Below, piece by piece: positions 1-64,000 of a stretch of 64,000 nucleotides of DNA (positions are counted from its first letter, which is position 1; every line of letters starts with the position of its first letter). The translations under genes were made by a program, and so were the position numbers. The stretch covers positions 682,001-746,000 of the forward strand of contig NZ_JAGQAG010000001.1 of assembly GCF_021405525.1 (NCBI RefSeq), given 5' to 3'. The DNA is from Ruegeria pomeroyi. Its GTDB lineage: Bacteria; Pseudomonadota; Alphaproteobacteria; Rhodobacterales; Rhodobacteraceae. The notes beneath the pieces were generated by a model. It was not told where the DNA came from and did not search any database. It saw only the letters and a program-made list of their open reading frames with translations.

Positions 1-328
1 GCGCGGGCATGAAGATCATGGCCAGCGCCACCAGCGTCAGCACCGCCGTACCCAACAGGTTGAACGCCTGCTGGGCAAATCCCTCGGCATCCTCGCCGCC
101 TTCTAGCCGTTTCGAGAACATCGGCACGAAAGCCGCGTTGAACGCACCCTCGGCAAAGAAGCGGCGGAACAGGTTGGGCAGGCGAAAGGCCGCCACAAAG
201 GCATCCATAACCGGGCCGGGGCCGATATAGGCGGCCAACAGGATCTCGCGCACGAAACCCAGAATGCGGCTGGCCAGTGTCCAGAAACCGACCGTGAAGA
301 AACCGGCCATCATGCGAACGGGCTTCAT
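1..328 (-). CDS. murJ: Lipid II flippase MurJ (MviN family), N-terminal part only
   Basis: This is the first 109 residues of MurJ, the inner-membrane protein that flips the peptidoglycan precursor lipid II; the remainder lies beyond the left edge of the window. The reading frame shows a hydrophobic start, the LGFVREILLA stretch and the PNLFRRFFAEGAF segment (about residues 51-63), which is near-invariant in MviN proteins. The ATG (328-326) overlaps the TGA of glnD as ATGA, so translation is probably coupled to glnD. The pairing glnD-murJ is common in Rhodobacteraceae. Identification is firm although only a fifth of the protein is visible. Confidence 0.93.
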   Translation of the reverse strand, partial: MKPVRMMAGFFTVGFWTLASRILGFVREILLAAYIGPGPVMDAFVAAFRLPNLFRRFFAEGAFNAAFVPMFSKRLEGGEDAEGFAQQAFNLLGTAVLTLVALAMIFMPA

Positions 329-3159
329 GATGCGGCAGCCCGTTCTGCACCTTCGGTTATGGCCTTGCGCAGCTTTGTCTCAAGCGTGCGCTGCTTGGCC
401 TCGGAATGGTATTTCAGTCCGAACATGTCCTTGACATAGAAACTGTCGACCACCTGTTCGCCATAGGTCGCGATCACCGCATTGGCGATATAGACATTTG
501 CCGCCGCCATTGCCCGGGCCAGATCATAAAGCAGGCCGGGCCGGTCGCGGGTATCGACCTCGATGATCGTGTAGATGTCCGAGCCTTCGTTGTCGAAGGT
601 GATATGGGTCGGCACGTTGAATGCCTTTTCCCGCTTCTTGATCTTGTCGCGGGATTTCAGCGCGTCGCGGGCCACCACCTCGCCCTTGAGGGTTTTCAGG
701 ATCATCTGGCTGAGCCGGGGCAGGCGCGCGGCCTCGTAAGGGTGGCCTTCGGCGTCCTGGATCCAGAAGGCATCGGTCACGTAGCCGTCCTTGGTCGTAT
801 AGCTGCGGGCATCGACCACGTTCGCGCCAACCAGCGCCAAGGCGCCGGCCATCCGTGAAAAGATACCGGGATGATCGGCCATGGCGAAACAGGCGCGGGT
901 GGCATCGCGGTCCTCGTCCGGGTCGAGCCGGATTTCGATGCCGCCGGGATCGCCGCTTTGTTCCAACTGGCGCAGCATCTCGGCAAAGGTGACATGGGTC
1001 TCGACATTGAAGCCCTGCCAATAGGGCGGATAGTGGCGGGCGATCTCAGTCTTGATCTCGCCTGCGGGCCAGTCGGACAGGGCCGTGCGCAGCGCCTTCT
1101 TGGCCTCGTTGCCGCGCCCTTCGCGGTTCAGTGCCTCCATCCCCATTTCAAGCGCCCGCTTGGTTTCCGCATGCAGGGCGCGCAACAGCGTTGCCTTCCA
1201 GTTGTTCCAGGTGTTGGGGCCGACGCCGCGAATATCGCAGACGGTCAGCACCGTCAGCAGGTCCAGCCGCTTGACCGTCTGCACCGCCTTGGCAAAATCG
1301 CGCACGGTCCGGGGATCGGAGATATCGCGTTTCTGCGCCATGTCCGACATCAACAGGTGATAGCGCACCAGCCATTCCACCGTTTCGCAATCGGCCTTGG
1401 ACAGGCCCAGACGCGGTGCCACCTTGCGGGCGATGCGGGCCCCGAGGATCGAGTGATCCTCGGGCCGGCCCTTGCCGATATCGTGCAACAGCAGCGCCAC
1501 ATAAAGAACCTTGCGGTTCACCCCGGCCTTGAGGATGGACGAGGCCAGCGGCAGCGACTCGACCAACTCTCCCTTTTCGATCTGGGCAAGGTTGACGATG
1601 GTCTGGATGGTGTGTTCGTCCACCGTATAGCTGTGATACATGTTGAACTGCATCATCGCCACGATGGGTTCGAATTCGGGCACGAAGGCCGACAGCACCC
1701 CCAATTCGTTCATCCGCCTGAGCGCCCGTTCGGGGTTGCCGTGTTTCAGCAGCAGGTCCAGAAAGATGCGCCGCGCCTCCTTGTTGTTGCGCATGTCGTC
1801 ATCGATCAGGTCCAGATTGGCGGTCACCAGCCGCATTGCATCCGGATGGATCAGCATGCCGGTACGCAACCCCTCCTCGAAGATGCGCAGCAGGTTCAGC
1901 TTGTCGTCCAGAAAGGTCTCGGGATCGAGCACGTCGATCCGGCCATGAACCACCTTGTACCCCTGCTTGACCCTGCGGCGACGACGAAAGATGCGTTCCA
2001 GCAGCGGCGCGCCCTTCATATGCGACGCTTCGAGCTTGGTCAGGAAAATCCGCGTCAGTTCGCCCACGCGCGTGGCCTCGCGAAAGTATTTCTGCATGAA
2101 CACTTCGACCGCGCGGCGCCCGGCGCGGTCCTGATAGCCCATGCGCTCGGCCACTTCGACCTGGAGATCAAAGGTCAGCTGTTCAGTGGCCCGCCCGGTA
2201 ACCAGATGCAAATGCGCGCGTACCGCCCACAGGAACTCTTCGGCCTGTACAAAGGTTCGATATTCCGACGGGGTGAACAGGCCCAGCGGCACCAGTTCGG
2301 CGGTTTCCTTCACCTCGTAGATATATTTGGCGATCCAATAGAGCGATTGCAGGTCGCGTAGTCCACCCTTGCCCTCCTTTACATTGGGCTCGACCATGTA
2401 CCGCTCGCCCTGCTTGCGGTGGCGGGCGTCGCGCTCCTCCAGCTTGGCCTCGATGAATTCGCGCTGGCTATCCTTGTAAAGCTCGCTTTTCAGACGTTGG
2501 TCCAGCGAGCGCGCCAGAGGCGCATGCCCGGCCAGGAACCGGTGTTCCAGCATCGCGGTGCGGATGGTGAAATCCTCGCGCCCGAGCCGCACGCAATCCT
2601 TTACCGTGCGCGAGGAATGCCCGACCTTCAGTCGCAGATCCCAAAGGATGTAGAGCATCGATTCTATGACGCTCTCGGCCCAGGCAGTGATCTTGTAGGG
2701 GGTCAGGAATAGCAGATCGACATCGGAGAACGGCGCCATCTCGCCGCGCCCGAACCCGCCCACCGCCAATACCGCGATCCGTTCGCCCTGGGTGGGTGTG
2801 GCCAGCGGGTGCAGGATTTCCGAGGCCACATACATCGCCGTCTTGACCAGCCCGTCGGTCAGATAGGTATAGGCGCGGGTCAATGGTCGCGCGGCAAAGG
2901 GGTCGCCCGCAAAACCGGCGGCGATCGCGGCCCGGCCCGATTTCTGAACATCGCGCAGAATGGCCACGACAGCCCCGCGCAGCGCTGCGTTGTCGGCGGC
3001 CTCGTTTGCCGCCTCGTTGATCCGCGCGAACACGGCCGGGGTGTCGAACACCTCGGCCGGGTCGCAGATCAAATCGCCGGTCAGCCTGGGCTGGATCGGC
3101 AGGGACGTATCGGTCGGATCAGAATCCGGCGCCGGAGAAGCTTTGTGGGGCAGGGTCAA
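325..3159 (-). CDS. glnD: Bifunctional [protein-PII] uridylyltransferase/uridylyl-removing enzyme GlnD
   Basis: GlnD senses glutamine and adds or removes UMP on PII proteins, thereby setting nitrogen status. The 944-residue length is normal. Domains in order: nucleotidyltransferase with GGFGRGE (134-140) and the metal-binding Asp146/Asp148 in SDVDLL; the GlnD-type linker; an HD hydrolase domain with LLHDIGKGRPEDHS near residue 545; and two C-terminal ACT domains (about 755-800 and 865-915). The only usable start is TTG at 3159: there is no ATG before residue 109. It begins 41 bases inside the upstream lipoprotein gene, and its TGA overlaps the murJ start, so the three genes form a tightly overlapping operon. 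Confidence 0.96.
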   Translation of the reverse strand: MTLPHKASPAPDSDPTDTSLPIQPRLTGDLICDPAEVFDTPAVFARINEAANEAADNAALRGAVVAILRDVQKSGRAAIAAGFAGDPFAARPLTRAYTYLTDGLVKTAMYVASEILHPLATPTQGERIAVLAVGGFGRGEMAPFSDVDLLFLTPYKITAWAESVIESMLYILWDLRLKVGHSSRTVKDCVRLGREDFTIRTAMLEHRFLAGHAPLARSLDQRLKSELYKDSQREFIEAKLEERDARHRKQGERYMVEPNVKEGKGGLRDLQSLYWIAKYIYEVKETAELVPLGLFTPSEYRTFVQAEEFLWAVRAHLHLVTGRATEQLTFDLQVEVAERMGYQDRAGRRAVEVFMQKYFREATRVGELTRIFLTKLEASHMKGAPLLERIFRRRRRVKQGYKVVHGRIDVLDPETFLDDKLNLLRIFEEGLRTGMLIHPDAMRLVTANLDLIDDDMRNNKEARRIFLDLLLKHGNPERALRRMNELGVLSAFVPEFEPIVAMMQFNMYHSYTVDEHTIQTIVNLAQIEKGELVESLPLASSILKAGVNRKVLYVALLLHDIGKGRPEDHSILGARIARKVAPRLGLSKADCETVEWLVRYHLLMSDMAQKRDISDPRTVRDFAKAVQTVKRLDLLTVLTVCDIRGVGPNTWNNWKATLLRALHAETKRALEMGMEALNREGRGNEAKKALRTALSDWPAGEIKTEIARHYPPYWQGFNVETHVTFAEMLRQLEQSGDPGGIEIRLDPDEDRDATRACFAMADHPGIFSRMAGALALVGANVVDARSYTTKDGYVTDAFWIQDAEGHPYEAARLPRLSQMILKTLKGEVVARDALKSRDKIKKREKAFNVPTHITFDNEGSDIYTIIEVDTRDRPGLLYDLARAMAAANVYIANAVIATYGEQVVDSFYVKDMFGLKYHSEAKQRTLETKLRKAITEGAERAAAS

Positions 3160-4294
3160 TCACAACCACCTGTTTGTTCTGGATCGTGGCCACGGCCAGC
3201 CCCCGTTCATTAGTCCCGTCGGGGCGCAGACGGAAGATGCCACCGACACCCTGGAACCCAGCACTTTGGGTCAGGGCGGCGCCAGTCAACGCATCCGACT
3301 TGCCCGCGCCCACCAGCGCGCCGATGGCGGCAATGCCGTCATAGGCCAGCCCGCCGATCGGGTGCGGTGCGCCGCCATAGGTGCTTTGATACCGGGCGCG
3401 GAACGCCTGTGCCTTGGACGGGTCGGGCAGAGCGAACCAGCCGCCCTGCACGCCGGGAAGTTCCAGCGTCTGCGCCGGAATGTCCCAGCGGGTCAGGCCG
3501 ATATACTGGGTCTCCGCCGGTGATACGCCCGCCTCGGGCAAAAGCTGGGTGTAGAGCGGCAATGCCCCGGCCGTGGTCGAGGTGAAAAAGATCGAATCCG
3601 CGCCGGCCCCGTCCACCGTTGCCTTGACCTGCGGGATCGAGTTGATCACACCCTGCTGCGACCGTTCATAGGCGACCGTTCCGGCCAGTTTGGCGCTGCT
3701 GCGCGATATGGCGTCGGTGATCGCCGCCCGGCCCAGCTGCCCGGCCTCGTCGTTGCTATGTACCACGACGATATCGCCCTTACCCTGCCGCGCTGCGAAA
3801 TTGACCAATCGGTCTGCGCTGTTGTTGAAGGTCGGCCCCAGGACAAACACGTTGCCACCAGCGATGTTGACGTTGTTGGAGAAGGACAAGACGTTGATGT
3901 TGTCGCTTAGCACCGCCAGCCCGGCGGCGTTGGCGGCCTGGGCATAGACCGGGCCGAGGATGATCTTGGCGCCGTCTCCGACGGCCTGTTTGGCAACCGC
4001 AGCGGCAGTGCCCGCATCGCCTGCGGTGTCATAAACCCGTAGGTCGATCTGTACGTTCTGCAGGTCCGCAATCGCCAACCGGGCCGCGTTTTCCAGGCTT
4101 TGCGCCAGAACCGCGTCACCCGACTGGGCCGAGCCGCGCGGAACCAGCAGCGCAACGGGCACCGGTTTCGAGGTATTGATGCTGGGACCGCCGCCACCGA
4201 TGGCGACCGGCTCGCAGGCCGATAACAGTGCAGCCGCCGCCAAGGCCATCGCGGAAAGGGCAATCTTGCGGGCGGGGTTGAAAACGGCAAACAT
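3119..4294 (-). CDS. Penicillin-binding protein activator, LpoA/LppC-like lipoprotein
   Basis: A 391-residue periplasmic-binding-protein-fold lipoprotein of the LppC/LpoA group (related to branched-chain amino acid receptors), which in gammaproteobacteria activates penicillin-binding proteins from the outer membrane. The N-terminus is a basic start, a hydrophobic helix and a lipobox LLSAC with the lipidated Cys at residue 27. The rest is a single Peripla_BP_6-type domain with alternating beta-alpha segments such as KIILGPVYAQAANAAG. It lacks the N-terminal TPR domain of E. coli LpoA, as is usual in alphaproteobacteria. It is divergent from rsmI, the classical neighbour of lpoA, and heads the operon with glnD and murJ. 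The PBP-activating role is inferred from family and context. Confidence 0.85.
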   Translation of the reverse strand: MFAVFNPARKIALSAMALAAAALLSACEPVAIGGGGPSINTSKPVPVALLVPRGSAQSGDAVLAQSLENAARLAIADLQNVQIDLRVYDTAGDAGTAAAVAKQAVGDGAKIILGPVYAQAANAAGLAVLSDNINVLSFSNNVNIAGGNVFVLGPTFNNSADRLVNFAARQGKGDIVVVHSNDEAGQLGRAAITDAISRSSAKLAGTVAYERSQQGVINSIPQVKATVDGAGADSIFFTSTTAGALPLYTQLLPEAGVSPAETQYIGLTRWDIPAQTLELPGVQGGWFALPDPSKAQAFRARYQSTYGGAPHPIGGLAYDGIAAIGALVGAGKSDALTGAALTQSAGFQGVGGIFRLRPDGTNERGLAVATIQNKQVVVIDPAPQSFSGAGF

Positions 4295-4378
4295 CTAATC
4301 AATAGCTCCTTGATCCGGCGGCAGCCCGCCTCAATGGTCGAGCCGCGATAATAGACGTCATGAAACACGGGTCCAGCG

Positions 4379-5236
4379 TTGAATTACCAAAAGCTCAGAT
4401 TGCCTGCGGGCCTGTATTTCGTCGGCACCCCGATCGGGTCGGCGCGCGACATCACGCTCAGGGCGCTGGATGTGCTCGCCTCGGCCGAGGTGATCGCTGC
4501 CGAGGATACACGCTCGCTGCGCCATCTGCTTGATATTCACGGCGTGCCGCTCGATGGGCGGCGGGTCCTTGCCTATCACGACCATTCCGGTGCCGGGGCG
4601 CAGGCGCGGTTGCTTGAGGCACTGGCCGAGGGCAAGTCGGTGGCCTATGCCTCGGAGGCGGGGATGCCCCTGATCGCCGACCCCGGTTTCGAACTGAGCC
4701 GCGCCGCCGCCGAGGCCGGGCATATGGTGACCTGCGCACCGGGGCCGTCGGCGGTGCTGACAGCGCTGACGCTTGCGGGCCTTCCGACGGATGCCTTTTT
4801 CTTTGCGGGATTTCTGCCCAATGCGGCAGCGGCGCGCAAAACCCGGCTCGAAACCCTGCGGGGAGTGCCCGGCACGCTGGTCTTCTACGAATCGCCCAAG
4901 CGGCTGGCGGCCAGCCTGCGGGACATGACCGCGGTGCTGGGTGGTGACCGGCCAGCTGCACTGTGCCGGGAACTGACGAAGAAATTCGAGGAAACCCGCC
5001 GGGATACGCTGGCTGGGTTGGCCGACGCGCTGGTCGAGGCGCCGGTCAAGGGCGAGATTGTGGTGCTAGTTGATCGTGTCCGTTCAGGTCCGGTTAAGGA
5101 GTCTGACCTAGAAAAAGATCTCATGGCAGCACTCGAAACGCATTCGGTCCGGGACGCCGCCGATCTGGTGGCGCGCATGCATGATGTGCCCCGGCGCCCG
5201 GTCTACCAGTTGGCGCTGAAGCTCGGGAAGGGATGA
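4379..5236 (+). CDS. rsmI: 16S rRNA (cytidine(1402)-2'-O)-methyltransferase RsmI
   Basis: RsmI methylates the ribose of C1402 in the decoding centre of 16S rRNA using S-adenosylmethionine. The 285 residues show the tetrapyrrole-methylase fold: GLYFVGTPIGSARDITLRA at the N-terminus, AEDTRSLRHLL, YHDHSG, then EAGMPLIADPG and the glycine-rich PGPSAVLTAL loop. The start is TTG at 4379; an in-frame stop at 4361-4363 excludes any longer form, and the nearby ATG at 4360 is out of frame. It is followed at one base by the YraN-family gene, which in turn precedes gshB, a standard alphaproteobacterial gene string. Confidence 0.95.
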   Translation: MNYQKLRLPAGLYFVGTPIGSARDITLRALDVLASAEVIAAEDTRSLRHLLDIHGVPLDGRRVLAYHDHSGAGAQARLLEALAEGKSVAYASEAGMPLIADPGFELSRAAAEAGHMVTCAPGPSAVLTALTLAGLPTDAFFFAGFLPNAAAARKTRLETLRGVPGTLVFYESPKRLAASLRDMTAVLGGDRPAALCRELTKKFEETRRDTLAGLADALVEAPVKGEIVVLVDRVRSGPVKESDLEKDLMAALETHSVRDAADLVARMHDVPRRPVYQLALKLGKG

Positions 5237-5237
5237 C

Positions 5238-5609
5238 ATGAAGGCGCTTGCATCGCGAGGGGCACAAAATCACCTGGCCGGAGAAGCGGCCGAGCATTCG
5301 GTGCTGCGCGATTACGAGCGGCGCGGATATCGACTGGTTCACCGTCGCTGGCGCGGCAGGGGTGGCGAGATTGACCTGATCGCTCGCTTGGGTGACGAGG
5401 TCGTCTTTGTCGAGGTCAAGCAGAGCCGGGATTTCGCCCGTGCCGCCGAAAGCCTTGGTGCGCGCCAGATGGAGCGCCTGCATGCGGCCGCGGCCGAGTT
5501 CCTGGCGGAGGAACCCGCCGGGCAGCTGACGCCGATGCGCTTTGACGTGGTTCTGGTCGATGGAACCGGGCAGCTTGAAATTATCGAGAATGCCTTTGGT
5601 CATGGCTGA
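5238..5609 (+). CDS. YraN/UPF0102 family endonuclease-like protein
   Basis: A 123-residue member of UPF0102 (YraN), a restriction-endonuclease-like fold whose cellular role is not established. The catalytic-type pattern is visible: a conserved Glu in the [18 protein letters not shown] helix, [20 protein letters not shown] (about residues 43-62, with the D and ExK of a PD-(D/E)xK site) and a following Gln/Arg-rich helix. It starts one base after the rsmI stop and is probably cotranslated with it. Family assignment is secure; nuclease activity is inferred from the fold and preserved residues. Confidence 0.92.
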
Positions 5610-5671
5610 TCGCCATTGAACCCTCTGCCCCTCTGCGCCATGTATCTGGACAATCGATAGAGGGACTTGCC

Positions 5672-6604
5672 ATGAAGATCGCCTTTCAGATGGACCCGAT
5701 CGGGGCCGTGAACATCAATGCTGACAGCTCTTTTCGGCTGGCAGAAGAGGCGCAGGCGCGCGGGCACGAACTGTTTTATTACGGTCCTGATCAACTGGCC
5801 TATCAGGAGGGCCGGATCACCGCGCGCGGTCATGATATGACCGTGCAGCGCGTGGTGGGAGCCCCGGCTGTTCTGGGACCAATGCGCGAGGTCGATCTGG
5901 CAGATTTCGATGTGGTCTGGCTGCGTCAGGATCCCCCGTTCGACATGCATTACATCACCTCGACACATCTGCTGGACCGGCTCAAGGGGCAGACTCTTGT
6001 TGTCAACGACCCGTTCTGGGTGCGCAACTATCCCGAGAAGCTTCTGGTTTTGAATTTTCCCGAGTTGACCCCGCCCACCGCCATTGCGCGCGATCTGGAG
6101 ACCATCCGCGCATTCAAGGCGCGGCACGGCGACATCATCCTGAAGCCGCTCTACGGCAATGGCGGCGCCGGGGTGTTCCGCTTGGACGAGAACGATCGCA
6201 ACCTGTCCTCGCTGCATGAGCTGTTCGTGGGTTTTTCGCGCGAGCCGCTGATCGTGCAGAAATACCTGCCCGATGTACGCAACGGCGACAAGCGCGTCAT
6301 TCTGGTCGATGGCGAGGCGGTGGGCGCCATCAATCGGGTCCCGGCTGAGGGAGAGGTGCGTTCGAACATGCATGTGGGCGGGCGGCCCGAAAAGATCGGG
6401 CTGACCGAGCGCGACCGTGAGATTTGCGCTGCCATCGGCCCGCTCCTGCGGGAAAAGGGGCAGGTTTTTGTCGGGATCGATGTGATCGGCGACTATCTGA
6501 CCGAGATCAACGTGACCTCGCCAACCGGGATTCAGGAATTGGAGCGCTTTGACGGGGTGAATATTGCCGGGCGTATCTGGGAGGCCATCGAGGCCAAGCT
6601 CTAA
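5672..6604 (+). CDS. gshB: Glutathione synthase
   Basis: GshB ligates glycine to gamma-glutamylcysteine with ATP, the last step of glutathione synthesis in the cytoplasm. The 310-residue protein has the prokaryotic GSH synthetase layout: an N-terminal domain beginning [20 protein letters not shown], then an ATP-grasp domain with [12 protein letters not shown] (P-loop-like), [21 protein letters not shown] and the metal/substrate site [17 protein letters not shown] near residue 270-285. An AGGGACTTGCC ribosome-binding region precedes the ATG. It ends against a strong double palindrome shared with the convergent comM gene. Confidence 0.97.
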
Positions 6605-6617
6605 GCGAGCGGCAGGC

Positions 6618-6666
6618 GGCCGTTTTCCGCTGCGGAAAACGGCCCGGAAAACGTGTCGTTTTCCGG
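6618..6666. terminator. Double-palindrome bidirectional terminator/repeat, family A
   Basis: Two consecutive near-perfect hairpins fill the 67-base gap between convergent gshB and comM. The first has 13-base arms GGCCGTTTTCCGC (6618-6630) and their complement (6632-6644) around a single base. The second has arms CCGGAAAACG (6644-6653) and CGTTTTCCGG (6657-6666) around TGT. The A/T-rich upper stems supply T-rich runs on both strands, so it can terminate both transcripts. A closely related element lies at 27458-27526, also between convergent genes, which marks it as a dispersed repeat. Confidence 0.75.
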
Positions 6667-6671
6667 TACCC

Positions 6672-8186
6672 TCAATTCAGGGCTTTGGCCGAAACCCGAA
6701 AGCTGAGCGCTTCGGCGATATGCGGGCGCCGAACATCGGGTTCTCCGGCAAGATCAGCGATGGTGCGCGCCACCCGCAGGATGCGGTGGTAAGCGCGTGC
6801 GGACAGCCCGAACCTGTCGGCGGCGGTGATCAAGAGGTCGCGTCCCTCGGCGTCGGGCGTGGCGATCTCTTCCAGCGCTTTACCCTCCGCATCGGCATTC
6901 TGCCGTAAGCTCGGGTGGCTACCGAATCTCAATGTCTGGACCGCCCGCGCTGCCGCAACGCGCGCCGCCACCTCGGCTGAACCTTCGGCGCTGGGCGGCA
7001 GGTCGAGATCGGTAAAGGCCACTGGCGGCACCTCGATTCTGAGATCGAACCGATCCATCAAGGGCCCTGAAATGCGGCCCAGGTAATCTTCGCCACAGGC
7101 GGGCACCCGGGCACAGGCGCGTGCCGGATCACTGAGATAGCCGCAACGGCAAGGATTGGCCGCCGCCACCAGCATGAACCGGCAGGGGTACTTTACATGG
7201 GCGTTGGCGCGGGCCACCATCACCTCGCCGGTCTCGATCGGCTGGCGCAGGGTTTCCAGCACAGTGCGCGGAAATTCTGGGAATTCGTCCATGAACAGGA
7301 CCCCGTTATGGGCCAGGCTGATCTCTCCCGGTTTGGCTCCTTTGCCTCCTCCCACGATCGCCGCCATCGACGCCGTGTGATGCGGTTCGCGAAATGGCCG
7401 GGTGCGGCTGATCCCGCCCTGGTCCAGCAGGCCGCACAGCGAATGGATCATCGAGGTTTCCAGCGCCTCGACCGGGGTCAGCGGTGGCAGGATGCTGGGG
7501 ATGCGCGCGGCCAGCATGGATTTACCGGAACCGGGGGTGCCGATCATGATCATGTGATGTCGGCCCGCCGCCGCGATCTCCAGCGCCCGTTTGGCTCGTT
7601 CCTGTCCCTTGACCTCGCGCAGGTCGCGCTCGAACGCGGTGGCGCTGACCTCGCCCGGCCGGGCCGCGTCGATCGGAGCCTGTCCGGTAAAGTGGCGTAC
7701 CACCGCCGCCAGGGATGGAGCGCCGATCACCTTGGCCGCGTCGACCCAGGCGGCCTCGGCGCTCGACGCTTCGGGGCAGAGTAGCAACCAGTCCTCTGAT
7801 GCCGCGGTCATCGCGGCGGGCAGCGCGCCGACCACCGGCACCAGCGACCCGTCAAGCGACAGTTCCCCCAGTGCCAGCGTCGCTTCGGCCGCATCGGCGG
7901 GCACGATCTCCAGCGCGGCCAGCAGCGCCAGCGCGATGGGTAAGTCGAAATGGCTGCCTTCCTTGGGCAGGTCGGCGGGGGACAGGTTGATGGTGATCCG
8001 TTTCGAAGGCAGCGCGATGGCCATGCCGCTCAGCGCGCTGCGCACCCGATCACGCGCCTCGGACACCGCCTTGTCCGGCAGGCCAACGATGGAGAAGGCG
8101 GGCAGGCCCGGTGTGACGGCGCATTGCACCTCGACCGGGCGGGCCTCGACCCCCTGAAATGCAACGGTATGGGCGCGGGCGACCAT
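6672..8186 (-). CDS. YifB/ComM family Mg-chelatase-like AAA+ ATPase
   Basis: A 504-residue member of the YifB/ComM group. ComM acts as a hexameric helicase that promotes branch migration during natural transformation; in many bacteria the role is unproven. The N-terminal domain (1-170) has the Lon-protease-like fold typical of the family. The AAA+ core has Walker A GTPGSGKS (216-223), Walker B NGVLFMDEFPEF and the sensor AAANPCRCG with the Cys cluster typical of these proteins (CRCG, CARVPACGEDY). A C-terminal helical domain follows (SARAYHRILRVARTIADL). Monocistronic, convergent with gshB. Confidence 0.93.
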   Translation of the reverse strand: MVARAHTVAFQGVEARPVEVQCAVTPGLPAFSIVGLPDKAVSEARDRVRSALSGMAIALPSKRITINLSPADLPKEGSHFDLPIALALLAALEIVPADAAEATLALGELSLDGSLVPVVGALPAAMTAASEDWLLLCPEASSAEAAWVDAAKVIGAPSLAAVVRHFTGQAPIDAARPGEVSATAFERDLREVKGQERAKRALEIAAAGRHHMIMIGTPGSGKSMLAARIPSILPPLTPVEALETSMIHSLCGLLDQGGISRTRPFREPHHTASMAAIVGGGKGAKPGEISLAHNGVLFMDEFPEFPRTVLETLRQPIETGEVMVARANAHVKYPCRFMLVAAANPCRCGYLSDPARACARVPACGEDYLGRISGPLMDRFDLRIEVPPVAFTDLDLPPSAEGSAEVAARVAAARAVQTLRFGSHPSLRQNADAEGKALEEIATPDAEGRDLLITAADRFGLSARAYHRILRVARTIADLAGEPDVRRPHIAEALSFRVSAKALN

Positions 8187-8244
8187 GTGGAACCTGCCTC
8201 GTGGTTAACACTTCGTTGCTATCCCGAGGCAGGTTTAAGAATGG

Positions 8245-9120
8245 TTAACCCTTGGCCACCATCGCGGTGAATTTCGGCCAGGCGCCGGGGTCGGCCACGG
8301 TCTTGTCCCGGCAAAAGGCGTTGCAGAATCCCCAGACGCTTCCATCGAGTTCCAGGAAATCGGTCACCGGATTCCCGGAATAGGGGCAGGAGGCGTTCAC
8401 CGACGGGCCGGCTTCGACCGCGCGCGCGGCGCTGGGCGTGCCCACAGGCCAGTCAAGCGTCGGCAGGTCCAGCGCATAAGGCATCGGATCGTATTGCACC
8501 GTCAGCCCCATCGCCCGCCATTGCCGGACGGCAGTATCGCCGAGAAGGAACAGGCAGTAGTCACGCGCCGCCGCGCTGACCGGCAGGCCATAGCCGACGA
8601 TGCGCGCGGCGACCGGCACATAGAACACATCCGCCAGCGAATAGGTACCAAAGAGCGGCCCCGTCGCAACGCCCGACACCGCCCTGGCATGCGACCAGAG
8701 CGTTTCGATGCGCGCCAGATCGGACAGCGTTTCCTTGCTGGGCTGAAACCCTTCAAAGCAATAGAGAAGCTGCATCGGGCATTCGCCGCGCAGAGCGGAG
8801 AAGCTCGACACCATTTCGGCGCACAGCCAGCGGGCGGTCGCGCGGGCAGCTGGGCCGGCGGGCCACAGCCCGGCCTCGGGATGCCGTTCGGCCAGGGTCT
8901 CGGCCATGGCGAGACTCTGACCCACCACGATACCCTCGGGCGTGCGCAGCACCGGCACCTGTCGTGCCGGGGCCAGGGGCGCCAGATCCGCGGCCATGGT
9001 GCCGGAATAAAGCCCCACCAGATGCGAGCGATACGGGATGCCGAATTTCTCGAGCATCAGCCAACCGCGCAGCGACCAGCTGGAGAAACTGCGGTCGCCG
9101 ATAAAAAGATCATATGTCAT
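8245..9120 (-). CDS. Glutathione S-transferase-like protein with Cys-rich C-terminal extension
   Basis: The first ~200 of 291 residues look like a soluble glutathione S-transferase: a thioredoxin-like N-terminal domain with SFSSWSLRGWLMLEKFGIPY (putative catalytic Ser11/Ser13-Ser14 region), PARQVPVLRTPEG (cis-Pro) and GQSLAMAETL (gamma-Glu-binding Ser). After the helical domain comes an extra tail of about 60 residues with Cys245 in CPYSG and Cys266/Cys270 in FCNAFCRDK, resembling a small metal-binding or YHS-like module. Substrate is unknown. The tail is not part of the ordinary GST fold, so the protein may be a distinct subfamily. Confidence 0.82.
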   Translation of the reverse strand: MTYDLFIGDRSFSSWSLRGWLMLEKFGIPYRSHLVGLYSGTMAADLAPLAPARQVPVLRTPEGIVVGQSLAMAETLAERHPEAGLWPAGPAARATARWLCAEMVSSFSALRGECPMQLLYCFEGFQPSKETLSDLARIETLWSHARAVSGVATGPLFGTYSLADVFYVPVAARIVGYGLPVSAAARDYCLFLLGDTAVRQWRAMGLTVQYDPMPYALDLPTLDWPVGTPSAARAVEAGPSVNASCPYSGNPVTDFLELDGSVWGFCNAFCRDKTVADPGAWPKFTAMVAKG

Positions 9121-9179
9121 GCGCAGACGTTACGCGTCAGGCAAAGCGCCGGTAAATCGACGTTTCGTGCGGCGGCGCA

Positions 9180-9758
9180 TCACACCAGATGATTGATCCG
9201 CCCGACCTCCCACCCCTGCGGCAGGCGGGTGATCTCGGTCACGGACAGGTTGTCGATCCGATGGGCAAAGGCCTGATCGGCGTCCAGCCGCAGGGCGCGC
9301 TGTACCTGGGTCAGGATCATGCCGAAATGGCCGACCACGATCAGGTCACCGCCGGGATGCGCGGCGATCAGTGCGTCGATCTCGGCATCGACACGGGCGC
9401 AGACCTCGTTCCAGCTCTCGCCGCCGGGGGGACGCACATCGCCGGGTGTCTCCCAATAGGCGCGGATATGCTCAGGGTCCTCGGCCTCGATCTCGGCAAA
9501 GCGGCGCAGCTCCCAGGCGCCGAAATTGATCTCGCGCAGCCCGGCCCGATGCGGCAGGCGGGTGCGGGCGCCCTGGATGGCGCTGGCGGTATCGGCGGCG
9601 CGGCGCAGGTCGGACGAGACGACCAGCGCCTGTTGCGGCAGGTGCGCGGCAAGGCGGGTCAGGAAACCGGTATCGCTCAGATCGGCGGGCAGGTCGGACC
9701 AGCCGACCATGGATTTGGCATGAGTGGGACCATGACGGACCAGATGCAGGCGGGTCAT
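9180..9758 (-). CDS. Histidine phosphatase family protein (phosphoglycerate mutase-like)
   Basis: A 192-residue branch-1 histidine phosphatase. The signature LVRHGPTHAK at residues 5-14 supplies the phosphorylated His8; the second half holds the GGESWNEVCARVDAEI segment and the VVGHFGMI motif with the second catalytic His. The true start is ATG 9758, which overlaps the cobU TGA (9757-9755) as ATGA; a longer upstream frame only runs antisense-like through cobU. Next to cobU, the obvious guess is an alpha-ribazole phosphatase (CobC) acting in nucleotide-loop assembly of cobalamin, but this is inferred from context only. Confidence 0.9.
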   Translation of the reverse strand: MTRLHLVRHGPTHAKSMVGWSDLPADLSDTGFLTRLAAHLPQQALVVSSDLRRAADTASAIQGARTRLPHRAGLREINFGAWELRRFAEIEAEDPEHIRAYWETPGDVRPPGGESWNEVCARVDAEIDALIAAHPGGDLIVVGHFGMILTQVQRALRLDADQAFAHRIDNLSVTEITRLPQGWEVGRINHLV

Positions 9759-10279
9759 GGCAATTGCCCCTTCAGGACGAGTGGCAGCCCGGCCACCACC
9801 AAAACGACCAGATCGGCCTCGGCCGCCAGCGCGATGTTGAGCCGCCCCTGCGCTTCGCGGAACTGGCGCGCCAGGGCGTTGTCCGGCACGATCCCGTGCC
9901 CCACCTCGTTCGAGACCATGACCAGCGGCGCCGGACAATGGCGGATGGCCGCCATCAGCCGTTCCTGCGCGGCGTCCAGATCGTTCTCGGCCAGCAGGTG
10001 ATTGCTCAGCCACATGGTGGCGCAGTCAAACAGGCAGATATCGCCGGCGCTCAGCGCAGCGAGGGCCGGTCCGGGCTCCAGCGGTTCCTCGATCGTGGTC
10101 CAATCCGGCCCGCGCTGGGCCAGATGGCGGTCGATCTTGGTCTGCATCTCGGCATCAAAAACTTGTGAACTGGCGAAATAAACACGGGATTTTCCAGTGG
10201 AAACAACCATCTGTTCGGCAAAAGCCGATTTGCCCGATGCCGCACCGCCCAGAACCAAGGTGAATTTGGGATACAGCAT
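9755..10279 (-). CDS. cobU: Adenosylcobinamide kinase/adenosylcobinamide-phosphate guanylyltransferase
   Basis: CobU (CobP) phosphorylates adenosylcobinamide and then attaches GMP in the nucleotide-loop branch of coenzyme B12 synthesis. The 174-residue protein has Walker A GGAASGKSAFAE at residues 10-21, the FASSQVFDAEM segment after the first strand, and the conserved SNEVGHGIVPDNALARQFREAQGRLN region near the C-terminus. I chose ATG 10279 over the ATG at 10309 because it has AAAGG about ten bases upstream and begins right before the first beta strand. It forms an ATGA-coupled pair with the histidine phosphatase gene. Confidence 0.94.
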   Translation of the reverse strand: MLYPKFTLVLGGAASGKSAFAEQMVVSTGKSRVYFASSQVFDAEMQTKIDRHLAQRGPDWTTIEEPLEPGPALAALSAGDICLFDCATMWLSNHLLAENDLDAAQERLMAAIRHCPAPLVMVSNEVGHGIVPDNALARQFREAQGRLNIALAAEADLVVLVVAGLPLVLKGQLP

Positions 10280-10293
10280 TCCTACCTTTCTGG

Positions 10294-10320
10294 TGATCCA
10301 TCCGTGCAATCCGTGCGTAA
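10294..10320 (+). promoter_or_regulatory. RpoE (ECF11)-type promoter of rpoH2
   Basis: TGATCC (10294-10299) is followed after exactly 18 bases by TAA (10318-10320), which is the arrangement I remember for Rhodobacter sphaeroides RpoE/ChrR promoters (TGATCC, spacer 17-18, TAA-rich -10). It lies 57 bases upstream of the rpoH2 ATG. In R. sphaeroides, rpoHII is a direct RpoE target in the singlet-oxygen response, so position and motif agree with known biology. Match and spacing are seen; function is inferred. Confidence 0.7.
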
Positions 10321-10377
10321 TGGGTAGGACGGCTCAGGGAAAGTCAAGCTGAGCGCCGGACATTTGGGGAGAGATGT

Positions 10378-11256
10378 ATGGCACTGGACGACCCGCAGGA
10401 CAAACGCATGTCCCGACAGGCGATGAAGGCCGAACTGCTCGATGCCGAGACCGAGCTGGCCTTGGCCTATGCCTGGCGCGACCACCGCGACGAGGCGGCG
10501 CTGCACCGCCTGATTACCGCTTACATGCGGCTGGCGATATCGATGGCGGCCAAGTTCAAACGCTATGGCGCGCCGATGAACGACCTGATCCAAGAGGCCG
10601 GTCTGGGCCTGATGAAGGCCGCCGACAAGTTCGACCCCGATCGTGGCGTGCGGTTTTCGACCTATGCGGTCTGGTGGATCAAGGCCAGCATTCAGGACTA
10701 TGTGATGCGCAACTGGTCGATGGTGCGCACCGGGTCAACCTCTAGCCAGAAATCGCTGTTCTTCAACATGCGCCGCGTGCAGGCCCGGCTGGAGCGTGAG
10801 GCCGCCACCGATGGGCTGGCGCTGGACCGGCATCAGTTGCACCAGATGATCGCCTCGGAAATCGGGGTACCGCTGCGCGATGTCGAGATGATGGAGGGCC
10901 GGCTCTCGGGTTCCGATTTCTCGTTGAATGCGACCCAGGCCTCGGACGAGGAGGGGCGCGAATGGATCGAAGCGCTGGAGGATGAGAGCGAGCAGGCCGC
11001 CGAACTGGTGGCACACCGGCACGATACCGAGCAACTGCGCGATTGGCTGATCGAGGCGATGCAGGCGCTGAACGAGCGCGAACGCTTTATCGTGCGCGAA
11101 CGCAAGCTGCGCGAGGATCCCCGCACGCTGGAAAGTCTGGGCGATGAGTTGGGGCTGAGCAAGGAGCGGGTGCGGCAGTTGGAAGCGGCGGCCTTTGCCA
11201 AGATGCGCAAGAGCCTTGAAGCGCGCTCGCGCGAGGTGCAACACTTCCTGGTATGA
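10378..11256 (+). CDS. rpoH2: RNA polymerase sigma-32-type factor RpoH (RpoHII-like)
   Basis: An alternative sigma-70-family factor of 292 residues. Region 2 is plain (RLAISMAAKFKRYGAPMNDLIQEAG and FSTYAVWWIKASIQDYV), followed by the RpoH-box variant SQKSLFFNMRRVQ that distinguishes sigma-32 proteins, and region 4 with LESLGDELGLSKERVRQLEAAAFAKM. The KFKRYGAPMNDLIQEAGLGLMKA region and the missing downstream heat-shock context resemble Rhodobacter RpoHII, used against singlet oxygen and other stresses, rather than RpoHI. A GGGGAGAG ribosome-binding site precedes the ATG. An RpoE-type promoter lies upstream, and the stop overlaps the chaN start as ATGA. Confidence 0.93.
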   Translation: MALDDPQDKRMSRQAMKAELLDAETELALAYAWRDHRDEAALHRLITAYMRLAISMAAKFKRYGAPMNDLIQEAGLGLMKAADKFDPDRGVRFSTYAVWWIKASIQDYVMRNWSMVRTGSTSSQKSLFFNMRRVQARLEREAATDGLALDRHQLHQMIASEIGVPLRDVEMMEGRLSGSDFSLNATQASDEEGREWIEALEDESEQAAELVAHRHDTEQLRDWLIEAMQALNERERFIVRERKLREDPRTLESLGDELGLSKERVRQLEAAAFAKMRKSLEARSREVQHFLV

Positions 11257-12077
11257 AACGTTTCTTTGCCGCGGGCCTGGCGCTGGCCCTGTGTCTGGTC
11301 GCCCCGCTTCGGGCGGCGTCTGCCGGTGAACTGATTCCGGAGGATATCCTTGCCGCCATGCGGCAGGCCGATGTGGTGATCCTGGGTGAGACTCACGACA
11401 ACCCTCGTCATCACCTGGTTCAGGCCGAGGCGGTCGCCGCCATCGGCCCCGGCGCGGTGGTCTGGGAGATGCTGACCGAGGAGGGCGCCCAGCGCCTGAC
11501 ACGCAAGGCCGTGAACGATCCCGACGAGCTGGAGCGCATCCTGCAATGGGCGGAACTGGGCTGGCCCCCGCTGGCGATGTACCTGCCGGTGTTCGCGGCG
11601 GCGGATGCGCCCGTGTATGGCGCGCTGGTGACGCGGACCGCAGCGCGCGCCGCGATGGAGACGGGGGCCGCCGCGGCGATGGGCGCGGATGCCGCACGCT
11701 TTGGGCTGACGGTACCGTTGACCGAGGCCGAGCAGGCCGCGCGCGAGGCCGATCAGCAGGTCGCCCATTGCAACGCCATGCCGCCCGAGATGCTGCCGAA
11801 ACTGGTGGCGATCCAGCGCCTGCGCGACGCGGTGCTGGCGCGTGCCATTCTGCGCGCGCAGGACGAAACCGGCGGTCCTGTTGCGGTGATCACCGGAAAT
11901 GGCCATGCGCGGGCCGACCGGGGCGTCCCGGTCTATCTCTCCCGGATTTCGCCGGGACTGCGCGTCTATGTGCTGGGCCAGTCCGAGGATGGCATGATCG
12001 AGGGCCGGTTCGATGCGGTGATCGACAGCCCCGCCGCCCCGCGCGAAGACCCTTGCGCCGCTTTCGACAAGAGCTGA
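11253..12077 (+). CDS. ChaN family (haem-binding, Tiki-like) exported protein
   Basis: A 274-residue member of the ChaN/Tiki superfamily (PF04187). Residues 1-23 form a Sec signal peptide (FFAAGLALALCLVAPL) without an obvious lipobox Cys at cleavage. The core starts with VVILGETHDNPRHHLVQ (the paired GETHDN motif) and includes VAVITGNGHARADRGVPVYL near residue 210, both typical of the family. Campylobacter ChaN binds stacked haems; metalloprotease activity has been claimed for Tiki relatives. It is ATGA-coupled to rpoH2, suggesting membership of that stress operon. Precise role unknown. Confidence 0.86.
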   Translation: MKRFFAAGLALALCLVAPLRAASAGELIPEDILAAMRQADVVILGETHDNPRHHLVQAEAVAAIGPGAVVWEMLTEEGAQRLTRKAVNDPDELERILQWAELGWPPLAMYLPVFAAADAPVYGALVTRTAARAAMETGAAAAMGADAARFGLTVPLTEAEQAAREADQQVAHCNAMPPEMLPKLVAIQRLRDAVLARAILRAQDETGGPVAVITGNGHARADRGVPVYLSRISPGLRVYVLGQSEDGMIEGRFDAVIDSPAAPREDPCAAFDKS

Positions 12078-12155
12078 GGCCGGGGTTTTGTGCTGGCACT
12101 TGACCGGCGGCGGGCCTAAGTTCAGGGCTGACCCGGGTTTTCGGAGACGCGCGCC

Positions 12156-13352
12156 ATGCTGGCATCCAGACGCATTCTGCTGATCATCGGCGGCGGCATC
12201 GCCGCCTACAAGTCGTTGGACCTGATCCGGCGCCTGCGCGAACGCGGCGCGGCGGTGACGCCAGTCCTGACCCGGGCCGCCGAGGAATTTGTGACGCCGC
12301 TCTCGGTCTCGGCCCTTGCGGGCGAGAAGGTTTATCGCGAGCTTTTTGATCTGACCGACGAGGCCGAGATGGGCCATATCCAGCTGTCGCGCTCGGCCGA
12401 TCTGGTGGTGGTGGCCCCGGCTACCGCCGATCTGATGGGAAAAATGACGGCCGGTTTGGCCAATGACCTCGCCTCGACCCTGTTGATGGCGACAGATACC
12501 CCGGTGCTGATCGCGCCGGCGATGAATGTGCGGATGTGGCAGCATCCGGCGACACGGCGCAACCGGGCGCAGCTGGCGGCGGATGGCATCCGTTTCGTCG
12601 GGCCGAACGAGGGCGACATGGCCTGCGGCGAATTCGGGCCCGGGCGGATGTCGGAACCGCTGGAAATCGTGGCCGCCATCGAGGCGGCGCTGGGCGACGG
12701 GCCGCTCAAGGGCAAGCGGATATTGGTGACCTCGGGTCCGACGCATGAACCGATCGACCCGGTGCGCTATATCGCCAACCGGTCCTCTGGCGCGCAGGGC
12801 ACGGCGGTGGCGCGTGCCCTGGCGGCGCTGGGTGCCGAGGTGGTGTTTGTCACCGGTCCGGCCGACGTGCCCCCGCCCGAAGGGGTCGAGGTGGTGCGGG
12901 TGCAGAGTGCGCGCGAGATGGACGCCGCCGTTGATGCGGCTCTGCCTGTCGATGCCGGGGTGTTCGCGGCGGCGGTTGCCGATTGGCGCGTGGCCAGCGC
13001 CTCGGACCGCAAGCTGAAGAAATCCAGGGACGGTCTGCCGGTGCTGGAATTCGCCGAGAACCCGGACATACTGAAACGGGTAAGCCAGATGAAACAGGGC
13101 CGCCCGGCGCTGGTCGTGGGATTTGCCGCCGAGACCAATGACGTTCTCGAGAATGCCACCGCCAAGCGGCTGCGCAAGGGCTGTGACTGGATCGTCGCCA
13201 ATGATGTCAGCCCGGCCACCGGCATCATGGGCGGGCGCGAGAATGCGGTGACCCTGATCACCGGCGAGGGGGCCGAGGAATGGCCGCGCATGGGCAAGGA
13301 CGCGGTCGCCGACCGTCTGGCCCGGCGCATCGCCGAGACCTTGGCGGGGTAG
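12156..13352 (+). CDS. coaBC: Bifunctional phosphopantothenoylcysteine decarboxylase/phosphopantothenate-cysteine ligase
   Basis: CoaBC carries out two steps of coenzyme A synthesis: CTP-dependent coupling of cysteine to 4'-phosphopantothenate and FMN-dependent decarboxylation. The N-terminal CoaC half has [21 protein letters not shown], the catalytic-His region around [19 protein letters not shown], and the substrate-lid [11 protein letters not shown] (about residues 151-161). The CoaB half begins at about 190 with [24 protein letters not shown] and contains KLKKS and the IVANDVS motif. At 398 residues it is of usual length. A 23-bp palindrome separates it from dut. Confidence 0.96.
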
Positions 13353-13374
13353 AGATTTTTCGTCGAAAAATCTC
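13352..13374. terminator. 23-bp palindrome, family B hairpin
   Basis: Perfect inverted repeat: GAGATTTTTCG (13352-13362), T, then the complement (13364-13374). It begins one base before the third base of the coaBC TAG region and lies 43 bases before the dut ATG. The same core occurs at 19826 and 40360. Here, uniquely, it is between two same-direction genes and lacks the CTCCGGCGGGAG second hairpin, so it may act as a partial terminator or 3'-end stabiliser for coaBC. Confidence 0.65.
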
Positions 13375-13416
13375 GCGTGCCGCACGGGCAACGCAGAGAA
13401 ACGGGAGAGGTTGGAA

Positions 13417-13872
13417 ATGATTGCCATTCGGGTGATCCGGGATGCAGGGGCGGATCCGGACGTGCCGCTGCCATCCTATGAGACGGCGGGCGCAGCGGGG
13501 GCCGATATCCGGGCCAATCTGCCTGATCGCGGGTCGCTGACACTGGCCCCGGGCGGACGGGCATTGATCCCGACCGGGCTGCGCGTCGAGATCCCCGCGG
13601 GCTTCGAGATTCAAATCCGCCCCCGCTCGGGTCTGGCGCTGAAACACGGGATCACCCTTCCCAATACCCCCGGCACCATCGACAGCGACTATCGCGGGCC
13701 GCTTGGGGTAATCCTGCTGAATGCGGGCGCCGAACCCTTCGAGGTGGTCCATGGCGAGCGGATTGCCCAGCTGGTGGTGGCGCCGGTGGTGCAGGCCCGG
13801 TTCGACCTTGTCGACAGCTTGGACGAGACTGCGCGCGGGGCGGGCGGTTTCGGCTCGACGGGGCGCGGCTGA
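13417..13872 (+). CDS. dut: dUTP diphosphatase
   Basis: Homotrimeric dUTPase hydrolyses dUTP to dUMP, keeping uracil out of DNA and feeding dTMP synthesis. All five motifs are visible in 151 residues: [19 protein letters not shown] (phosphate-binding), the uridine-binding [12 protein letters not shown] with catalytic Asp, [12 protein letters not shown] and the P-loop-like [12 protein letters not shown] tail. I start at ATG 13417, six bases after GGAGAGG; a TTG two codons upstream would sit too close to that site. Its TGA shares the A with the next gene's ATG. Confidence 0.96.
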
Positions 13873-14912
13873 TGCTGCTGGTGCTGGCACTTGCGGCGGG
13901 TCTCTGGGCCATGGGGCATATGATGGGCGTGTCACGGCGGGCCCGGCTGGTGATGCTGACCGCTCTCTTTGCCGTTGTTCTGTTGCTGCAAGTCGCCTTG
14001 CCTGCGTCCCATCCCCTGCGCGTGGCGACCGGCGGGTCGCCTGCGCTCTGGTTGCTCATCGGCGGCTTTGGCATTCTGGCCTTTGGCTATGGCAGCGGGG
14101 TTGCCTGGCTCAAGGCGCGCGCGCAGGGGCAGCCTGCCGAGGCTACGGCAAAACCCGGCAGTTTCACCGAGACCGAGCTGGACCGTTACGCCCGCCATAT
14201 CGTCCTGCGCGAGTTGGGCGGACCGGGGCAGAAGCGGCTGAAACAGGCGCGGGTGCTGGTGATCGGCGCAGGGGGGCTGGGCGCGCCCGCGTTGCAATAT
14301 CTTGCGGCGGCGGGGGTCGGCACCATCGGTGTTATCGACGATGACGTGGTCGAGAACGCCAATCTGCAACGGCAGGTGATCCATCGCGATGCCGATATTG
14401 GCAAGCCCAAGGTGTTTTCTGCCGAGGCCGCGATGCTGGCGCAGAACCCCGCCGTGACCGTGCGCCCCTATCACCGGCGCCTGACCAAAGAGATCGCGGC
14501 CGATCTGTTTGCCGATTACGATCTGATCCTCGACGGAACCGATAATTTCGCCACCCGCTATCTGGCCAACCAAGTGGCGGTAGCGCAGGGCAAGCCTCTG
14601 ATCTCGGGGGCGTTGTCGCAATGGGAGGGGCAGCTGAGTGTCTTTCATCCTGCCGATGGTACACCCTGTTACCAGTGCATCTTTCCCGAGGCGCCCGCGC
14701 CGGGGCTGGCGCCATCCTGTGCCGAGGCCGGGGTGATCGGCCCCCTGCCCGGTGTGGTGGGCGCGATGATGGCGGTTGAGGCGATCAAGCTGATCACGGG
14801 CGCCGGAGCACCGCTCAAGGGTGAAATGCTGCTCTATGACGCGCTCTATGGCGAAAGCCGCAAGATCCGGCTGAGCCGACGGGCCGATTGCCCGATCTGC
14901 GGCAAGGGGTGA
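13872..14912 (+). CDS. Membrane-anchored HesA/MoeB/ThiF family adenylyltransferase
   Basis: An E1-like enzyme that adenylates the C-terminus of a ubiquitin-like sulfur carrier (MoaD or ThiS) for molybdopterin or thiamine synthesis. The catalytic half starts near residue 97 (TETELDRYARHIVLRELGGPGQ) with the nucleotide loop GAGGLGAPALQYLAAAG, DDDVVENANLQRQVIH, the DGTDNFATRYLAN crossover and two zinc CxxC pairs (CYQC and CPIC). What is odd is an N-terminal extension of about 90 residues with three hydrophobic segments (1-20, 28-45, 57-80), which would tether the enzyme to the inner membrane. The start shares a base with the dut stop. Confidence 0.87.
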   Translation: MLLVLALAAGLWAMGHMMGVSRRARLVMLTALFAVVLLLQVALPASHPLRVATGGSPALWLLIGGFGILAFGYGSGVAWLKARAQGQPAEATAKPGSFTETELDRYARHIVLRELGGPGQKRLKQARVLVIGAGGLGAPALQYLAAAGVGTIGVIDDDVVENANLQRQVIHRDADIGKPKVFSAEAAMLAQNPAVTVRPYHRRLTKEIAADLFADYDLILDGTDNFATRYLANQVAVAQGKPLISGALSQWEGQLSVFHPADGTPCYQCIFPEAPAPGLAPSCAEAGVIGPLPGVVGAMMAVEAIKLITGAGAPLKGEMLLYDALYGESRKIRLSRRADCPICGKG

Positions 14913-14938
14913 CCCAACCCCGAGAGGGCCAGCACGAG

Positions 14939-15814
14939 ATGAGCACGAACCTGTTTCACGCCGAATTGGCCAACTATCTCGGGGTCGGAGACCTGCGCAG
15001 CGACGATCCCGATGGCGGCTGGTCGTGGAACCGCCACAGTTTGACACTGGGCCGCTACCGGGTGGAGTTGACGCAGGACCGCCAGATCGTCGCGCAGCGC
15101 CCGCGTGGCGGCGGCCTGATCCCGTCCACCCTACTTGCCATTACCGGTGTGCGCAGCTTTGGCGAGGGAGAGCGGGTGACCGACGATCTCTGCCGCCTGT
15201 TGTCATTGGCCGCACAGTCGCAGGTGGTGCCGCTCAGCTATCGGTTCGGCGGCCGCGGACGCCAGCCTCTGCATCCAATGGGGCAGGCACTCTATTTTCG
15301 CCCTCTCCTGCCCATTCGTGACGGCGCCGTGATGCGGACCTATCTGGAAACGGTCTGGCCGCGCTATCGGTTGCTCAGGCGGCGGCGCAAGCTGGCCGAA
15401 GTGATCGACATGCTACTGATCGCCGAATTGCCGGTGCAGTCGCTTGAGGTGAAACTGGCCCAGCTCTTCATCGTCATGGAAAACCTCAAATCGACCCATG
15501 CCAGGGCGTGCGGCTATCCGTTCCGGCGTGGGCGCTATCGTGACCCGGCTCAGCCCTCGCGTGTCCTGGGGTTCGAGGCGCTGCTGCGCGAAATGTTTGC
15601 CGAGATGGGGATGCGCCCCGGTCTGCGCCGCCTTGTCACCCTACGCAACGAGATCGTGCATTTCGGCCTGTCCCGCCGACCCTACGAGTCGCTTCGCGAC
15701 CACCACGATCGCGGCAAGGATATCCTGCACGAATACCTGCTCCGGCTGCTGGGATTTCGCGGCCGGATGCTGCTGTACCGCCATGCGGCGCGCCTGGGCA
15801 AGGATATCGGTTGA
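14939..15814 (+). CDS. Uncharacterised protein with HEPN-like RNxxxH motif
   Basis: A 291-residue soluble protein I cannot assign to a named family. The N-terminal half is mixed and Arg-rich. The C-terminal half is helical and contains LRNEIVHFG, with Arg236 and His241 in the R-N-x3-H arrangement of HEPN RNase domains such as ApeA-type proteins; long amphipathic helices flank it. There is no partner nucleotidyltransferase or antitoxin next to it: the neighbours are a MoeB-like gene upstream and a phasin gene on the other strand. ATG 14939 was chosen because the frame upstream runs into the MoeB gene. Nuclease function is only suggested by the motif. Confidence 0.72.
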   Translation: MSTNLFHAELANYLGVGDLRSDDPDGGWSWNRHSLTLGRYRVELTQDRQIVAQRPRGGGLIPSTLLAITGVRSFGEGERVTDDLCRLLSLAAQSQVVPLSYRFGGRGRQPLHPMGQALYFRPLLPIRDGAVMRTYLETVWPRYRLLRRRRKLAEVIDMLLIAELPVQSLEVKLAQLFIVMENLKSTHARACGYPFRRGRYRDPAQPSRVLGFEALLREMFAEMGMRPGLRRLVTLRNEIVHFGLSRRPYESLRDHHDRGKDILHEYLLRLLGFRGRMLLYRHAARLGKDIG

Positions 15815-15919
15815 ACGCGCGACCGCGCCGGGGACCCATCGGGCGCCCGGCGCCGGGCCCAACGCCACCAGCGGGCATCCTTGATGCCTGCGCGGGGGCG
15901 GGAGCCGCCCCTGACTGGA

Positions 15920-16369
15920 TCAGACCGGTTCGGATTTCGCCGATTTGGTCGCCTTGCGGGCGATGTCGCGGGCCTCGTCCAGCGTTTCCTCGACCGCTTC
16001 GGCCTCGGTCTTGGTCACGTAATCGGCGCAGCGCGAGACCGTGTCGAACCATTCGCGCGCATCCTCGACCATGCGTTCGACCGAATGGCGCTGCCAGTCC
16101 ATTACCGTTTCCATCGCCTCGGCCGGATTGGACGGATCAGCGGCGGTGGCGCTGCGGGCGGCGTCCAGCGCGGTGCGGATCGCTTCGTGTCGGCGCTCGA
16201 ACCAGTGCCGGGTGAAGCGTTCGGATTCGGCCAGCAGCTTTTCCTGCGCGTCCCAGAACTGTTCCAGCTGCGGCTGAACCAGCGATGTCATCGACACCGG
16301 CCCCTGCATGGATTTCAACACCTCGGTGAACGAGGCGGGTGTGATCTTCGTCGTGTCTGTCTTGGCCAT
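15920..16369 (-). CDS. Phasin family protein
   Basis: A 149-residue amphipathic all-helical protein matching the phasin (Phasin_2) pattern: FTEVLKSMQGPVSMTSLVQ, then the long coiled-coil-like stretch LLAESERFTRHWFERRHEAI and DWQRHSVERMVEDAREWFD, ending in an Ala/Lys-rich tail (ARDIARKATKSAKSEPV). Phasins coat polyhydroxybutyrate granules and set their size and number. ATG 16369 is preceded by GGGAG at a proper distance; an upstream in-frame ATG at 16387 has none. No pha genes are adjacent, which is common for phasin paralogues. Confidence 0.83.
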   Translation of the reverse strand: MAKTDTTKITPASFTEVLKSMQGPVSMTSLVQPQLEQFWDAQEKLLAESERFTRHWFERRHEAIRTALDAARSATAADPSNPAEAMETVMDWQRHSVERMVEDAREWFDTVSRCADYVTKTEAEAVEETLDEARDIARKATKSAKSEPV

Positions 16370-16405
16370 CTCTTTTCTCCCGGTCACGATTGCCCAACCA
16401 AGTCT

Positions 16406-16428
16406 GGCAGACCCGTTGGGGGTCTGCC
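16406..16428 (-). terminator. Hairpin downstream of the trans-sulfuration enzyme gene
   Basis: Inverted repeat GGCAGACCC (16406-16414) and GGGTCTGCC (16420-16428) with a five-base loop, placed between the end of the PLP-enzyme gene and the phasin start on the minus strand. There is no T-run after the hairpin on the minus strand, so efficiency as an intrinsic terminator is uncertain. Confidence 0.45.
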
Positions 16429-16478
16429 TTAACCCAGATCAATTTGGCCGGTTTTCGCCTTTGACCGGGGACGTGGGT

Positions 16479-17690
16479 CTAGGCCAGCGCCCGATCCAGA
16501 TCGGCGATCAGGTCCTCGGGGTCCTCCAGCCCGACCGACAGACGGAAAATCCCGTCGCCGGCATAGGCGCGATAGGCCTCCAGCTGGGCGCCCTCCAGCC
16601 GGAACGAGGTCTCCATCAGCCCCTCGGTCCCCATCCAGAAGATCAGGCTGCGGTGATGGCCCAGCGACACGGCATAATGGATCACCTCTAGCCGCTCGAT
16701 CATCTGCCGGGCCAGACGTTCGCCCGTGGCGGCATCGCCCACCTGGAACGAGATCATCGCCGACATGTTCGACATCTGCCGCGCGGCCAGCTCTGCCTGC
16801 GGATGCGAAGCGAGACCCGGATAGATCACCCGACCGACGCGCGGATCGGCCTCCAGCCATTCGGCCACAGCCTGGGCGCCCGCCGCATGCGCCTTCATCC
16901 GCAGGGGCAGCGTGGCGGCCCCGCGTGCGATCAGCCAGGCGTTGAAGGGCGACAGCACCCCGCCGTGATGGATCGCCGCCTCGACCCGCATTTGCGAGAC
17001 CAGATCGGCCCGGCCACAGACCGCGCCCGCCACTGCATCGCCATGGCCGCAGATATACTTGGTCACCGAATGCATGGTCAGATCGACGCCCAATGCGACC
17101 GTGTCCATTCCCAGCGGCGAGGCAAAGGTGGCGTCACAGCTCAGCAGCGCGCCTGCCTGCCGTGCCAGGGCCGAGATCGCGGCCAGATCGGTCAGCCGCC
17201 CGATCGGGTTCACCGGGGTCTCGGTATGGATAAGCCTGGTCTCGGGCCGGATCGCCGCCGACACTGCGGCAAGGTCGGACATGTCCACGGTGCTGACCGC
17301 GATTCCCATCCGGGGCAGCGTGTCGCGCGCCAGTTCGGCCACGCCCGCATAAGAGACATCCGACACGATCACATGATCGCCCGCCGACAGGAAGGTGAAG
17401 AAGATCGCCGCCGCCGCCGCCATGCCGGATGCGGTACACAGGCAGGCCTCGGTCCCCTGCATCGCGGCGATCTTGGCCTCGAGCATCGCGACGGTGGGAT
17501 TGGCCCAGCGTGAATAGGCATAGGGGCTTTGCGGGGTCAGGTCATGGGCGGAAAAGCCCAACACATCCTCGGACACATAGGTCGAGGACATGTGGATCGG
17601 CGGCGCCGAGGCCAGCGTTGCCGGGTCCGGGGACTCTCCGGCGTGAATGGCGGTGGTCATCGGGCCTGCGGGGCGGTTGGTCTTTTTCAT
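16479..17690 (-). CDS. PLP-dependent trans-sulfuration enzyme (cystathionine beta-lyase/gamma-synthase family)
   Basis: A 403-residue Cys/Met-metabolism PLP enzyme. It shows SSTYVSEDVL, YSRWANPTVAMLEAKIAAMQGTEACLCTASGMAAAAAI (cofactor-phosphate region), DVSYAG, HTETPVNPIG, SCDATFASPLG and the Schiff-base segment HSVTKYICGHGDAVAG with the active Lys. The family includes cystathionine beta-lyase, cystathionine gamma-synthase and methionine gamma-lyase, which cannot be told apart safely from sequence alone; I lean towards a lyase. ATG 17690 follows a strong GGAGGA site; the frame can be read further upstream but that stretch is antisense to the M3 peptidase gene. Confidence 0.88.
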   Translation of the reverse strand: MKKTNRPAGPMTTAIHAGESPDPATLASAPPIHMSSTYVSEDVLGFSAHDLTPQSPYAYSRWANPTVAMLEAKIAAMQGTEACLCTASGMAAAAAIFFTFLSAGDHVIVSDVSYAGVAELARDTLPRMGIAVSTVDMSDLAAVSAAIRPETRLIHTETPVNPIGRLTDLAAISALARQAGALLSCDATFASPLGMDTVALGVDLTMHSVTKYICGHGDAVAGAVCGRADLVSQMRVEAAIHHGGVLSPFNAWLIARGAATLPLRMKAHAAGAQAVAEWLEADPRVGRVIYPGLASHPQAELAARQMSNMSAMISFQVGDAATGERLARQMIERLEVIHYAVSLGHHRSLIFWMGTEGLMETSFRLEGAQLEAYRAYAGDGIFRLSVGLEDPEDLIADLDRALA

Positions 17691-17811
17691 CGTGTCTCCT
17701 CCTTGCGCCCGACCCTGAGGGGGAGGGCGCGCAGATGCAACCCGGTTTCGGTCCGGCACCTCTGGACCATTCCCGCGCGCGCTCCTAGCTTGTCGGACAA
17801 AGGAGAGCCGC

Positions 17812-19827
17812 ATGACCAACCCCATCCTTGCCGATTGGCAGACCCCGTTCGACATCGCCCCGTTCGACCGGATCGCGGACAGCGATTTCGCCCCGGCGCT
17901 GGAGGCGGCGCTTGCCGAACACAGGGCCGAGATCGCTGCCATCGCCGACAGCCCCGAGGCGCCGACCTTTGCCAATGTTGTCGAGGCGCTCGAGGCGGCG
18001 GGCGGTGCACTGGACCGGGTTTTGGGCGTGTTCTTTACCGTGGCGGGGGCGGACAGCAATCCGGCGCGAGAAGAGTTGCAGCGCGCGTTCTCGCCCCAGT
18101 TGGCGGGGCATTTCTCCGAGATTTCGGCCAACAAGGCGCTGTTCGCCCGCGTCGCCGCCGTGTGGGAGGCGCGCGAGGATCTGGAACTGACGGACGAACA
18201 GCAGCGGGTACTGATGCTGACCCATCGTGGCTTTGTTCGTTCGGGCGCGGCGCTGAGCGGTGAGGCCGAGGCGCGGATGAAGGAGATAAAGGCGCGGCTG
18301 GCGGTGCTGGGTACCGAATTCACCCAGAACCTGCTGGCGGACGAGCGCGACTGGTTCATGGACCTGTCCGAGGACGATCTGGAGGGGTTACCCGATTTCG
18401 TCACCGCCGCCGCCCGCGCGGCAGGGCAAGAGAAACAGGCCGCCGGGCCGGTGATGACCCTGTCGCGCTCGCTGATCGTGCCCTTCCTGCAATTCTCGCC
18501 GCGCCGCGATCTGCGCGCGCGGGCCTATCGCGCCTGGGTGGCGCGTGGGGCCAATGGCGGCAAGACCGACAACCGCGCCATCGCGACCGAGATCCTGGCG
18601 CTGCGCGAGGAGCGCGCCGCGCTCCTGGGTTATGACAGTTTTGCCACCTACAAGTTGGAGACCGAGATGGCCCGCAGCCCCGACAGGGTGCGCGACCTGC
18701 TGATGCAGGTCTGGGCGCCCGCCCGCGCGCGGGCCGAGGAGGATGCCGAGGTGCTGACGGCGATGATGCAGGAAGACGGGATCAACGGGCCGCTGGAGCC
18801 CTGGGACTGGCACTATTACGCGGCGCGGCGGCGCAAGGCCGAGCATGATCTGGATGAGGCGGCGCTGAAACCCTACCTGCAACTGGACCGCATGATCGAG
18901 GCGTCCTTTGCCTGCGCCAACCGGCTGTTCGGGCTGGAGTTCCGCCCGCTCGACATCGCGCTCTATCATCCCGATTGCCGGGCCTGGGAGGTGACGCGGG
19001 ACGGTCGGCATGTGGCCGTCTTTATCGGTGACTATTTCGCGCGTGGATCGAAACGCTCGGGCGCCTGGTGTTCGGCGATGCGGGCGCAGGCGAAGTTCCC
19101 GCGACCCCAGGCGCCGGTGGTGATCAATGTCTGCAACTTCGCCAAGGGCGATCCGGCGCTGCTGAGCTATGATGACGCGCGCACGCTGTTTCATGAATTC
19201 GGTCACGCCCTGCACCAGATGCTGTCCGATGTGACCTATGAAAGCGTGTCGGGCACATCCGTTGCACGTGATTTTGTGGAACTGCCCAGCCAGCTATACG
19301 AGCACTGGCTGGAGGTGCCCGAGGTGCTGGCAGAGTTTGCCACCCATGCCGAGACGGGGGAACCGATGCCCGCCGAGATGCTGGAAAAGGTACTGGGCGC
19401 GGCCAATTTCGATCAGGGGTTCCAGACGGTGGAATATGTCGCCTCGGCCCTGGTGGACCTGGCGTTTCACGACGGGGCGGCGCCGCCTGACCCGATGGCG
19501 AAACAGGCCGAGGTGCTGGCGGACCTCGGCATGCCCCATGCCATCGGCATGCGGCACGCTACCCCGCATTTCGCCCATGTCTTTGCCGGCGACGGCTATA
19601 GCTCGGGCTATTACAGCTATATGTGGTCGGAGGTGATGGATGCCGACGCCTTTGCCGCGTTCGAGGAGGCGGGCGGGGCCTTTGATCCTGAGCGGGCCGA
19701 GGCGCTGGAGCGGCATATCCTGTCGACAGGTGGGTCGCGCGAGGCCGAGGACCTTTTTCTGGCCTTCCGGGGCCGTCTGCCGGGGGTCGAGGCCCTGCTC
19801 AAAGGCCGCGGATTGATCGCGGCCTGA
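17812..19827 (+). CDS. M3 family metallopeptidase (oligopeptidase A / peptidyl-dipeptidase Dcp)
   Basis: A 671-residue zinc oligopeptidase. The catalytic signature LFHEFGHALHQM (about residues 461-472) gives the HExxH zinc site, and the third ligand Glu is expected in the following FVELPSQLYEHW segment. The GYSSGYYSYMWSEVMDADAFAAF region near 600 is the family's substrate-clamping loop. There is no signal peptide, so it is a cytoplasmic enzyme that degrades short peptides. AAAGGAGAG precedes the ATG. Distinguishing Dcp (dipeptide release) from oligopeptidase A is not possible here, but the length suits Dcp. Confidence 0.93.
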   Translation: MTNPILADWQTPFDIAPFDRIADSDFAPALEAALAEHRAEIAAIADSPEAPTFANVVEALEAAGGALDRVLGVFFTVAGADSNPAREELQRAFSPQLAGHFSEISANKALFARVAAVWEAREDLELTDEQQRVLMLTHRGFVRSGAALSGEAEARMKEIKARLAVLGTEFTQNLLADERDWFMDLSEDDLEGLPDFVTAAARAAGQEKQAAGPVMTLSRSLIVPFLQFSPRRDLRARAYRAWVARGANGGKTDNRAIATEILALREERAALLGYDSFATYKLETEMARSPDRVRDLLMQVWAPARARAEEDAEVLTAMMQEDGINGPLEPWDWHYYAARRRKAEHDLDEAALKPYLQLDRMIEASFACANRLFGLEFRPLDIALYHPDCRAWEVTRDGRHVAVFIGDYFARGSKRSGAWCSAMRAQAKFPRPQAPVVINVCNFAKGDPALLSYDDARTLFHEFGHALHQMLSDVTYESVSGTSVARDFVELPSQLYEHWLEVPEVLAEFATHAETGEPMPAEMLEKVLGAANFDQGFQTVEYVASALVDLAFHDGAAPPDPMAKQAEVLADLGMPHAIGMRHATPHFAHVFAGDGYSSGYYSYMWSEVMDADAFAAFEEAGGAFDPERAEALERHILSTGGSREAEDLFLAFRGRLPGVEALLKGRGLIAA

Positions 19828-19885
19828 GATTTTTCGACGAAAAATCTCGCCTCCGGCGGGAGTATTTTCGGCGAAATGAAGGGGC
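19826..19885. repeat. Family B palindrome repeat (probable bidirectional terminator)
   Basis: Full copy of a repeat seen again at 40360. It has a 23-bp perfect palindrome (GAGATTTTTCG, A, complement; 19826-19848), then a short hairpin CTCC-GGCG-GGAG (19851-19862), then a conserved tail ending GGCGAAATGAAGG. It fills the gap between the convergent M3 peptidase and GhrA-type genes and overlaps the peptidase stop codon by two bases. Confidence 0.75.
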
Positions 19886-19891
19886 GCAGTG

Positions 19892-20824
19892 TCAGTAGCC
19901 GAGAGTGCGGTCGACCAGGTGCAGGAACAGTTCGCTGCTTTCGCCTCGGCGGATGTTCTCGCAGATCACCTGCGCCGCCGTTTCGGGGCGGGTTTCCGAG
20001 GCGATATGCGGGGTGACGGTGACGTTGGGATGTGCCCAATAGGGATGATCCCGGGGCAGCGGTTCGATGCGGAATACATCGAGCGTCGCATGGCCCACCT
20101 GCCCGCTGTCAAGCGCGGCAAGCAGAGCGTCGTCGTCGATCAGCGGCCCGCGCCCGGGATTGATGATGCGGGCGCCCCGGGGCAGGCGGGACAGCGTTTG
20201 GGCATTGAGCGTGTTTTCGGTTGCGGCGGTGCTGGGCAGCAGCAGCACCAGGATTTCGGCGCCCGACAGCGCTTGGTCCAGCCCCTCTGGCCCATGCAGG
20301 CAGGTGATGCCGGGCAGGTCCTTGGGCGATCTGCTCCACCCCGTGACTTGGAAGCCCAGCGCAGTCAGAGCGCGGGCGGCGGCCTCTCCCAGCGCGCCGA
20401 GGCCTAGGATGGTCACCTGCCGCTGGCTGGCCAGTGGCGGCACGTCCTGACGCCAGTCGCCTTTCAGACCGTGGATATGGGCATCCATCCCGAGATGGTA
20501 GCGCAGCACGTGTCCCACCACCCATTCGGTCATGCCCTGGGTCAGTCCGTGATCGACCATCCGGGCCAAGGGTGCCGTCAGTGTCGGATTGCCGGCGATG
20601 CTCTCTACTCCGGCCCAGAGGCTCAGCACTGCCTTGAGCCGGGTGAACGGGGTGAAATCGTGCAGACTGCCATTGGGCGCGTATACGACATAGTCTACCT
20701 CCTCCGGCGCGAATGCGTTGCGCAGGTCAAAGGTGACTCCCATGTCTGAGAGGTATCCTTCGATCAACGGTCGATAGATCGGCCAAAGCTCGGGGCGCGC
20801 GGAAAAGAGCACATTGACGGGCAT
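19892..20824 (-). CDS. D-2-hydroxyacid dehydrogenase (glyoxylate/hydroxypyruvate reductase A-like)
   Basis: A 310-residue NAD(P)-dependent 2-hydroxyacid dehydrogenase of the GhrA type, expected to reduce glyoxylate or hydroxypyruvate. The Rossmann motif is TILGLGALGEAAARALTALGFQVTGWSRS (about residues 139-167); the catalytic Arg lies in INPGRGPLIDDDALLAAL, Glu in VFRIEPLP, and His in TPHIASETRP. The start is ATG 20824, not the longer frame at 20884. It begins 19 bases after the rodA stop on the same strand, so it may be cotranscribed at the end of the cell-shape operon, a grouping without obvious functional logic. Confidence 0.92.
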   Translation of the reverse strand: MPVNVLFSARPELWPIYRPLIEGYLSDMGVTFDLRNAFAPEEVDYVVYAPNGSLHDFTPFTRLKAVLSLWAGVESIAGNPTLTAPLARMVDHGLTQGMTEWVVGHVLRYHLGMDAHIHGLKGDWRQDVPPLASQRQVTILGLGALGEAAARALTALGFQVTGWSRSPKDLPGITCLHGPEGLDQALSGAEILVLLLPSTAATENTLNAQTLSRLPRGARIINPGRGPLIDDDALLAALDSGQVGHATLDVFRIEPLPRDHPYWAHPNVTVTPHIASETRPETAAQVICENIRRGESSELFLHLVDRTLGY

Positions 20825-20843
20825 GGTGGATCCTTTCAGGGGG

Positions 20844-21983
20844 TCAGCGGGGGCGGTGGATATGGGCACTGTGCACAAGGCCAAAGGCCACCATCAGCAC
20901 CAGCATGGCCGAGCCACCATAGCTGACCATCGGCAGTGGCACGCCAACAACCGGGGCCAAGCCCATGACCATCGACATGTTGACAGCAAAAAACAGAAAG
21001 AAGTTCACCGCGATCCCCATCGTGACCAGTGACGAGAACCGGTCGCGGGTGGCGAGCGCAGTGACCACGCAAAACGCGATGATCAGCGCATAGAGCGACA
21101 ACAGCGAGATGCCGCCGATAAAGCCGAACTCCTCGGCCAGCGTGGTAAAGATGAAGTCGGTGTGCTTTTCGGGCAGGAAGTTCAGCCGCGACTGGGTGCC
21201 CTGCATGAAACCGCGTCCCGACCAGCCGCCCGAACCCAGCGCGATCTTGGACTGGGTGATGTGATAACCGGCGCCCAGCGGATCCGAGGACGGGTCCAGA
21301 AAGGTGTCGATGCGGCGGAACTGATAATCCTTGAGCAGTTGCCAATCGGTTCCACGGCTTTTGAACACCGCTGTGATCAGTCCTACGCCCGCCGCGATGA
21401 CGGCAGCGAAATAGGCCCAATGCACCCCGGCCAGAAACATCAGCGCCCCACCCGCCGAGAGCAGCAGGATGGCGGTGCCCAGGTCGGGTTGTTTCAGCAC
21501 CAGCGCGGTGGGGACCAGGATGATCAGCACCGGCACCAGCACCCAGAGCGGGCGCGAGGTCTTCTTGCCCGGCAGCCAATCATAATAGGCCGCCAGTACC
21601 ATCACCAGGGTGATCTTGGTCAGCTCCGAGGGTTGCAGCCGCATGAAACCCAGGTCGATCCAGCGCTGGGCGCCCATGCCGACGGCGCCGAACAGCTCGA
21701 CCATGATCAGCAACACCAGCGATCCGCCATAGGCGACGGCGGCCATGTTGCGCCAGAACCAGATCGGCACCATTGCGACCGTGGTCATCACCACCAGCCC
21801 GGCCACGAACCGCTTGATCTGCGGTTCGGCCCAAGGGCTGAACGAGCCGCCAGCAACGGAATAAAGCATCAGGAAACCGACCGAGGCCACCGAGATCAAC
21901 AGCAGCGTCAGGGGCCAGTTCATGTAGAGAATCTTGCGCAGGCCGCTGGGTGTCGCTTTGACCGTATATTCAAGATAGCTCAT
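20844..21983 (-). CDS. rodA: Rod-shape-determining protein, SEDS glycosyltransferase RodA
   Basis: RodA polymerises peptidoglycan glycan strands from lipid II in the elongasome, working with the transpeptidase PBP2. The 379-residue protein is an integral membrane protein with about ten hydrophobic segments and shows the SEDS hallmarks: KQPDLGTAILLLSAGGALMFLAG with the conserved Asp, the HTDFIFTTLAEEFGFIGG loop with the catalytic Glu/Asp region, and the C-terminal PMVSYGGSAMLVLMVAFGLV. Its ATG overlaps the mrdA stop as ATGA, consistent with co-translation of the RodA-PBP2 pair. Confidence 0.96.
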   Translation of the reverse strand: MSYLEYTVKATPSGLRKILYMNWPLTLLLISVASVGFLMLYSVAGGSFSPWAEPQIKRFVAGLVVMTTVAMVPIWFWRNMAAVAYGGSLVLLIMVELFGAVGMGAQRWIDLGFMRLQPSELTKITLVMVLAAYYDWLPGKKTSRPLWVLVPVLIILVPTALVLKQPDLGTAILLLSAGGALMFLAGVHWAYFAAVIAAGVGLITAVFKSRGTDWQLLKDYQFRRIDTFLDPSSDPLGAGYHITQSKIALGSGGWSGRGFMQGTQSRLNFLPEKHTDFIFTTLAEEFGFIGGISLLSLYALIIAFCVVTALATRDRFSSLVTMGIAVNFFLFFAVNMSMVMGLAPVVGVPLPMVSYGGSAMLVLMVAFGLVHSAHIHRPR

Positions 21984-23926
21984 GCGCGGTCCTTGTCCTC
22001 GGGCCGGGTAACCGGGCGCAACTCGCGGCGCAACCGCTCTTGCTGTGCCTCAATCCGGCTGCGGTCCTTGGCCGGATAGGCCTCGAGCGGTGGAAAACCG
22101 TCATAAAGTGCCTGAAGCAGGATGTCGCGCGCGATAGGCGCCGCGGCGGTGGACCCACCGCCACCGTGCTCGACCACCACCGAAACCGCGAAACGCGGGT
22201 TGTCGAAGGGGGCGAAGCAGACAAACAGCGCATGGTCGCGCCGTTCCCAGGGCAGGTCCTCGTTGCGGATCACCCCGGCGGCACGCTCGGCGGCTGTGAT
22301 GTTGCGCACCTGACTGGTGCCGGTCTTGCCTGCCATCCGGTTGTCATCGGCCAGGATGCGGCTGCGATAGGCGGTGCCACGGCGATTGTTGCTGACCGCG
22401 TACATGCCCTTGCGCAGGCGGCGCAGGTTGGCCTGGTTCACCGCCAGCGGCTCGCCCGCGCCCGAGGGCTGCTCGACCCCGTCGACCGATTTCACCAGCC
22501 GGGGCGCCACCTTGCGCCCGGTGGCGATCCGGGCGGTCATCACCGCCAGTTGCAAAGGTGAGGCCAGCATGAAACCCTGACCGATCGAGGCGTTGGCGGT
22601 ATCGCCGACCAGCCAGTCCTGCCCATGCACCCGTGCCTTCCAATCGCGATTCGGGGCCAGCCCGCGCGCCACTGCAGACATAGGAATGTCATGCCTTACG
22701 CCTATGCCGAATTCCTCGGCCATGGCCGAGATCTTGTCGATGCCGACCTTGAGTGCCACGTCGTAATAATAGACGTCGCAGCTCTGCTCCAACGACTCTT
22801 CCAGGTTCATATGACCGTGGCCACCGCGTTTCCAGCAATGGAAGCGGCGGTTGCTGACCTCAAGGAAGCCGGGGCAATAGACCGTCTCCTCGGGGCTGGT
22901 GATCCCTGCCTCAAGCGCCGCCATGGCGGTGATCATCTTGAAGGTCGAGCCGGGCGGATAGGCCCCCTGAACCGACTTGTTCGCCAGCGGGCGGTAGGGG
23001 TCTTCGGTCAGGCCGCGGTAGTCGGCCACCGAGATACCGCGCACGAACAGGTTGGGGTCGAAACTGGGGGCCGAGGCGATGGCGCGCAGATCGCCGGTTT
23101 CGCAGTCGATGACCACGGCCGCCGCGCTTTCCTGTCCCAGCCGGGCCTGCACATAAGATTGCAGCGCCGAGTCGACGGTCAGCTGCAGGTCGGCGCCAGG
23201 CTTGCCCTCGCGCCGGTCCAGCTCGCGCATGACGCGTCCGTTGGCGTTGACCTCGACCCGTTTGGCGCCGGCCTTGCCACGCAGGAGGTCTTCCTGTTTG
23301 GCCTCCAGCCCGACCTTGCCGATCTGGAAACGCGGAATGCGCAGCACCGGTTCGGGATCCTGGATCTGGCTCAGGTCGTAATCGCTGACCGGGCCGACAT
23401 AGCCCACCACATGGGCAAAATCACCGGCCTGCGGATAGACACGGGTCAGGCCGACCTCGGGTGTGATGCCGGGCAGGGCCGGGGCGTTCACCGCCACTTT
23501 CGAGATATGCTCCCAGCTGATCTGATCGGCCAGCGTGACCGGCAGGAATGGCGGCGAGCGGCGCATCTCGGCCAGGGCGCGGTCCAGTTCCTCGGGGTCC
23601 AGCGGGATCACCCGCTTCAGGTTTTCGATCACCTCATCCACATCGCCCGCATCCTCGCGCACCATGACGATCCGGTACGAGGGGGTGTTCTGGGCGATGA
23701 TGGCGCCGTTGCGGTCGAACAGTTCACCCCGTGTTGGCGGGATCAGGCGGATGTTGATCCGGTTCTCCTCGGCCAGCAGGCGGAACTGGTCGGCCTGATC
23801 GACCTGCATGTAGCGCATGCGCATCGCCAGCCCGCCGACAAAGGCCGCCTGCGCACCGCCAAGCAACAGGGCGCGGCGGGTCAGGACCCGCTGTACCTTG
23901 TCCATGTCGCGCGCCGATCGTCTCAA
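21980..23926 (-). CDS. mrdA: Penicillin-binding protein 2 (elongasome transpeptidase)
   Basis: PBP2 crosslinks peptidoglycan in the lateral wall. One membrane segment near residues 20-40 (ALLLGGAQAAFVGGLAMRM) is followed by the dimerisation/pedestal domain (QFRLLAEENRINIRLIPPTRG) and the transpeptidase domain with the SxxK serine in YPPGSTFKM, the SxN-like region SCDVYYYDVA and KTGTSQV. The start is debatable: I use TTG 23926, one base after the mreD stop, because it gives the usual RRSARD-type start of Rhodobacteraceae homologues; ATG 23953 (inside mreD) and ATG 23905 are alternatives. About 648 residues, normal length. Confidence 0.95.
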   Translation of the reverse strand: MRRSARDMDKVQRVLTRRALLLGGAQAAFVGGLAMRMRYMQVDQADQFRLLAEENRINIRLIPPTRGELFDRNGAIIAQNTPSYRIVMVREDAGDVDEVIENLKRVIPLDPEELDRALAEMRRSPPFLPVTLADQISWEHISKVAVNAPALPGITPEVGLTRVYPQAGDFAHVVGYVGPVSDYDLSQIQDPEPVLRIPRFQIGKVGLEAKQEDLLRGKAGAKRVEVNANGRVMRELDRREGKPGADLQLTVDSALQSYVQARLGQESAAAVVIDCETGDLRAIASAPSFDPNLFVRGISVADYRGLTEDPYRPLANKSVQGAYPPGSTFKMITAMAALEAGITSPEETVYCPGFLEVSNRRFHCWKRGGHGHMNLEESLEQSCDVYYYDVALKVGIDKISAMAEEFGIGVRHDIPMSAVARGLAPNRDWKARVHGQDWLVGDTANASIGQGFMLASPLQLAVMTARIATGRKVAPRLVKSVDGVEQPSGAGEPLAVNQANLRRLRKGMYAVSNNRRGTAYRSRILADDNRMAGKTGTSQVRNITAAERAAGVIRNEDLPWERRDHALFVCFAPFDNPRFAVSVVVEHGGGGSTAAAPIARDILLQALYDGFPPLEAYPAKDRSRIEAQQERLRRELRPVTRPEDKDRA

Positions 23927-23927
23927 C

Positions 23928-24464
23928 TCAACGGGCTCCCAGTGCTTCGGCATCGGCGGGCGTCAGGCGGCGCACACCGAACACCGCCTGGCTGGACCCG
24001 GCCACCAGCGGATAGATCAGGATTGTCAGCAGCAGTTGCGAGGTTGCTAGGAACAGAGGCGCCTGATCGACCGAGGTGATCGCAAGGACGATCCGGTAGA
24101 GCAGGGCGATTACCGCCATAACCACCGCCACTGCCAGCCACTCGGCGGCAAAACCGGATTCGCCATGTCCTCCGAAACGGCTGCGCAGGAACACTGCACC
24201 CGCCAATATCAGTGCCGCCAACAGGCCCGGAGGACGCTGCAACAGCAGATCGGCCAGCAGGATCACCACAGCAATCAGCAGCGCTGGCACGAAATCGGGA
24301 CGGCGTAGCGCCCATGCCAACGTCAGCGCCAGCAACAGGTCGGGTTCCGCCCAGCCTTTTGGCAATGTGTCGAGCGGCAACAGGTGAAAGAACAAGATCA
24401 CTGTCGCCAGCCCGGCGTAGCACAAACGCATCAGCCAGATGCGCGAGGGAGCCAGACTATCCAT
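23928..24464 (-). CDS. mreD: Rod shape-determining protein MreD
   Basis: A small 178-residue polytopic membrane protein between mreC and mrdA, which identifies it as MreD, the inner-membrane scaffold that links MreC with RodA-PBP2. It has about five hydrophobic segments, including VILFFHLLPLDTLP, a PDLLLALTLAWALRRPDFVPALLIA stretch characteristic of MreD, and LLLTILIYPLVAG. ATG 24464 overlaps the mreC stop by eight bases. Sequence conservation in this family is low, so the operon position carries much of the call. Confidence 0.9.
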   Translation of the reverse strand: MDSLAPSRIWLMRLCYAGLATVILFFHLLPLDTLPKGWAEPDLLLALTLAWALRRPDFVPALLIAVVILLADLLLQRPPGLLAALILAGAVFLRSRFGGHGESGFAAEWLAVAVVMAVIALLYRIVLAITSVDQAPLFLATSQLLLTILIYPLVAGSSQAVFGVRRLTPADAEALGAR

Positions 24465-25392
24465 CGGTGGCCTCTGCAGGGTTTGCCAGAGAGGAGGTGT
24501 TGGGCGCGACCGGTGCCGGCGGCCCGACCACGCCGCCATGATCTTCGATCTGCTCGGTGCCGTGATGGCGCAATACGCGCAGGAATTCCAGCCGCTCATA
24601 GTCGGCCGAAAGTCGCACGCGCAGGCGCCCGTTGCGGTCCTCGGCCACCTGCCCGATCAGCAGCCCGGCGGGAAACACGCCACCATCGCCCGAGGTAACG
24701 ACCCGGTCGCCGGGCCGAACAAATTCGCGGTTTTCCAGGAAATCGATCACGGGTGCTGCAGTATTGTCACCGGTGATCAGGGCGGTCTGTCCCGAGGGTT
24801 GGATCGTGGCGGGGATCGAACTGGCCGCATCGATGAGCAGGATGACTCTGGCCGAGGACTGGCCCACGCCCGAGATCCGACCCACCAGCCCGATCCCGTC
24901 CATCGCCGCCCACCCATCGACGATCCCGTCGCGCGCACCGACGTTCAGCAACACTGATTGCCGGAAGGGCGAACCGCTATCGGCCATGACAACGCCGGTG
25001 ATATAGGTCAGGCGCGGGTCGAGCCGGACATTGTTGAGATCCAGCAGCCGGGCGTTTTCTTGCTCGAGCTGTAGTGCCGCCTCTTTCCAGGCCCGCATCT
25101 GGCGCAGCTCGCTGCGCAGTTCACGGTTCTGCTCGCTCAGCCGCTGATAGCTCTGGAAGTCGCGGATCAGGTTGATCGTGCCGGTGACCGGCACCATGGC
25201 CCAGTCCATCGAAGGGATGACCGTATCGACGACTTGGGCGCGGAACCGTTCGACTCGCGGGCTGTCGATACGCCAAACCAGGAAGATGCCCAGCAGGCAC
25301 AGCAACACGACCCCGAGCAACAGACGGCGCAGGGGGCCGGCATAGTCCTCGCGCTGTGAGCGGTCGCGTGCCAAAGAGGTCCTTTCCGCCAA
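24457..25392 (-). CDS. mreC: Rod shape-determining protein MreC
   Basis: MreC is a bitopic periplasmic protein that activates PBP2 in the elongasome. The 311-residue product has a cytoplasmic basic N-terminus, a single membrane helix (LLLGVVLLCLLGIFLVW, about 25-42), a coiled-coil segment rich in Leu/Glu (QRLSEQNRELRSELRQMRAWKEAALQLEQENARLL is the helical region at about 80-118), then two beta-barrel domains with SPFRQSVLLNVGARDGI and VRPGDRVVTSGDGGVFPAGLLIG. The C-terminal proline/asparagine-rich tail is typical. It starts 61 bases after the mreB stop. Confidence 0.95.
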   Translation of the reverse strand: MAERTSLARDRSQREDYAGPLRRLLLGVVLLCLLGIFLVWRIDSPRVERFRAQVVDTVIPSMDWAMVPVTGTINLIRDFQSYQRLSEQNRELRSELRQMRAWKEAALQLEQENARLLDLNNVRLDPRLTYITGVVMADSGSPFRQSVLLNVGARDGIVDGWAAMDGIGLVGRISGVGQSSARVILLIDAASSIPATIQPSGQTALITGDNTAAPVIDFLENREFVRPGDRVVTSGDGGVFPAGLLIGQVAEDRNGRLRVRLSADYERLEFLRVLRHHGTEQIEDHGGVVGPPAPVAPNTSSLANPAEATDG

Positions 25393-25453
25393 TAGTCCGG
25401 GCCGCCGGACGGCAGCCGCTTAAACCGCCGAATACCCCGGGATCCTGCGCGGC

Positions 25454-26611
<1,158 letters not shown>

Positions 26612-26663
26612 TCAGCACCAATCCGCCGCGCAAGCGGACATGACGCGGGGACAGAACAGGCAA

Positions 26664-27449
26664 ATGCTATCTTATCAGCACATTTATCACGCCGGAAACC
26701 TGGCCGATGTCCAGAAACACGCGCTGTTGGCGGTAGCGCTAGATTATCTCACCCGTAAGGACAAGCCGTTGAGCTATCTGGAAACGCATGCCGGACGCGG
26801 GCTTTATCATCTGGATGCGGCCGAGGCGGTGCGCACGGGTGAGGCGAGAGTCGGGATCGGACGGGTCGAAGAGGCGGAATGGTTCGTTTCGGGGCATCCG
26901 ATAATGCGGGTGCTGGCCGCAGTTCGGGCGGATCACGGCGGTGCGGCCTACCCCGGCTCACCGCTGGTGGCGGCGCACCTGCTTCGTCCCGGTGATGTGA
27001 TGCACCTCGCCGAGATGCACCCGCAGGAAAACGCGGCGCTGGAACAGACGATGGCAGGTTTTCCGGCACGTGTGTATCGGCGGGACGGGTTCGAAATGGC
27101 GCAGTCGCTGCTGCCGCCCGATCCTCGAAGGGGGATGATGCTGATCGATCCCAGCTTCGAGGTTAAATCCGACTACGACCGGATGCCGGCGGTGATCGCG
27201 CAATTGCACCGCAAGTGGAATGTGGGCGTGATCGCGCTTTGGTATCCGATCCTGACCGATGAGCGGCACAAGGTGATGCTGGCGGCGCTCGAGCGGCAAG
27301 GCCTTCCCAAGGTCCTGCGGCATGAGGTCCGTTTTGCGCCCGCCCGCGAGGGGCATCGGATGGTGGGGTCGGGTATGTTCGTGATCAATACGCCCTTTGG
27401 TCTTTCCGCCGAGGCGACGCGCCTTTCGGGCCTGTTCGCTCAGCTCTGA
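26664..27449 (+). CDS. rlmJ: 23S rRNA (adenine(2030)-N6)-methyltransferase RlmJ
   Basis: RlmJ methylates A2030 in 23S rRNA. The 261-residue protein begins with the family signature MLSYQHIYHAGNLADVQKHA, continues with YLETHAGRGLYHLD (SAM-binding loop) and contains the catalytic motif as IDPSFEVKSDY (a DPPY-type site with Ser-Phe). The C-terminal MVGSGMFVINTPFGL segment is typical. ATG 26664 is preceded by ACAGG at normal distance. The gene is divergent from mreB and convergent with leuA. Confidence 0.95.
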   Translation: MLSYQHIYHAGNLADVQKHALLAVALDYLTRKDKPLSYLETHAGRGLYHLDAAEAVRTGEARVGIGRVEEAEWFVSGHPIMRVLAAVRADHGGAAYPGSPLVAAHLLRPGDVMHLAEMHPQENAALEQTMAGFPARVYRRDGFEMAQSLLPPDPRRGMMLIDPSFEVKSDYDRMPAVIAQLHRKWNVGVIALWYPILTDERHKVMLAALERQGLPKVLRHEVRFAPAREGHRMVGSGMFVINTPFGLSAEATRLSGLFAQL

Positions 27450-27457
27450 GAGAGGCA

Positions 27458-27526
27458 CCGTTTTCCGAGCCGGAAAACGGCCCGGAAAACGAAGTTTTCC
27501 GTTTCGGAATTCTTGCAGAATTCCGA
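27458..27526. terminator. Triple-palindrome bidirectional terminator, family A
   Basis: Three successive hairpins fill the gap between convergent rlmJ and leuA: CCGTTTTCCG/CGGAAAACGG (27458-27467 and 27471-27480), CGGAAAAC/GTTTTCCG (27483-27490 and 27494-27501) and TCGGAATTCT/AGAATTCCGA (27504-27513 and 27517-27526). Arms are perfect with three-base loops. The first two match the element at 6618-6666 almost base for base. The T-rich arms can act as terminator tails on either strand. Confidence 0.75.
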
Positions 27527-27538
27527 TCTACCAAGGCG

Positions 27539-29113
27539 TCAGGTCAGGTCCTTGTAGCTGATCTCGCGCGTATCGGCGCCGGGGCCAGCCTTCTCGCGCC
27601 GTACGATCAGACGGTTGAGTGCGTTGATATAGGCCTTGGCGCTGGCCACCACCGTGTCGGTATTGGCGGACTCGCCGGTGGCAATCATCCCGTCCTCTTC
27701 CAGCCGAACGCTGACCGTGGCCTGGGCGTCGGTGCCTTCGGTCACCGCATGCACCTGGTAGAGCTGCAGATGTGCCTTGTTGGGATGCAGCTCGCGGATC
27801 GCTTTGAAACTGGCATCTACCGGCCCGTCGCCATGCGCGGTCGCGCTGACATCCTTGCCGTCGATCTCCATCTCGACCGTCGCCTCGGCCGGGCCACCGG
27901 TGCCGCAGATCACCTTCATCGAGACCAGCTGCAAATGGTCCTGTTCGGCATTCTCGCCCGAGCGCATCAGCGCGATCACATCGTCGTCGAACACCTCTTT
28001 CTTGCGGTCGGCCAGTTCCTTGAACCGAACGAAGATGTCCTTGAGCTGGTTGTCGCCCACCTCATAGCCGAGGTGTTCGAGCTTGTCGCGCAGCGCCGCG
28101 CGCCCCGAATGCTTGCCCAGTGGCAACGAGGTGCCCGAGAGGCCGATATCCTCTGGCCGCATGATCTCGAAATTCTCGCGGTTCTTCAGCATCCCGTCCT
28201 GGTGGATGCCGCTTTCATGGGCGAATGCGTTCTTGCCCACGATGGCCTTGTTGAACTGCACGTTGAACCCGGACACGGTCGCCACACGGCGCGAGATCGC
28301 CATGATCTTGGTGGTGTCGATCCCGGTGTGCCAGGGCATGATGTCGTGGCGGGTCTTCATTGCCATCACCACCTCTTCCAGGGCGGTGTTGCCGGCGCGT
28401 TCGCCCAACCCGTTGATGGTGCATTCGATCTGGCGCGCGCCACCTGCCACGGCGGCAAGGCTGTTGGCCGTCGCCATGCCGAGGTCGTTGTGGCAATGGG
28501 TGGCAAAGATCACATCGTCGGCACCCGGCACCGTTTCGATCAGCCGTCGGATCAGATCGGCGCTTTCGGCGGGGGCGGTATAGCCCACGGTATCGGGGAT
28601 ATTGATGGTCGTGGCGCCGGCCTTGATCGCGATTTCGATCACACGGCACAGGTAGTCCCATTCGGTCCGGGTCGCATCCATCGGCGACCATTGCACGTTT
28701 TCGCACAGGTTGCGGGCGTGGCTGACCGTTTCGTGGATCTTCTCGGCCATTTCGTCCTGGGTCAGGTTGGGAATGGCGCGGTGCAGCGGTGACGTCCCGA
28801 TAAACGTGTGAATGCGGTTATGTTCGGCGTGTTTCACCGCCTCCCAGCAGCGGTCGATATCGGCGAAATTGGCGCGCGCCAGCCCGCAGATGCGGCTGTT
28901 TTTCGAACGCTTGGCGATCTCGCTCACCGCTTTGAAGTCCCCTTCCGAGGCGATGGGGAAGCCCGCTTCGATGATATCCACGCCCATCTCGTCGAGCATC
29001 TCGGCGATCTCGAGCTTTTCTGAATGGGTCATGGTGGCGCCCGGGCTCTGCTCGCCGTCGCGCAAGGTGGTGTCAAAGATCAAGACGCGGTCTTGGTCGG
29101 TCGCATGGGTCAT
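27539..29113 (-). CDS. leuA: 2-isopropylmalate synthase
   Basis: LeuA condenses 2-oxoisovalerate with acetyl-CoA, committing carbon to leucine. The 524-residue enzyme has FDTTLRDGEQSPGATM (residues 11-26; metal-binding Asp and catalytic Arg), the ATHCHNDLGMATANSLAAV segment with the metal HxH, INGLGERAGNTALEEVVMAM, and a C-terminal regulatory domain (QLVSMKVICGTGGPAEATVEMEI) that binds leucine for feedback inhibition. ATG 29113 gives the standard start but has a poor ribosome site; an in-frame TTG at 29155 lies just after AGGAGGAGG and may be used instead, adding 14 residues. A leader peptide and hairpin lie upstream. Confidence 0.96.
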   Translation of the reverse strand: MTHATDQDRVLIFDTTLRDGEQSPGATMTHSEKLEIAEMLDEMGVDIIEAGFPIASEGDFKAVSEIAKRSKNSRICGLARANFADIDRCWEAVKHAEHNRIHTFIGTSPLHRAIPNLTQDEMAEKIHETVSHARNLCENVQWSPMDATRTEWDYLCRVIEIAIKAGATTINIPDTVGYTAPAESADLIRRLIETVPGADDVIFATHCHNDLGMATANSLAAVAGGARQIECTINGLGERAGNTALEEVVMAMKTRHDIMPWHTGIDTTKIMAISRRVATVSGFNVQFNKAIVGKNAFAHESGIHQDGMLKNRENFEIMRPEDIGLSGTSLPLGKHSGRAALRDKLEHLGYEVGDNQLKDIFVRFKELADRKKEVFDDDVIALMRSGENAEQDHLQLVSMKVICGTGGPAEATVEMEIDGKDVSATAHGDGPVDASFKAIRELHPNKAHLQLYQVHAVTEGTDAQATVSVRLEEDGMIATGESANTDTVVASAKAYINALNRLIVRREKAGPGADTREISYKDLT

Positions 29114-29162
29114 GTCGGTAACTTTCGTATCTGTCCTAAGCCAAATGGCGCGCAAGCCTCCT

Positions 29163-29199
29163 CCTCTGAGCGGGCGCGCCGAAAGGGCACGCTCAGAGG
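29163..29199 (-). promoter_or_regulatory. Leader hairpin of leuA (attenuator candidate)
   Basis: In the leuA mRNA a perfect ten-base stem is formed by CCTCTGAGCG (29199-29190) and CGCTCAGAGG (29172-29163) with a 17-base loop. The 5' arm contains the last sense codon and the UGA of the leader peptide; the 3' arm runs directly into the AGGAGGAGG ribosome-binding block before TTG 29155. No T-run follows. A ribosome paused on leucine codons of the leader would cover the 5' arm and free the leuA ribosome site, which points to translational rather than terminator-based attenuation. Confidence 0.68.
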
Positions 29200-29279
29200 C
29201 GGATTAGGATCAGTAGGCCACGCAGAGCGGCGCCAGAAATGGCGGTGCCGGTCGATGCTATGTCTGCGCGGTTGATCAT
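29193..29279 (-). CDS. Leucine-rich leader peptide of leuA (28 residues)
   Basis: A short reading frame from ATG 29279 to TGA 29195-29193 encodes 28 residues ending LRGLLILIRL, with five Leu and two Ile in the last ten positions. Two of the Leu codons are CTA, rare in such a GC-rich genome, as expected for a leucine-tRNA sensor. No Shine-Dalgarno site is present, but a TATAAC box ends eight bases upstream of the ATG, so the transcript probably begins at or within two bases of the AUG (leaderless), as known for the trp leader of Sinorhizobium. Function is inferred from position and composition. Confidence 0.75.
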   Translation of the reverse strand: MINRADIASTGTAISGAALRGLLILIRL

Positions 29280-29287
29280 GCGGCAAG

Positions 29288-29315
29288 GTTATACCGGCCC
29301 GCGCGGGAATGGAAA
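29288..29315 (-). promoter_or_regulatory. Probable promoter of the leuA leader
   Basis: On the minus strand TTTCCA (29315-29310) is separated by 16 bases from TATAAC (29293-29288). The -10 hexamer is good, the -35 moderate. The predicted start point falls next to the leader-peptide ATG at 29279, giving a leaderless or almost leaderless mRNA. Confidence 0.55.
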
Positions 29316-29384
29316 GGGAGAAAATGCTGTCTCGGACGTGGCGCTGATATTGAAGTCGTTGCCAGTCCAGCTAGCTGCGGAAGC

Positions 29385-30050
29385 ATGAAAAAGGCTCTTG
29401 TTATTGGTGCTTCGGGGGGGATCGGTGCGGCCATTGCGGCGCAGCTTGAAGCGCGCGGCATGTCCGTGACCGGCCTGTCGCGCTCTGCCGATGGGCTGGA
29501 CCTGACCGATGATCAGAGGAGTGCGCGGATCTTGCAAGGGCTCGATACCCCGTATGATCTGGTTTTGGTGGCGACAGGCGCGCTGGAAATCAACGGTGCC
29601 GGGCCAGAGAAATCGTTGCGCGCCCTGTCGGCGCAGGCCATGGCCGACCAATTCGCCCTGAATGCCATCGGCCCGGCCCTTGTCCTGCGTGAGGCGGGCC
29701 GACTGTTGCCGAGAGAATCCCGTAGCGTATGCGCGGTGCTTTCCGCGCGGGTCGGGTCGATCGGTGACAACCGGTTGGGCGGATGGGTCAGCTATCGCGC
29801 GTCCAAGGCGGCGTTGAACCAGATCGTCCGAACCGCAGCCATCGAGCTTGCGCGCAGCCACAAGCAGGCCGTCTGTGTCGCCTTGCATCCCGGTACAGTC
29901 GCCACCGCCTTTACCGAGAAATACCTTGGCCGCCATCCGGCGGTCTTGCCGAACGAAGCGGCGTCGAACCTGTTGCGCGTGATCGAGGGGCTTACCCCCG
30001 AGCAGAGTGGTGGGTTCTATGATTGGGCCGGGAAAGAGGTTCCCTGGTGA
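29385..30050 (+). CDS. SDR family NAD(P)-dependent oxidoreductase
   Basis: A 221-residue classical short-chain dehydrogenase/reductase, small for the class. It has the cofactor motif VIGASGGIGAAIA (residues 6-18), the NAG-like position in LVATGALE, and the YxxxK catalytic pair in WVSYRASKAALNQIV, with a Ser in LSARVGSIGDN. It resembles CsgA-type SDRs. Its TGA overlaps the GTG start of the photolyase gene, so the two are translationally coupled; this pairing with a FeS-type photolyase suggests a shared light or redox-related role, but the substrate is unknown. Confidence 0.88.
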   Translation: MKKALVIGASGGIGAAIAAQLEARGMSVTGLSRSADGLDLTDDQRSARILQGLDTPYDLVLVATGALEINGAGPEKSLRALSAQAMADQFALNAIGPALVLREAGRLLPRESRSVCAVLSARVGSIGDNRLGGWVSYRASKAALNQIVRTAAIELARSHKQAVCVALHPGTVATAFTEKYLGRHPAVLPNEAASNLLRVIEGLTPEQSGGFYDWAGKEVPW

Positions 30051-31573
30051 CCCGTCTCATCCTTGTTCTGGGTGATCAATTGAGCGCCGGCCTCTCCGCG
30101 CTGGCCGAGGCGGACCCAAACACCGATTGCGTTGTCATGGCCGAGGTCGCCGCCGAGGCCGAATATGTTCCGCATCACCCCAAAAAAATCGCGCTGGTGC
30201 TGGCGGCGATGCGCAAGTTTGCCGAACAGCTGCGCCGGGCAGGGTGGCGGGTCGCGTATTCTCGGCTCGACGATCCGGATACGGGCGGTTCCGTTGGCGA
30301 CGAATTGCTGCGCCGGGCCGGTGAAACCGGCGCGACCGAGGTTCTGGTCACCACGCCCGGCGAGTGGCGGTTGATCGGGCAGCTTCGAGAGCTGCCGCTC
30401 AAGGTGAGGCTACTTCCCGATACGCGGTTCATCGCGTCCCGGCGCGATTTCGAGGACTGGGCAAAGGGGCGCAGCCAGTTGCGCATGGAATGGTTCTATC
30501 GCGACATGCGCCGCAAGACTGGGTTGTTGATGGAGGGTAATCAGCCTGCTGGCGGCAGTTGGAACTATGATGCCGAAAACCGCAAGCGACCCCCGAGCGG
30601 CCACCAGTTTCCGGCCCCGATGCAATTCGCACCTGATAGCGTCACTGCCGAGGTTCTGGATCTTGTCGCGGCACGTTTTGATGCCAGTTTCGGTACTCTG
30701 CGCCCGTTCTGGTTCGCCACCGACCGGGTACAGGCGTTGCAGGCGCTTGACCATTTCATCACCGAGGCGCTGCCTCTTTTTGGTGACTACCAGGATGCGA
30801 TGCTGACGGGGGAACGGTTTCTGTATCATTCCGTCCTGTCGGTCTATCTCAATCTCGGTCTGTTGGAGCCGCTGGAGGTCTGCCGTGCTGCCGAACAGGC
30901 CTGGCGCCAGGGCCATGCGCCCTTGAACGCCGTCGAAGGCTTCATTCGGCAGATCATCGGTTGGCGCGAATTCGTAAGGGGCATCTATTTCCTCGAGGGG
31001 GCGGGATACACGGCATCCAATGCGCTGGGACACCAGCGTGATCTGCCGACTTTTTACTGGGGCGGCGAGACGCGGATGACCTGTATTCGCGAGGCGGTGT
31101 CGCAGACGCGGGACGAGGCCTATGCCCATCATATCCAGCGCTTGATGATCACCGGTAACTTCGCCCTTCTGGCGGGTGTTGATCCGCAACAGGTCCACGA
31201 ATGGTATCTGGCCGTTTACGCCGATGCTTTCGAGTGGGTCGAGGCCCCGAACACCATTGGCATGAGCCAGTTCGCCGATGGCGGGATCGTGGCGTCCAAG
31301 CCCTATGTGTCGAGCGGCGCCTACATCAATCGGATGTCGGACCACTGCAAGACATGCGCCTATGACGTCAAGGCCAAGACCGGAGACCGGGCATGCCCTT
31401 TCAACCTGCTATACTGGAGCTTTCTGGACCGCCATCGCGACCGGTTTGCGAGCAATCCTCGCATGGGTAACATGTACCGGACGTGGGAGCGGATGGACCC
31501 GGATCAGCGCCGGACCATCCTGTCGGATGCCGACACCCTTCTGGCCCGGCTTGACGGCGGAGATATCGTCTAG
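30047..31573 (+). CDS. FeS-containing (6-4) photolyase/bacterial cryptochrome (PhrB/CryB class)
   Basis: A 508-residue cryptochrome/photolyase-related protein of the FeS-BCP class, which binds FAD, a ribolumazine antenna and a [4Fe-4S] cluster. Cys346, Cys434, Cys437 and Cys450 have exactly the spacing (88, 3, 13) I recall for Agrobacterium PhrB Cys350/438/441/454. The N-terminal Rossmann-like domain begins LILVLGDQLS; the FAD domain holds FIRQIIGWREFVRG and EAPNTIGMSQFADGG. The GTG start overlaps the SDR stop as GTGA. The enzyme repairs (6-4) photoproducts in PhrB; Rhodobacter CryB also affects photosynthesis-gene expression. Its stop overlaps the MORN gene stop as CTAG. Confidence 0.93.
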   Translation: MTRLILVLGDQLSAGLSALAEADPNTDCVVMAEVAAEAEYVPHHPKKIALVLAAMRKFAEQLRRAGWRVAYSRLDDPDTGGSVGDELLRRAGETGATEVLVTTPGEWRLIGQLRELPLKVRLLPDTRFIASRRDFEDWAKGRSQLRMEWFYRDMRRKTGLLMEGNQPAGGSWNYDAENRKRPPSGHQFPAPMQFAPDSVTAEVLDLVAARFDASFGTLRPFWFATDRVQALQALDHFITEALPLFGDYQDAMLTGERFLYHSVLSVYLNLGLLEPLEVCRAAEQAWRQGHAPLNAVEGFIRQIIGWREFVRGIYFLEGAGYTASNALGHQRDLPTFYWGGETRMTCIREAVSQTRDEAYAHHIQRLMITGNFALLAGVDPQQVHEWYLAVYADAFEWVEAPNTIGMSQFADGGIVASKPYVSSGAYINRMSDHCKTCAYDVKAKTGDRACPFNLLYWSFLDRHRDRFASNPRMGNMYRTWERMDPDQRRTILSDADTLLARLDGGDIV

Positions 31574-32991
31574 CCGTCAGACGCGGCGGGGGCCGGATCA
31601 CCTTTGGTCAGCGCACCATTGTCCCAGTTGCCCTTTTCTTCCTGGCCGCTGGCATATTTCATGGTGCCTTCACCCTGACGCTTACCATTACGGAAATGGC
31701 CTTCGTAGACATCGCCATTGGCATAGGTGGCGACACCGATGCCGCTGATCTTGCCCGCCTGCCACTGGCCTTTGTAGCGGAACCCGTCGGCCATCACGAT
31801 CTCGCCGTCGCCCTCGCGCTGGCCGTTGACATATTGCCCGGTATAGACCGATCCATCGGGATAGGTGGCCTTGCCCTGTCCGTGGCGGACCCCGTCCAGC
31901 CATTCGCCCTCGTAGCGATAGCCGTCGGCATAGGTCATGATGCCCTGGCCGTGGTTCTTGGCATTCTTGAAGGTGCCCTTGTAGACGATGCCATTGGCAT
32001 AGATCGCGGTACCGGTGCCCTCAATCACGCCGGCGACCCAATCGCCCTCATAGCTTGACCCGTCGGGATAGGTGATCTTGCCCTGGCCATCGGCCAGATC
32101 GGCGCGGAAATTGCCCTCGTAGACAGAGCCATCGGGATAGGTGACGCGACCCTGGCCCTCGATCTGACCCGCAACCCAGGAGCCGGCATAGCTGTAGCCG
32201 TCGGTGCCGGTGAAGATGCCCTGACCCTCGCGCCGGTCATCGGTGAAATCACCTTGATAGACATCGCCATTGGCATAGGTGACCTTGCCCTTGCCTTCGC
32301 GACGGCCAGCGATCAGGTCGCCTTCGTAGACATCGCCATTGGCCTGGGTCAGCGTGCCCTTGCCGTTGATCTGGCCATCGGCCCAGAAGCCCACATAGAC
32401 CAGCCCGTCGGGCAGGGTCAGCGTGCCCTCGCCATGACGCTGCCCCGCGACGATGCCGCCCTCGTAGACGGCGCCGTCGGGATAGGTGATCTTGCCCAAC
32501 CCCTCTTTCTGGCCGTCGACCCAGTCGCCATCATAGACATATCCACCGGGGCTTTGCATCACGCCCTTGCCATGATGTTTGGCATCACGGAACCCGCCTT
32601 CGTACCGTACACCGTTGGCATAGATCGCGACACCCTGGCCGTTGATCACACCGTCCGACCATTCTCCCTCGTAGGTACCTCCATCTGAAAAGGTGATCTT
32701 GCCCATGCCTTCGGGCTTGCCCTGGGCAAAGCTGCCCTCGTAGACCGACCCGTTGGGAAAGCGCGCGACGCCGCGGCCGCGGATCTCGCCATCGACCCAT
32801 TCGCCGCTGTATTCATAGCCGTTGGGCAGCCGATAGGTGCCGGTGCCATGTTGCAGGCCGCCCCGGAACGTGCCCTCGTAGACGCCGCCGATCTCGTCCT
32901 GCGTGGTCAGGACCTGGTTCTGCTGGGCATAGGCCGCAGGGGCCATGGCCAGGATGGCGGCAAATGCGATGCGTCTGCGGTTTCTGGTCAT
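31570..32991 (-). CDS. Secreted MORN-repeat protein (18 full repeats)
   Basis: A 473-residue protein with a Sec signal peptide (residues 1-22, AFAAILAMAPAAYA, cleavage before QQNQ). The mature part is almost nothing but MORN repeats: 18 uninterrupted 23-residue units of the form YxGxWxxGxxxGxGxxxxxxGxx and a partial nineteenth, followed by an acidic/alanine tail. Such repeats form an elongated single-sheet beta solenoid; in eukaryotes they mediate lipid or dimer contacts, in bacteria their role is mostly unknown. The period is 69 bases with divergent codons, so the array is old. GAGGCACC precedes the ATG. Convergent with the photolyase gene by four bases. Confidence 0.9.
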   Translation of the reverse strand: MTRNRRRIAFAAILAMAPAAYAQQNQVLTTQDEIGGVYEGTFRGGLQHGTGTYRLPNGYEYSGEWVDGEIRGRGVARFPNGSVYEGSFAQGKPEGMGKITFSDGGTYEGEWSDGVINGQGVAIYANGVRYEGGFRDAKHHGKGVMQSPGGYVYDGDWVDGQKEGLGKITYPDGAVYEGGIVAGQRHGEGTLTLPDGLVYVGFWADGQINGKGTLTQANGDVYEGDLIAGRREGKGKVTYANGDVYQGDFTDDRREGQGIFTGTDGYSYAGSWVAGQIEGQGRVTYPDGSVYEGNFRADLADGQGKITYPDGSSYEGDWVAGVIEGTGTAIYANGIVYKGTFKNAKNHGQGIMTYADGYRYEGEWLDGVRHGQGKATYPDGSVYTGQYVNGQREGDGEIVMADGFRYKGQWQAGKISGIGVATYANGDVYEGHFRNGKRQGEGTMKYASGQEEKGNWDNGALTKGDPAPAASDG

Positions 32992-33144
32992 TGGTGCCTC
33001 TGTCTGCCCTGTCGACCGTCTGAATGCGGCACCGCGAAATTAAGGCAGGTCCGGGCAAGGGGCAATGTCTTTTGCCGCATTTGGCTTTTCCTCGCGCGTC
33101 GATCTGATAAATCGGCAGATCAGGAGCAAGGGCAAGGGGGCATC

Positions 33145-34803
33145 ATGGCCGACCGTTTCCGTATCACTCTGGCGCAGCTCAACCCCACCGTGGGCGACCT
33201 GGCTGGCAATGCCGCCAAGGCCCGCATGGCCTGGGAGCGGGGACGCGCGGCGGGGGCCGACCTGGTGGCGCTGCCCGAAATGTTCGTGACCGGGTACAAC
33301 ACGCAAGATCTGGTGATGAAGCCGGTGTTTCATGATGCCGCCATAGCCATGGTCGAGGCGCTGGCCGAGGAGTGCGCCGATGGCCCGGCGCTGGCCATAG
33401 GTGGCCCCTGGGTCGAGGACGGCAAGCTCTATAACGCCTACCTGATCCTGCGGGGTGGCAAGATCGTCAGCCGCTCGCTCAAGACCCACCTGCCCAACGA
33501 GACGGTGTTCGACGAGGTGCGCATTTTCGATGCCGGGCCGCTGGGGGGGCCGTATTCGGTGGGCAACACCCGCATCGGCAGCCCGATCTGCGAGGATGCC
33601 TGGCACGAGGACGTGGCCGAGACTCTGGCCGAAACCGGGGCCGAGTTTTTGCTGGTGCCCAATGGCTCGCCCTATTACCGCGACAAGTACGATACTCGGA
33701 TCAACCAGATGGTGGCGCGGGTGGTCGAAACCGGCCTGCCGCTGATCTATCTCAACATGGTGGGTGGGCAGGACGATCAGGTGTTCGATGGCGGCACATT
33801 CGGCCTGAATCCAGGCGGCGCGCTGGCCTTTCGCATGCCGGTCTTTGACGAGGCAATCACGCATGTCGATCTGGAGCGCGGACCCGAGGGCTGGCGGATC
33901 GCCAAGGGAGAAGTGGCGCTGCTGCCCGACGCATGGGAGCAGGATTACCGCGTGATGGTCGAAAGCCTGCGCGATTACATGCGCAAGGCCGGCTTTGCCA
34001 AGGCGCTGCTGGGCCTCTCTGGCGGTGTGGATTCGGCGCTGGTGGCGGCAATAGCGGCCGACGCCTTGGGTGCAGAAAACGTGCGCTGCGTCATGTTGCC
34101 CTCGGAATACACGAGCACCGAGTCGCTGGAGGATGCCGAGGCGGTGGCGCAGGCGCTGGGCGTTCGATACGACTATGTCCCGATCTCTGAAAGCCGGGCG
34201 GCGGTGACCAATACGCTGGCACCGCTCTTTGCCGGGACCGAACCGGGCCTGACCGAAGAGAACATCCAGTCCCGCCTGCGCGGCCTGTTGCTGATGGCGC
34301 TTTCCAACAAGTTCGGCGAAATGCTGCTGACCACCGGCAACAAGTCCGAGGTGGCGGTGGGTTATGCCACCATCTATGGCGACATGGCGGGCGGCTATAA
34401 CCCGATCAAGGATCTCTACAAGACGCGGGTGTTCGAAACCTGCCGCTGGCGCAACGCCAACCACCGGCCCTGGATGATGGGACCGGCGGGCGAGGTGATC
34501 CGGCCCTCGGTCATCGACAAGCCTCCCAGCGCCGAGTTGCGCGCGGATCAAAAGGACAGCGACAGCCTGCCGGACTATCCCGAACTGGACGCGATCCTGG
34601 ATATTCTGGTCGATCAGGACGGCTCCATCGCCGATTGCGTGGCCGCAGGGTTCGACCGCGATGTCGTCCGCCGGGTCGAGCATCTGATCTATATCAGCGA
34701 ATACAAGCGGTATCAGTCGGCCCCCGGCGCGCGGCTGACCCCGCGTGCCTTCTGGCTGGACCGTCGTTATCCCATCGTGAATCGCTGGCGTGACCCGAGT
34801 TGA
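33145..34803 (+). CDS. nadE: Glutamine-dependent NAD+ synthase
   Basis: NadE amidates deamido-NAD to NAD+ using glutamine. The 552-residue protein joins an N-terminal nitrilase-type glutaminase domain, with catalytic Glu in LPEMFVTGY, Lys in SRSLKTHLPN and Cys in GSPICEDAWHED, to a C-terminal ATP-pyrophosphatase synthetase domain with the P-loop LLGLSGGVDSALVAAI near residue 290 and TTGNKSEVAVGYATIYGDMAGGYNPIKDL. The ATG at 33145 follows GGGGGCATC and AAGGG; the frame is open further upstream but overlaps the divergent MORN gene. Confidence 0.96.
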   Translation: MADRFRITLAQLNPTVGDLAGNAAKARMAWERGRAAGADLVALPEMFVTGYNTQDLVMKPVFHDAAIAMVEALAEECADGPALAIGGPWVEDGKLYNAYLILRGGKIVSRSLKTHLPNETVFDEVRIFDAGPLGGPYSVGNTRIGSPICEDAWHEDVAETLAETGAEFLLVPNGSPYYRDKYDTRINQMVARVVETGLPLIYLNMVGGQDDQVFDGGTFGLNPGGALAFRMPVFDEAITHVDLERGPEGWRIAKGEVALLPDAWEQDYRVMVESLRDYMRKAGFAKALLGLSGGVDSALVAAIAADALGAENVRCVMLPSEYTSTESLEDAEAVAQALGVRYDYVPISESRAAVTNTLAPLFAGTEPGLTEENIQSRLRGLLLMALSNKFGEMLLTTGNKSEVAVGYATIYGDMAGGYNPIKDLYKTRVFETCRWRNANHRPWMMGPAGEVIRPSVIDKPPSAELRADQKDSDSLPDYPELDAILDILVDQDGSIADCVAAGFDRDVVRRVEHLIYISEYKRYQSAPGARLTPRAFWLDRRYPIVNRWRDPS

Positions 34804-35003
34804 TCTATTGTCGTGGACAATCGTGGGTTCTTCGAGGTGACTGTCATCCGCTTCGGTTCGATTTATGGCGAATTTGACCCAAATGTGACATTTTGAGGGC
34901 TTCCGAGGCGAGGGGATGGCAGAATGTCCAAAGTCATCGCCCCACACCTGTTTTAACGAACTCAACCTGGGGCGGAACATAACTCGTGTCTGGGATGTGT
35001 GCC

Positions 35004-35597
35004 ATGTTGAACCCGCTGAATGCGCCCCCTAAAGGCGTAAAAATGCTGAAATCGCCACCGAGAGAACTGGACGAAGCCGATATCGATCGTGTTGTCCAGG
35101 AAATCATACGCGAAGAGATCGCGGCGCCTAAGCTGAAGCCGCGCAAGACGCTGCCGGAGCTCGCTCCCGCTTTGCCATTCGAGCCCGAGAGCGAAGAAGC
35201 CTCGTTAGGCAAGCCGCGCTATCAACCGAAACTTCGCCACTCGGCCGCAATTCTTGCGCTGGCGTTGATGATCGGCTGGCCGTGGCTATTGCCGACTTTC
35301 TTAGGGCTGGTGATCATTCTTCCCGTTGTTGCCTGTCTTGTGTTGGGCCGGAAACGCATTGGCAAGGTCGTCGCGAGCGGTTTCTCGCGCTTCCACCAGT
35401 TCAGCCCTGCTCAGGCGGAGGCGCTGCGCGGATGGGCCATGCGGCGTGTCGCCGGAATGGAGCGAATGCTAGCACGCCTTCCGAACCGTTGGACCGCTGG
35501 GCTCTATCTTCCGGATTTGGGGCCCACGCCTGAGAGCGCTGAAAAAATGCAGCAGGATCCGTTCGACAGACTCCGCCTGGATCAGGCCGAAGTCTGA
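35004..35597 (+). CDS. Uncharacterised membrane protein, tandem paralogue 1
   Basis: About 197 residues with no family I recognise. Layout: an acidic, probably cytoplasmic N-terminal part with a helical DEADIDRVVQEIIREE segment; one long hydrophobic hairpin of about 36 residues (ILALALMIGWPWLLPTFLGL and the following aliphatic run); then a positively charged C-terminal domain with AEALRGWAMRRVAGMERMLARLP, WTAGLYLPDL and EKMQQDPFDRL. It shares all of these with the next gene. Starts at GTG 34986, ATG 34995, ATG 35004 or ATG 35043 are possible; I give 35004. The AT-rich 180 bases upstream look like a promoter region. Confidence 0.78.
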   Translation: MLNPLNAPPKGVKMLKSPPRELDEADIDRVVQEIIREEIAAPKLKPRKTLPELAPALPFEPESEEASLGKPRYQPKLRHSAAILALALMIGWPWLLPTFLGLVIILPVVACLVLGRKRIGKVVASGFSRFHQFSPAQAEALRGWAMRRVAGMERMLARLPNRWTAGLYLPDLGPTPESAEKMQQDPFDRLRLDQAEV

Positions 35598-35784
35598 CGG
35601 AGGCGCAATTGTGATGGAATTCTCCATTCTGTCACAATTCGGCCCAAACGGCGCCCTATTTGCCTTTTTAAAGTCGATATAGGTAAGTTAAGACCACATA
35701 AATGGCGATTTTGCCCGAGCAGTGAATAGCGTCTGAATAAAGACGAAGGTGGGAAAGAAGCTGAACTCGCTTGGGGACAGTCAC

Positions 35785-36405
35785 ATGAAAGCGCCGCATA
35801 AGCTTCACTTGTCCGCTGAAAACATGAACCAATCCAAGGGGCGTGATGTCGATGAACAGTTGATCGACACGACAATTCGAACCCTTCTGGAAAGTGACGT
35901 TTCGGCCCCTCGACAGCAAGCGAACCGGGATTGTGTTCAGGAGCGGGAGCAGGGCACGGCACCGATACGGCCTGATAGTCCAGTCTCCGCCTCGGTTCGG
36001 CGCTCATTTCTGGGTAATCCGCCGGGGTGGCGGGTTTCGCTCGTAATTCTTGTCCTGGCCATATTGATCGGCTGGCCGATCTTGTTGCTGGTCTTTTTCG
36101 GGCTGTTGGTGGCTATCCTGGTGATCCCGTATCTCACGCTTGGCCATGATCGCTCGGTGGAGATTTGCCTTCTTGGTTACGACCTGCTGTCCCGACACAG
36201 CCCAAGTCGCGCCGAATATTTGAGAGGCTGGGCTGCTAGGCAAACTAGCGCGATGGAACGTTGGCTGACCCATTTGCCGGAGAGCTGGGTCTCGGGATTG
36301 TACTTGCCAGATTTTGAGACCGATACTGGAAGGCCGGAAAAAATGCAGACGGATCCGTTTGACAGGCTGTATGAACGTCTGCGCAGCAAGGATGCCGAAC
36401 CGTAA
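35785..36405 (+). CDS. Uncharacterised membrane protein, tandem paralogue 2
   Basis: A 206-residue paralogue of the preceding gene in the same orientation. Shared blocks: the hydrophobic hairpin containing ILIGWPILLLVFFGLLV, then RAEYLRGWAARQTSAMERWLTHLPESWVSG split as a C-terminal helix region, LYLPDFE and EKMQTDPFDRL. The N-terminal part again is polar and helical (DEQLIDTTIRTLLESD). ATG 35785 follows GGGGACA. The 187-base spacer before it contains an AT-rich stretch and the gene could have its own promoter. Lower GC than the neighbouring core genes. Function unknown; there is no signal peptide. Confidence 0.78.
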   Translation: MKAPHKLHLSAENMNQSKGRDVDEQLIDTTIRTLLESDVSAPRQQANRDCVQEREQGTAPIRPDSPVSASVRRSFLGNPPGWRVSLVILVLAILIGWPILLLVFFGLLVAILVIPYLTLGHDRSVEICLLGYDLLSRHSPSRAEYLRGWAARQTSAMERWLTHLPESWVSGLYLPDFETDTGRPEKMQTDPFDRLYERLRSKDAEP

Positions 36406-36520
36406 GTGCAGTTTTGCCACAGCTATCCGGGATGTGATCCGGCGCGTCATTTTTGACCCTTTCGTTCGGGTAGGCCGGGCTACATCTCTGGCACCGATTG
36501 TGTCACTTGATTGAGATTGA

Positions 36521-37852
36521 ATGCCCGGACCCCGCCCAACCGATTTCTATTCCGACCTTGCCCTGCCCAAGCAGGTCGAGGTCGTTGTGGTTGGTGGTGG
36601 CATCATCGGGGTCTCGGCGGCGCTGGAATTGGCGGAACGAGGCGTCTCGGTCCTGTTGTGCGAAAAGGGTCAGATCGGCGCTGAACAAAGCTCACGCAAC
36701 TGGGGTTGGGTGCGGCTGGGCATGCGCGACCCGCGCGAGATACCGCTCATGCAGGCGGCGCTGGAGATCTGGCACGGGTTGGATGCGCGTCTGGGACGCA
36801 ACACCGGTTTTGTGCGCTCGGGCATCCTGTTTGCCGCTTCGGGGCGGCGCAGTACCGGGAATCTGGAGCGCTGGGCACGCCATGTGGATGGGCTGGACAC
36901 GCGGGCCCGGATGATCGAAGGCGCCGAGCTTACCGCCCATCTGCCCGGTCATCGCAAACCTCCGCAAGCGGCGCTGTTCATGCCGCAGGACGGCCGGGCC
37001 GAGCCGCAATGGGCCGCCCCCGCGATTGCCGAGGGCGCCCGTGACCGGGGTGCACAAATCCTGACGGCCTGTGCGGTGCGTTCGGTCGATGTCGAGGCGG
37101 GCCGGGTGACAGGGGTCTATACCGAACGGGGCCGGGTGGGCTGTTCCAGAGTGATTTTGGCGGGAGGGGCATGGTCACGCCTCTTTGCCGGCAATGCTGG
37201 CGTGTCGCTGCCGCAACTCAAGGTGCTGAACACCGTGTTGCGCAGTTCGCCGATGCCCGATGGTCCGAATGCCGCCTACTGGTCTGACGCGTTTGCCATG
37301 CGCCGTCGCGCCGATGGAGGGTTCACCATCGCTGCCGGCACCCAGAACACGGTCGAGCTGGTACCTGACAGCTTGCGCTTGGCCTATGGCTTCCTGCCCG
37401 CCTATCGGCAGGAATGGCGTTCGCTGCGCTTTCGGCTGTCGCGTCGCTGGCTGGAAGAGGCGCAGATGGCGCGCCAGTGGCAGCCGGGCGATGTAACCCC
37501 GTTCGAGCTGACCCGGATACTCGACCCGGAGCCGTCGCAGAAACACCTGCGCCGCGCGTGGTCTGCCGCCCGCCGCGCCTTTCCGATGCTCGACGGGGCC
37601 GAGATCATGCAAAGCTGGGCCGGGATGATCGACGTGACCCCGGATGCGATCCCGGTAATCTCGGGTGTCCCGGATCTGCCGGGCCTGTACATTGCGACCG
37701 GGTTTTCCGGTCACGGGTTCGGGATTGGACCGGGCGCCGGGCGGCTGATCGCCGATCTGGCGACAAGCGAACCCCCGGTGGTGGACCCGTGGGAGTTTCG
37801 CCTGTCGCGGTTCAGCGATGGCAGCCGGGTGGCGCCCGATCCGGGGTACTGA
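36521..37852 (+). CDS. FAD-dependent oxidoreductase (DAO/DadA-like)
   Basis: A 443-residue flavoprotein of the D-amino-acid-oxidase superfamily. The dinucleotide motif VVVVGGGIIGVSAALELAERGVSVLLCEKG (about 22-51) binds FAD; SSRNWGWVRLGMRDPREIPLM follows, and the C-terminal SGVPDLPGLYIATGFSGHGFGIGPGAGRLIADL is the second FAD-contacting stretch. Such enzymes oxidise secondary or D-amino acids or methylated amines; sarcosine- or proline-type substrates are possible. There is no partner subunit or transporter next to it, so the substrate stays open. Start ATG 36521 lacks a strong ribosome site. Confidence 0.88.
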   Translation: MPGPRPTDFYSDLALPKQVEVVVVGGGIIGVSAALELAERGVSVLLCEKGQIGAEQSSRNWGWVRLGMRDPREIPLMQAALEIWHGLDARLGRNTGFVRSGILFAASGRRSTGNLERWARHVDGLDTRARMIEGAELTAHLPGHRKPPQAALFMPQDGRAEPQWAAPAIAEGARDRGAQILTACAVRSVDVEAGRVTGVYTERGRVGCSRVILAGGAWSRLFAGNAGVSLPQLKVLNTVLRSSPMPDGPNAAYWSDAFAMRRRADGGFTIAAGTQNTVELVPDSLRLAYGFLPAYRQEWRSLRFRLSRRWLEEAQMARQWQPGDVTPFELTRILDPEPSQKHLRRAWSAARRAFPMLDGAEIMQSWAGMIDVTPDAIPVISGVPDLPGLYIATGFSGHGFGIGPGAGRLIADLATSEPPVVDPWEFRLSRFSDGSRVAPDPGY

Positions 37853-37862
37853 GCCTGGAGCC

Positions 37863-38795
37863 TTAGCCCATCAACTGATAGCTGACGGGCACGAAGCGGA
37901 AACCGTCACCGCGCGCTTCCACGTAACCTGCCGCGGGGAAAGGCATGTGATAGCCGATCATCGGCACCCGGTCTGCGGCCAGCATGCCCAGGATCTGACG
38001 GCGCGAGGCGGTTGCCTTGGCTTTGTCCATGTCGAACCGTACCTCCCATTCAGGATGGGCGAAGGACCAGACATAATGGTTCGCCAGATCGGCGGTCAGC
38101 ATCAGCTGTTGCCCGTCGCTCTCGAGCATGTAACCCATATGGCCCGGCGTGTGTCCCGAGGCATCAACCGCCGTTACCCCGGCGGCGACCGAGGCGCCCG
38201 GCTCGACAAAGGTCATTTTCTCCGCCAGCGGCGTTACATGCGACTTGACGAGGTCACCGACACGGTTGCCGGCCTCGGCCTTGGACCAGAAATCGTATTC
38301 GGCGGCGCCGGTGACATAACGGGCATTGGCAAAGGTGGGGGCGCCATCGGTCATCATGCCGCCGATATGGTCGGGATGCATATGGGTGATTACCACCACA
38401 TCGATGGCTTCGGGCGCAACGCCAGCTGCTTCTAGCGCGCGGGTGATGCCGCCCTGGCCCAGACCGGTGTCGAACAGCACCAGTTCGGCCCCGGTATCGA
38501 CCAGCGTAGGGGTAAAGAAGAATTGTGCCGTGTCGGCAGGGATGAAGTTCTCGGCCGAGACACGCGCGAAATCCTCGTCCGATGCGCCACCGCCAAAGAT
38601 GTCCTTGGCCCCGTCACGCGGCAGGCTGCCGTCAAGAAGGGTGGTCACCCCCAGGCTGCCCAGCTTGAACGAGCGGGCGATGGGGGCCGCCGCCTTGCCG
38701 CCATGGGCACCGGCCAGGACGGGCGCCGCGGCGGCGGCAAGCGGCAGGGATGCGGCACCGGTCAAGGCGGCGCGGCGCGAAAGCTTCAGGGTCAT
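37863..38795 (-). CDS. Exported MBL-fold metallo-hydrolase (Tat-type signal)
   Basis: A 310-residue metallo-beta-lactamase-fold hydrolase. The first 28 residues read as a twin-arginine signal (KLSRRAALTGAASLPL, then AAAAAPVLAGA). The dinuclear metal site motif THMHPDHIGGM (HxHxDH) is at about residues 135-145, with further His/Asp in DASGHTPGHMGYML and MIGYHMPFP. It resembles quorum-quenching-lactonase-like and alkylsulfatase-distant MBL proteins, many of which have unknown substrates. Convergent with the FAD oxidoreductase gene, ten bases apart. Confidence 0.88.
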   Translation of the reverse strand: MTLKLSRRAALTGAASLPLAAAAAPVLAGAHGGKAAAPIARSFKLGSLGVTTLLDGSLPRDGAKDIFGGGASDEDFARVSAENFIPADTAQFFFTPTLVDTGAELVLFDTGLGQGGITRALEAAGVAPEAIDVVVITHMHPDHIGGMMTDGAPTFANARYVTGAAEYDFWSKAEAGNRVGDLVKSHVTPLAEKMTFVEPGASVAAGVTAVDASGHTPGHMGYMLESDGQQLMLTADLANHYVWSFAHPEWEVRFDMDKAKATASRRQILGMLAADRVPMIGYHMPFPAAGYVEARGDGFRFVPVSYQLMG

Positions 38796-39024
38796 GTCAG
38801 ACCTCCCCAGTTATGTGTGAAACACCCAAAAGGATAGGGCAGCTCGCGCCCCCGGCAACCTCGGCATTCGTGCATAAATCTGTGCGGATTTGAGGTGGTG
38901 CCGGATGATCGGCCGGATCGGCGACAAGCGAAACAGTGATGTTGTCTGTGTGATGCGGGTGACAGGGGCCGAACTGGACAATTGTCGGCCCTTGTGACAA
39001 GGGGATCGGCAACAGGAGATGTCC

Positions 39025-40350
39025 ATGACCACCACCCGTTTCGCCCCTTCGCCCACCGGTTACATTCATGTGGGCAACCTGCGCACCGCGCTGATGAACT
39101 ATCTGATCGCCCGCAAGGCGGGCGGTACCTTCATCCTGAGGATCGACGACACCGACCCCGAGCGGTCGAAAGAGGAATATGTCGACGCAATCAAGCAGGA
39201 TCTCGACTGGCTGGGCCTGCATTGGGACCAGGTGGAGCGTCAGTCCGAGCGGCTGGACCGCTATGCCGAGGCCGCCGACAAGCTGCGCGACATGGGCCGG
39301 TTCTACGAGGCGTTCGAGACCCCGACCGAACTGGATCTGAAGCGCAAGAAGCAGCTCAACATGGGCAAGCCACCAGTATATGACCGGGCGGCGCTGTCGC
39401 TGTCTGAGGGTGAGAAAGACGCCCTGCGTGCCGAGCGCGGTAACGGGGTGTGGCGTTTCAAGCTGGATCAGGAGCGGATCGAGTGGACTGACGGCATCCT
39501 TGGGGATATCTCGATCGACGCGGCCAGTGTCAGCGACCCGGTCCTGATCCGGGGCGACGGTCAGGTTCTCTATACGCTGGCGTCGGTTGTGGATGATACC
39601 GATATGGGTGTCACCGACGTGGTGCGCGGCTCGGACCATGTGACCAACACCGCGACCCAGATCCAGATCATGGCGGCGCTCGGGTTCGAACACCCCCGCT
39701 TCGCGCATCATTCGCTGCTGACCGGCCCGCAGGGCGAGGCACTGTCGAAGCGCCTGGGCACGCTGGCCCTGCGCGACCTGCGCGAGCAAGGGGTGCAGCC
39801 GATGGCGCTGCTCAGCCTGATGGCGCGGCTCGGCTCGTCCGATCCGGTCGAGTTGCGCAGCGACATGGCCGAGCTGATCGAAGGTTTTGATGTGACCCGG
39901 TTTGGTGCGGCACCGACCAAGTTCGATGTGCAGGATCTGTTTCCGCTGACGGGGCGCTACCTGCAGGCGCTGCCGCTGGAGGCAGTCGCGGCAGACGTGG
40001 CAGCGGCGGGTGTGCCCGAGGATATGGCCGCGCCTTTCTGGTTGATGGCGCGCGAGAACATCACCACGCTGAACGATCTGGCAGGGTGGTGGGCGCTGTG
40101 CCGGGACGGAGCCGAGCCGCTGATCGCCGACGAAGATCGCGCCTTTGTGGCCGAGGCCATGGCGCTCTTGCCCGAAGGGCCGCTTGACGGTGGCAGCTGG
40201 GGTGCCTGGACCCAGGCAGTGAAAGAGGCCACCGGCCGCAAGGGCAAGGGGCTGTTCATGCCGCTGCGCAAGGCGGTAACCGGTATGGAGCGCGGCCCGG
40301 AAATGGCTACGCTGCTGCCGTTGATGCAGGTGATCCGCGCGCGCGGCTGA
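39025..40350 (+). CDS. gltX: Glutamate-tRNA ligase
   Basis: A class I glutamyl-tRNA synthetase of 441 residues, on the short side for GluRS. The HIGH-type motif is in RFAPSPTGYIHVGNLRTAL (residues 4-22), the catalytic RIDDTDPERSKEEY follows, and the KMSKS-type loop appears as EALSKRLGT. Alphaproteobacteria often carry two GltX copies, one of which can be specialised; this one lacks the usual four-Cys zinc knuckle region. AGGAG sits six bases before ATG 39025, so I prefer it to ATG 39019. A family B repeat follows. Confidence 0.95.
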   Translation: MTTTRFAPSPTGYIHVGNLRTALMNYLIARKAGGTFILRIDDTDPERSKEEYVDAIKQDLDWLGLHWDQVERQSERLDRYAEAADKLRDMGRFYEAFETPTELDLKRKKQLNMGKPPVYDRAALSLSEGEKDALRAERGNGVWRFKLDQERIEWTDGILGDISIDAASVSDPVLIRGDGQVLYTLASVVDDTDMGVTDVVRGSDHVTNTATQIQIMAALGFEHPRFAHHSLLTGPQGEALSKRLGTLALRDLREQGVQPMALLSLMARLGSSDPVELRSDMAELIEGFDVTRFGAAPTKFDVQDLFPLTGRYLQALPLEAVAADVAAAGVPEDMAAPFWLMARENITTLNDLAGWWALCRDGAEPLIADEDRAFVAEAMALLPEGPLDGGSWGAWTQAVKEATGRKGKGLFMPLRKAVTGMERGPEMATLLPLMQVIRARG

Positions 40351-40359
40351 GCGGGAGCG

Positions 40360-40418
40360 CAAGATTTTTCGACGAAAAATCTTGTCGCCTCCGGCGGGAG
40401 TATTTGCGGCGAAATGAA
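40360..40418. repeat. Family B palindrome repeat (probable bidirectional terminator)
   Basis: A 25-bp perfect palindrome (arms CAAGATTTTTCG around A, 40360-40384), a short hairpin CTCC-GGCG-GGAG (40389-40400) and the conserved tail TATTTGCGGCGAAATGAAGG. It is nearly identical to 19826-19885 and again lies between convergent genes (gltX and the gamma-glutamylcyclotransferase-family gene). Confidence 0.75.
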
Positions 40419-40429
40419 GGGCTGCGCGT

Positions 40430-40999
40430 TCAGCTCACCGCGACGATGCGGGCGCCGATTTCGATGAGGGACCGGTCCACCAGATCGGTCTCTTCTGCCT
40501 TGAGTTGCTGGTGGCGCGGGTAGCGCGGCTGGGAGCGGTCGTCGAGAATGGGTGCTTCCCAGCCGCTGGTGGTGTTAAAGAAATCACGCACGCCCTCGCG
40601 GCCGAAGGCATGCAGATAGCCCTGCACCACCACGTCGATATAGCTGAGGAGGATGGGGTGCCGGGTGCTCGGCACGCTCTGTTTTTCCGGTGCCACCGCA
40701 TAGACCGCGATCTCGGTGGGCTGCTTCAGGTCGTGGCGCACGTGGTCGGTGACCGCGACGCGGTCATAGGCCCATTCGCGCGCATCGAGTGCCTGCCAGT
40801 CGTCATTGGGCACATGGGCGATCATGCCGTCGATGCTGCAATCCGCATCCGGAAGTGCCGTCAGAAAGGCCACTTGTCTGAGGTCTGTATGACGCCAGAC
40901 GCGCCGCCAGCCATGCAGGCGGGCCGGGCGCGGATCGGGGAAGTCGTGGGTTGCCAGGTTCACCAGGCTGCCGTAGCCAAAGAAATAGGGGTCTGCCAT
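40430..40999 (-). CDS. Gamma-glutamylcyclotransferase family protein
   Basis: A 189-residue protein whose N-terminus carries the AIG2/GGCT-like signature YFFGYGSLVN (residues 5-14), a beta-barrel substrate pocket normally used on gamma-glutamyl compounds. PARLHGWRRVWRHTD fits the second strand-helix, and ALDAREWAYDRVAV would provide the catalytic acidic residue (Glu in the DxREWxYDR segment). It may act in glutathione turnover, but the family has diverse members. ATG 40999 follows GCGAGGCACCT. An FNR-type site lies 28 bases upstream, shared with the divergent Rrf2 gene. Confidence 0.85.
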   Translation of the reverse strand: MADPYFFGYGSLVNLATHDFPDPRPARLHGWRRVWRHTDLRQVAFLTALPDADCSIDGMIAHVPNDDWQALDAREWAYDRVAVTDHVRHDLKQPTEIAVYAVAPEKQSVPSTRHPILLSYIDVVVQGYLHAFGREGVRDFFNTTSGWEAPILDDRSQPRYPRHQQLKAEETDLVDRSLIEIGARIVAVS

Positions 41000-41026
41000 A
41001 GGTGCCTCGCCGCCGATCCGGTGCAA

Positions 41027-41040
41027 TTGATGTATGTCAA
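41027..41040 (+). promoter_or_regulatory. FNR/Dnr-type operator at -41.5 of the Rrf2 gene
   Basis: TTGAT-GTAT-GTCAA matches the FNR/FixK/NnrR consensus (TTGAT-N4-ATCAA) at nine of ten positions. A -10-like AATAAG lies at 41063-41068, which places the operator near -41.5 relative to a start around 41075: the geometry of a class II activated promoter for the Rrf2 gene. Motif and spacing are seen; which CRP/FNR protein binds is unknown. Confidence 0.6.
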
Positions 41041-41104
41041 ACAGGTTTTTCCCGGGTTGTGCAATAAGGCTTGCAGATGAAATCCCACGGGGGAGGACCC
41101 GATC

Positions 41105-41572
41105 ATGCGCATTACCAAGCGCACCAATATTGCGGTTCGGCTGCTGATGTACTGCGCCGCGCATCCGGACCGGCTGGTGACCAAGTCCGAGATTGCCGAA
41201 GTCTGCAACATTTCCGAGAACCATCTGGCCCAGGTAATCAACCAGCTCAGCCAGTTGGGGTTCCTGACCACGCAGCGCGGCCGCAATGGCGGCATGTGTC
41301 TGGGCATGGCCGCGGATGCGATCCGCATCGGGGAGGTGTTCAGACATGTCGAGGGCAACCTGCCGATGGTCGAGTGTTTCGCCGATGCCGACAACAGTTG
41401 TCCGCTGACCGATGCCTGCCGCCTTCGGCTGGCGCTGAGGGATGCGGCGCAGGCGTTCTATGCTTCGCTGGACGAGATCACGCTGGATGCGCTGGTCTGT
41501 GACAACACCGACCTGCTCAAGATCCTCAATCCGGTGGTCTGCGCGCGGCAGAGCGTGTCCCAGGCGGGCTGA
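41105..41572 (+). CDS. Rrf2 family transcriptional regulator (NsrR/IscR-like)
   Basis: A 155-residue Rrf2 winged-helix regulator. The DNA-binding part begins MRITKRTNIAVRLLMYCAAHPDRLVTKSEIAE and includes VINQLSQLGFLTTQRGRNGGMCLG (wing). Three Cys suited to an Fe-S cluster follow: Cys in ECFADADNSCPLTDACRL with spacings of seven and five residues, as in NsrR-like nitric-oxide sensors. A GGGGGAGGA ribosome site precedes ATG 41105. The FNR-type operator upstream suggests expression under low oxygen or nitrosative conditions. NsrR is a reasonable guess, but other Rrf2 sensors share this layout. Confidence 0.88.
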   Translation: MRITKRTNIAVRLLMYCAAHPDRLVTKSEIAEVCNISENHLAQVINQLSQLGFLTTQRGRNGGMCLGMAADAIRIGEVFRHVEGNLPMVECFADADNSCPLTDACRLRLALRDAAQAFYASLDEITLDALVCDNTDLLKILNPVVCARQSVSQAG

Positions 41573-41573
41573 T

Positions 41574-44090
41574 TCATTCTCGGGCACGCAGGACGCGCGC
41601 CGGGCGGGTGGCGAGCGGGGACAGAGAGAACACAAGGCTTGCACCAAGTACCGCTGATACGCCCCCCAGCACGATGGTCAGTGCCGAAGGCCAGATCACC
41701 GAGAATGATGTCTCGAAGACAAAGCGGCTGACCGCCCAGCCGCCCAGGATGCCTGCGGCCAGCGCGATGGTTCCGGCAGCGGCGCCCAGAAGGGCGCTGC
41801 GCAGTGCAAGGCTCAGCAGGATACGGCGGCGCGACGCGCCCAGGGTGCGCAGTACCGCCGCCTCGTAGATGCGTGCGCCCTGACCTGCGGCGGCGGCGCC
41901 GATCAGGACCAGAAACCCGGTCAGCAAAGAGACGCCTGCGCCATAGGATGTGGCGCTGGCCAACCCGGCCAGCAGGCCCGAGGCGCGGTCGATGGCGTCG
42001 CGCACCCGGATTGCGGTGATGTTGGGATAGCTGCTGGCCAGATCGCGCAGAATGGCGGCCTCGGCGGCCTCGTCGGCATAGACCGTGGCGATATGGCTAT
42101 GGGGGGCGCCGGACAGGGCAGCAGGGTTCATCGCCATGATGAACCCCATGCCCGCGGTCGAGAAATCGACCTCGCGAAATGACGAGATGCGGGCGGTGAT
42201 ATCGCGGCCCAGGATATTGACGGTCAGGGTATCGCCCAGTTGCAGGCCCATCTCGGCCGCCTCTTCGGCGGCAAAGCTGATCAGGGGCGGGCCTGCGTAA
42301 TCCTCGGGCCACCATGCGCCCTCGGTCAGCCGGGTGGTGTCGGGCAGTTCGGCGGAATAGGTCACCCCCCGATCGCCGCGCAGGACCCAATGGTTTCCTG
42401 CGACCTCGCGCGCGGGCAGATCGTTGATACGCGTAATGATGCCGCGCAGCATCGGCGCGCTTTCGATACGGCTGACGCCGGGGTCGTTTCGCAGCCGGGC
42501 GGCAAAGCCGGGCATCTGGTCACGCTGGATATCGACAAAGAAATACGAGGGCGCCACATCGGGCAGGTTGCCGGAAATCGCGTTGCGCAGCGTGCCGTCG
42601 ATCTGGCCCACGGCGGCCAGCACCGACAGGCCAAGGCCCAGCGACAGCATCACTGGCGCCGCCCCCTGCCGTGGCGAGGATATCGAGGCCAGCGCCCAGC
42701 GAAGTGCCGGGCGGCCACGCGCCAGCGGGGCGGCGGCACGACTGAGCGCCCGCACCGCACCGGCGGCCACGGCGAGCAAGAGGAGCGCTCCGGCGATGCC
42801 GCCCAGGGTCCAGAGTGTCAGGGTGACGGCCCCGCTGAACCATGCGGCCAGCCCGCACAGCAGGACCAGTCCGGCGCCCGTGGCCAGCACATAGCGAAAT
42901 CGCGGCAGCAGCGGGGCGCGGGACAGCGCATCGCGCAGCAGGGTCGCGGCGCGCACCTCCTCGGTCCGGGCCAGAGGCCAGAGGGTAAAGACCAGCGCCG
43001 TCAGCAGGCCATAGATCGCGGCTTCGGCCAGCGGCTCTGGGTAGATCGCAAAGACAGCAGGCACCGGCAGTTGCGCCTCGATCAGCGGCGCCAGCAGCAG
43101 GGGCGCGAACCCGCCAAGCGCGAGCCCCAGCAGGATGCCAAGGCCCGACAACGCGCCGATTTGCAGGAAATAGGTCTGGAACACGGTGCGCCGGTCGGCG
43201 CCCAGCGTGCGCAGCGTGGCAATGGTGGCGGTCTTGTCAGCCAGATAGGCGCGAACCGCCGCCGAGACTCCGATGCCGCCCACAGCCAGGCCAGAGAGTC
43301 CGACAAGGATCAGGAACGCGCCCAATCGCCGGGTGAAATCGGCGATGCCCGGGGCGCCATTGCGCGCATCGGTCCAGCGCAGGCCACTGTCGGCGAAGCG
43401 CGCGCGGGCCTCTTGCGAGATGCTGGCCAGATCGCTCTCGGGGGGCAGGTCGAGCCGGTATTTGGTGTCAAAGAGGGTGCCCGGCGCCAACAGGCCGGAT
43501 TGCGCCAGGTCCTCGGTTCGCACCAGCGTGCGTGGCCCGAGGGCAAAGCCGTCTGCGACACCGTCCGGCATCTGCATCAGCCGTGCCATCAGGACAAAAT
43601 CCTGCGTGCCCAGCCGAAAGCGATCACCGGGTTGCAGCCCAAGCCGGTCGGACAGAACCGGTTCCATCACTCCACCGGGCAGGCCATTGGTGCCCGCCAG
43701 CGCCTGATCAAGCGGCAGGTCCGGGTCCAGCGTGACACTGCCAAGCAGGGGATAGGCATCGTCCACCGCCTTGACCTGGGTCAGGGCGCGCTCGTCGCCC
43801 ACGACGGCCATCGAGCGGAAATCCACCAGTTCCGAAACCCGGTTGGCGCGGGTCTGCATCCACACCCGCTCCTCGGGGGTGGCAAAGCGATAGGTGAAAC
43901 TCATCTGCGCATCACCGCCGAGAAGGGCAGCACCCTCGCGGGCCAGCCCGGCCTCGATCGCGCTGCGGACCGAGCCGACGGCGGCAATGGCGGCGACACC
44001 CAGCGCCAGACAGGCCAGAAAGATGCGGAACCCCCGCAGCCCGCCGCGCAACTCGCGCCTGGCGAGGCGGGCGGCCAGTCGCAGGCTCAT
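41574..44090 (-). CDS. FtsX-like ABC transporter permease (YbbP family)
   Basis: A large 838-residue permease of the MacB/FtsX-type superfamily: two FtsX modules with about ten membrane segments. The N-terminal ELRGGLRGFRIFLACLALGVAAIAAVGSV helix is typical of YbbP; a long periplasmic domain (about 40-260) follows, then blocks of membrane helices (VGLSGLAVGGIGVSAAVRAYLADK and so on), a second periplasmic domain (about 500-690) and three last helices. Together with the adjacent ATPase it forms YbbAP, thought to export or remodel hydrophobic substrates. The ATG overlaps the ATPase stop as ATGA. Confidence 0.93.
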   Translation of the reverse strand: MSLRLAARLARRELRGGLRGFRIFLACLALGVAAIAAVGSVRSAIEAGLAREGAALLGGDAQMSFTYRFATPEERVWMQTRANRVSELVDFRSMAVVGDERALTQVKAVDDAYPLLGSVTLDPDLPLDQALAGTNGLPGGVMEPVLSDRLGLQPGDRFRLGTQDFVLMARLMQMPDGVADGFALGPRTLVRTEDLAQSGLLAPGTLFDTKYRLDLPPESDLASISQEARARFADSGLRWTDARNGAPGIADFTRRLGAFLILVGLSGLAVGGIGVSAAVRAYLADKTATIATLRTLGADRRTVFQTYFLQIGALSGLGILLGLALGGFAPLLLAPLIEAQLPVPAVFAIYPEPLAEAAIYGLLTALVFTLWPLARTEEVRAATLLRDALSRAPLLPRFRYVLATGAGLVLLCGLAAWFSGAVTLTLWTLGGIAGALLLLAVAAGAVRALSRAAAPLARGRPALRWALASISSPRQGAAPVMLSLGLGLSVLAAVGQIDGTLRNAISGNLPDVAPSYFFVDIQRDQMPGFAARLRNDPGVSRIESAPMLRGIITRINDLPAREVAGNHWVLRGDRGVTYSAELPDTTRLTEGAWWPEDYAGPPLISFAAEEAAEMGLQLGDTLTVNILGRDITARISSFREVDFSTAGMGFIMAMNPAALSGAPHSHIATVYADEAAEAAILRDLASSYPNITAIRVRDAIDRASGLLAGLASATSYGAGVSLLTGFLVLIGAAAAGQGARIYEAAVLRTLGASRRRILLSLALRSALLGAAAGTIALAAGILGGWAVSRFVFETSFSVIWPSALTIVLGGVSAVLGASLVFSLSPLATRPARVLRARE

Positions 44091-44782
44091 TGCGCGGCCT
44101 CGCGGCTTTCGTTGTCCTCGATACGGCCATCGCGCAGGCGGACTACCCGGTCGCAGCGGCTGGCCAGGCGGGCGCTGTGGGTGACCAATACCAGCGTTGC
44201 GCCATACTGGTCGCGCAGGCCGAACAAGAGGTCCATGATCGCGGCGCCATTGGCCTCGTCCAGATTGCCGGTCGGCTCGTCGGCCAGCAGGATTGCAGGG
44301 CGCGGGGCCGCGGCACGGGCCAGTGCAACGCGCTGTTGCTCGCCGCCCGAGAGTTGCGCCGGATAATGCCCGGCGCGGTGGGACAGACCCACCGCCGCAA
44401 GCTCGGCCGCCGCGCGGTCGAACGCGTCTCGGTGGCCAGCCAGTTCCAGCGGCGTCGCCACGTTTTCCAGCGCGGTCATGGTGGGGATCAGGTGAAAGCT
44501 TTGGAACACCACGCCCATCCGGTCGCGTCTGAAGCGGGCCAATGCGTCTTCGTCCATCGCGCCCAGATTGTGGCCCAGCACCTGCACCCGGCCACCGGTG
44601 GCGCGTTCGAGCCCGCCCATCAACATCAACAGCGAGGATTTGCCCGATCCCGATGGCCCGACCAGCCCCAGCGTCTGCCCCGCCGATACACTCAGCGAGA
44701 TACCGCGCAGGATATCGACCCGCCCGGCATTGCCTTCGAGCGACAAACGGGCATCTTCTAGGAGAATGGCAGGGTCGGTCAT
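44087..44782 (-). CDS. ABC transporter ATP-binding protein (YbbA family)
   Basis: A 231-residue ATPase of the LolD/MacB/FtsE class. Walker A GPSGSGKSS is at about 42-50, the Q-loop in GVVFQSFHLIPTMTALENV, signature LSGGEQQRVALARA near 150, Walker B AILLADEPTGNLD and the H-loop in TLVLVTHSARLA. It is coupled to the downstream permease by ATGA overlap. The divergent tesA-type esterase upstream reproduces the classical tesA/ybbA/ybbP arrangement, which suggests a function in lipid-related trafficking. Nearest start ATG 44782. Confidence 0.95.
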   Translation of the reverse strand: MTDPAILLEDARLSLEGNAGRVDILRGISLSVSAGQTLGLVGPSGSGKSSLLMLMGGLERATGGRVQVLGHNLGAMDEDALARFRRDRMGVVFQSFHLIPTMTALENVATPLELAGHRDAFDRAAAELAAVGLSHRAGHYPAQLSGGEQQRVALARAAAPRPAILLADEPTGNLDEANGAAIMDLLFGLRDQYGATLVLVTHSARLASRCDRVVRLRDGRIEDNESREAAQ

Positions 44783-44830
44783 GATGGGCCTTTGCTTGGG
44801 TATTCTAGGGCATATGGAGCGTCGAGGGAT

Positions 44831-45466
44831 ATGCGCAAGGCTTTGATCGGGCTTCTGTTGACAGGGTGGGGCGCGGCTGCAACGGCCGAACCGGTGGTGA
44901 TCGCCGCGCTGGGCGACAGCCTGACCCAGGGCTATGGCCTCGTGCAGGATCAGGGCTTCGTACCCCAGTTGCAACGCTGGCTGGTGGCCGAGGGGGCCGA
45001 AGTCACGCTGATCAATGCAGGCGTCTCGGGCGATACCACGGCGGGCGGCGCGGCGCGTGTGGCCTGGACCCTGACGCCCGAGGTGGATGCGATGATCGTG
45101 GCGCTGGGGGGCAATGACCTGCTGCGTGGCATCGCGCCCGAGGTGGCGCGCGGCAATCTGGCAACAATCCTGACCGAGGCGCAACAGGCCGGGGTCGAGG
45201 TGCTGCTGATAGGCATGCAGGCACCGGGCAATTACGGCGCCGAGTACAAGGCGGCGTTCGATGCCATCTATCCCGAGTTGGCGGCCCAGTACGGTGCGCT
45301 CTTTGCGCCGAGCTTCTTTGCCGGGCTCGCGGCTGAGGGCGACCCCTCGGCGGTGTCAGGCTTTATGCAGGGCGACGGTATCCACCCCAATGCCGAAGGT
45401 GTGGCGCGAATCGTCGCGGCGCTGGGTCCGCATGTGCTGGACCTTATCCGGTCGGCGGAGGAATGA
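44831..45466 (+). CDS. tesA: Arylesterase/lysophospholipase TesA-like (SGNH hydrolase)
   Basis: A 211-residue exported SGNH hydrolase. A Sec signal peptide (residues 1-19, RKALIGLLLTGWGAAATA) precedes the four blocks: VIAALGDSLTQGYGL (block I, catalytic Ser), AGVSGDTTAGG (block II, Gly), IVALGGNDLLRG (block III, Asn) and QGDGIHPNAEGVARI (block V with Asp and His). TesA hydrolyses thioesters and lysophospholipids in the periplasm. It is divergent from the ybbA/ybbP genes, as in many proteobacteria. GAGGGAT precedes ATG 44831. Confidence 0.94.
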   Translation: MRKALIGLLLTGWGAAATAEPVVIAALGDSLTQGYGLVQDQGFVPQLQRWLVAEGAEVTLINAGVSGDTTAGGAARVAWTLTPEVDAMIVALGGNDLLRGIAPEVARGNLATILTEAQQAGVEVLLIGMQAPGNYGAEYKAAFDAIYPELAAQYGALFAPSFFAGLAAEGDPSAVSGFMQGDGIHPNAEGVARIVAALGPHVLDLIRSAEE

Positions 45467-45467
45467 G

Positions 45468-45665
45468 ATGCCGGGACGCTTCTTTCTGACCCGGCAGCTG
45501 GCGTAACGCGCCGAGTCCTCACCGGATCGGAGTGCTATTGACACTTGCAGATGTGCCGATCTGCTGATTGGCGATGAAACGCAGGTTCAAACGCTGATGC
45601 GCCTCTGGCCCAAGGGCCGGTTGCGGATCAAGAAGGCGACGGATGTGGATTGGTCCGCCCCTTAG
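45468..45665 (+). pseudogene. Relic of an SRAP/YedK-like (SOS response-associated peptidase) gene
   Basis: The first bases after tesA encode MPGRFFLTRQLA and then hit TAA at 45504-45506. Reading on in the same frame gives a short spacer and a protein-like stretch GDETQVQTLMRLWPKGRLR and DVDWSAP ending in a proper TAG at 45663-45665, in total 66 codons. MxGRFxLT is the start of SRAP/HMCES-family proteins (normally MCGR with catalytic Cys2), and the tail looks like a C-terminus of that family. The middle of the roughly 200-residue protein is missing, so this reads as a gene gutted by deletion. Family call is tentative. Confidence 0.5.
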
Positions 45666-45672
45666 AAAGGGC

Positions 45673-45694
45673 CGGGTCCGGCAAGGCGGACCCG
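45673..45694 (-). terminator. Intrinsic terminator of the cold-shock gene
   Basis: Arms CGGGTCCG (45673-45680) and CGGACCCG (45687-45694) with a six-base loop, 13 bases after the cold-shock stop on the minus strand and followed there by GCCCTTTC. A good intrinsic terminator for that strand. Confidence 0.75.
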
Positions 45695-45706
45695 ACGCGC
45701 AAAAGC

Positions 45707-45913
45707 TCAGAGCAGCTTCAGGTCGACCGCGGATTCGCGGCCGTCGCGTCCGGGCTTCAACTCGTAGCTGACTTTCTGGTTGTCGGCGAGGCCGGTCAGC
45801 CCCGAACGTTCAACGGCGGAAATGTGCACGAACACATCCTTGCCGCCTTCTTCGGGGGCGATAAAGCCGAAGCCTTTGGTGGTGTTGAACCATTTGACGG
45901 TGCCGGTGGCCAT
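45707..45913 (-). CDS. Cold-shock protein (CspA family)
   Basis: A 68-residue single-domain cold-shock protein that binds single-stranded RNA/DNA as a chaperone. Both ribonucleoprotein motifs are present: RNP1 in TTKGFGFIAPEEGG (residues 11-24) and RNP2 in KDVFVHISAVE (25-35). AGGAG lies eight bases before ATG 45913; ATG 45919 two codons earlier is too close to it. The 200-base upstream region has no other gene and could hold a long cold-shock-type 5' untranslated region. Terminator directly downstream. Confidence 0.95.
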   Translation of the reverse strand: MATGTVKWFNTTKGFGFIAPEEGGKDVFVHISAVERSGLTGLADNQKVSYELKPGRDGRESAVDLKLL

Positions 45914-46115
45914 CGTCATATCTCCTGTCTGTTCTTTCAATTCCCTGCCCGCGATATGCGGCAGATCGGCTCGGTCAATGCGAAATCGAGGACTGAGCCG
46001 GAAAAGGAGCAGTATGGTCGATAGCGTAACGTTGCGCCCCCAGAAATGGGTCGCGCTTACGCGTTTGGCAAGAAGAATCTCGCATTACCGCCGGTCTGGC
46101 GCTGAAATCCGAGCG

Positions 46116-46673
46116 TCAGAGCACCGTCACGAGCGTGCCGAGAGGCACCCGGTTGTACAGGTCGATCACGTGCTCGTTGAGCATGCGGATACAGCCGTTC
46201 GATGCAGCCTGTCCAATGGTTTCGGGCTGAGTGGTGCCATGAATGCGGAAATAGGTGTCGACACCGTTCTGGAACAGGTAGAGCGCCCTTGCCCCCAGCG
46301 GGTTCCCCGGGCCGCCGGGCTGAACATAGGAGTTGTCCACGAATTTGGCATAGGTTCGCGGGTCGCGCTCGATCATCTCTTGCGTCGGGCGCCACGTGGG
46401 CCATTCCTTTTTGACGTCGATGGTGGCGTTGCCGGTAAACTCCAGCCCGGCCTTGCCGACGCCACATCCGTAACGGATCGCCTGACGTTCCTCGGTCACG
46501 TAGTAGAGGTAGAAAGAACGCGGGAGGATCAGCAAATGTCCGGGTTCGAACGCTTTCTTGATCCGCACGAATTGTGGTGTTGGGTCGAACTCTGCACTGG
46601 CGTTGGCCTGCACCGCCCATGGCAGCGTACCGGCCGCAGCCGAAGCGGCGATGAATGTCCGGCGCGTGATCAT
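46116..46673 (-). CDS. L,D-transpeptidase (YkuD domain), exported
   Basis: A 185-residue L,D-transpeptidase, which forms 3-3 crosslinks or anchors proteins to peptidoglycan. The N-terminus MITRRTFIAASAAAGTLPWAVQ looks like a Tat-type or Sec signal (residues 1-26). The YkuD domain has YFRIHGTTQPETIG and the catalytic SNGCIRMLNEHV (about residues 158-169) with His, Ser, Cys and Arg in place. It shares the ErfK/YbiS type with a PGGPGNPLGARAL loop. Monocistronic. Confidence 0.94.
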   Translation of the reverse strand: MITRRTFIAASAAAGTLPWAVQANASAEFDPTPQFVRIKKAFEPGHLLILPRSFYLYYVTEERQAIRYGCGVGKAGLEFTGNATIDVKKEWPTWRPTQEMIERDPRTYAKFVDNSYVQPGGPGNPLGARALYLFQNGVDTYFRIHGTTQPETIGQAASNGCIRMLNEHVIDLYNRVPLGTLVTVL

Positions 46674-46733
46674 GTCTGGCCTCGCATCTTGAAACGGTAA
46701 TATCAGGTATTTTCCGGTGCCTGTTCCGCTTGG

Positions 46734-47117
46734 TCAATGCGTTTGGCGGCTATAGCGGAAAAGTGATGCCAGAGTTGCGGCGGCAAAGGCACAAGTGGCG
46801 ATCCAACCGAAATACCAAGCCTGGCCGGCAAGTGTATCTTCGGCAAAGGAGGCGGCAAAGCGGGACTTTCCCAAATGAGCGGTCAGAAAGGCAGCGAGAG
46901 TCAGCAGGGCGAATCCGCCCTGCCTTGGCAGGCGTGGGATCCCGAGCGCCCCGGCAAGGATCGCCAGACCGATGCCCAGCGGCAGACCGATCCAGATCAC
47001 CTTTTGCGCCCACCATGGGTGCGCACCCAGTCTGAGCGTCAGCCCGGTGATCTGCGCAATCAGCGCGAATACAAGCAAGACTGCGCCCGGCAAGAGGGCT
47101 GTGTTGAGACGTCGCAT
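46734..47117 (-). CDS. Small four-helix membrane protein of unknown function
   Basis: A 127-residue protein with four hydrophobic segments: LPGAVLLVFALIAQITG (about 9-25), WIGLPLGIGLAILAGALG (42-59), GGFALLTLAAFLTAHLG (68-84) and YFGWIATCAFAAATLASL (103-120). Short charged tails. No family recognised with confidence. ATG 47117 is chosen because the frame upstream is antisense to the thioesterase gene. Divergent from that thioesterase gene with 129 bases between. Confidence 0.72.
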   Translation of the reverse strand: MRRLNTALLPGAVLLVFALIAQITGLTLRLGAHPWWAQKVIWIGLPLGIGLAILAGALGIPRLPRQGGFALLTLAAFLTAHLGKSRFAASFAEDTLAGQAWYFGWIATCAFAAATLASLFRYSRQTH

Positions 47118-47246
47118 AGAGCCAACATGCCCATTTGTGTGATGGCATGAAAGGCGGTGCACCGGAACGTGATGATGATTGCGGAGTCGCCCGCGAATTG
47201 CTTTACGCTGTCTCCAGCCGCAGTGCAGCAAAGAGGATATCGCGCC

Positions 47247-47639
47247 ATGACCGACCCGCAACCAAATGGTGAACTCACCCTGCGCACACTTGCGATGCCG
47301 CGCGATGTGAACGTGAACGGCGACATCTTTGGTGGTTGGGTGCTGAGCCAGATGGACATCGCCGCTGGCCTGACCGCTGGCGCCCGCGCAGGGGGGCGGG
47401 TGACCACGGTTGCGGTGGATGCGATGAAGTTCATCCGGCCCGTGGGCGTCGGTGACGTGTTGTGCATTTACTGCCAGGTGGTGCGTGTCGGGCGCAGTTC
47501 GATGGCGATCGAGATCGAGGCCTGGGCGTTGCGCGACCGGCAGGGATTGCGCGAGAAGGTGACCGAAGCGGTGTTCACCTTTGTCGCGATCGACGAGCAG
47601 GGCAGACCCCGCCCGGTGGACGGCACCGCCGCAGGCTGA
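47247..47639 (+). CDS. Acyl-CoA thioesterase (YciA/hotdog fold)
   Basis: A 130-residue hotdog-fold thioesterase. MPRDVNVNGDIFGGWVLSQMDIAAGL (about 17-42) is the YciA signature, with Asn/Asp/Gly of the active-site helix; VDAMKFIRPVGVGDVLCIYCQVV follows. It hydrolyses medium to long acyl-CoA in the cytoplasm, and such enzymes control acyl-CoA pools. ATG 47247 has AAAGAGGA upstream; the frame can be extended to 47157 without a good start site. Confidence 0.93.
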   Translation: MTDPQPNGELTLRTLAMPRDVNVNGDIFGGWVLSQMDIAAGLTAGARAGGRVTTVAVDAMKFIRPVGVGDVLCIYCQVVRVGRSSMAIEIEAWALRDRQGLREKVTEAVFTFVAIDEQGRPRPVDGTAAG

Positions 47640-47785
47640 TTGCCGCCGAACGGCGGAACAGAGCGGACGAAGCCCTCTTTTCAGTTTGCCAAAGCTGCAT
47701 ATCATATCGCTTCGGGCGCCCGACTCAGAGTGACGGGCCAGCGTGGACCCGACGGGCATCCGGCGCCCGGATCGTGGAGATCATC

Positions 47786-48115
47786 ATGCAGATTCTGGTG
47801 GGTATTGCCGGGCTTTCGCTGGCAGTGCTGATCTATGCCTGGGCTTATGGTCGGGCGCATGACCCGGCCGCACCGGCCTGGGCACGGGGACAGTTGTTCG
47901 CCTCGGCAGCGTCGTTATTCGCGACGTCATTGGCGCCGATAGGCGCCGGCTATCTGACGGCTGGCATCTTGTGGCCCGATAGTTTGAGCCTTGTCTGGGG
48001 GCTGCCGGTCGCGATCGGTGCGGTACCGTTGGTCTGGATCGTGGCCCGCCGCCTGCTGCGCCGCGGGCGCGACAAGGCGCATTCCCCGCTGACTTTTACA
48101 CGTGGCATGGCATGA
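47786..48115 (+). CDS. Small membrane protein of unknown function
   Basis: A 109-residue protein with three hydrophobic stretches (ILVGIAGLSLAVLIYAWAYG, FASAASLFATSLAPIGAGYL and LSLVWGLPVAIGAVPLVWIVA) and a basic C-terminal tail RRLLRRGRDKAH. ATG 47786 follows GTGGAGATCATC. No family recognised. It stands between the thioesterase and the thioredoxin genes in the same direction, with a small hairpin (CCGCCG-AA-CGGCGG, 47643-47656) in the preceding spacer. Confidence 0.7.
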   Translation: MQILVGIAGLSLAVLIYAWAYGRAHDPAAPAWARGQLFASAASLFATSLAPIGAGYLTAGILWPDSLSLVWGLPVAIGAVPLVWIVARRLLRRGRDKAHSPLTFTRGMA

Positions 48116-48186
48116 GGGCGACCCTTGCAGGGTGATCTTCTGAAACCTATGTCACTTTCCGAATGTGATGCTTTCGGAGAGCCGAG

Positions 48187-48612
48187 ATGGGTGACAAGAC
48201 ACTGACATGTCTGGCTTGTGGCCAGCTCAACCGCGTACCCGAGGCCCGGCTGAACGCTGGCGCCAAATGCGGGAAATGCGGCGAGGGGCTGGTCACGGGT
48301 CAGGCGCGGGATGTTGATCCCGCGATCCTCGAAAAGGCGAAGAAGAATGACGACTTGCCGCTGGTGGTCGATTTCTGGGCGCCATGGTGCGGCCCTTGCC
48401 GCATGATGGGTCCGGAATATGCAAAAGCCGCCGGGGTTTTGGCGGGGCAGGCGCGGCTGGTGAAGCTCGATACTCAGAAACACCAGTCCACCGGAGGCCG
48501 ATACGGCATTCGCGGCATTCCGACCATGGTCGCCTTTGAACGTGGCAAGGAAAAGAAACGCCAGTCAGGCGCGATGCAGTCCGGGCAGATCGTCGGTTGG
48601 GTGCGCGGCTAG
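48187..48612 (+). CDS. trxC: Thioredoxin TrxC (thioredoxin 2) with N-terminal zinc finger
   Basis: A 141-residue thioredoxin-2. The N-terminal zinc module has two pairs, CLAC (8-11) and CGKC (28-31); the thioredoxin domain follows with VVDFWAPWCGPCRMMGP holding the redox WCGPC at about 67-71 and the cis-Pro in GIRGIPTMVAFERG. TrxC reduces cytoplasmic disulfides, particularly in oxidative stress. The start ATG 48187 follows GGAGAGCCGAG. Same direction as the following small membrane gene. Confidence 0.95.
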   Translation: MGDKTLTCLACGQLNRVPEARLNAGAKCGKCGEGLVTGQARDVDPAILEKAKKNDDLPLVVDFWAPWCGPCRMMGPEYAKAAGVLAGQARLVKLDTQKHQSTGGRYGIRGIPTMVAFERGKEKKRQSGAMQSGQIVGWVRG

Positions 48613-48665
48613 AAAACATTCTTATACTTGAATGTGATTTCTGGCCAGGTTATATGTACCTCAAG

Positions 48666-48684
48666 GCCGGGCGCGTCGCCCGGC
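48666..48684 (+). terminator. GC-rich hairpin between trxC and the DUF2892 gene
   Basis: Arms GCCGGGCG (48666-48673) and CGCCCGGC (48677-48684) around CGT, 54 bases after the trxC stop. No T-run follows, so it may be an mRNA-stabilising or weak terminating structure. Confidence 0.45.
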
Positions 48685-48704
48685 AATTGACAGGAGTTGG
48701 ATGA

Positions 48705-48905
48705 ATGACCCTCGATCGTGCCGTGATGATGTTTGCTGGCTTCATGGTGTTGCTCAGCGTCTTGCTGACCGCGCTGGTCTCGCCCTTGTGGATGTGGTTC
48801 ACCGTGTTCATCGGCGTGAACCTGATCCAGTCCTCGGTCACCGGTTTCTGTCCGGCGGCCATGGTTCTGAAGAAGCTGGGGTTCAAGGCCGGGACCGCGT
48901 TCTGA
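48705..48905 (+). CDS. DUF2892 (YgaP-like) small membrane protein
   Basis: A 66-residue inner-membrane protein of the DUF2892/YgaP transmembrane type: two helices (RAVMMFAGFMVLLSVLLTAL and MWFTVFIGVNLIQSSVTGF) followed by CPAAMVLKKLG, the conserved Cys-Pro turn. In YgaP this module is fused to rhodanese; here it stands alone. CAGGAG lies upstream of ATG 48705. It may deliver or accept sulfane sulfur at the membrane, but that is inferred from the fused relatives only. Confidence 0.85.
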   Translation: MTLDRAVMMFAGFMVLLSVLLTALVSPLWMWFTVFIGVNLIQSSVTGFCPAAMVLKKLGFKAGTAF

Positions 48906-48917
48906 GCGGGGCCGGGC

Positions 48918-49133
48918 TTAACCGTTGACGGTTCTGCCGCCGGTCACCGGCTCGGCGGCAGGGACGCGAATATCACGCAGCATGAAGAGAAGAATGACCG
49001 CGACTGCAATGGCAGAGCCGGTCACCGGGTAGAGCAGTAGGGCCGCCCAGAGCGGCAACTCCCACAGGACACAGGCAAGGATGCTGCTGGCAAGCCCGGC
49101 AAGCGTTCCCAGGAAGACTCCGATCCAAGCCAT
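48918..49133 (-). CDS. Small two-helix membrane protein of unknown function
   Basis: A 71-residue protein with two hydrophobic segments, IGVFLGTLAGLASSILACVL (4-23) and AALLLYPVTGSAIAVAVILLFML (30-52), and a polar tail. GAGGGACCTT precedes ATG 49133, a reasonable ribosome site. It is convergent with the DUF2892 gene, 12 bases apart. No family recognised. Confidence 0.65.
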   Translation of the reverse strand: MAWIGVFLGTLAGLASSILACVLWELPLWAALLLYPVTGSAIAVAVILLFMLRDIRVPAAEPVTGGRTVNG

Positions 49134-49364
49134 AAGGTCCCTCTCCCAAACATTTTGAAATCGCGCTGGACGACTCTCGATGCTGAGACAGTCTAGGGAA
49201 GAATGTGTTCAAAATATGTTAACCTCTGGAGGTCGGCATTGAGGGTTGTTCATGGCGGTCGGGCTTAGGGTTTTTGCTGCTGCTACCCTTTCGAGGTAAT
49301 GCTTACTGCGAGTTGGAGCAGGTCAAATCCAATCGCAGGGCGGTTCGCTCTCTTTTGAATGAAA

Positions 49365-49384
49365 GGGCGGCCCGAAGACCGCCC
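49365..49384 (-). terminator. UUCG-loop intrinsic terminator of the 31-residue peptide gene
   Basis: On the minus strand GGGCGGTC-TTCG-GGCCGCCC (49384-49365) forms an eight-pair stem (one G-U) with an exceptionally stable UUCG tetraloop, followed by TTTCATTC. It starts four bases after the stop codon of the small gene, as a dedicated terminator would. Confidence 0.75.
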
Positions 49385-49388
49385 AACG

Positions 49389-49484
49389 TTACACGAGAAA
49401 ATCGAGCATCGTTAGCAAGAGTGCGATTGTGCTGATAAAATCGGCATAAGACACTCGCCCTTTCAGTTTGAATGAAAACCGCAT
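49389..49484 (-). CDS. Putative 31-residue membrane peptide
   Basis: ATG 49484 to TAA 49391-49389 encodes 31 residues: a basic start (MRFSFKLKGRVS) and a hydrophobic helix (FISTIALLLTMLDFLV). GAGGA lies eight bases upstream of the ATG, and a strong intrinsic terminator begins four bases after the stop, so all parts of an independent gene are present. The codon use is AT-rich compared with the neighbours. The basic-then-hydrophobic layout is that of small membrane regulators or type I toxin peptides, but no homologue is recognised and no antisense RNA was identified. Confidence 0.6.
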   Translation of the reverse strand: MRFSFKLKGRVSYADFISTIALLLTMLDFLV

Positions 49485-49859
49485 TGGATTTTTCCTCAGC
49501 GATGCTCATCCGGATGAGCGTTAAAGTTCGCTCAGTATTTATATACCGCCCCAATTACAGCGGTTTGGCCTGCTCCTATGATCACTTGGAGCTACCGTTC
49601 GACGGTCACCCGCTCAGCACATACTGTCGGACCGCCTTAGCTTACTCCCTGCTAAGGTTTCAACATAGCGCCGCTAAGCACTTGCAACATCCGGGCAGAC
49701 GCTGAAGTTGCCCACATCGTGGGTCTTCATGCCCGCCACACGGTGGCTTTGTCACCTCCGATGCCGTCGCAAAATATAGATGCAACGACACTGGTCTTCA
49801 ATAGATGTTCAAGTATGTGTCCAGTTTGACCGCCCACGATCGTTCCCGTCAGACCTAGT

Positions 49860-49914
49860 GTGGGCAATCTTGCCCACCGTGTACGAGTGGGAGTGGTGGG
49901 CAGAGTTGCCCACC
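49860..49914. repeat. REP-like double palindrome downstream of ettA
   Basis: Two inverted repeats in head-to-tail order: GTGGGCAA-TC-TTGCCCAC (49860-49877) and GGTGGGCA-GAGT-TGCCCACC (49895-49914), the second followed by CTACGG so that the reverse strand reads GTAGGGTGGGC, a core common in REP elements of many bacteria. A degenerate third copy (GCCCACATCGTGGGT) lies near 49712-49728. The cluster sits 59 bases beyond the ettA stop, a typical 3' position. Confidence 0.7.
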
Positions 49915-49972
49915 CTACGGTGTTCCGCGAAAAGCGACTACTGCGCGCGCGTCTGATCAATCACTTGGTGAT

Positions 49973-51628
49973 CTACCGCACGAACTTCTTGTGCTTCAAC
50001 CGCTTGGGTTCCAGCGCGTCCGGGCCCAGGCGGCGCTTCTTGTCCTCTTCGTAATCCTCGAAGTTGCCTTCGAACCACTCGACATGTGCGTCGCCCTCGA
50101 AAGCGAGGATATGGGTGCAGATGCGGTCGAGGAAGAAGCGGTCGTGGCTGATGACAACGGCGCAGCCGGCGAAATCGACCAGCGCGTCTTCGAGCGCGCG
50201 CAGGGTTTCAACATCGAGGTCGTTGGTCGGTTCGTCGAGCAGGATGACGTTGCCGCCCTCTTTCAGCAGACGCGCCATGTGCACCCGGTTACGTTCGCCG
50301 CCTGACAGCAGCGAGACCTTTTTCTGCTGGTCGCCGCCCTTGAAGTTGAAGGACGAGCAGTAGGCGCGGCTGTTCACCTGGGCATCGCCCAGCTGGATGA
50401 TCTCGGCGCCGCCGGTGATCGCCTCCCAAACGGTATCGCCATCTTTCAGATCGTCGCGCGACTGGTCGACATAGGAGAGCTTGACCGTATCGCCGATCTC
50501 GATGGTGCCGGCGTCGGGGGTTTCCTGCCCGGTGATCATCTTGAACAGCGTCGATTTACCGGCACCGTTGGGGCCGATGACGCCGACGATGCCGCCGGGG
50601 GGCAGCGAGAAGTCGAGCCCTTCGATCAGTTGCTTGTCACCCATGTGCTTCGACAGGCCGTTGACCTCGATCACCTTCGATCCCAGACGCGGGCCGTTGG
50701 GTATGACGATCTGGGCGCGGCCGACCTTTTCCCGCTCGGACTGGCTGGCCATCTCGTTATAGGCCTGGATGCGGGCCTTGGATTTGGCCTGACGCGCCTT
50801 TTGCCCCTGCCGCATCCATTCCAGTTCGCGTTCCAGCGTCTTTTGCTTGGCCTTGTCCTCGCGCGCTTCCTGTTCCAGGCGCTTGGCCTTCTGCTCCAGC
50901 CAGGCGGAATAGTTGCCCTCGTAGGGGATGCCCCGGCCGCGGTCGAGTTCCAGGATCCAGCCGGTGATGTCATCCAGGAAATAGCGGTCGTGGGTGACGA
51001 TCAGGATGGTGCCCTTGTAGTCGATCAGGTGCTGTTGCAGCCAGGCGATGGTTTCGGCGTCCAGGTGGTTGGTCGGTTCGTCCAGCAGCAGCATGTCGGG
51101 CGCTTCGAGCAGGAGCTTGCACAGCGCGACCCGGCGTTTCTCGCCGCCCGAGAGGTTGGCGATATCGGCGTCGTCGGGGGGGCAGCGCAGGGCCTCCATC
51201 GAGACGTCGATCTGGCTGTCGAGATCCCAGAGGTTCTCGGCGTCGATCTGGTCTTGCAATTGCGCCATCTCGTCGGCCGTCTCGTCGCTGTAGTTCATCG
51301 CCAACTCGTTGTAGCGGTCGAGGATGTCCTTCTTGGCCTTGACGCCCAGCATGACGTTCTCGCGCACGGTCAGGTTCGGGTCGAGTTGCGGCTCCTGCGG
51401 GAGATAGCCGACCTTGGCGCCCTCGGCGGCCCAGGCCTCGCCGGTGAAATCCTTGTCGAGGCCCGCCATGATCTTCATCAGGGTCGATTTACCGGCACCG
51501 TTGACACCGACGACGCCGATCTTGACCCCGGGGAGGAAGCTCAGGTGGATGTTCTCGAAGCATTTCTTGCCACCGGGGTAGCTCTTGGAAACACCCTGCA
51601 TGTGGTAGACATATTGATAGGCGGCCAT
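49973..51628 (-). CDS. ettA: Energy-dependent translational throttle protein EttA
   Basis: An ABC-F ATPase that binds the ribosomal E site and gates the first step of elongation according to ADP/ATP ratio. The 551-residue protein has two ABC domains: Walker [10 protein letters not shown] and GPNGAGKST, signatures [18 protein letters not shown] and [17 protein letters not shown], and Walker [12 protein letters not shown] and [11 protein letters not shown]. Between them lies the charged linker [25 protein letters not shown] (P-site tRNA interaction motif). The start ATG 51628 begins [15 protein letters not shown], standard for EttA. There are no membrane segments. Confidence 0.97.
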
Positions 51629-51784
51629 GTCGTGTCCTCTGGGTCGGGGGAAGTCGGGTTGGCCGGTGTGATAGCGAATGGCGAGGATGGGGGCAATCGC
51701 TGGCGTGACCGAAGATGACGCAGCTGTGCATTGTATCCGGCCTGGCCCCCATGCAGCATGAAGCGCGCGGTTTCGGGGATAGCG

Positions 51785-52255
51785 ATGAGCGGTTTGACAG
51801 AGCTTATAGGCGGCTGGGCGCAGCCGGGGCGGGTCGGCTGGATCGGGCTGCGGCCCGAGCGGCGCGCGGCGCTGGTCGCGGTTGACGCGGTTCTTGTCGG
51901 GCTTGATGGTCTGGCGGGCGATCACGGGCGGCCCGGCAAGCGGGCGGTGACGCTGGTGCAGGGCGAGCATCTGGGTGCCATCGGGTCGTATCTGGGGCGC
52001 GGGGCAGTGTCGCCCTTGGAACTGCGGCGCAATATCGTGGTCGAGGGGATCAACCTGGCGGCGCTCAAGGATCGGCCTTTGCGGCTGGGCGGGGCGGTTC
52101 TGCGCTTGACAGTGATCTGTGCGCCCTGTTCCCGGATGGAAGAGACATTTGGCTCCGGCGGCTATTCGGCGGTGCGCGGTCATGGCGGCTGGTGCGCCGA
52201 GGTGTTGGAGCCGGGCCTGATCAGGCTGGGCGATGCGGTGCGGCCTGCCGATTGA
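51785..52255 (+). CDS. MOSC domain-containing protein
   Basis: A 156-residue stand-alone MOSC protein (molybdenum cofactor sulfurase C-terminal-like). Conserved elements are [22 protein letters not shown] (about 42-63), [15 protein letters not shown] and the Cys in [13 protein letters not shown] that would bind a metal-sulfur species, and the final GDAVR. Such proteins are thought to deliver sulfur or handle molybdopterin, as YiiM/YcbX relatives do. I use ATG 51785; upstream ATG/GTG codons lack a better site. It precedes nadD by 33 bases. Confidence 0.9.
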
Positions 52256-52288
52256 CAAGGCCGGACGCAAGCGCCAAGCAAGCAGTTC

Positions 52289-52930
52289 ATGAGACAGGGT
52301 TTTCCATATGCGCGGCCCGGGCAGGTGATCGGGCTGTTTGGCGGGTCGTTTGATCCGCCGCATGCGGGGCATGTGCATGTGACGCGCGAAGCGCTGAAGA
52401 TGTTCGGGCTGGACCGGATCTGGTGGTTGGTGACGCCCGGCAACCCGCTCAAGACACGAGGTCCGGCGCCGCTGGATCGGCGTATGGAAGCGGCCCGCGC
52501 GATGATGCGGCATCCCCGCGTGGATGTCACCGATATCGAGACCCATCTGGGCACGCGGGCAACGGCAGACACGATTGCGGCGCTCAGGCGGATTTATCCG
52601 CGGGTGCGGTTTGTCTGGCTGATGGGCGCCGACAACCTGGCGCAGTTGAACCGTTGGCAGGACTGGCGTCAGATCATGGAAACGGTGCCGGTCGGTGTGC
52701 TGGCGCGGCCGGGGGATCGGATCTCGGCCCGGATGTCTCCGGCGGCGCGGGCCTATGCACCCTATCGGATCGACGGTCACGCGCGGCACCTGCTGGGGCG
52801 CTCGCAGGCTCCGGCCTGGTGTTTCGTCAATGTGCCGATGGTCGATGTCAGCTCGACCCGGATCCGGGCGGCGGGCGGCTGGTCAGCGGCGCAGCAGGGC
52901 CGAGGCAAGACCGGCGCCCAGGACCAGTGA
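52289..52930 (+). CDS. nadD: Nicotinate-nucleotide adenylyltransferase
   Basis: NadD adenylates nicotinate mononucleotide in NAD synthesis. The 213-residue protein has the nucleotidyltransferase start [22 protein letters not shown] (about 15-36, with HxGH), [27 protein letters not shown] and the C-terminal ISSTRIR-type motif as [15 protein letters not shown]. Its last 48 bases overlap the 3' end of the convergent EamA gene. Functionally linked with nadE elsewhere in the window. Confidence 0.95.
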
Positions 52931-53710
52931 CAATCCCGCCCATGTCCACAGATCGGGCAGATCGCCGAACACTGCCCAGCCCAACCCGGTCGCGGCAAGA
53001 AGCTGGAAATAGACCAGCGGTGCAAGCCGGGTTGCCGGGGCATGGGCATAGGCCACCAGCAAGAGCAGGTTGCCCAGCATCGAGCCCAGTGCGCTGGCCA
53101 GTGTTAACCCCGCCACCTGCGGTGTGAAGGGGGGCAGGGCGGCGAGGCCAAAGGGCATCAGCACCAGTCCGGCAATGGCCAGCTGAGTGAGGCTGAGCGC
53201 CAGTGGCGAGCCCAGCGGGCTGAGCCAGCGCGACGCGGTCAGGAACCCGCCATAGAAACAGCCCGCCAGCAGGGCCAGCATCAGACCGGGTGAACCGCCG
53301 AACCCCGGGCGGACCACCAGCAATACGCCACAGAAGCCGAGCAGCATCAGGAGCGTTCGCAGCGCAGTCACGGGTTCTCGTAGCAGAAGAGCCGAGAGGG
53401 CATAGCTGAGAATCGGTCCGACAAAGAAGGCAGCAAAGACATTGGCCAGAGGCTCGGTCCTCAGGGCGGATTGTATCGACAGGATGCCACCGGCAAGCAG
53501 CAGCGCCCGAAACCAGATCCGCCAATTGGCGAGCAGACGCCATGCGGAGGTCGGCACGAAAGGCACCAGCAGCAACAACCCTAGCGTAAAGCGGGACCAG
53601 GCCACATAGATGGGCGCCGCCCCATAAGTCCCGGTCAGCAACTTGCCAGCCAGGTCCCCCGCGGGGATCAGCGACATGGCGATGAACATGATTCCGATGG
53701 CGCGGCCCAT
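52883..53710 (-). CDS. DMT superfamily (EamA) transporter
   Basis: A 275-residue drug/metabolite transporter with ten hydrophobic segments in two EamA repeats (5+5). The first begins [21 protein letters not shown]; the second half holds [31 protein letters not shown] and the C-terminal [24 protein letters not shown]. Family members export amino acids, purines or metabolites; the substrate cannot be read from sequence. Its stop codon lies 48 bases inside nadD (convergent overlap). Start ATG 53710. Confidence 0.92.
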
Positions 53711-53794
53711 GCCCGCGCCGTAACATGATGAAAGCGGGGGCGAAATGCGAAACCACCGCTTGTGCGGCGCGGGTCACTGGGTTTTTATTGCGGC

Positions 53795-55285
53795 ATGGTT
53801 GAAGTGATTTCCAGACGTGTTTTCCTGGCGGGGCTTGGCGCGGCGCTGAGCCATTCCGCGGCCTATGCCGAAGCCCCCGCATTGTCGCTGCGCCCACCGC
53901 TCAGACCCAAGGACGCGCAGGCGCTTGCCGGTCCCGAAGCGGTGCTGTCGGGATCGGGCCTGTCGGGACGGGTTGCCTTTGCCGTCGCCGATGCCGAGAC
54001 CGGGCTGGAGCTGGAAACGGTCGAGCCGGGGCTGGCCCTGCCGCCGGCAAGTGTCGCCAAGGCGCTGACCGCGCTCTATGCCCTGGAGACACTCGGACCC
54101 TCGCATCGGTTCCGGACGCGGGTTCTGGCTGATGGGCCGGTCGAGAACGGGGTTCTCAAGGGCGATCTGATTCTGGCGGGCGGGGGCGATCCGACCCTGG
54201 ATACCGATGCCTTGGCCGCGCTGGCGCGGGCACTGAAGGAGAGCGGATTGCGCGAGGTGCGCGGTGCTTTCAAGGTTTATGACGGTGCCTTGCCTGAGGT
54301 TTACAGCATTGACCCCGAACAGCCCGATCATGTGGGTTATAGCCCCTCGGTGTCAGGCATCGCGCTGAATTTCAACCGCGTGCATTTCGAGTGGAAGCGG
54401 GCTGGCAAGGGCTGGAACGTCAGCATGGACGCCCGCAGCAGCAAGATCAGACCTGTGGTCGCGATGGCCGAGATGAAGGTGGTGAACCGGGCGTTGCCGA
54501 TCTATACCTATGAGCAGCGCCAGCGGATCGACAGCTGGACGGTGGCGAGCCAGGCGCTGGGCCAGGACGGTGCGCGGTGGCTGCCGGTGCGCAAGCCGGC
54601 GCTCTATGCTGGGGACGTGTTCCAGACGCTGGCGCGGTCGAACGGTATTGTCCTGGGGCGGGTCGAGGTCGTCAGGTCATTGCCCGCGAGCGCACGAATG
54701 CTGGTTCATCACGACAGTGCGCCGCTGGAAGAAATTCTGCGAGACATGCTGAAATACTCCACCAATCTCACCGCCGAGATGGTTGGGTTGGCGGCAACCG
54801 TTGCACGGGGCAAGCGCCCGGCCACGTTGCGTGCCTCGGCTGAAGAGATGACGGTCTGGGCGGCGGAGCGGTATGGCCTGCGCGGCTCGCGGCTGTTCGA
54901 TCACTCGGGGCTGGGCGATGCGTCACGGATGACGGCGCGGGATCTGGTGGCGGTTCTGGTGCAGGCGGGCAAGACCGGACGGTTGCCGCACCTGCTGAAG
55001 GATATCCCGATGCGCGATCCAAAGGGCCGCGTGCTCAAGGGGCATCCGATCAAGGTGGCGGCCAAGACCGGGACGCTGAATTTTGTCTCGGGGCTGGGTG
55101 GCTTCATGACCGGAGCGGATGGTACGGTGCTGGCCTTTGCGATCCTGACCGCGGATACCGACCGGCGCGCGGCGATCCCGCCCGAAGACCGCGAGCGCCC
55201 GGAAGGCGCGCGCGGCTGGAATGCGCGGTCGAAGAAGCTTCAGCAAGCGCTGATCGAGCGATGGGGCGCGATATACGGCAGTTGA
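53795..55285 (+). CDS. dacB: D-alanyl-D-alanine carboxypeptidase/endopeptidase (PBP4, DacB-like)
   Basis: A class C penicillin-binding protein (peptidase family S13) of 496 residues that trims or splits peptidoglycan crosslinks in the periplasm. The N-terminus ISRRVFLAGLGAALSHSAAYA is a Tat-type or Sec signal. SxxK appears as PPASVAKALTALY (active Ser and Lys, about residues 79-91), SxN as KYSTNLTAEMVG, and KTG as AAKTGTLNFVSG near the C-terminus. The large insert between SxxK and SxN (about 150 residues) is the PBP4-type domain. The start at 53795 has a weak ribosome site; GTG 53804 is possible. Confidence 0.93.
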   Translation: MVEVISRRVFLAGLGAALSHSAAYAEAPALSLRPPLRPKDAQALAGPEAVLSGSGLSGRVAFAVADAETGLELETVEPGLALPPASVAKALTALYALETLGPSHRFRTRVLADGPVENGVLKGDLILAGGGDPTLDTDALAALARALKESGLREVRGAFKVYDGALPEVYSIDPEQPDHVGYSPSVSGIALNFNRVHFEWKRAGKGWNVSMDARSSKIRPVVAMAEMKVVNRALPIYTYEQRQRIDSWTVASQALGQDGARWLPVRKPALYAGDVFQTLARSNGIVLGRVEVVRSLPASARMLVHHDSAPLEEILRDMLKYSTNLTAEMVGLAATVARGKRPATLRASAEEMTVWAAERYGLRGSRLFDHSGLGDASRMTARDLVAVLVQAGKTGRLPHLLKDIPMRDPKGRVLKGHPIKVAAKTGTLNFVSGLGGFMTGADGTVLAFAILTADTDRRAAIPPEDRERPEGARGWNARSKKLQQALIERWGAIYGS

Positions 55286-55333
55286 GGCACGGGCCGCGCG
55301 TCAAGCGCCCGGTGCTAACCTTGCAAAGTGCTC

Positions 55334-55756
55334 TCAGACCACGTGACGGGCACGGGCGCCACGCTCGATGGCTGCGGCGTGCAGCCGGTCGATATTGAGT
55401 TCGTAGCGGATTTCCTCGAGCAGCCGAAGTTCGGTTTCAGCGAGGGTGCCGTCGGCGGCAGCGACGTCGCAGGCCAGGGCATAGGCGGTTTCAAACAGGC
55501 GTTCGGGCAGGTTGTCACGGACCAGGCCAAAAAGAGCGTCCAGCCCGTCCTCTTGTTCGAACAGGTCGAACACCACCTGGCTGACCTGTTTCATCCGGTC
55601 AATGTCGTAGTCGGCAAAAACCGGCAGCATGTTCACCGCCGACTGGATTTTGACCAGTTCGGCGGTGCGGATGTTTTCGTCCGAGGCGGAAATCGCCATC
55701 ATGATCGCGACCAGGCAATCCTGCGGGGTCATCGGGTGGGTCGGTTGCTCGGTCAT
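55334..55756 (-). CDS. Tellurite-resistance TerB-family protein
   Basis: A 140-residue all-helical protein of the TerB type: TPQDCLVAIMMAISASDENIRTAELVKIQ (about 9-37) and ACDVAAADGTLAETELRLLEEI (about 94-115), each bearing the acidic SD/ADG-x-x-x-x-E pattern that coordinates metal ions. No ter operon is present, and free-standing TerB proteins are common with unknown function. Start ATG 55756. Convergent with dacB and about 90 bases from the dddW stop on the same strand. Confidence 0.85.
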   Translation of the reverse strand: MTEQPTHPMTPQDCLVAIMMAISASDENIRTAELVKIQSAVNMLPVFADYDIDRMKQVSQVVFDLFEQEDGLDALFGLVRDNLPERLFETAYALACDVAAADGTLAETELRLLEEIRYELNIDRLHAAAIERGARARHVV

Positions 55757-55848
55757 GATCGGTCCTGCCAATGGGGTTGCGTCGCAGGGCAGGATAGGGT
55801 TGGCGCGCGGGGGGTTCAACTCCTTGCGCGCCAGACGGTTTGCGGCAA

Positions 55849-56307
55849 TCAGGCGCTGGCGGTAAAGCGATACTCGATCGCCTCGAAGCTGGCCGAGGCA
55901 AAGCCATAGGCAAAGCGCAGACCTTCGGGGCCGGCAACGGTGCCATGTTCCGCATCGCCGGGAATATAGAGCGCGACGCCCGGGCGGATCTCGTGCGGCA
56001 CGCCGTCGATGGTGACGGTGCCCGAGCCTTCGAGGCCAAGGTAGAACTCTGGTGGCGTGTGGCGATGCGGGCGCAATTGGTGGCCCGGGCCGAATTCGGC
56101 AATGCCCAGCACCATGTCGCGCGGTGCGGTGGGCGTGCCATTGATCAGGGTCCGCCAGCGCACTTCGCCAAAGGTGGGGTCGGTCCCACCCGAGAGCGGG
56201 ACATGATCGGCATGAATGGCATGCGGCGGATGCGGCAGGTTGCCGGGCTGGTGCAGCGGAGTGGCTGCGGTCAGATCGGCGGCGAAACTGTCGAGCATGT
56301 CGGTCAT
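55849..56307 (-). CDS. dddW: DMSP lyase DddW (cupin)
   Basis: A 152-residue cupin. DddW cleaves dimethylsulfoniopropionate, an abundant algal osmolyte, to dimethyl sulfide and acrylate, using one Fe(II) or Mn(II). His81, His83, Glu87 and His121 (in PHRHTPPEFYLGLEG and GDAEHG) and Tyr89 are at exactly the positions I recall for the characterised R. pomeroyi enzyme, and length and divergent LysR neighbour also agree. Soluble and without signal peptide. The gene is preceded by a dyad operator (56363-56388) that probably serves DMSP-dependent induction through the LysR protein. Confidence 0.9.
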   Translation of the reverse strand: MTDMLDSFAADLTAATPLHQPGNLPHPPHAIHADHVPLSGGTDPTFGEVRWRTLINGTPTAPRDMVLGIAEFGPGHQLRPHRHTPPEFYLGLEGSGTVTIDGVPHEIRPGVALYIPGDAEHGTVAGPEGLRFAYGFASASFEAIEYRFTASA

Positions 56308-56362
56308 GATGGGCTCCTTCCCTTTGCGCCCTCATAGTCGTGCTTGCCGGTCACGCGCAATC

Positions 56363-56388
56363 GCGTAAAACTGCATCACATTATACGC
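56363..56388. promoter_or_regulatory. Dyad operator between dddW and its LysR regulator
   Basis: GCGTAAAA (56363-56370) and TTATACGC (56381-56388) form an interrupted dyad with seven of eight matching positions and a ten-base spacer, lying 55 bases upstream of dddW and 12 bases upstream of the lysR start. Placement and TnnA-rich symmetry fit a LysR-type site that would autoregulate and activate dddW. Confidence 0.6.
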
Positions 56389-56400
56389 TGAGGTTATGAT

Positions 56401-57282
56401 ATGGATCGCTTGCCAAGCTTCTCGGGACTGACGGCTTTTTACGCGGCTGCACGACGCGGAACACTAACCGCCGCGGCGGCGGAATTGAACGTCTCACAGC
56501 CCGCCGTTTCGCGCCGGATTGCCATGTTGGAGGCCGACCTGGGCTGTCCGCTGTTTGATCGTAGCCACAAGCCGGTTCGAATGACCCAGTCGGGCAGAGA
56601 TTTGTTGCGGGCGCTGCAAGGCGGGTTTGGCCAGATCGAGGCCGCGGTGGCACAAATCAGACAGTCGGCACAGGGCAAGGTGGTGACGGTAACCGCGCCG
56701 TCAGGCTTTGTCGCGTTCTGGTTGATCCCGCAACTGGGAGATCTGGAGGCCGCCTTTGAGGATGTGACGATCAGGATTATAAGCCAGGAGTATGGCGAGG
56801 CCACCCGGCCAGGCGACATCGCAATCCGGTTCGGGCTGGCCGAGGGCGGCGGAGAGACGCGGCTGCTGGGCGAGGGTGTGTTTCCGGCCGCCAGTCCACT
56901 CTATCTGGATCGGCGCGAGATGAATGGCGACAGCTACGATTTCGCCCGCATGACCCTGTTGACGATGGAAACGGCGCGCAGTCAGTGGCATGACTGGCCA
57001 AGCTGGTTTCGCGCGGTCGGTGTGCCGATGCCGCACAAGGCCCGGGTTCTGGACTTCAGCTCTTATGCGATGCTGGTCAATGCGGCGTTGGCGGGGCAGG
57101 GGGTTTGCCTGTGCTGGGACGGGGTGCTGGATCGGTTTCTGGAGGCCGGCGCGCTGGTCCGGCTGGAGGGTCCCGAGGCGGTATCCGCGCGCGGCTATTT
57201 CATCGCTGCGCGAGAGGGTTTGGCCGCGCCGCCGCATGTGCTTGGTATCCTCGACTGGATCGTCGAAAAAAGTCACAAATAG
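56401..57282 (+). CDS. LysR family regulator, probable activator of dddW
   Basis: A 293-residue LysR-type transcriptional regulator. The N-terminal helix-turn-helix has LTAFYAAARRGTLTAAAAELNVSQPAVSRRIAMLEADLG (about 9-47), the effector domain begins around 90 (VVTVTAPSGFVAFWLIPQLGDLEAAF). It is divergently transcribed from the DMSP-lyase gene with 93 bases between and a dyad operator; in R. pomeroyi the equivalent LysR activates dddW in the presence of DMSP, which I recall from published work. GcvA-like subtype. No ribosome site stronger than GAGG before ATG. Confidence 0.92.
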   Translation: MDRLPSFSGLTAFYAAARRGTLTAAAAELNVSQPAVSRRIAMLEADLGCPLFDRSHKPVRMTQSGRDLLRALQGGFGQIEAAVAQIRQSAQGKVVTVTAPSGFVAFWLIPQLGDLEAAFEDVTIRIISQEYGEATRPGDIAIRFGLAEGGGETRLLGEGVFPAASPLYLDRREMNGDSYDFARMTLLTMETARSQWHDWPSWFRAVGVPMPHKARVLDFSSYAMLVNAALAGQGVCLCWDGVLDRFLEAGALVRLEGPEAVSARGYFIAAREGLAAPPHVLGILDWIVEKSHK

Positions 57283-57383
57283 CGCGGTTTGGCGCCAGCA
57301 TTTATTGACTCATGCTGCACTGGCACAATAGGACAGCCGGGCCGGGCGCATGGGGCGCCCTTCCTTCCCCGATGGAGATTGAC

Positions 57384-58958
57384 ATGTCCGACTCGCGTGA
57401 ACTCGCACTTGCGTCCAAGGCTTGGCCCTTTGAAGAAGCGCGTCGGGTGCTCAAACGCTATGAGAAGGCGCCGCCGGAAAAGGGGTATGTGCTGTTCGAG
57501 ACCGGCTATGGCCCCTCGGGCCTGCCGCATATCGGCACGTTCGGAGAGGTGGCGCGCACCACGATGATCCGCCGCGCGTTTCAGGAGATCAGCGATATTC
57601 CGACCCGGCTGATCTGTTTCTCGGACGATCTGGACGGGATGCGCAAGGTGCCGGGCAACGTGCCCAACCAGGACATGCTGCGCGAGCATCTGCAAAAGCC
57701 GCTGACCTCGGTCCCCGATCCGTTTGGCGAATACGAAAGCTTTGGCCATCACAACAACGCCATGCTGCGGCGGTTCCTCGATACCTTCGGGTTCGAGTAC
57801 GAGTTCTATTCGGCGACCGAGTTCTACAAGTCGGGTCAGTTCGACGAGATCCTGCTGCGTGCGGCCGAACGCTATGACGACATCATGAAGATCATGCTGA
57901 AGTCGCTGCGCGAGGAACGGCAGCAGACCTATTCGATCTTTTTGCCGATCCATCCCGAGACGGGGCGGGTTCTGTACGTGCCGATGAAGGAGGTGAACGC
58001 CAAGGACGGCACCATCACCTTTGACGACGAGGACGGGCGCGAATGGACGCTGCCGGTGACGGGCGGCAACGTGAAGCTGCAATGGAAGCCCGATTTTGGC
58101 GCGCGCTGGGCGGCGCTGGGCGTCGATTTCGAGATGTACGGCAAGGATCACTCGACCAACACGCCGATCTATGATGGCATCTGCCGGGTGCTGGGCGTGC
58201 CCGCACCCGAGCATTTCACCTATGAGCTGTTCCTCGATGAGAACGGGCAGAAGATTTCCAAATCGAGCGGCAACGGGGTGAGCATCGACGAATGGCTGAC
58301 CTATGCCAGTTCGGAAAGCCTTGCCTATTTCATGTACCAAAAGCCCAAGACCGCCAAGCGGATGTATTTCGACGTGATCCCCAAGGCGGTGGACGAGTAT
58401 CACCAGCAATTGCGCGCCTATCCGACCCAGGATCTGGCGGCGCAGCTGAACAACCCGGTCTGGCACATCCATGGCGGCGATGTGCCTGCCTCGACCCTGA
58501 TTGTGCCATTCGGGATGCTGTTGAACCTGGCCAGCGTGTCGGGGGCCGAGGACAAGGAGGCGCTGTGGGGCTTTATCCGCCGCTATGCGCCAGAGGCCAG
58601 CGCCGAGAGCCATCCGGATCTGGATCAGGCGGCCGGGTTTGCGGTGCGCTACTTCAACGATTTCGTCAAGCCGACGCGGGTTTACCGGGCGCCGACAGAG
58701 GCCGAGCGCGAGGCACTGGTGGAGTTGCGCGCGCAACTGGCCGCCTATGACGGGCCGGTTGAAGACGAGGCGCTGCAATCCATCGTCTATGCGGTGGGCC
58801 GTGACCGGTTCGACCCGCTGCGCGCCTGGTTCGGGGCGCTCTACGAGGTGTTGTTGGGCGCGTCGCAGGGGCCGCGTTTCGGCGGGTTCATCGCGCTTTA
58901 CGGCATCCCCGAGACCATCACGCTGATCGACAAGGCGCTGGCGGGCGAGCTGGTCTGA
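57384..58958 (+). CDS. lysK: Lysine-tRNA ligase, class I
   Basis: A 524-residue class I lysyl-tRNA synthetase, the archaeal-type enzyme found in alphaproteobacteria and spirochaetes instead of the usual class II LysRS. The HIGH-like motif is in [21 protein letters not shown] (the LPHIGTF part, about residues 47-53) and KMSKS-type KISKSSGNG is near residue 291. Catalytic-domain features such as [20 protein letters not shown] fit the class I LysRS group. The start at ATG 57384 follows ATGGAGATTG. Two hairpins beyond the stop form its terminator. Confidence 0.96.
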
Positions 58959-58971
58959 ACCAGCCCTCATC

Positions 58972-59029
58972 AGCTCCTTGCGGAGCTTCTTCGGATGGAT
59001 GGCGGCGCCCGCTGGCGGGCGCCGCCATC
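58972..59029 (+). terminator. Double hairpin terminator of lysK
   Basis: Hairpin one: AGCTCC-TTGC-GGAGCT (58972-58987) followed by TCTTCGG. Hairpin two: GATGGCGGCGCCCGC (58998-59012) and its full complement (59015-59029) with a two-base loop, a 15-pair GC-rich stem. No long T-run follows the second one. Confidence 0.65.
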
Positions 59030-59068
59030 TGTGATACTCTGTCCCCGACCAAGGGCATGGAGGTTGGT

Positions 59069-59377
59069 GTGACGATACCGGATGAAGACAAGTTTCAAGG
59101 TCGGATGCATGGTGAACAGCCCGAACCGAAAGACTCTGAAAACCTTTGGTGGCGGCTGCTGCACATGATCCTGATCGCGATCATGATCAATCTTGCCCAG
59201 ACCATTCTGGCGGTGGTCACGGTGGTGCAATTCATCATAATGGCCGTCAGCAAAAGCCAGCCGAATGAACGGCTTGCCGATTTCGGAACCGACCTGGGTA
59301 TCTGGATTGCCAAGGCAGCGCGGTTCCAGACAGCGGCCAGCAATGTCAAACCCTGGCCCTGGACCGACCTAGACTGA
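59069..59377 (+). CDS. DUF4389 domain membrane protein
   Basis: A small 102-residue protein of the DUF4389 type: an acidic N-terminus, one long membrane region (MILIAIMINLAQTILAVVTVV, about 36-56, continuing into QFIIMAVS) and the conserved PNERLADFGTDLGIWIAKAARFQT tail ending in VKPWPWTDLD. GTG 59069 is five bases after GGAGG and preferred; ATG 59057 overlaps that site. Function is unknown; the family is common near housekeeping genes in Rhodobacteraceae. Confidence 0.8.
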   Translation: MTIPDEDKFQGRMHGEQPEPKDSENLWWRLLHMILIAIMINLAQTILAVVTVVQFIIMAVSKSQPNERLADFGTDLGIWIAKAARFQTAASNVKPWPWTDLD

Positions 59378-59429
59378 TCCGGCGCGCTTTGCGCTTCGTA
59401 GTACTCCTCAGGGAAAGAGGAGACACACA

Positions 59430-59831
59430 ATGCGTCAACTTCTGCTCATACTGGCCTGTTGTGTCGGTCTGGCGGGGCCGGCACAGGCCCAGAGCGACGA
59501 GATCGAGGCAGTCATCAATGACCAAATAAAGGCATTTCTAGCAGATGATTTTGCCAGAGCGTTTACGTTCGCCAGCCCGACGATTCGCAACATCTTTGGA
59601 ACGCCCGAGAAGTTCGGTGCCATGGTACGCAACGGGTATCCCATGGTCTGGCGTCCCGCCGGTATTCGCTATCTGGGTTTAGAGGCGCGCGGCGGCGACC
59701 TATGGCAACTGGTGCAGGTAACCGATCAGCAGGGTCGCGCGCATCTCCTTGCATACCAGATGGTTAACCTGGAAAGTGGCTGGAAGATCAACGCGGTGCA
59801 GGTTCTGGAGACGCCGCCCCCCTCGGTTTGA
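59430..59831 (+). CDS. DUF4864 domain exported protein
   Basis: A 133-residue protein with a Sec signal peptide (QLLLILACCVGLAGPAQA, residues 1-20, cleaved before QSDE). The mature part has the DUF4864 motifs EIEAVINDQIKAFLADDFARAFTFASPTI and GAMVRNGYPMVWRPAGI. It resembles a small cystatin or NTF2-like fold; function unknown. AGGGAAAGAGGAG precedes ATG 59430. Same direction as the preceding DUF4389 gene, 52 bases apart. Confidence 0.82.
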   Translation: MRQLLLILACCVGLAGPAQAQSDEIEAVINDQIKAFLADDFARAFTFASPTIRNIFGTPEKFGAMVRNGYPMVWRPAGIRYLGLEARGGDLWQLVQVTDQQGRAHLLAYQMVNLESGWKINAVQVLETPPPSV

Positions 59832-59839
59832 GGCAACGT

Positions 59840-59873
59840 CACCGTCACGGTGCTATGAGCCGGGATTAATCCC
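59840..59873 (+). other. Two perfect palindromes upstream of the beta-helix gene
   Basis: CACCGT-C-ACGGTG (about 59840-59852) and GGGATTAATCCC (59862-59873), both perfect, lie between the DUF4864 and beta-helix genes, 100 bases before the latter. The first could end the preceding transcript (hairpin), the second has operator-like symmetry. No assignment. Confidence 0.4.
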
Positions 59874-59971
59874 TTTGTTCTACCCATTTGGCGCGTTCGG
59901 GTGCGGCCCGGACCCGTCACATGAAAGCGCGCTGACAGGTCGTCAGCGGCGCGATTGGGAAAGGGATTTGT

Positions 59972-62257
59972 ATGAACAAGGCAATCACCGACGGCATCAA
60001 CTTCATGCCGCCCGCCTTTCAGCTGGGCTTGAACGTGTGGTCAAGCGGCGACGGCACACCGGGGTCTGATACCTATGATGGGGCGCCGAATGCGGCCTTT
60101 GTCCCAGCTGATGCTGATTTTGGCGGCTGCTTGGAGTTGCAGAAGACCGCTTCCGTCCAAAAGCTGCGCTACATGGGGCAGACGCCGTTGCAGCCGGGCT
60201 GCTACTTGCAGATTAGGGTCCGGATCAAGGCGATCAGTGGAAACCTGCCCAGCGTTCGGGTCGCGGGATGGGCCGGTGCGGCAGGCGGTGCGCATGTCAG
60301 CGGCGTGACGGAACAGGGACCCTCTATCACGCTGACCAGCTATGGCGATGTGGTCGAGGTGACGGGCATCGTGGGGTCCGGCAATCGCGGTGGCGTCGAC
60401 ATGGTATGGGGCCGCTCTGCGCTTTTTGGTCATTTTGGCATCGACCTCGTTGGGGCGAACGGTGGTGTCGTTCGGATCGACGATATCGAGATTACCGACA
60501 TCACCAGCGCATTCTTGCGAGATATGCTGAGCCAGGTTGACGTCCGCGACTATGGCGCGGTTGGCGATGGGATCACCGACGATACAGCCGCGTTCGAGGC
60601 CGCAGATGCTGCCGCCGGTGGGCGTCGCTTGTTCGTACCTGAGGGCAGTTACTTCCTGGCCGAAACGGTAAGTTTGGCGGCGGAAGTTGAGTTTGAGGGC
60701 ACCTTGACGATGCCCACCGACAAGATGTTGCTGCTGACCAAGAGTTTTGATCTGCCGACCTATATCTCAGCCTTTGGCGACGAGGAGCTGGCCTTTCGCA
60801 AGGCGTTTCAGGCGCTGCTGAACGGATCGGATCACGAATCACTCGATATGGGTGGACGTAATGTGTCAGTTACCGCGCCCATAGACATGCAGGCGGCGGT
60901 TCCCAATCGGACCAGCTATTCGACCCGCCGGGTAATCCGAAACGGTCAACTGGTCGCTGTGGCTGGTCCGGCTTGGGAGACCGAAACCTTTACCTCGCAA
61001 GCGACTTATGATCCCAGCGATCAGCGCAAGCTAAGCAATGTGATCAACATCGCCAATATTCCGGTAGGGTCCTTGGTGACGGGCGCTGGGGTCGGGCGCG
61101 AAATATACGTTCGGTCAAAGAATGTGGGGGCCGGAGAAATAACGTTGAACGCGCCGCTCTACGATGCGGCAGGCACCCAGGTATTCACCTTTCGGAGCTT
61201 CAAATACATGTTGGATTTCAGCGGCTTCAGCTCGCTGTCGAAGTTTAACATGCAGAACATCGAGTTCCAATGTAATACCCATTGCAGTGCGATCCGTCTG
61301 GCGCCGTTCGGTTCGACCTTTGCGTTGTATGACTGTTTTGTCAGTCGGCCCAAGGATCGTGGCATCACCTCGATCGGCGGTGGCTGTCAGGGGATGCTTA
61401 TCGACGGGTGTCAGTTCCTGTCTGCCGAAGAACCGCTCAATGTCCCGGATCGAACCAGCATCGGGTTCAACGCCAATGCAAACGATGTGAAGTTGCGTCA
61501 TTGCCGCGCCACCAGGTTTCGTCACTTTGCCGTCATGGCGGGGCAGAATCACATGATCTTGGGCAACCACTTCTTTCAGGGTGATGCGGTCGCCAATGGG
61601 CCCCGCACAGCAGGTATCGTGTTGGTCGGAACCTATTCCAGCACCACCGTCGCCGAGAATTATGTCGACAACTGTTATCTGGAATGGACCAACGAACAGG
61701 ACCCGATCCCTGATTTTGACGGCGGGTTTTCGTTCAGTGCGATGAGTATCACCGACAACATTTTCTTGTCGGGTGAGGTGGCACCTTGGTTCAGCTATAT
61801 CGTGATCAAGCCGCACGGGGTCGGACACTTCATCAATGGCATGACCGTGACAGGCAACAAGTTCCGGTCGATCAACGGCTATATCGACCGGGCTGAGCGG
61901 ATCGATACGAGCTTTGCTGGTCTCAACTTCGATCGAACCAAGGACTTGATCTATCAGGGCAACACCTATCACGGCGTCACTACGCGCAGCGCTAATCCTT
62001 TGCGGCTGGAATTCGAGCAGACCAGTGCGTCGGAAAACTGGTTGATAGAGACCAACGCAACATTGCCGTTCGGTGCCGAAACTCGGGGGGTCGATGGGGT
62101 GACGCCGCAGGGGCCGTTGGCCGCCTCGGACGGAGGCATTCGGTACCTGGCACCGTATGCGCAAGTACAGCAGGGGACTAGTCAGGATCAGCTGCGTTTG
62201 CGTTGGAGTGAGCCGGTTTCGGGCACCGTGTTGGTGACAGTTCGCGCGGACAAGTAG
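59972..62257 (+). CDS. Right-handed beta-helix protein (pectate-lyase-3 / phage tailspike-like)
   Basis: A 761-residue protein. After a 190-residue N-terminal region with a carbohydrate-binding-like beta fold (TPGSDTYDGAPNAAFVPAD onward), the motif DVRDYGAVGDGITDDTAAFEA (about residues 190-210) starts a pectate-lyase-3-type right-handed beta-helix, the fold used by phage tailspikes and by depolymerases of extracellular polysaccharides. There is no Sec or Tat signal and no trimming site, so export (if any) would need a dedicated system such as type I or a C-terminal signal I cannot name. Polysaccharide binding or cleavage is inferred. Good terminator directly after. Confidence 0.82.
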   Translation: MNKAITDGINFMPPAFQLGLNVWSSGDGTPGSDTYDGAPNAAFVPADADFGGCLELQKTASVQKLRYMGQTPLQPGCYLQIRVRIKAISGNLPSVRVAGWAGAAGGAHVSGVTEQGPSITLTSYGDVVEVTGIVGSGNRGGVDMVWGRSALFGHFGIDLVGANGGVVRIDDIEITDITSAFLRDMLSQVDVRDYGAVGDGITDDTAAFEAADAAAGGRRLFVPEGSYFLAETVSLAAEVEFEGTLTMPTDKMLLLTKSFDLPTYISAFGDEELAFRKAFQALLNGSDHESLDMGGRNVSVTAPIDMQAAVPNRTSYSTRRVIRNGQLVAVAGPAWETETFTSQATYDPSDQRKLSNVINIANIPVGSLVTGAGVGREIYVRSKNVGAGEITLNAPLYDAAGTQVFTFRSFKYMLDFSGFSSLSKFNMQNIEFQCNTHCSAIRLAPFGSTFALYDCFVSRPKDRGITSIGGGCQGMLIDGCQFLSAEEPLNVPDRTSIGFNANANDVKLRHCRATRFRHFAVMAGQNHMILGNHFFQGDAVANGPRTAGIVLVGTYSSTTVAENYVDNCYLEWTNEQDPIPDFDGGFSFSAMSITDNIFLSGEVAPWFSYIVIKPHGVGHFINGMTVTGNKFRSINGYIDRAERIDTSFAGLNFDRTKDLIYQGNTYHGVTTRSANPLRLEFEQTSASENWLIETNATLPFGAETRGVDGVTPQGPLAASDGGIRYLAPYAQVQQGTSQDQLRLRWSEPVSGTVLVTVRADK

Positions 62258-62278
62258 ATCAGACAGACAGGGAATGAC

Positions 62279-62299
62279 GGGGCCGCGATTGGCGGCCCC
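62279..62299 (+). terminator. Terminator of the beta-helix gene
   Basis: GGGGCCGC (62279-62286) and GCGGCCCC (62292-62299) around a five-base loop, followed on the plus strand by CTTTCGTTT. Lies between the stop of the beta-helix gene and that of the convergent outer-membrane-type gene. Confidence 0.78.
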
Positions 62300-62306
62300 C
62301 TTTCGT

Positions 62307-62972
62307 TTAGAATTCGCGCCAAAGACTGAACTTGATGTTCAGCCCCCCAGGCAGATCGGATTTGTGTTCAAGGCCCAGTACCCATGTCTTGCCCTTTCCG
62401 CCATCGATCAGGAGTGAGGGTGTAACAGTCCAGAAAAGCCGGTGGTCCAGGACATAAGAGGTTTCAACCTGCAACATCGGATCGATGCGCCTTGCGGTGG
62501 ATAGTCCGACAGTTAGATCGAGCTTGTAGATATCTGTGCGGGTGCCGCGGCGCTGCTCCCAAGCGGTGTCGATGGCCAGCCAGCCGTCACCCCACGACGT
62601 ATGCACCCCCTTTCCGTATGATAGGGTGAGCTTGTGCATCATCGCCCAGTCGCCCAACCAGTGGTGCGCACCCAAACCCAGTTCGGCGGCAAACCGCCCC
62701 TTCGAGGCCTTGTCCCAGAGCGGATACCTTGCAAAGATGAGGGCGTGTCCGGTCAGGCCCGGTTGTTCGTTGATGTCGAGCCCGACTGTCAACCGTTCGG
62801 CCATGCCCCATTCGGCATAAACCGCCGTCTTGTAGTCATAGATGCCCTGAAATCGGTACAGGGTGGCCGAAACAGACGTGAAACCATGCCCCTTTTCTCG
62901 CAGCCACGCTCCTGCGGCTGCCGGTCCGGCGACGACGATGCAGAACCACAAGGCAAAGAGCACTTGTATCAT
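62307..62972 (-). CDS. Exported beta-barrel-like protein of unknown function
   Basis: A 221-residue protein with a Sec signal peptide (VLFALWFCIVVAGPAAA, residues 1-21) and a mature part made of short amphipathic beta strands ending in ...KFSLWREF. A terminal Phe and alternating aromatic/polar pattern (LTVGLDINEQPG, WVLGLEHKSDLPGG, LKFSLWREF-type segments) suggest an outer-membrane beta barrel of about eight to ten strands. No family recognised. ATG 62972 is 138 bases from the divergent ParA-like gene, with a palindrome in that gap. Confidence 0.72.
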   Translation of the reverse strand: MIQVLFALWFCIVVAGPAAAGAWLREKGHGFTSVSATLYRFQGIYDYKTAVYAEWGMAERLTVGLDINEQPGLTGHALIFARYPLWDKASKGRFAAELGLGAHHWLGDWAMMHKLTLSYGKGVHTSWGDGWLAIDTAWEQRRGTRTDIYKLDLTVGLSTARRIDPMLQVETSYVLDHRLFWTVTPSLLIDGGKGKTWVLGLEHKSDLPGGLNIKFSLWREF

Positions 62973-63079
62973 TGCGACCCCTCCGTCGCAAGCTTGGCGG
63001 AGCTTGGTTAACGAACCGTTAGTGCGGTTGTGCCGCAGGAAGGGCTGAATTTTGCCGTTGTGGGCTGGCTTGTCGGTGG

Positions 63080-63098
63080 TATGCTGCATTGCAGCATA
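63080..63098. promoter_or_regulatory. 19-bp palindrome before the ParA-like gene (PhaR-type operator candidate)
   Basis: TATGCTGCA-T-TGCAGCATA is a perfect 19-base palindrome, ending 12 bases before ATG 63111. Its centre CTGC-ATT-GCAG fits the CTGC-N3/4-GCAG pattern I remember for PhaR, the polyhydroxybutyrate regulator of Paracoccus and relatives. It also lies 108 bases from the divergent outer-membrane-type gene. Operator role and cognate regulator are inferred. Confidence 0.55.
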
Positions 63099-63110
63099 GG
63101 GAATCGTCGC

Positions 63111-63740
63111 ATGGGACATGTCATTACGGTCGCACAGCAAAAGGGCGGGTCTGGCAAGACCACGCTGGCAGTGAACTTGGCCGTTGCCTTTGCCCGAGCA
63201 GGCAAGCGCGTGGCGCTGATGGACACCGACCCGCAAGGTTCTGCCGGGCGCTGGTTCATGGCGCGTCTTGAGGCGGGCGGCGATCCAGGGCTGGAATTCT
63301 CGACGGCCTCGGCTTGGGGCGTTAGCTATGAGGTGCGCAAGCTAGCCAAGGACCATGACATCGTCATCATCGACACCCCGCCCAAGGCCGATAGCGACCT
63401 GCGCCCGGCCCTGCGTGAGGCTGATCTGGTGCTGATCCCGGTGGCGACCTCGCATCTGGACCTCTGGGCGGTGGAAATGGTGCTCTATCTGGCTGAGCGT
63501 GAGGACAAGCCGGCGCTGATGGTGATGACCCGCAACCGCCCCGGTACCCGGCTGGCGCTGGATGTGGTGGCCAAGGCGCATGAACTGAACGCCGAGCTGG
63601 CGCAATCGGCGATGGCAAACCGCGTGACCTATGCCGAAACGCTTGGCTACGGTCGCGCTGCGCTGGAGGCCCCTAAGGGGCCCGCACATGCCGAAGTAAC
63701 TGGTTTGATGCGGGAAATCGAAACCGCGATGGGGTTATGA
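63111..63740 (+). CDS. ParA/MinD family ATPase (orphan)
   Basis: A 209-residue deviant Walker ATPase of the ParA family, shorter than chromosomal ParA. The signature [20 protein letters not shown] (residues 7-26, with the deviant Lys and P-loop), [12 protein letters not shown], and [10 protein letters not shown] (Walker B) are clear. No parB, parS or chemotaxis partner is adjacent, so it is an orphan positioner rather than a chromosome segregation gene. AGGGA lies eight bases before ATG 63111; ATG 63081 in the same frame lies inside the palindrome. Cargo unknown. Confidence 0.92.
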
Positions 63741-63789
63741 GCGAGCGCAACCTGTGCTAGGCTGATCTTGCATTCGCAGGAGAAGCAAT

Positions 63790-64000
63790 ATGCCCAAGAT
63801 CGTCAAAGCCGCCCCTGTGCAGACCGTTATCACTACCTTTGAGATGACGCCCGGCACCTGTCAGGACCTGCTCGAGGCGCTGACCGAGGCCTATGCCGAT
63901 TTCATCTCTAAACAGCCCGGGTTCGTCGCGGCCGGTCTGCATGTGAACGATGCCCAAACCCGCATCGCCAACTATTCGCAATGGCAGCGGCGCGAGGATT
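63790..64000 (+). CDS. Antibiotic biosynthesis monooxygenase (ABM) domain protein, partial
   Basis: The first 70 residues of a gene that runs off the right edge. The sequence VQTVITTFEMTPGTCQDLLEALTEAYADFISKQPGFVAAGLHVNDAQTRIANYSQWQRRED is, in parts, the ABM ferredoxin-like fold (strand, helix, GFVAAGLHV strand, then NYSQW), found in small cofactorless monooxygenases and haem-related proteins. AGGAGA precedes ATG 63790. It follows the ParA-like gene by 50 bases in the same direction. Confidence 0.85.
   Translation, partial: MPKIVKAAPVQTVITTFEMTPGTCQDLLEALTEAYADFISKQPGFVAAGLHVNDAQTRIANYSQWQRRED

Follow-up and report, generated by a model that had tools for sequence, protein, structure and literature searches.

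The window analysed here, a 64,000-nucleotide stretch of Ruegeria pomeroyi DNA, carries on its minus strand a real gene for a small membrane-type peptide of 31 residues with its own terminator, as sequence comparison confirms; it was judged to be real beyond chance chiefly because it is conserved in other genomes. Peptide gene and terminator lie at the end of a conserved structured RNA of ~330 nt (49365–49690, minus strand), whose extent was drawn from similarity across members. On comparative grounds both the coding claim and the structured-RNA claim are near certain. On balance, the unit would appear to be an mRNA that encodes a membrane-active peptide, is kept silent at the level of translation and operates in the manner of a type I toxin mRNA.

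The open reading frame (ORF) occupies 49484–49389 on the minus strand (31 codons, stop included) and was read directly as MRFSFKLKGRVSYADFISTIALLLTMLDFLV followed by the stop codon TAA, giving a peptide with a basic N-terminus and a hydrophobic C-terminal half. A GAGGA ribosome site (49493–49497, minus strand) is situated 8 nt 5' of the ATG, and each of the eight further members whose peptide can be aligned has, by reading, a GG-containing site at the same position. Four bases 3' of the stop is an intrinsic terminator hairpin with a UUCG loop (49384–49365, minus strand; GGGCGGTC-TTCG-GGCCGCCC, then a weak tail TTTCATTC), which occurs in the same position in all nine alignable members. The initial annotation had described this frame, its ribosome site and its terminator, and each could be read directly from the DNA. 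Its remark that the interval is AT-rich also holds, with a G+C content of approximately 0.46–0.53 across 49100–49700 versus mostly 0.60–0.65 on either side. The combination of basic N-terminus and hydrophobic stretch which it had noted sets this ORF apart, in that 1 of the 282 ATG-started ORFs of 24–40 amino acids in the window passes a mean hydropathy of at least 2.0 over 15 residues together with an N-terminal net charge of at least +2, these cut-offs having been chosen after the peptide was already known. This sole ORF is also one with a Shine-Dalgarno (SD) sequence and terminator. The annotated limits of 49365–49484 were too small, since the conserved unit reaches ~49690 and a promoter candidate is found at 49801–49773; the long structured RNA at the 5' side had been overlooked.

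The unit occurs as a single copy in this genome. Its ORF is flanked by the gene of EttA (49976–51640, minus strand), which scores 947 bits with TIGR03719, where the cut-off is 807, and by a small minus-strand ORF (48918–49133). The latter would encode 71 hydrophobic residues and has no NCBIfam name, and its DNA is conserved among congeners. Between 49719 and 49914 there are three occurrences of the palindrome GTGGGCnnnnnTGCCCACC, which is REP-like and recurs at other places in this genome as well as in congeners.

Using several search approaches, 12 members of the family were identified, nine with an alignable peptide and three more distant (L068, L071 and L079). The nine are the window, L021, L025, L054 (a Paracoccaceae MAG), L055 (Pseudaestuariivita rosea), L056 (Sulfitobacter sediminilitoris), L057 (Frigidibacter sp. 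RF13), L059 (Actibacterium ureilyticum) and L060 (Roseovarius sp. OFTM168). A DNA search of 394 genomes of the bacterial family gave matches in 20, of which seven were long (the window genome included) and 13 covered the terminator stretch only. That stretch (49358–49384) matches these 13 other genomes by itself, and the hairpin seems to be a form common within the family. A peptide profile matched 13 of the 394 genomes, seven of them at E ≤ 1.5e-16 and identical to the seven of the DNA search; the six weak matches (E 0.036–0.087) were left out of the member count. A DNA pattern scan of a collection of 84,980 species returned seven loci, comprising four known genomes, two new members (L056 and L060) and one locus (L058) that has no such peptide and was taken as a chance match. 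The peptide by itself, used as query against 60 relatives, gave no other copy; this search missed genome G008, in which the RNA model later found a member.

With a DNA query spanning 48600–50300, the flanks were matched in the four other genomes of the genus (on one contig in G001, G002 and G004, and on two contigs in G003) but the unit was not, and the covariance model had no match in 13 loci from the same four genomes. In G004, the nearest congener, the gap after ettA (L015) consists of different DNA with an ORF and REP-like repeats; we take this ORF to resemble a REP-associated transposase.

The pattern of change among the members is that of a coding sequence. Across the nine ORFs, the variable columns amount to 84, 42 and 94% at codon positions 1, 2 and 3, with mean entropies of 0.75, 0.31 and 1.17, the third position thus being the most variable and the second the least. 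The peptides of L025 and L060 are identical while eight bases differ, and M1, R2, G9, D15, T19, L22 and L24 are invariant among the eight distinct peptides. These codon-position counts were relied on because the dN/dS method gave faulty output, returning -1 for saturated pairs and a dN of 0.015 for L025/L060 despite their identical peptides. In none of the nine does either strand contain a frame that stays open from one end of the RNA to the other. Judged from these counts, the peptide of the nine members is under purifying selection. Comparison with relatives, which the initial annotation had proposed as a means of refutation through frame-disrupting changes, found the frame intact in all eight other alignable members, and the four congeners without the unit. 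The absence from these congeners, whose gap differs, is what a chance ORF or a decaying remnant would have in its favour, yet such an origin is scarcely credible with a frame conserved and an RNA covarying across different genera; a chance ORF in particular was ruled out by this conservation.

The 5' part of the RNA contains two hairpins with UAGC loops (UUGC in the second hairpin of L054), both recognised by comparison of members. These are H1, with a UUAGC loop (49667–49682, minus strand), and the H2/P2 region, with the second UAGC and a downstream GCUAAGG (49636–49656, minus strand). The sequence of the second stem varies freely and its complementarity is kept, the stem being weak in the window (4 pairs) and in L054 (3 pairs). 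The downstream GCUAAGG, which L068 lacks, is complementary to either UAGC loop, and this loop pairing is nearly invariant across members; a pseudoknot between the two is possible. An interaction between the SD and the UAGC loops was considered and rejected, as it fits only some members.

Further downstream, covariation indicates helices P4 (49567–49596), P5 (ACCGCY/GGGCRGU; 49545–49564), P6 (49515–49534) and P8 (49470–49511), all on the minus strand. RNAalifold predicted 66 pairs, 19 of them showing two-sided changes. In a 140-nt core comprising P4, P5, P6 and P8, 91.8% of 304 cells are paired in the nine members and 11 pairs have two-sided changes; none of 500 shuffles reached either value, and slid versions paired at 30–47%. 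When L068 and L071 were added, using an eleven-member alignment (A6) fitted to the covariance model, 91.4% of 373 cells were paired with two-sided changes in 20 pairs and 37 cells, and again 0 of 500 shuffles reached 20 such pairs. The shuffle controls retain the effect of shared ancestry, and the structure was derived from the same sequences on which it was scored; finding further members with the nine-sequence model is a better check on the RNA structure.

The helices next to the ORF share their strands. P6 is formed by strands A and B, the hairpin P7 (49504–49519, minus strand) by B and A', and P8 by A' with codons 2–5, so that P7 competes with P6, and P8, which shares strands with P7, encloses and buries both the SD and the AUG. 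P7 is fully paired in the members aligned: all 54 cells pair across nine of them and all 66 across eleven, the latter set showing eight two-sided changes. Strands A, B and A' read GGGC, GCCC and GGGC in L068 and GAGUG, CACUC and GUGAG in L071, all three being altered together in each case, which supports P6 and P7 alike. In L021 a G-C pair of P8 is replaced by U-A, the Arg2 codon thereby becoming AGA. The four-base loop of P7, CCGG in the window, was read as self-complementary in all 12 members (CCGG, GGCC, CAUG or GCGC). A scripted search for P7 chose another hairpin in 10 of the 12, and an alternative hairpin, P5' (49533–49548, minus strand), was found in that way; 53 of its 54 cells pair in the nine members, and by reading it is weaker in the distant ones (5 of 6 pairs in L068, 4 of 6 in L071).

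The distant members were found with the RNA models, which covered samples of 394, 385, 11 and 349 genomes, the three large searches scoring no more than 8 or 9 candidates in each genome. Model R1, built from the nine alignable members, matched 10 of the 394 family genomes (the seven, L068 in G008 at E 1e-16, and two weak) and 7 of 385 in the class sample, namely the window genome, L071 in G699 of another family (E 4e-8) and five weak ones, the best at E 5e-4. Model R2 matched 2 of 11 genomes in the family of G699, one of them weakly, and 3 of 349 in the phylum sample: the window genome, L079 (in G887, marked as of the same phylum and hence of a different class; E 3e-4 at 27 bits) and a weak match, L080. 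The membership of L079 depends on these 27 bits and on manual reading of its ORF. The weak covariance matches (L069, L070, L072–L078 and L080) were excluded from the member count after reading the DNA of L069, L070, L072–L075 and L080 and inspecting the alignments of L072, L078 and L080, with L076 and L077 excluded on scores alone.

Where the peptide start falls, L068, L071 and L079 have ORFs of 35, 26 and 33 residues, with a hairpin after the stop in the first two and possibly in L079 (by reading). Their best 15-residue hydropathies are 2.75, 2.09 and 1.76 and their N-terminal net charges 2, 1 and 2, respectively, so the ORFs of L071 and L079 fail the cut-offs applied to the window. These ORFs are short, hydrophobic to varying degree and unrelated in sequence to the nine peptides, and the RNA core is kept; as far as these searches indicate, the core is conserved over a wider species range than the peptide sequence. 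This range is one reason to consider a dual-function RNA, whose structured part would be a trans-acting small RNA with the peptide secondary, and the conserved UAGC loops and the self-complementary P7 loop could indeed pair with other RNAs. Such a role is nonetheless improbable, as P8 joins the leader to the peptide's own codons and the peptide frame is under selection.

Seven of the nine units begin 95–598 bp after ettA on the same strand, and the two Roseovarius units are elsewhere. Over 21 pairs, leader identity correlates with ettA identity at r 0.53 and ORF identity at r -0.06; the leader tracks ettA loosely and the ORF does not, so that long residence and transfer are indistinguishable. 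L079, the copy of the RNA core in G887 (L081, 5840–5976), is placed inside a lambda-like prophage, with a gene resembling replication O on one side and a CI-like repressor on the other; genes like those of NinB, RecT and RecE are close by, as is an endolysin. Queries with the window, L057 and L079 gave no plasmid or phage match among the searches made, and four exact patterns had zero matches in viral contigs. In L068 and in L071 a protein gene occurs within ~150 bp downstream of the unit. The downstream proteins (L082 4634–5278 and L083 5640–6182; 214 and 180 aa as searched), from two unrelated genomes, are distantly alike (E 9e-5 in a single comparison), contain an RNxxxH motif in both cases and matched no Pfam or PADLOC model. 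The motif presumably resembles that of HEPN nucleases.

The position beside ettA in seven of nine units, together with the invariant G9, D15 and T19, which suggest a specific partner, would suit a regulated, non-toxic small membrane protein that tunes a membrane partner, its leader being a riboswitch or thermometer that opens P8. The same coding and covariation evidence fits such a protein, which we nevertheless hold to be rather unlikely, since L068, L071 and L079 keep the RNA and not the peptide sequence and the unit is missing from most of the family genomes sampled. Two further readings of the locus were dropped. A long inverted repeat around the unit in the window fold (~49316–49336 with 49549–49580) had hinted at mobile-element termini, but the genome has a single copy and relatives were read to have no such repeat past the terminator. 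An attenuator for a downstream gene does not agree with a terminator that comes after the stop or with a downstream gene that is not shared (by reading).

A toxin-like mRNA was retained as the preferred reading on three grounds: conservation of the fold in which the start site is buried, the scattered placement of the unit and the presence of one copy in a prophage. Two features by which type I toxin-antitoxin loci are recognised were found here, a short hydrophobic peptide (the nine conserved peptides) and a start site hidden by mRNA structure (P8, from covariation and by comparison only). Taken with the long 5' structure and the scattered placement, they match type I toxin mRNAs by analogy. 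Under this reading the locus would yield a single RNA of roughly 330–400 nt that codes for the membrane peptide of 31 residues and, in cis, keeps it repressed. During transcription P6 would form first, P7 by strand exchange and then P8, which would hide the SD and AUG and leave the nascent RNA untranslated. P8 might be opened by processing, by 30S/S1 loading at the 5' hairpins, by RNA pairing or by a ligand, and the released peptide would enter the inner membrane, where an excess would be expected to slow or stop growth.

Published type I mRNAs bury their start site and some use mutually exclusive folds, according to PMC11228461 and PMC6733600. The enterobacterial timP/TimR (ryfA) system has, as described in PMC11228461, an mRNA of ~300 nt with a structured 5' part that encodes a small membrane protein, as here, and its start site is buried in a hairpin with mutually exclusive folds, both of which are also read here. 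It differs in that model R2 had no credible match at timP (best 3.6 bits) and the peptides are unlike; homology was sought by RNA-model searches and peptide comparison and none was found, nor was a TimR-like RNA at this locus. In aapA/IsoA of Helicobacter pylori, likened by description rather than sequence, hairpins form sequentially during transcription and hide the SD (PMC6733600), similar to the model proposed here, but that system has an antisense RNA with no conserved counterpart here. Also by description, tisB of tisB/IstR-1 has a buried start site, an upstream element needed for translation and a pseudoknot (as reported in PMC11228461), the pseudoknot here being only possible.

The antisense RNA that helps to define type I systems has no conserved gene here, which counts against the toxin-like reading, as do the four congeners without the unit and the failure of L071 and L079 at the window cut-offs. 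For the sense strand, a promoter candidate TTGAAG-17-TATATT (49773–49801, minus strand) has a score reached by 0 of 100 shuffles; the corresponding figure is 1 of 100 in L059, L025 and L060 and 12–56 of 100 in the other five. An antisense candidate in the window, TTAGCA-18-TAAAAT (49412–49441, plus strand; 2 of 60 shuffles), reads across the start site at a position that is not conserved. L025 and L060 have theirs elsewhere (1 of 60 for each), at a place shared with L057 (6 of 60), and 10–57 of 60 shuffles reach the score in the remaining five. Promoter scanning against shuffles thus gave no antisense gene conserved across the nine members, and the antisense RNA raised in the initial annotation is not supported as a conserved feature, the window candidate being at an unshared place. 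From these figures a separate promoter is likely for some of the members, and the antisense candidates do not establish a gene.

No Rfam model scored above cut-off for the unit. The Rfam ryfA model (timP mRNA), which does recover the E. coli locus, had no window match at the gathering score, nor at E up to 5 in 49240–49860, and a match to STnc430 overlapping the unit in L026 (E 0.56; 28.8 bits where the cut-off is 47) was taken as chance. None of the seven peptides searched matched NCBIfam and nothing in Pfam was above cut-off, one of the seven giving FixQ at E 0.14. Among the literature matches listed there was nothing on this RNA-peptide family, and one passing mention of type I toxins in this bacterial family. 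The suggestion of a small membrane-peptide gene stands, and the libraries searched have no entry for it; its type I toxin-like character is kept as the best reading, at slightly better than even chances.

The RNA-plus-peptide family is new to the public libraries searched. We suggest, tentatively and as a doubtful extension, that it may be a new family of toxin mRNAs that silence themselves, perhaps without antisense RNA, in which the chain of exclusive hairpins and the self-complementary loop would control the peptide, maybe via mRNA-mRNA pairing so that release tracks RNA amount, and in which the unit would be mobile across proteobacterial classes, travelling between chromosomes and prophages. 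The family is a compact model in which to ask how an mRNA escapes translation while being made. Retention of the RNA alongside a drifting peptide sequence illustrates how genes of this kind escape annotation based on protein similarity, and with the covariance model more members can be sought.
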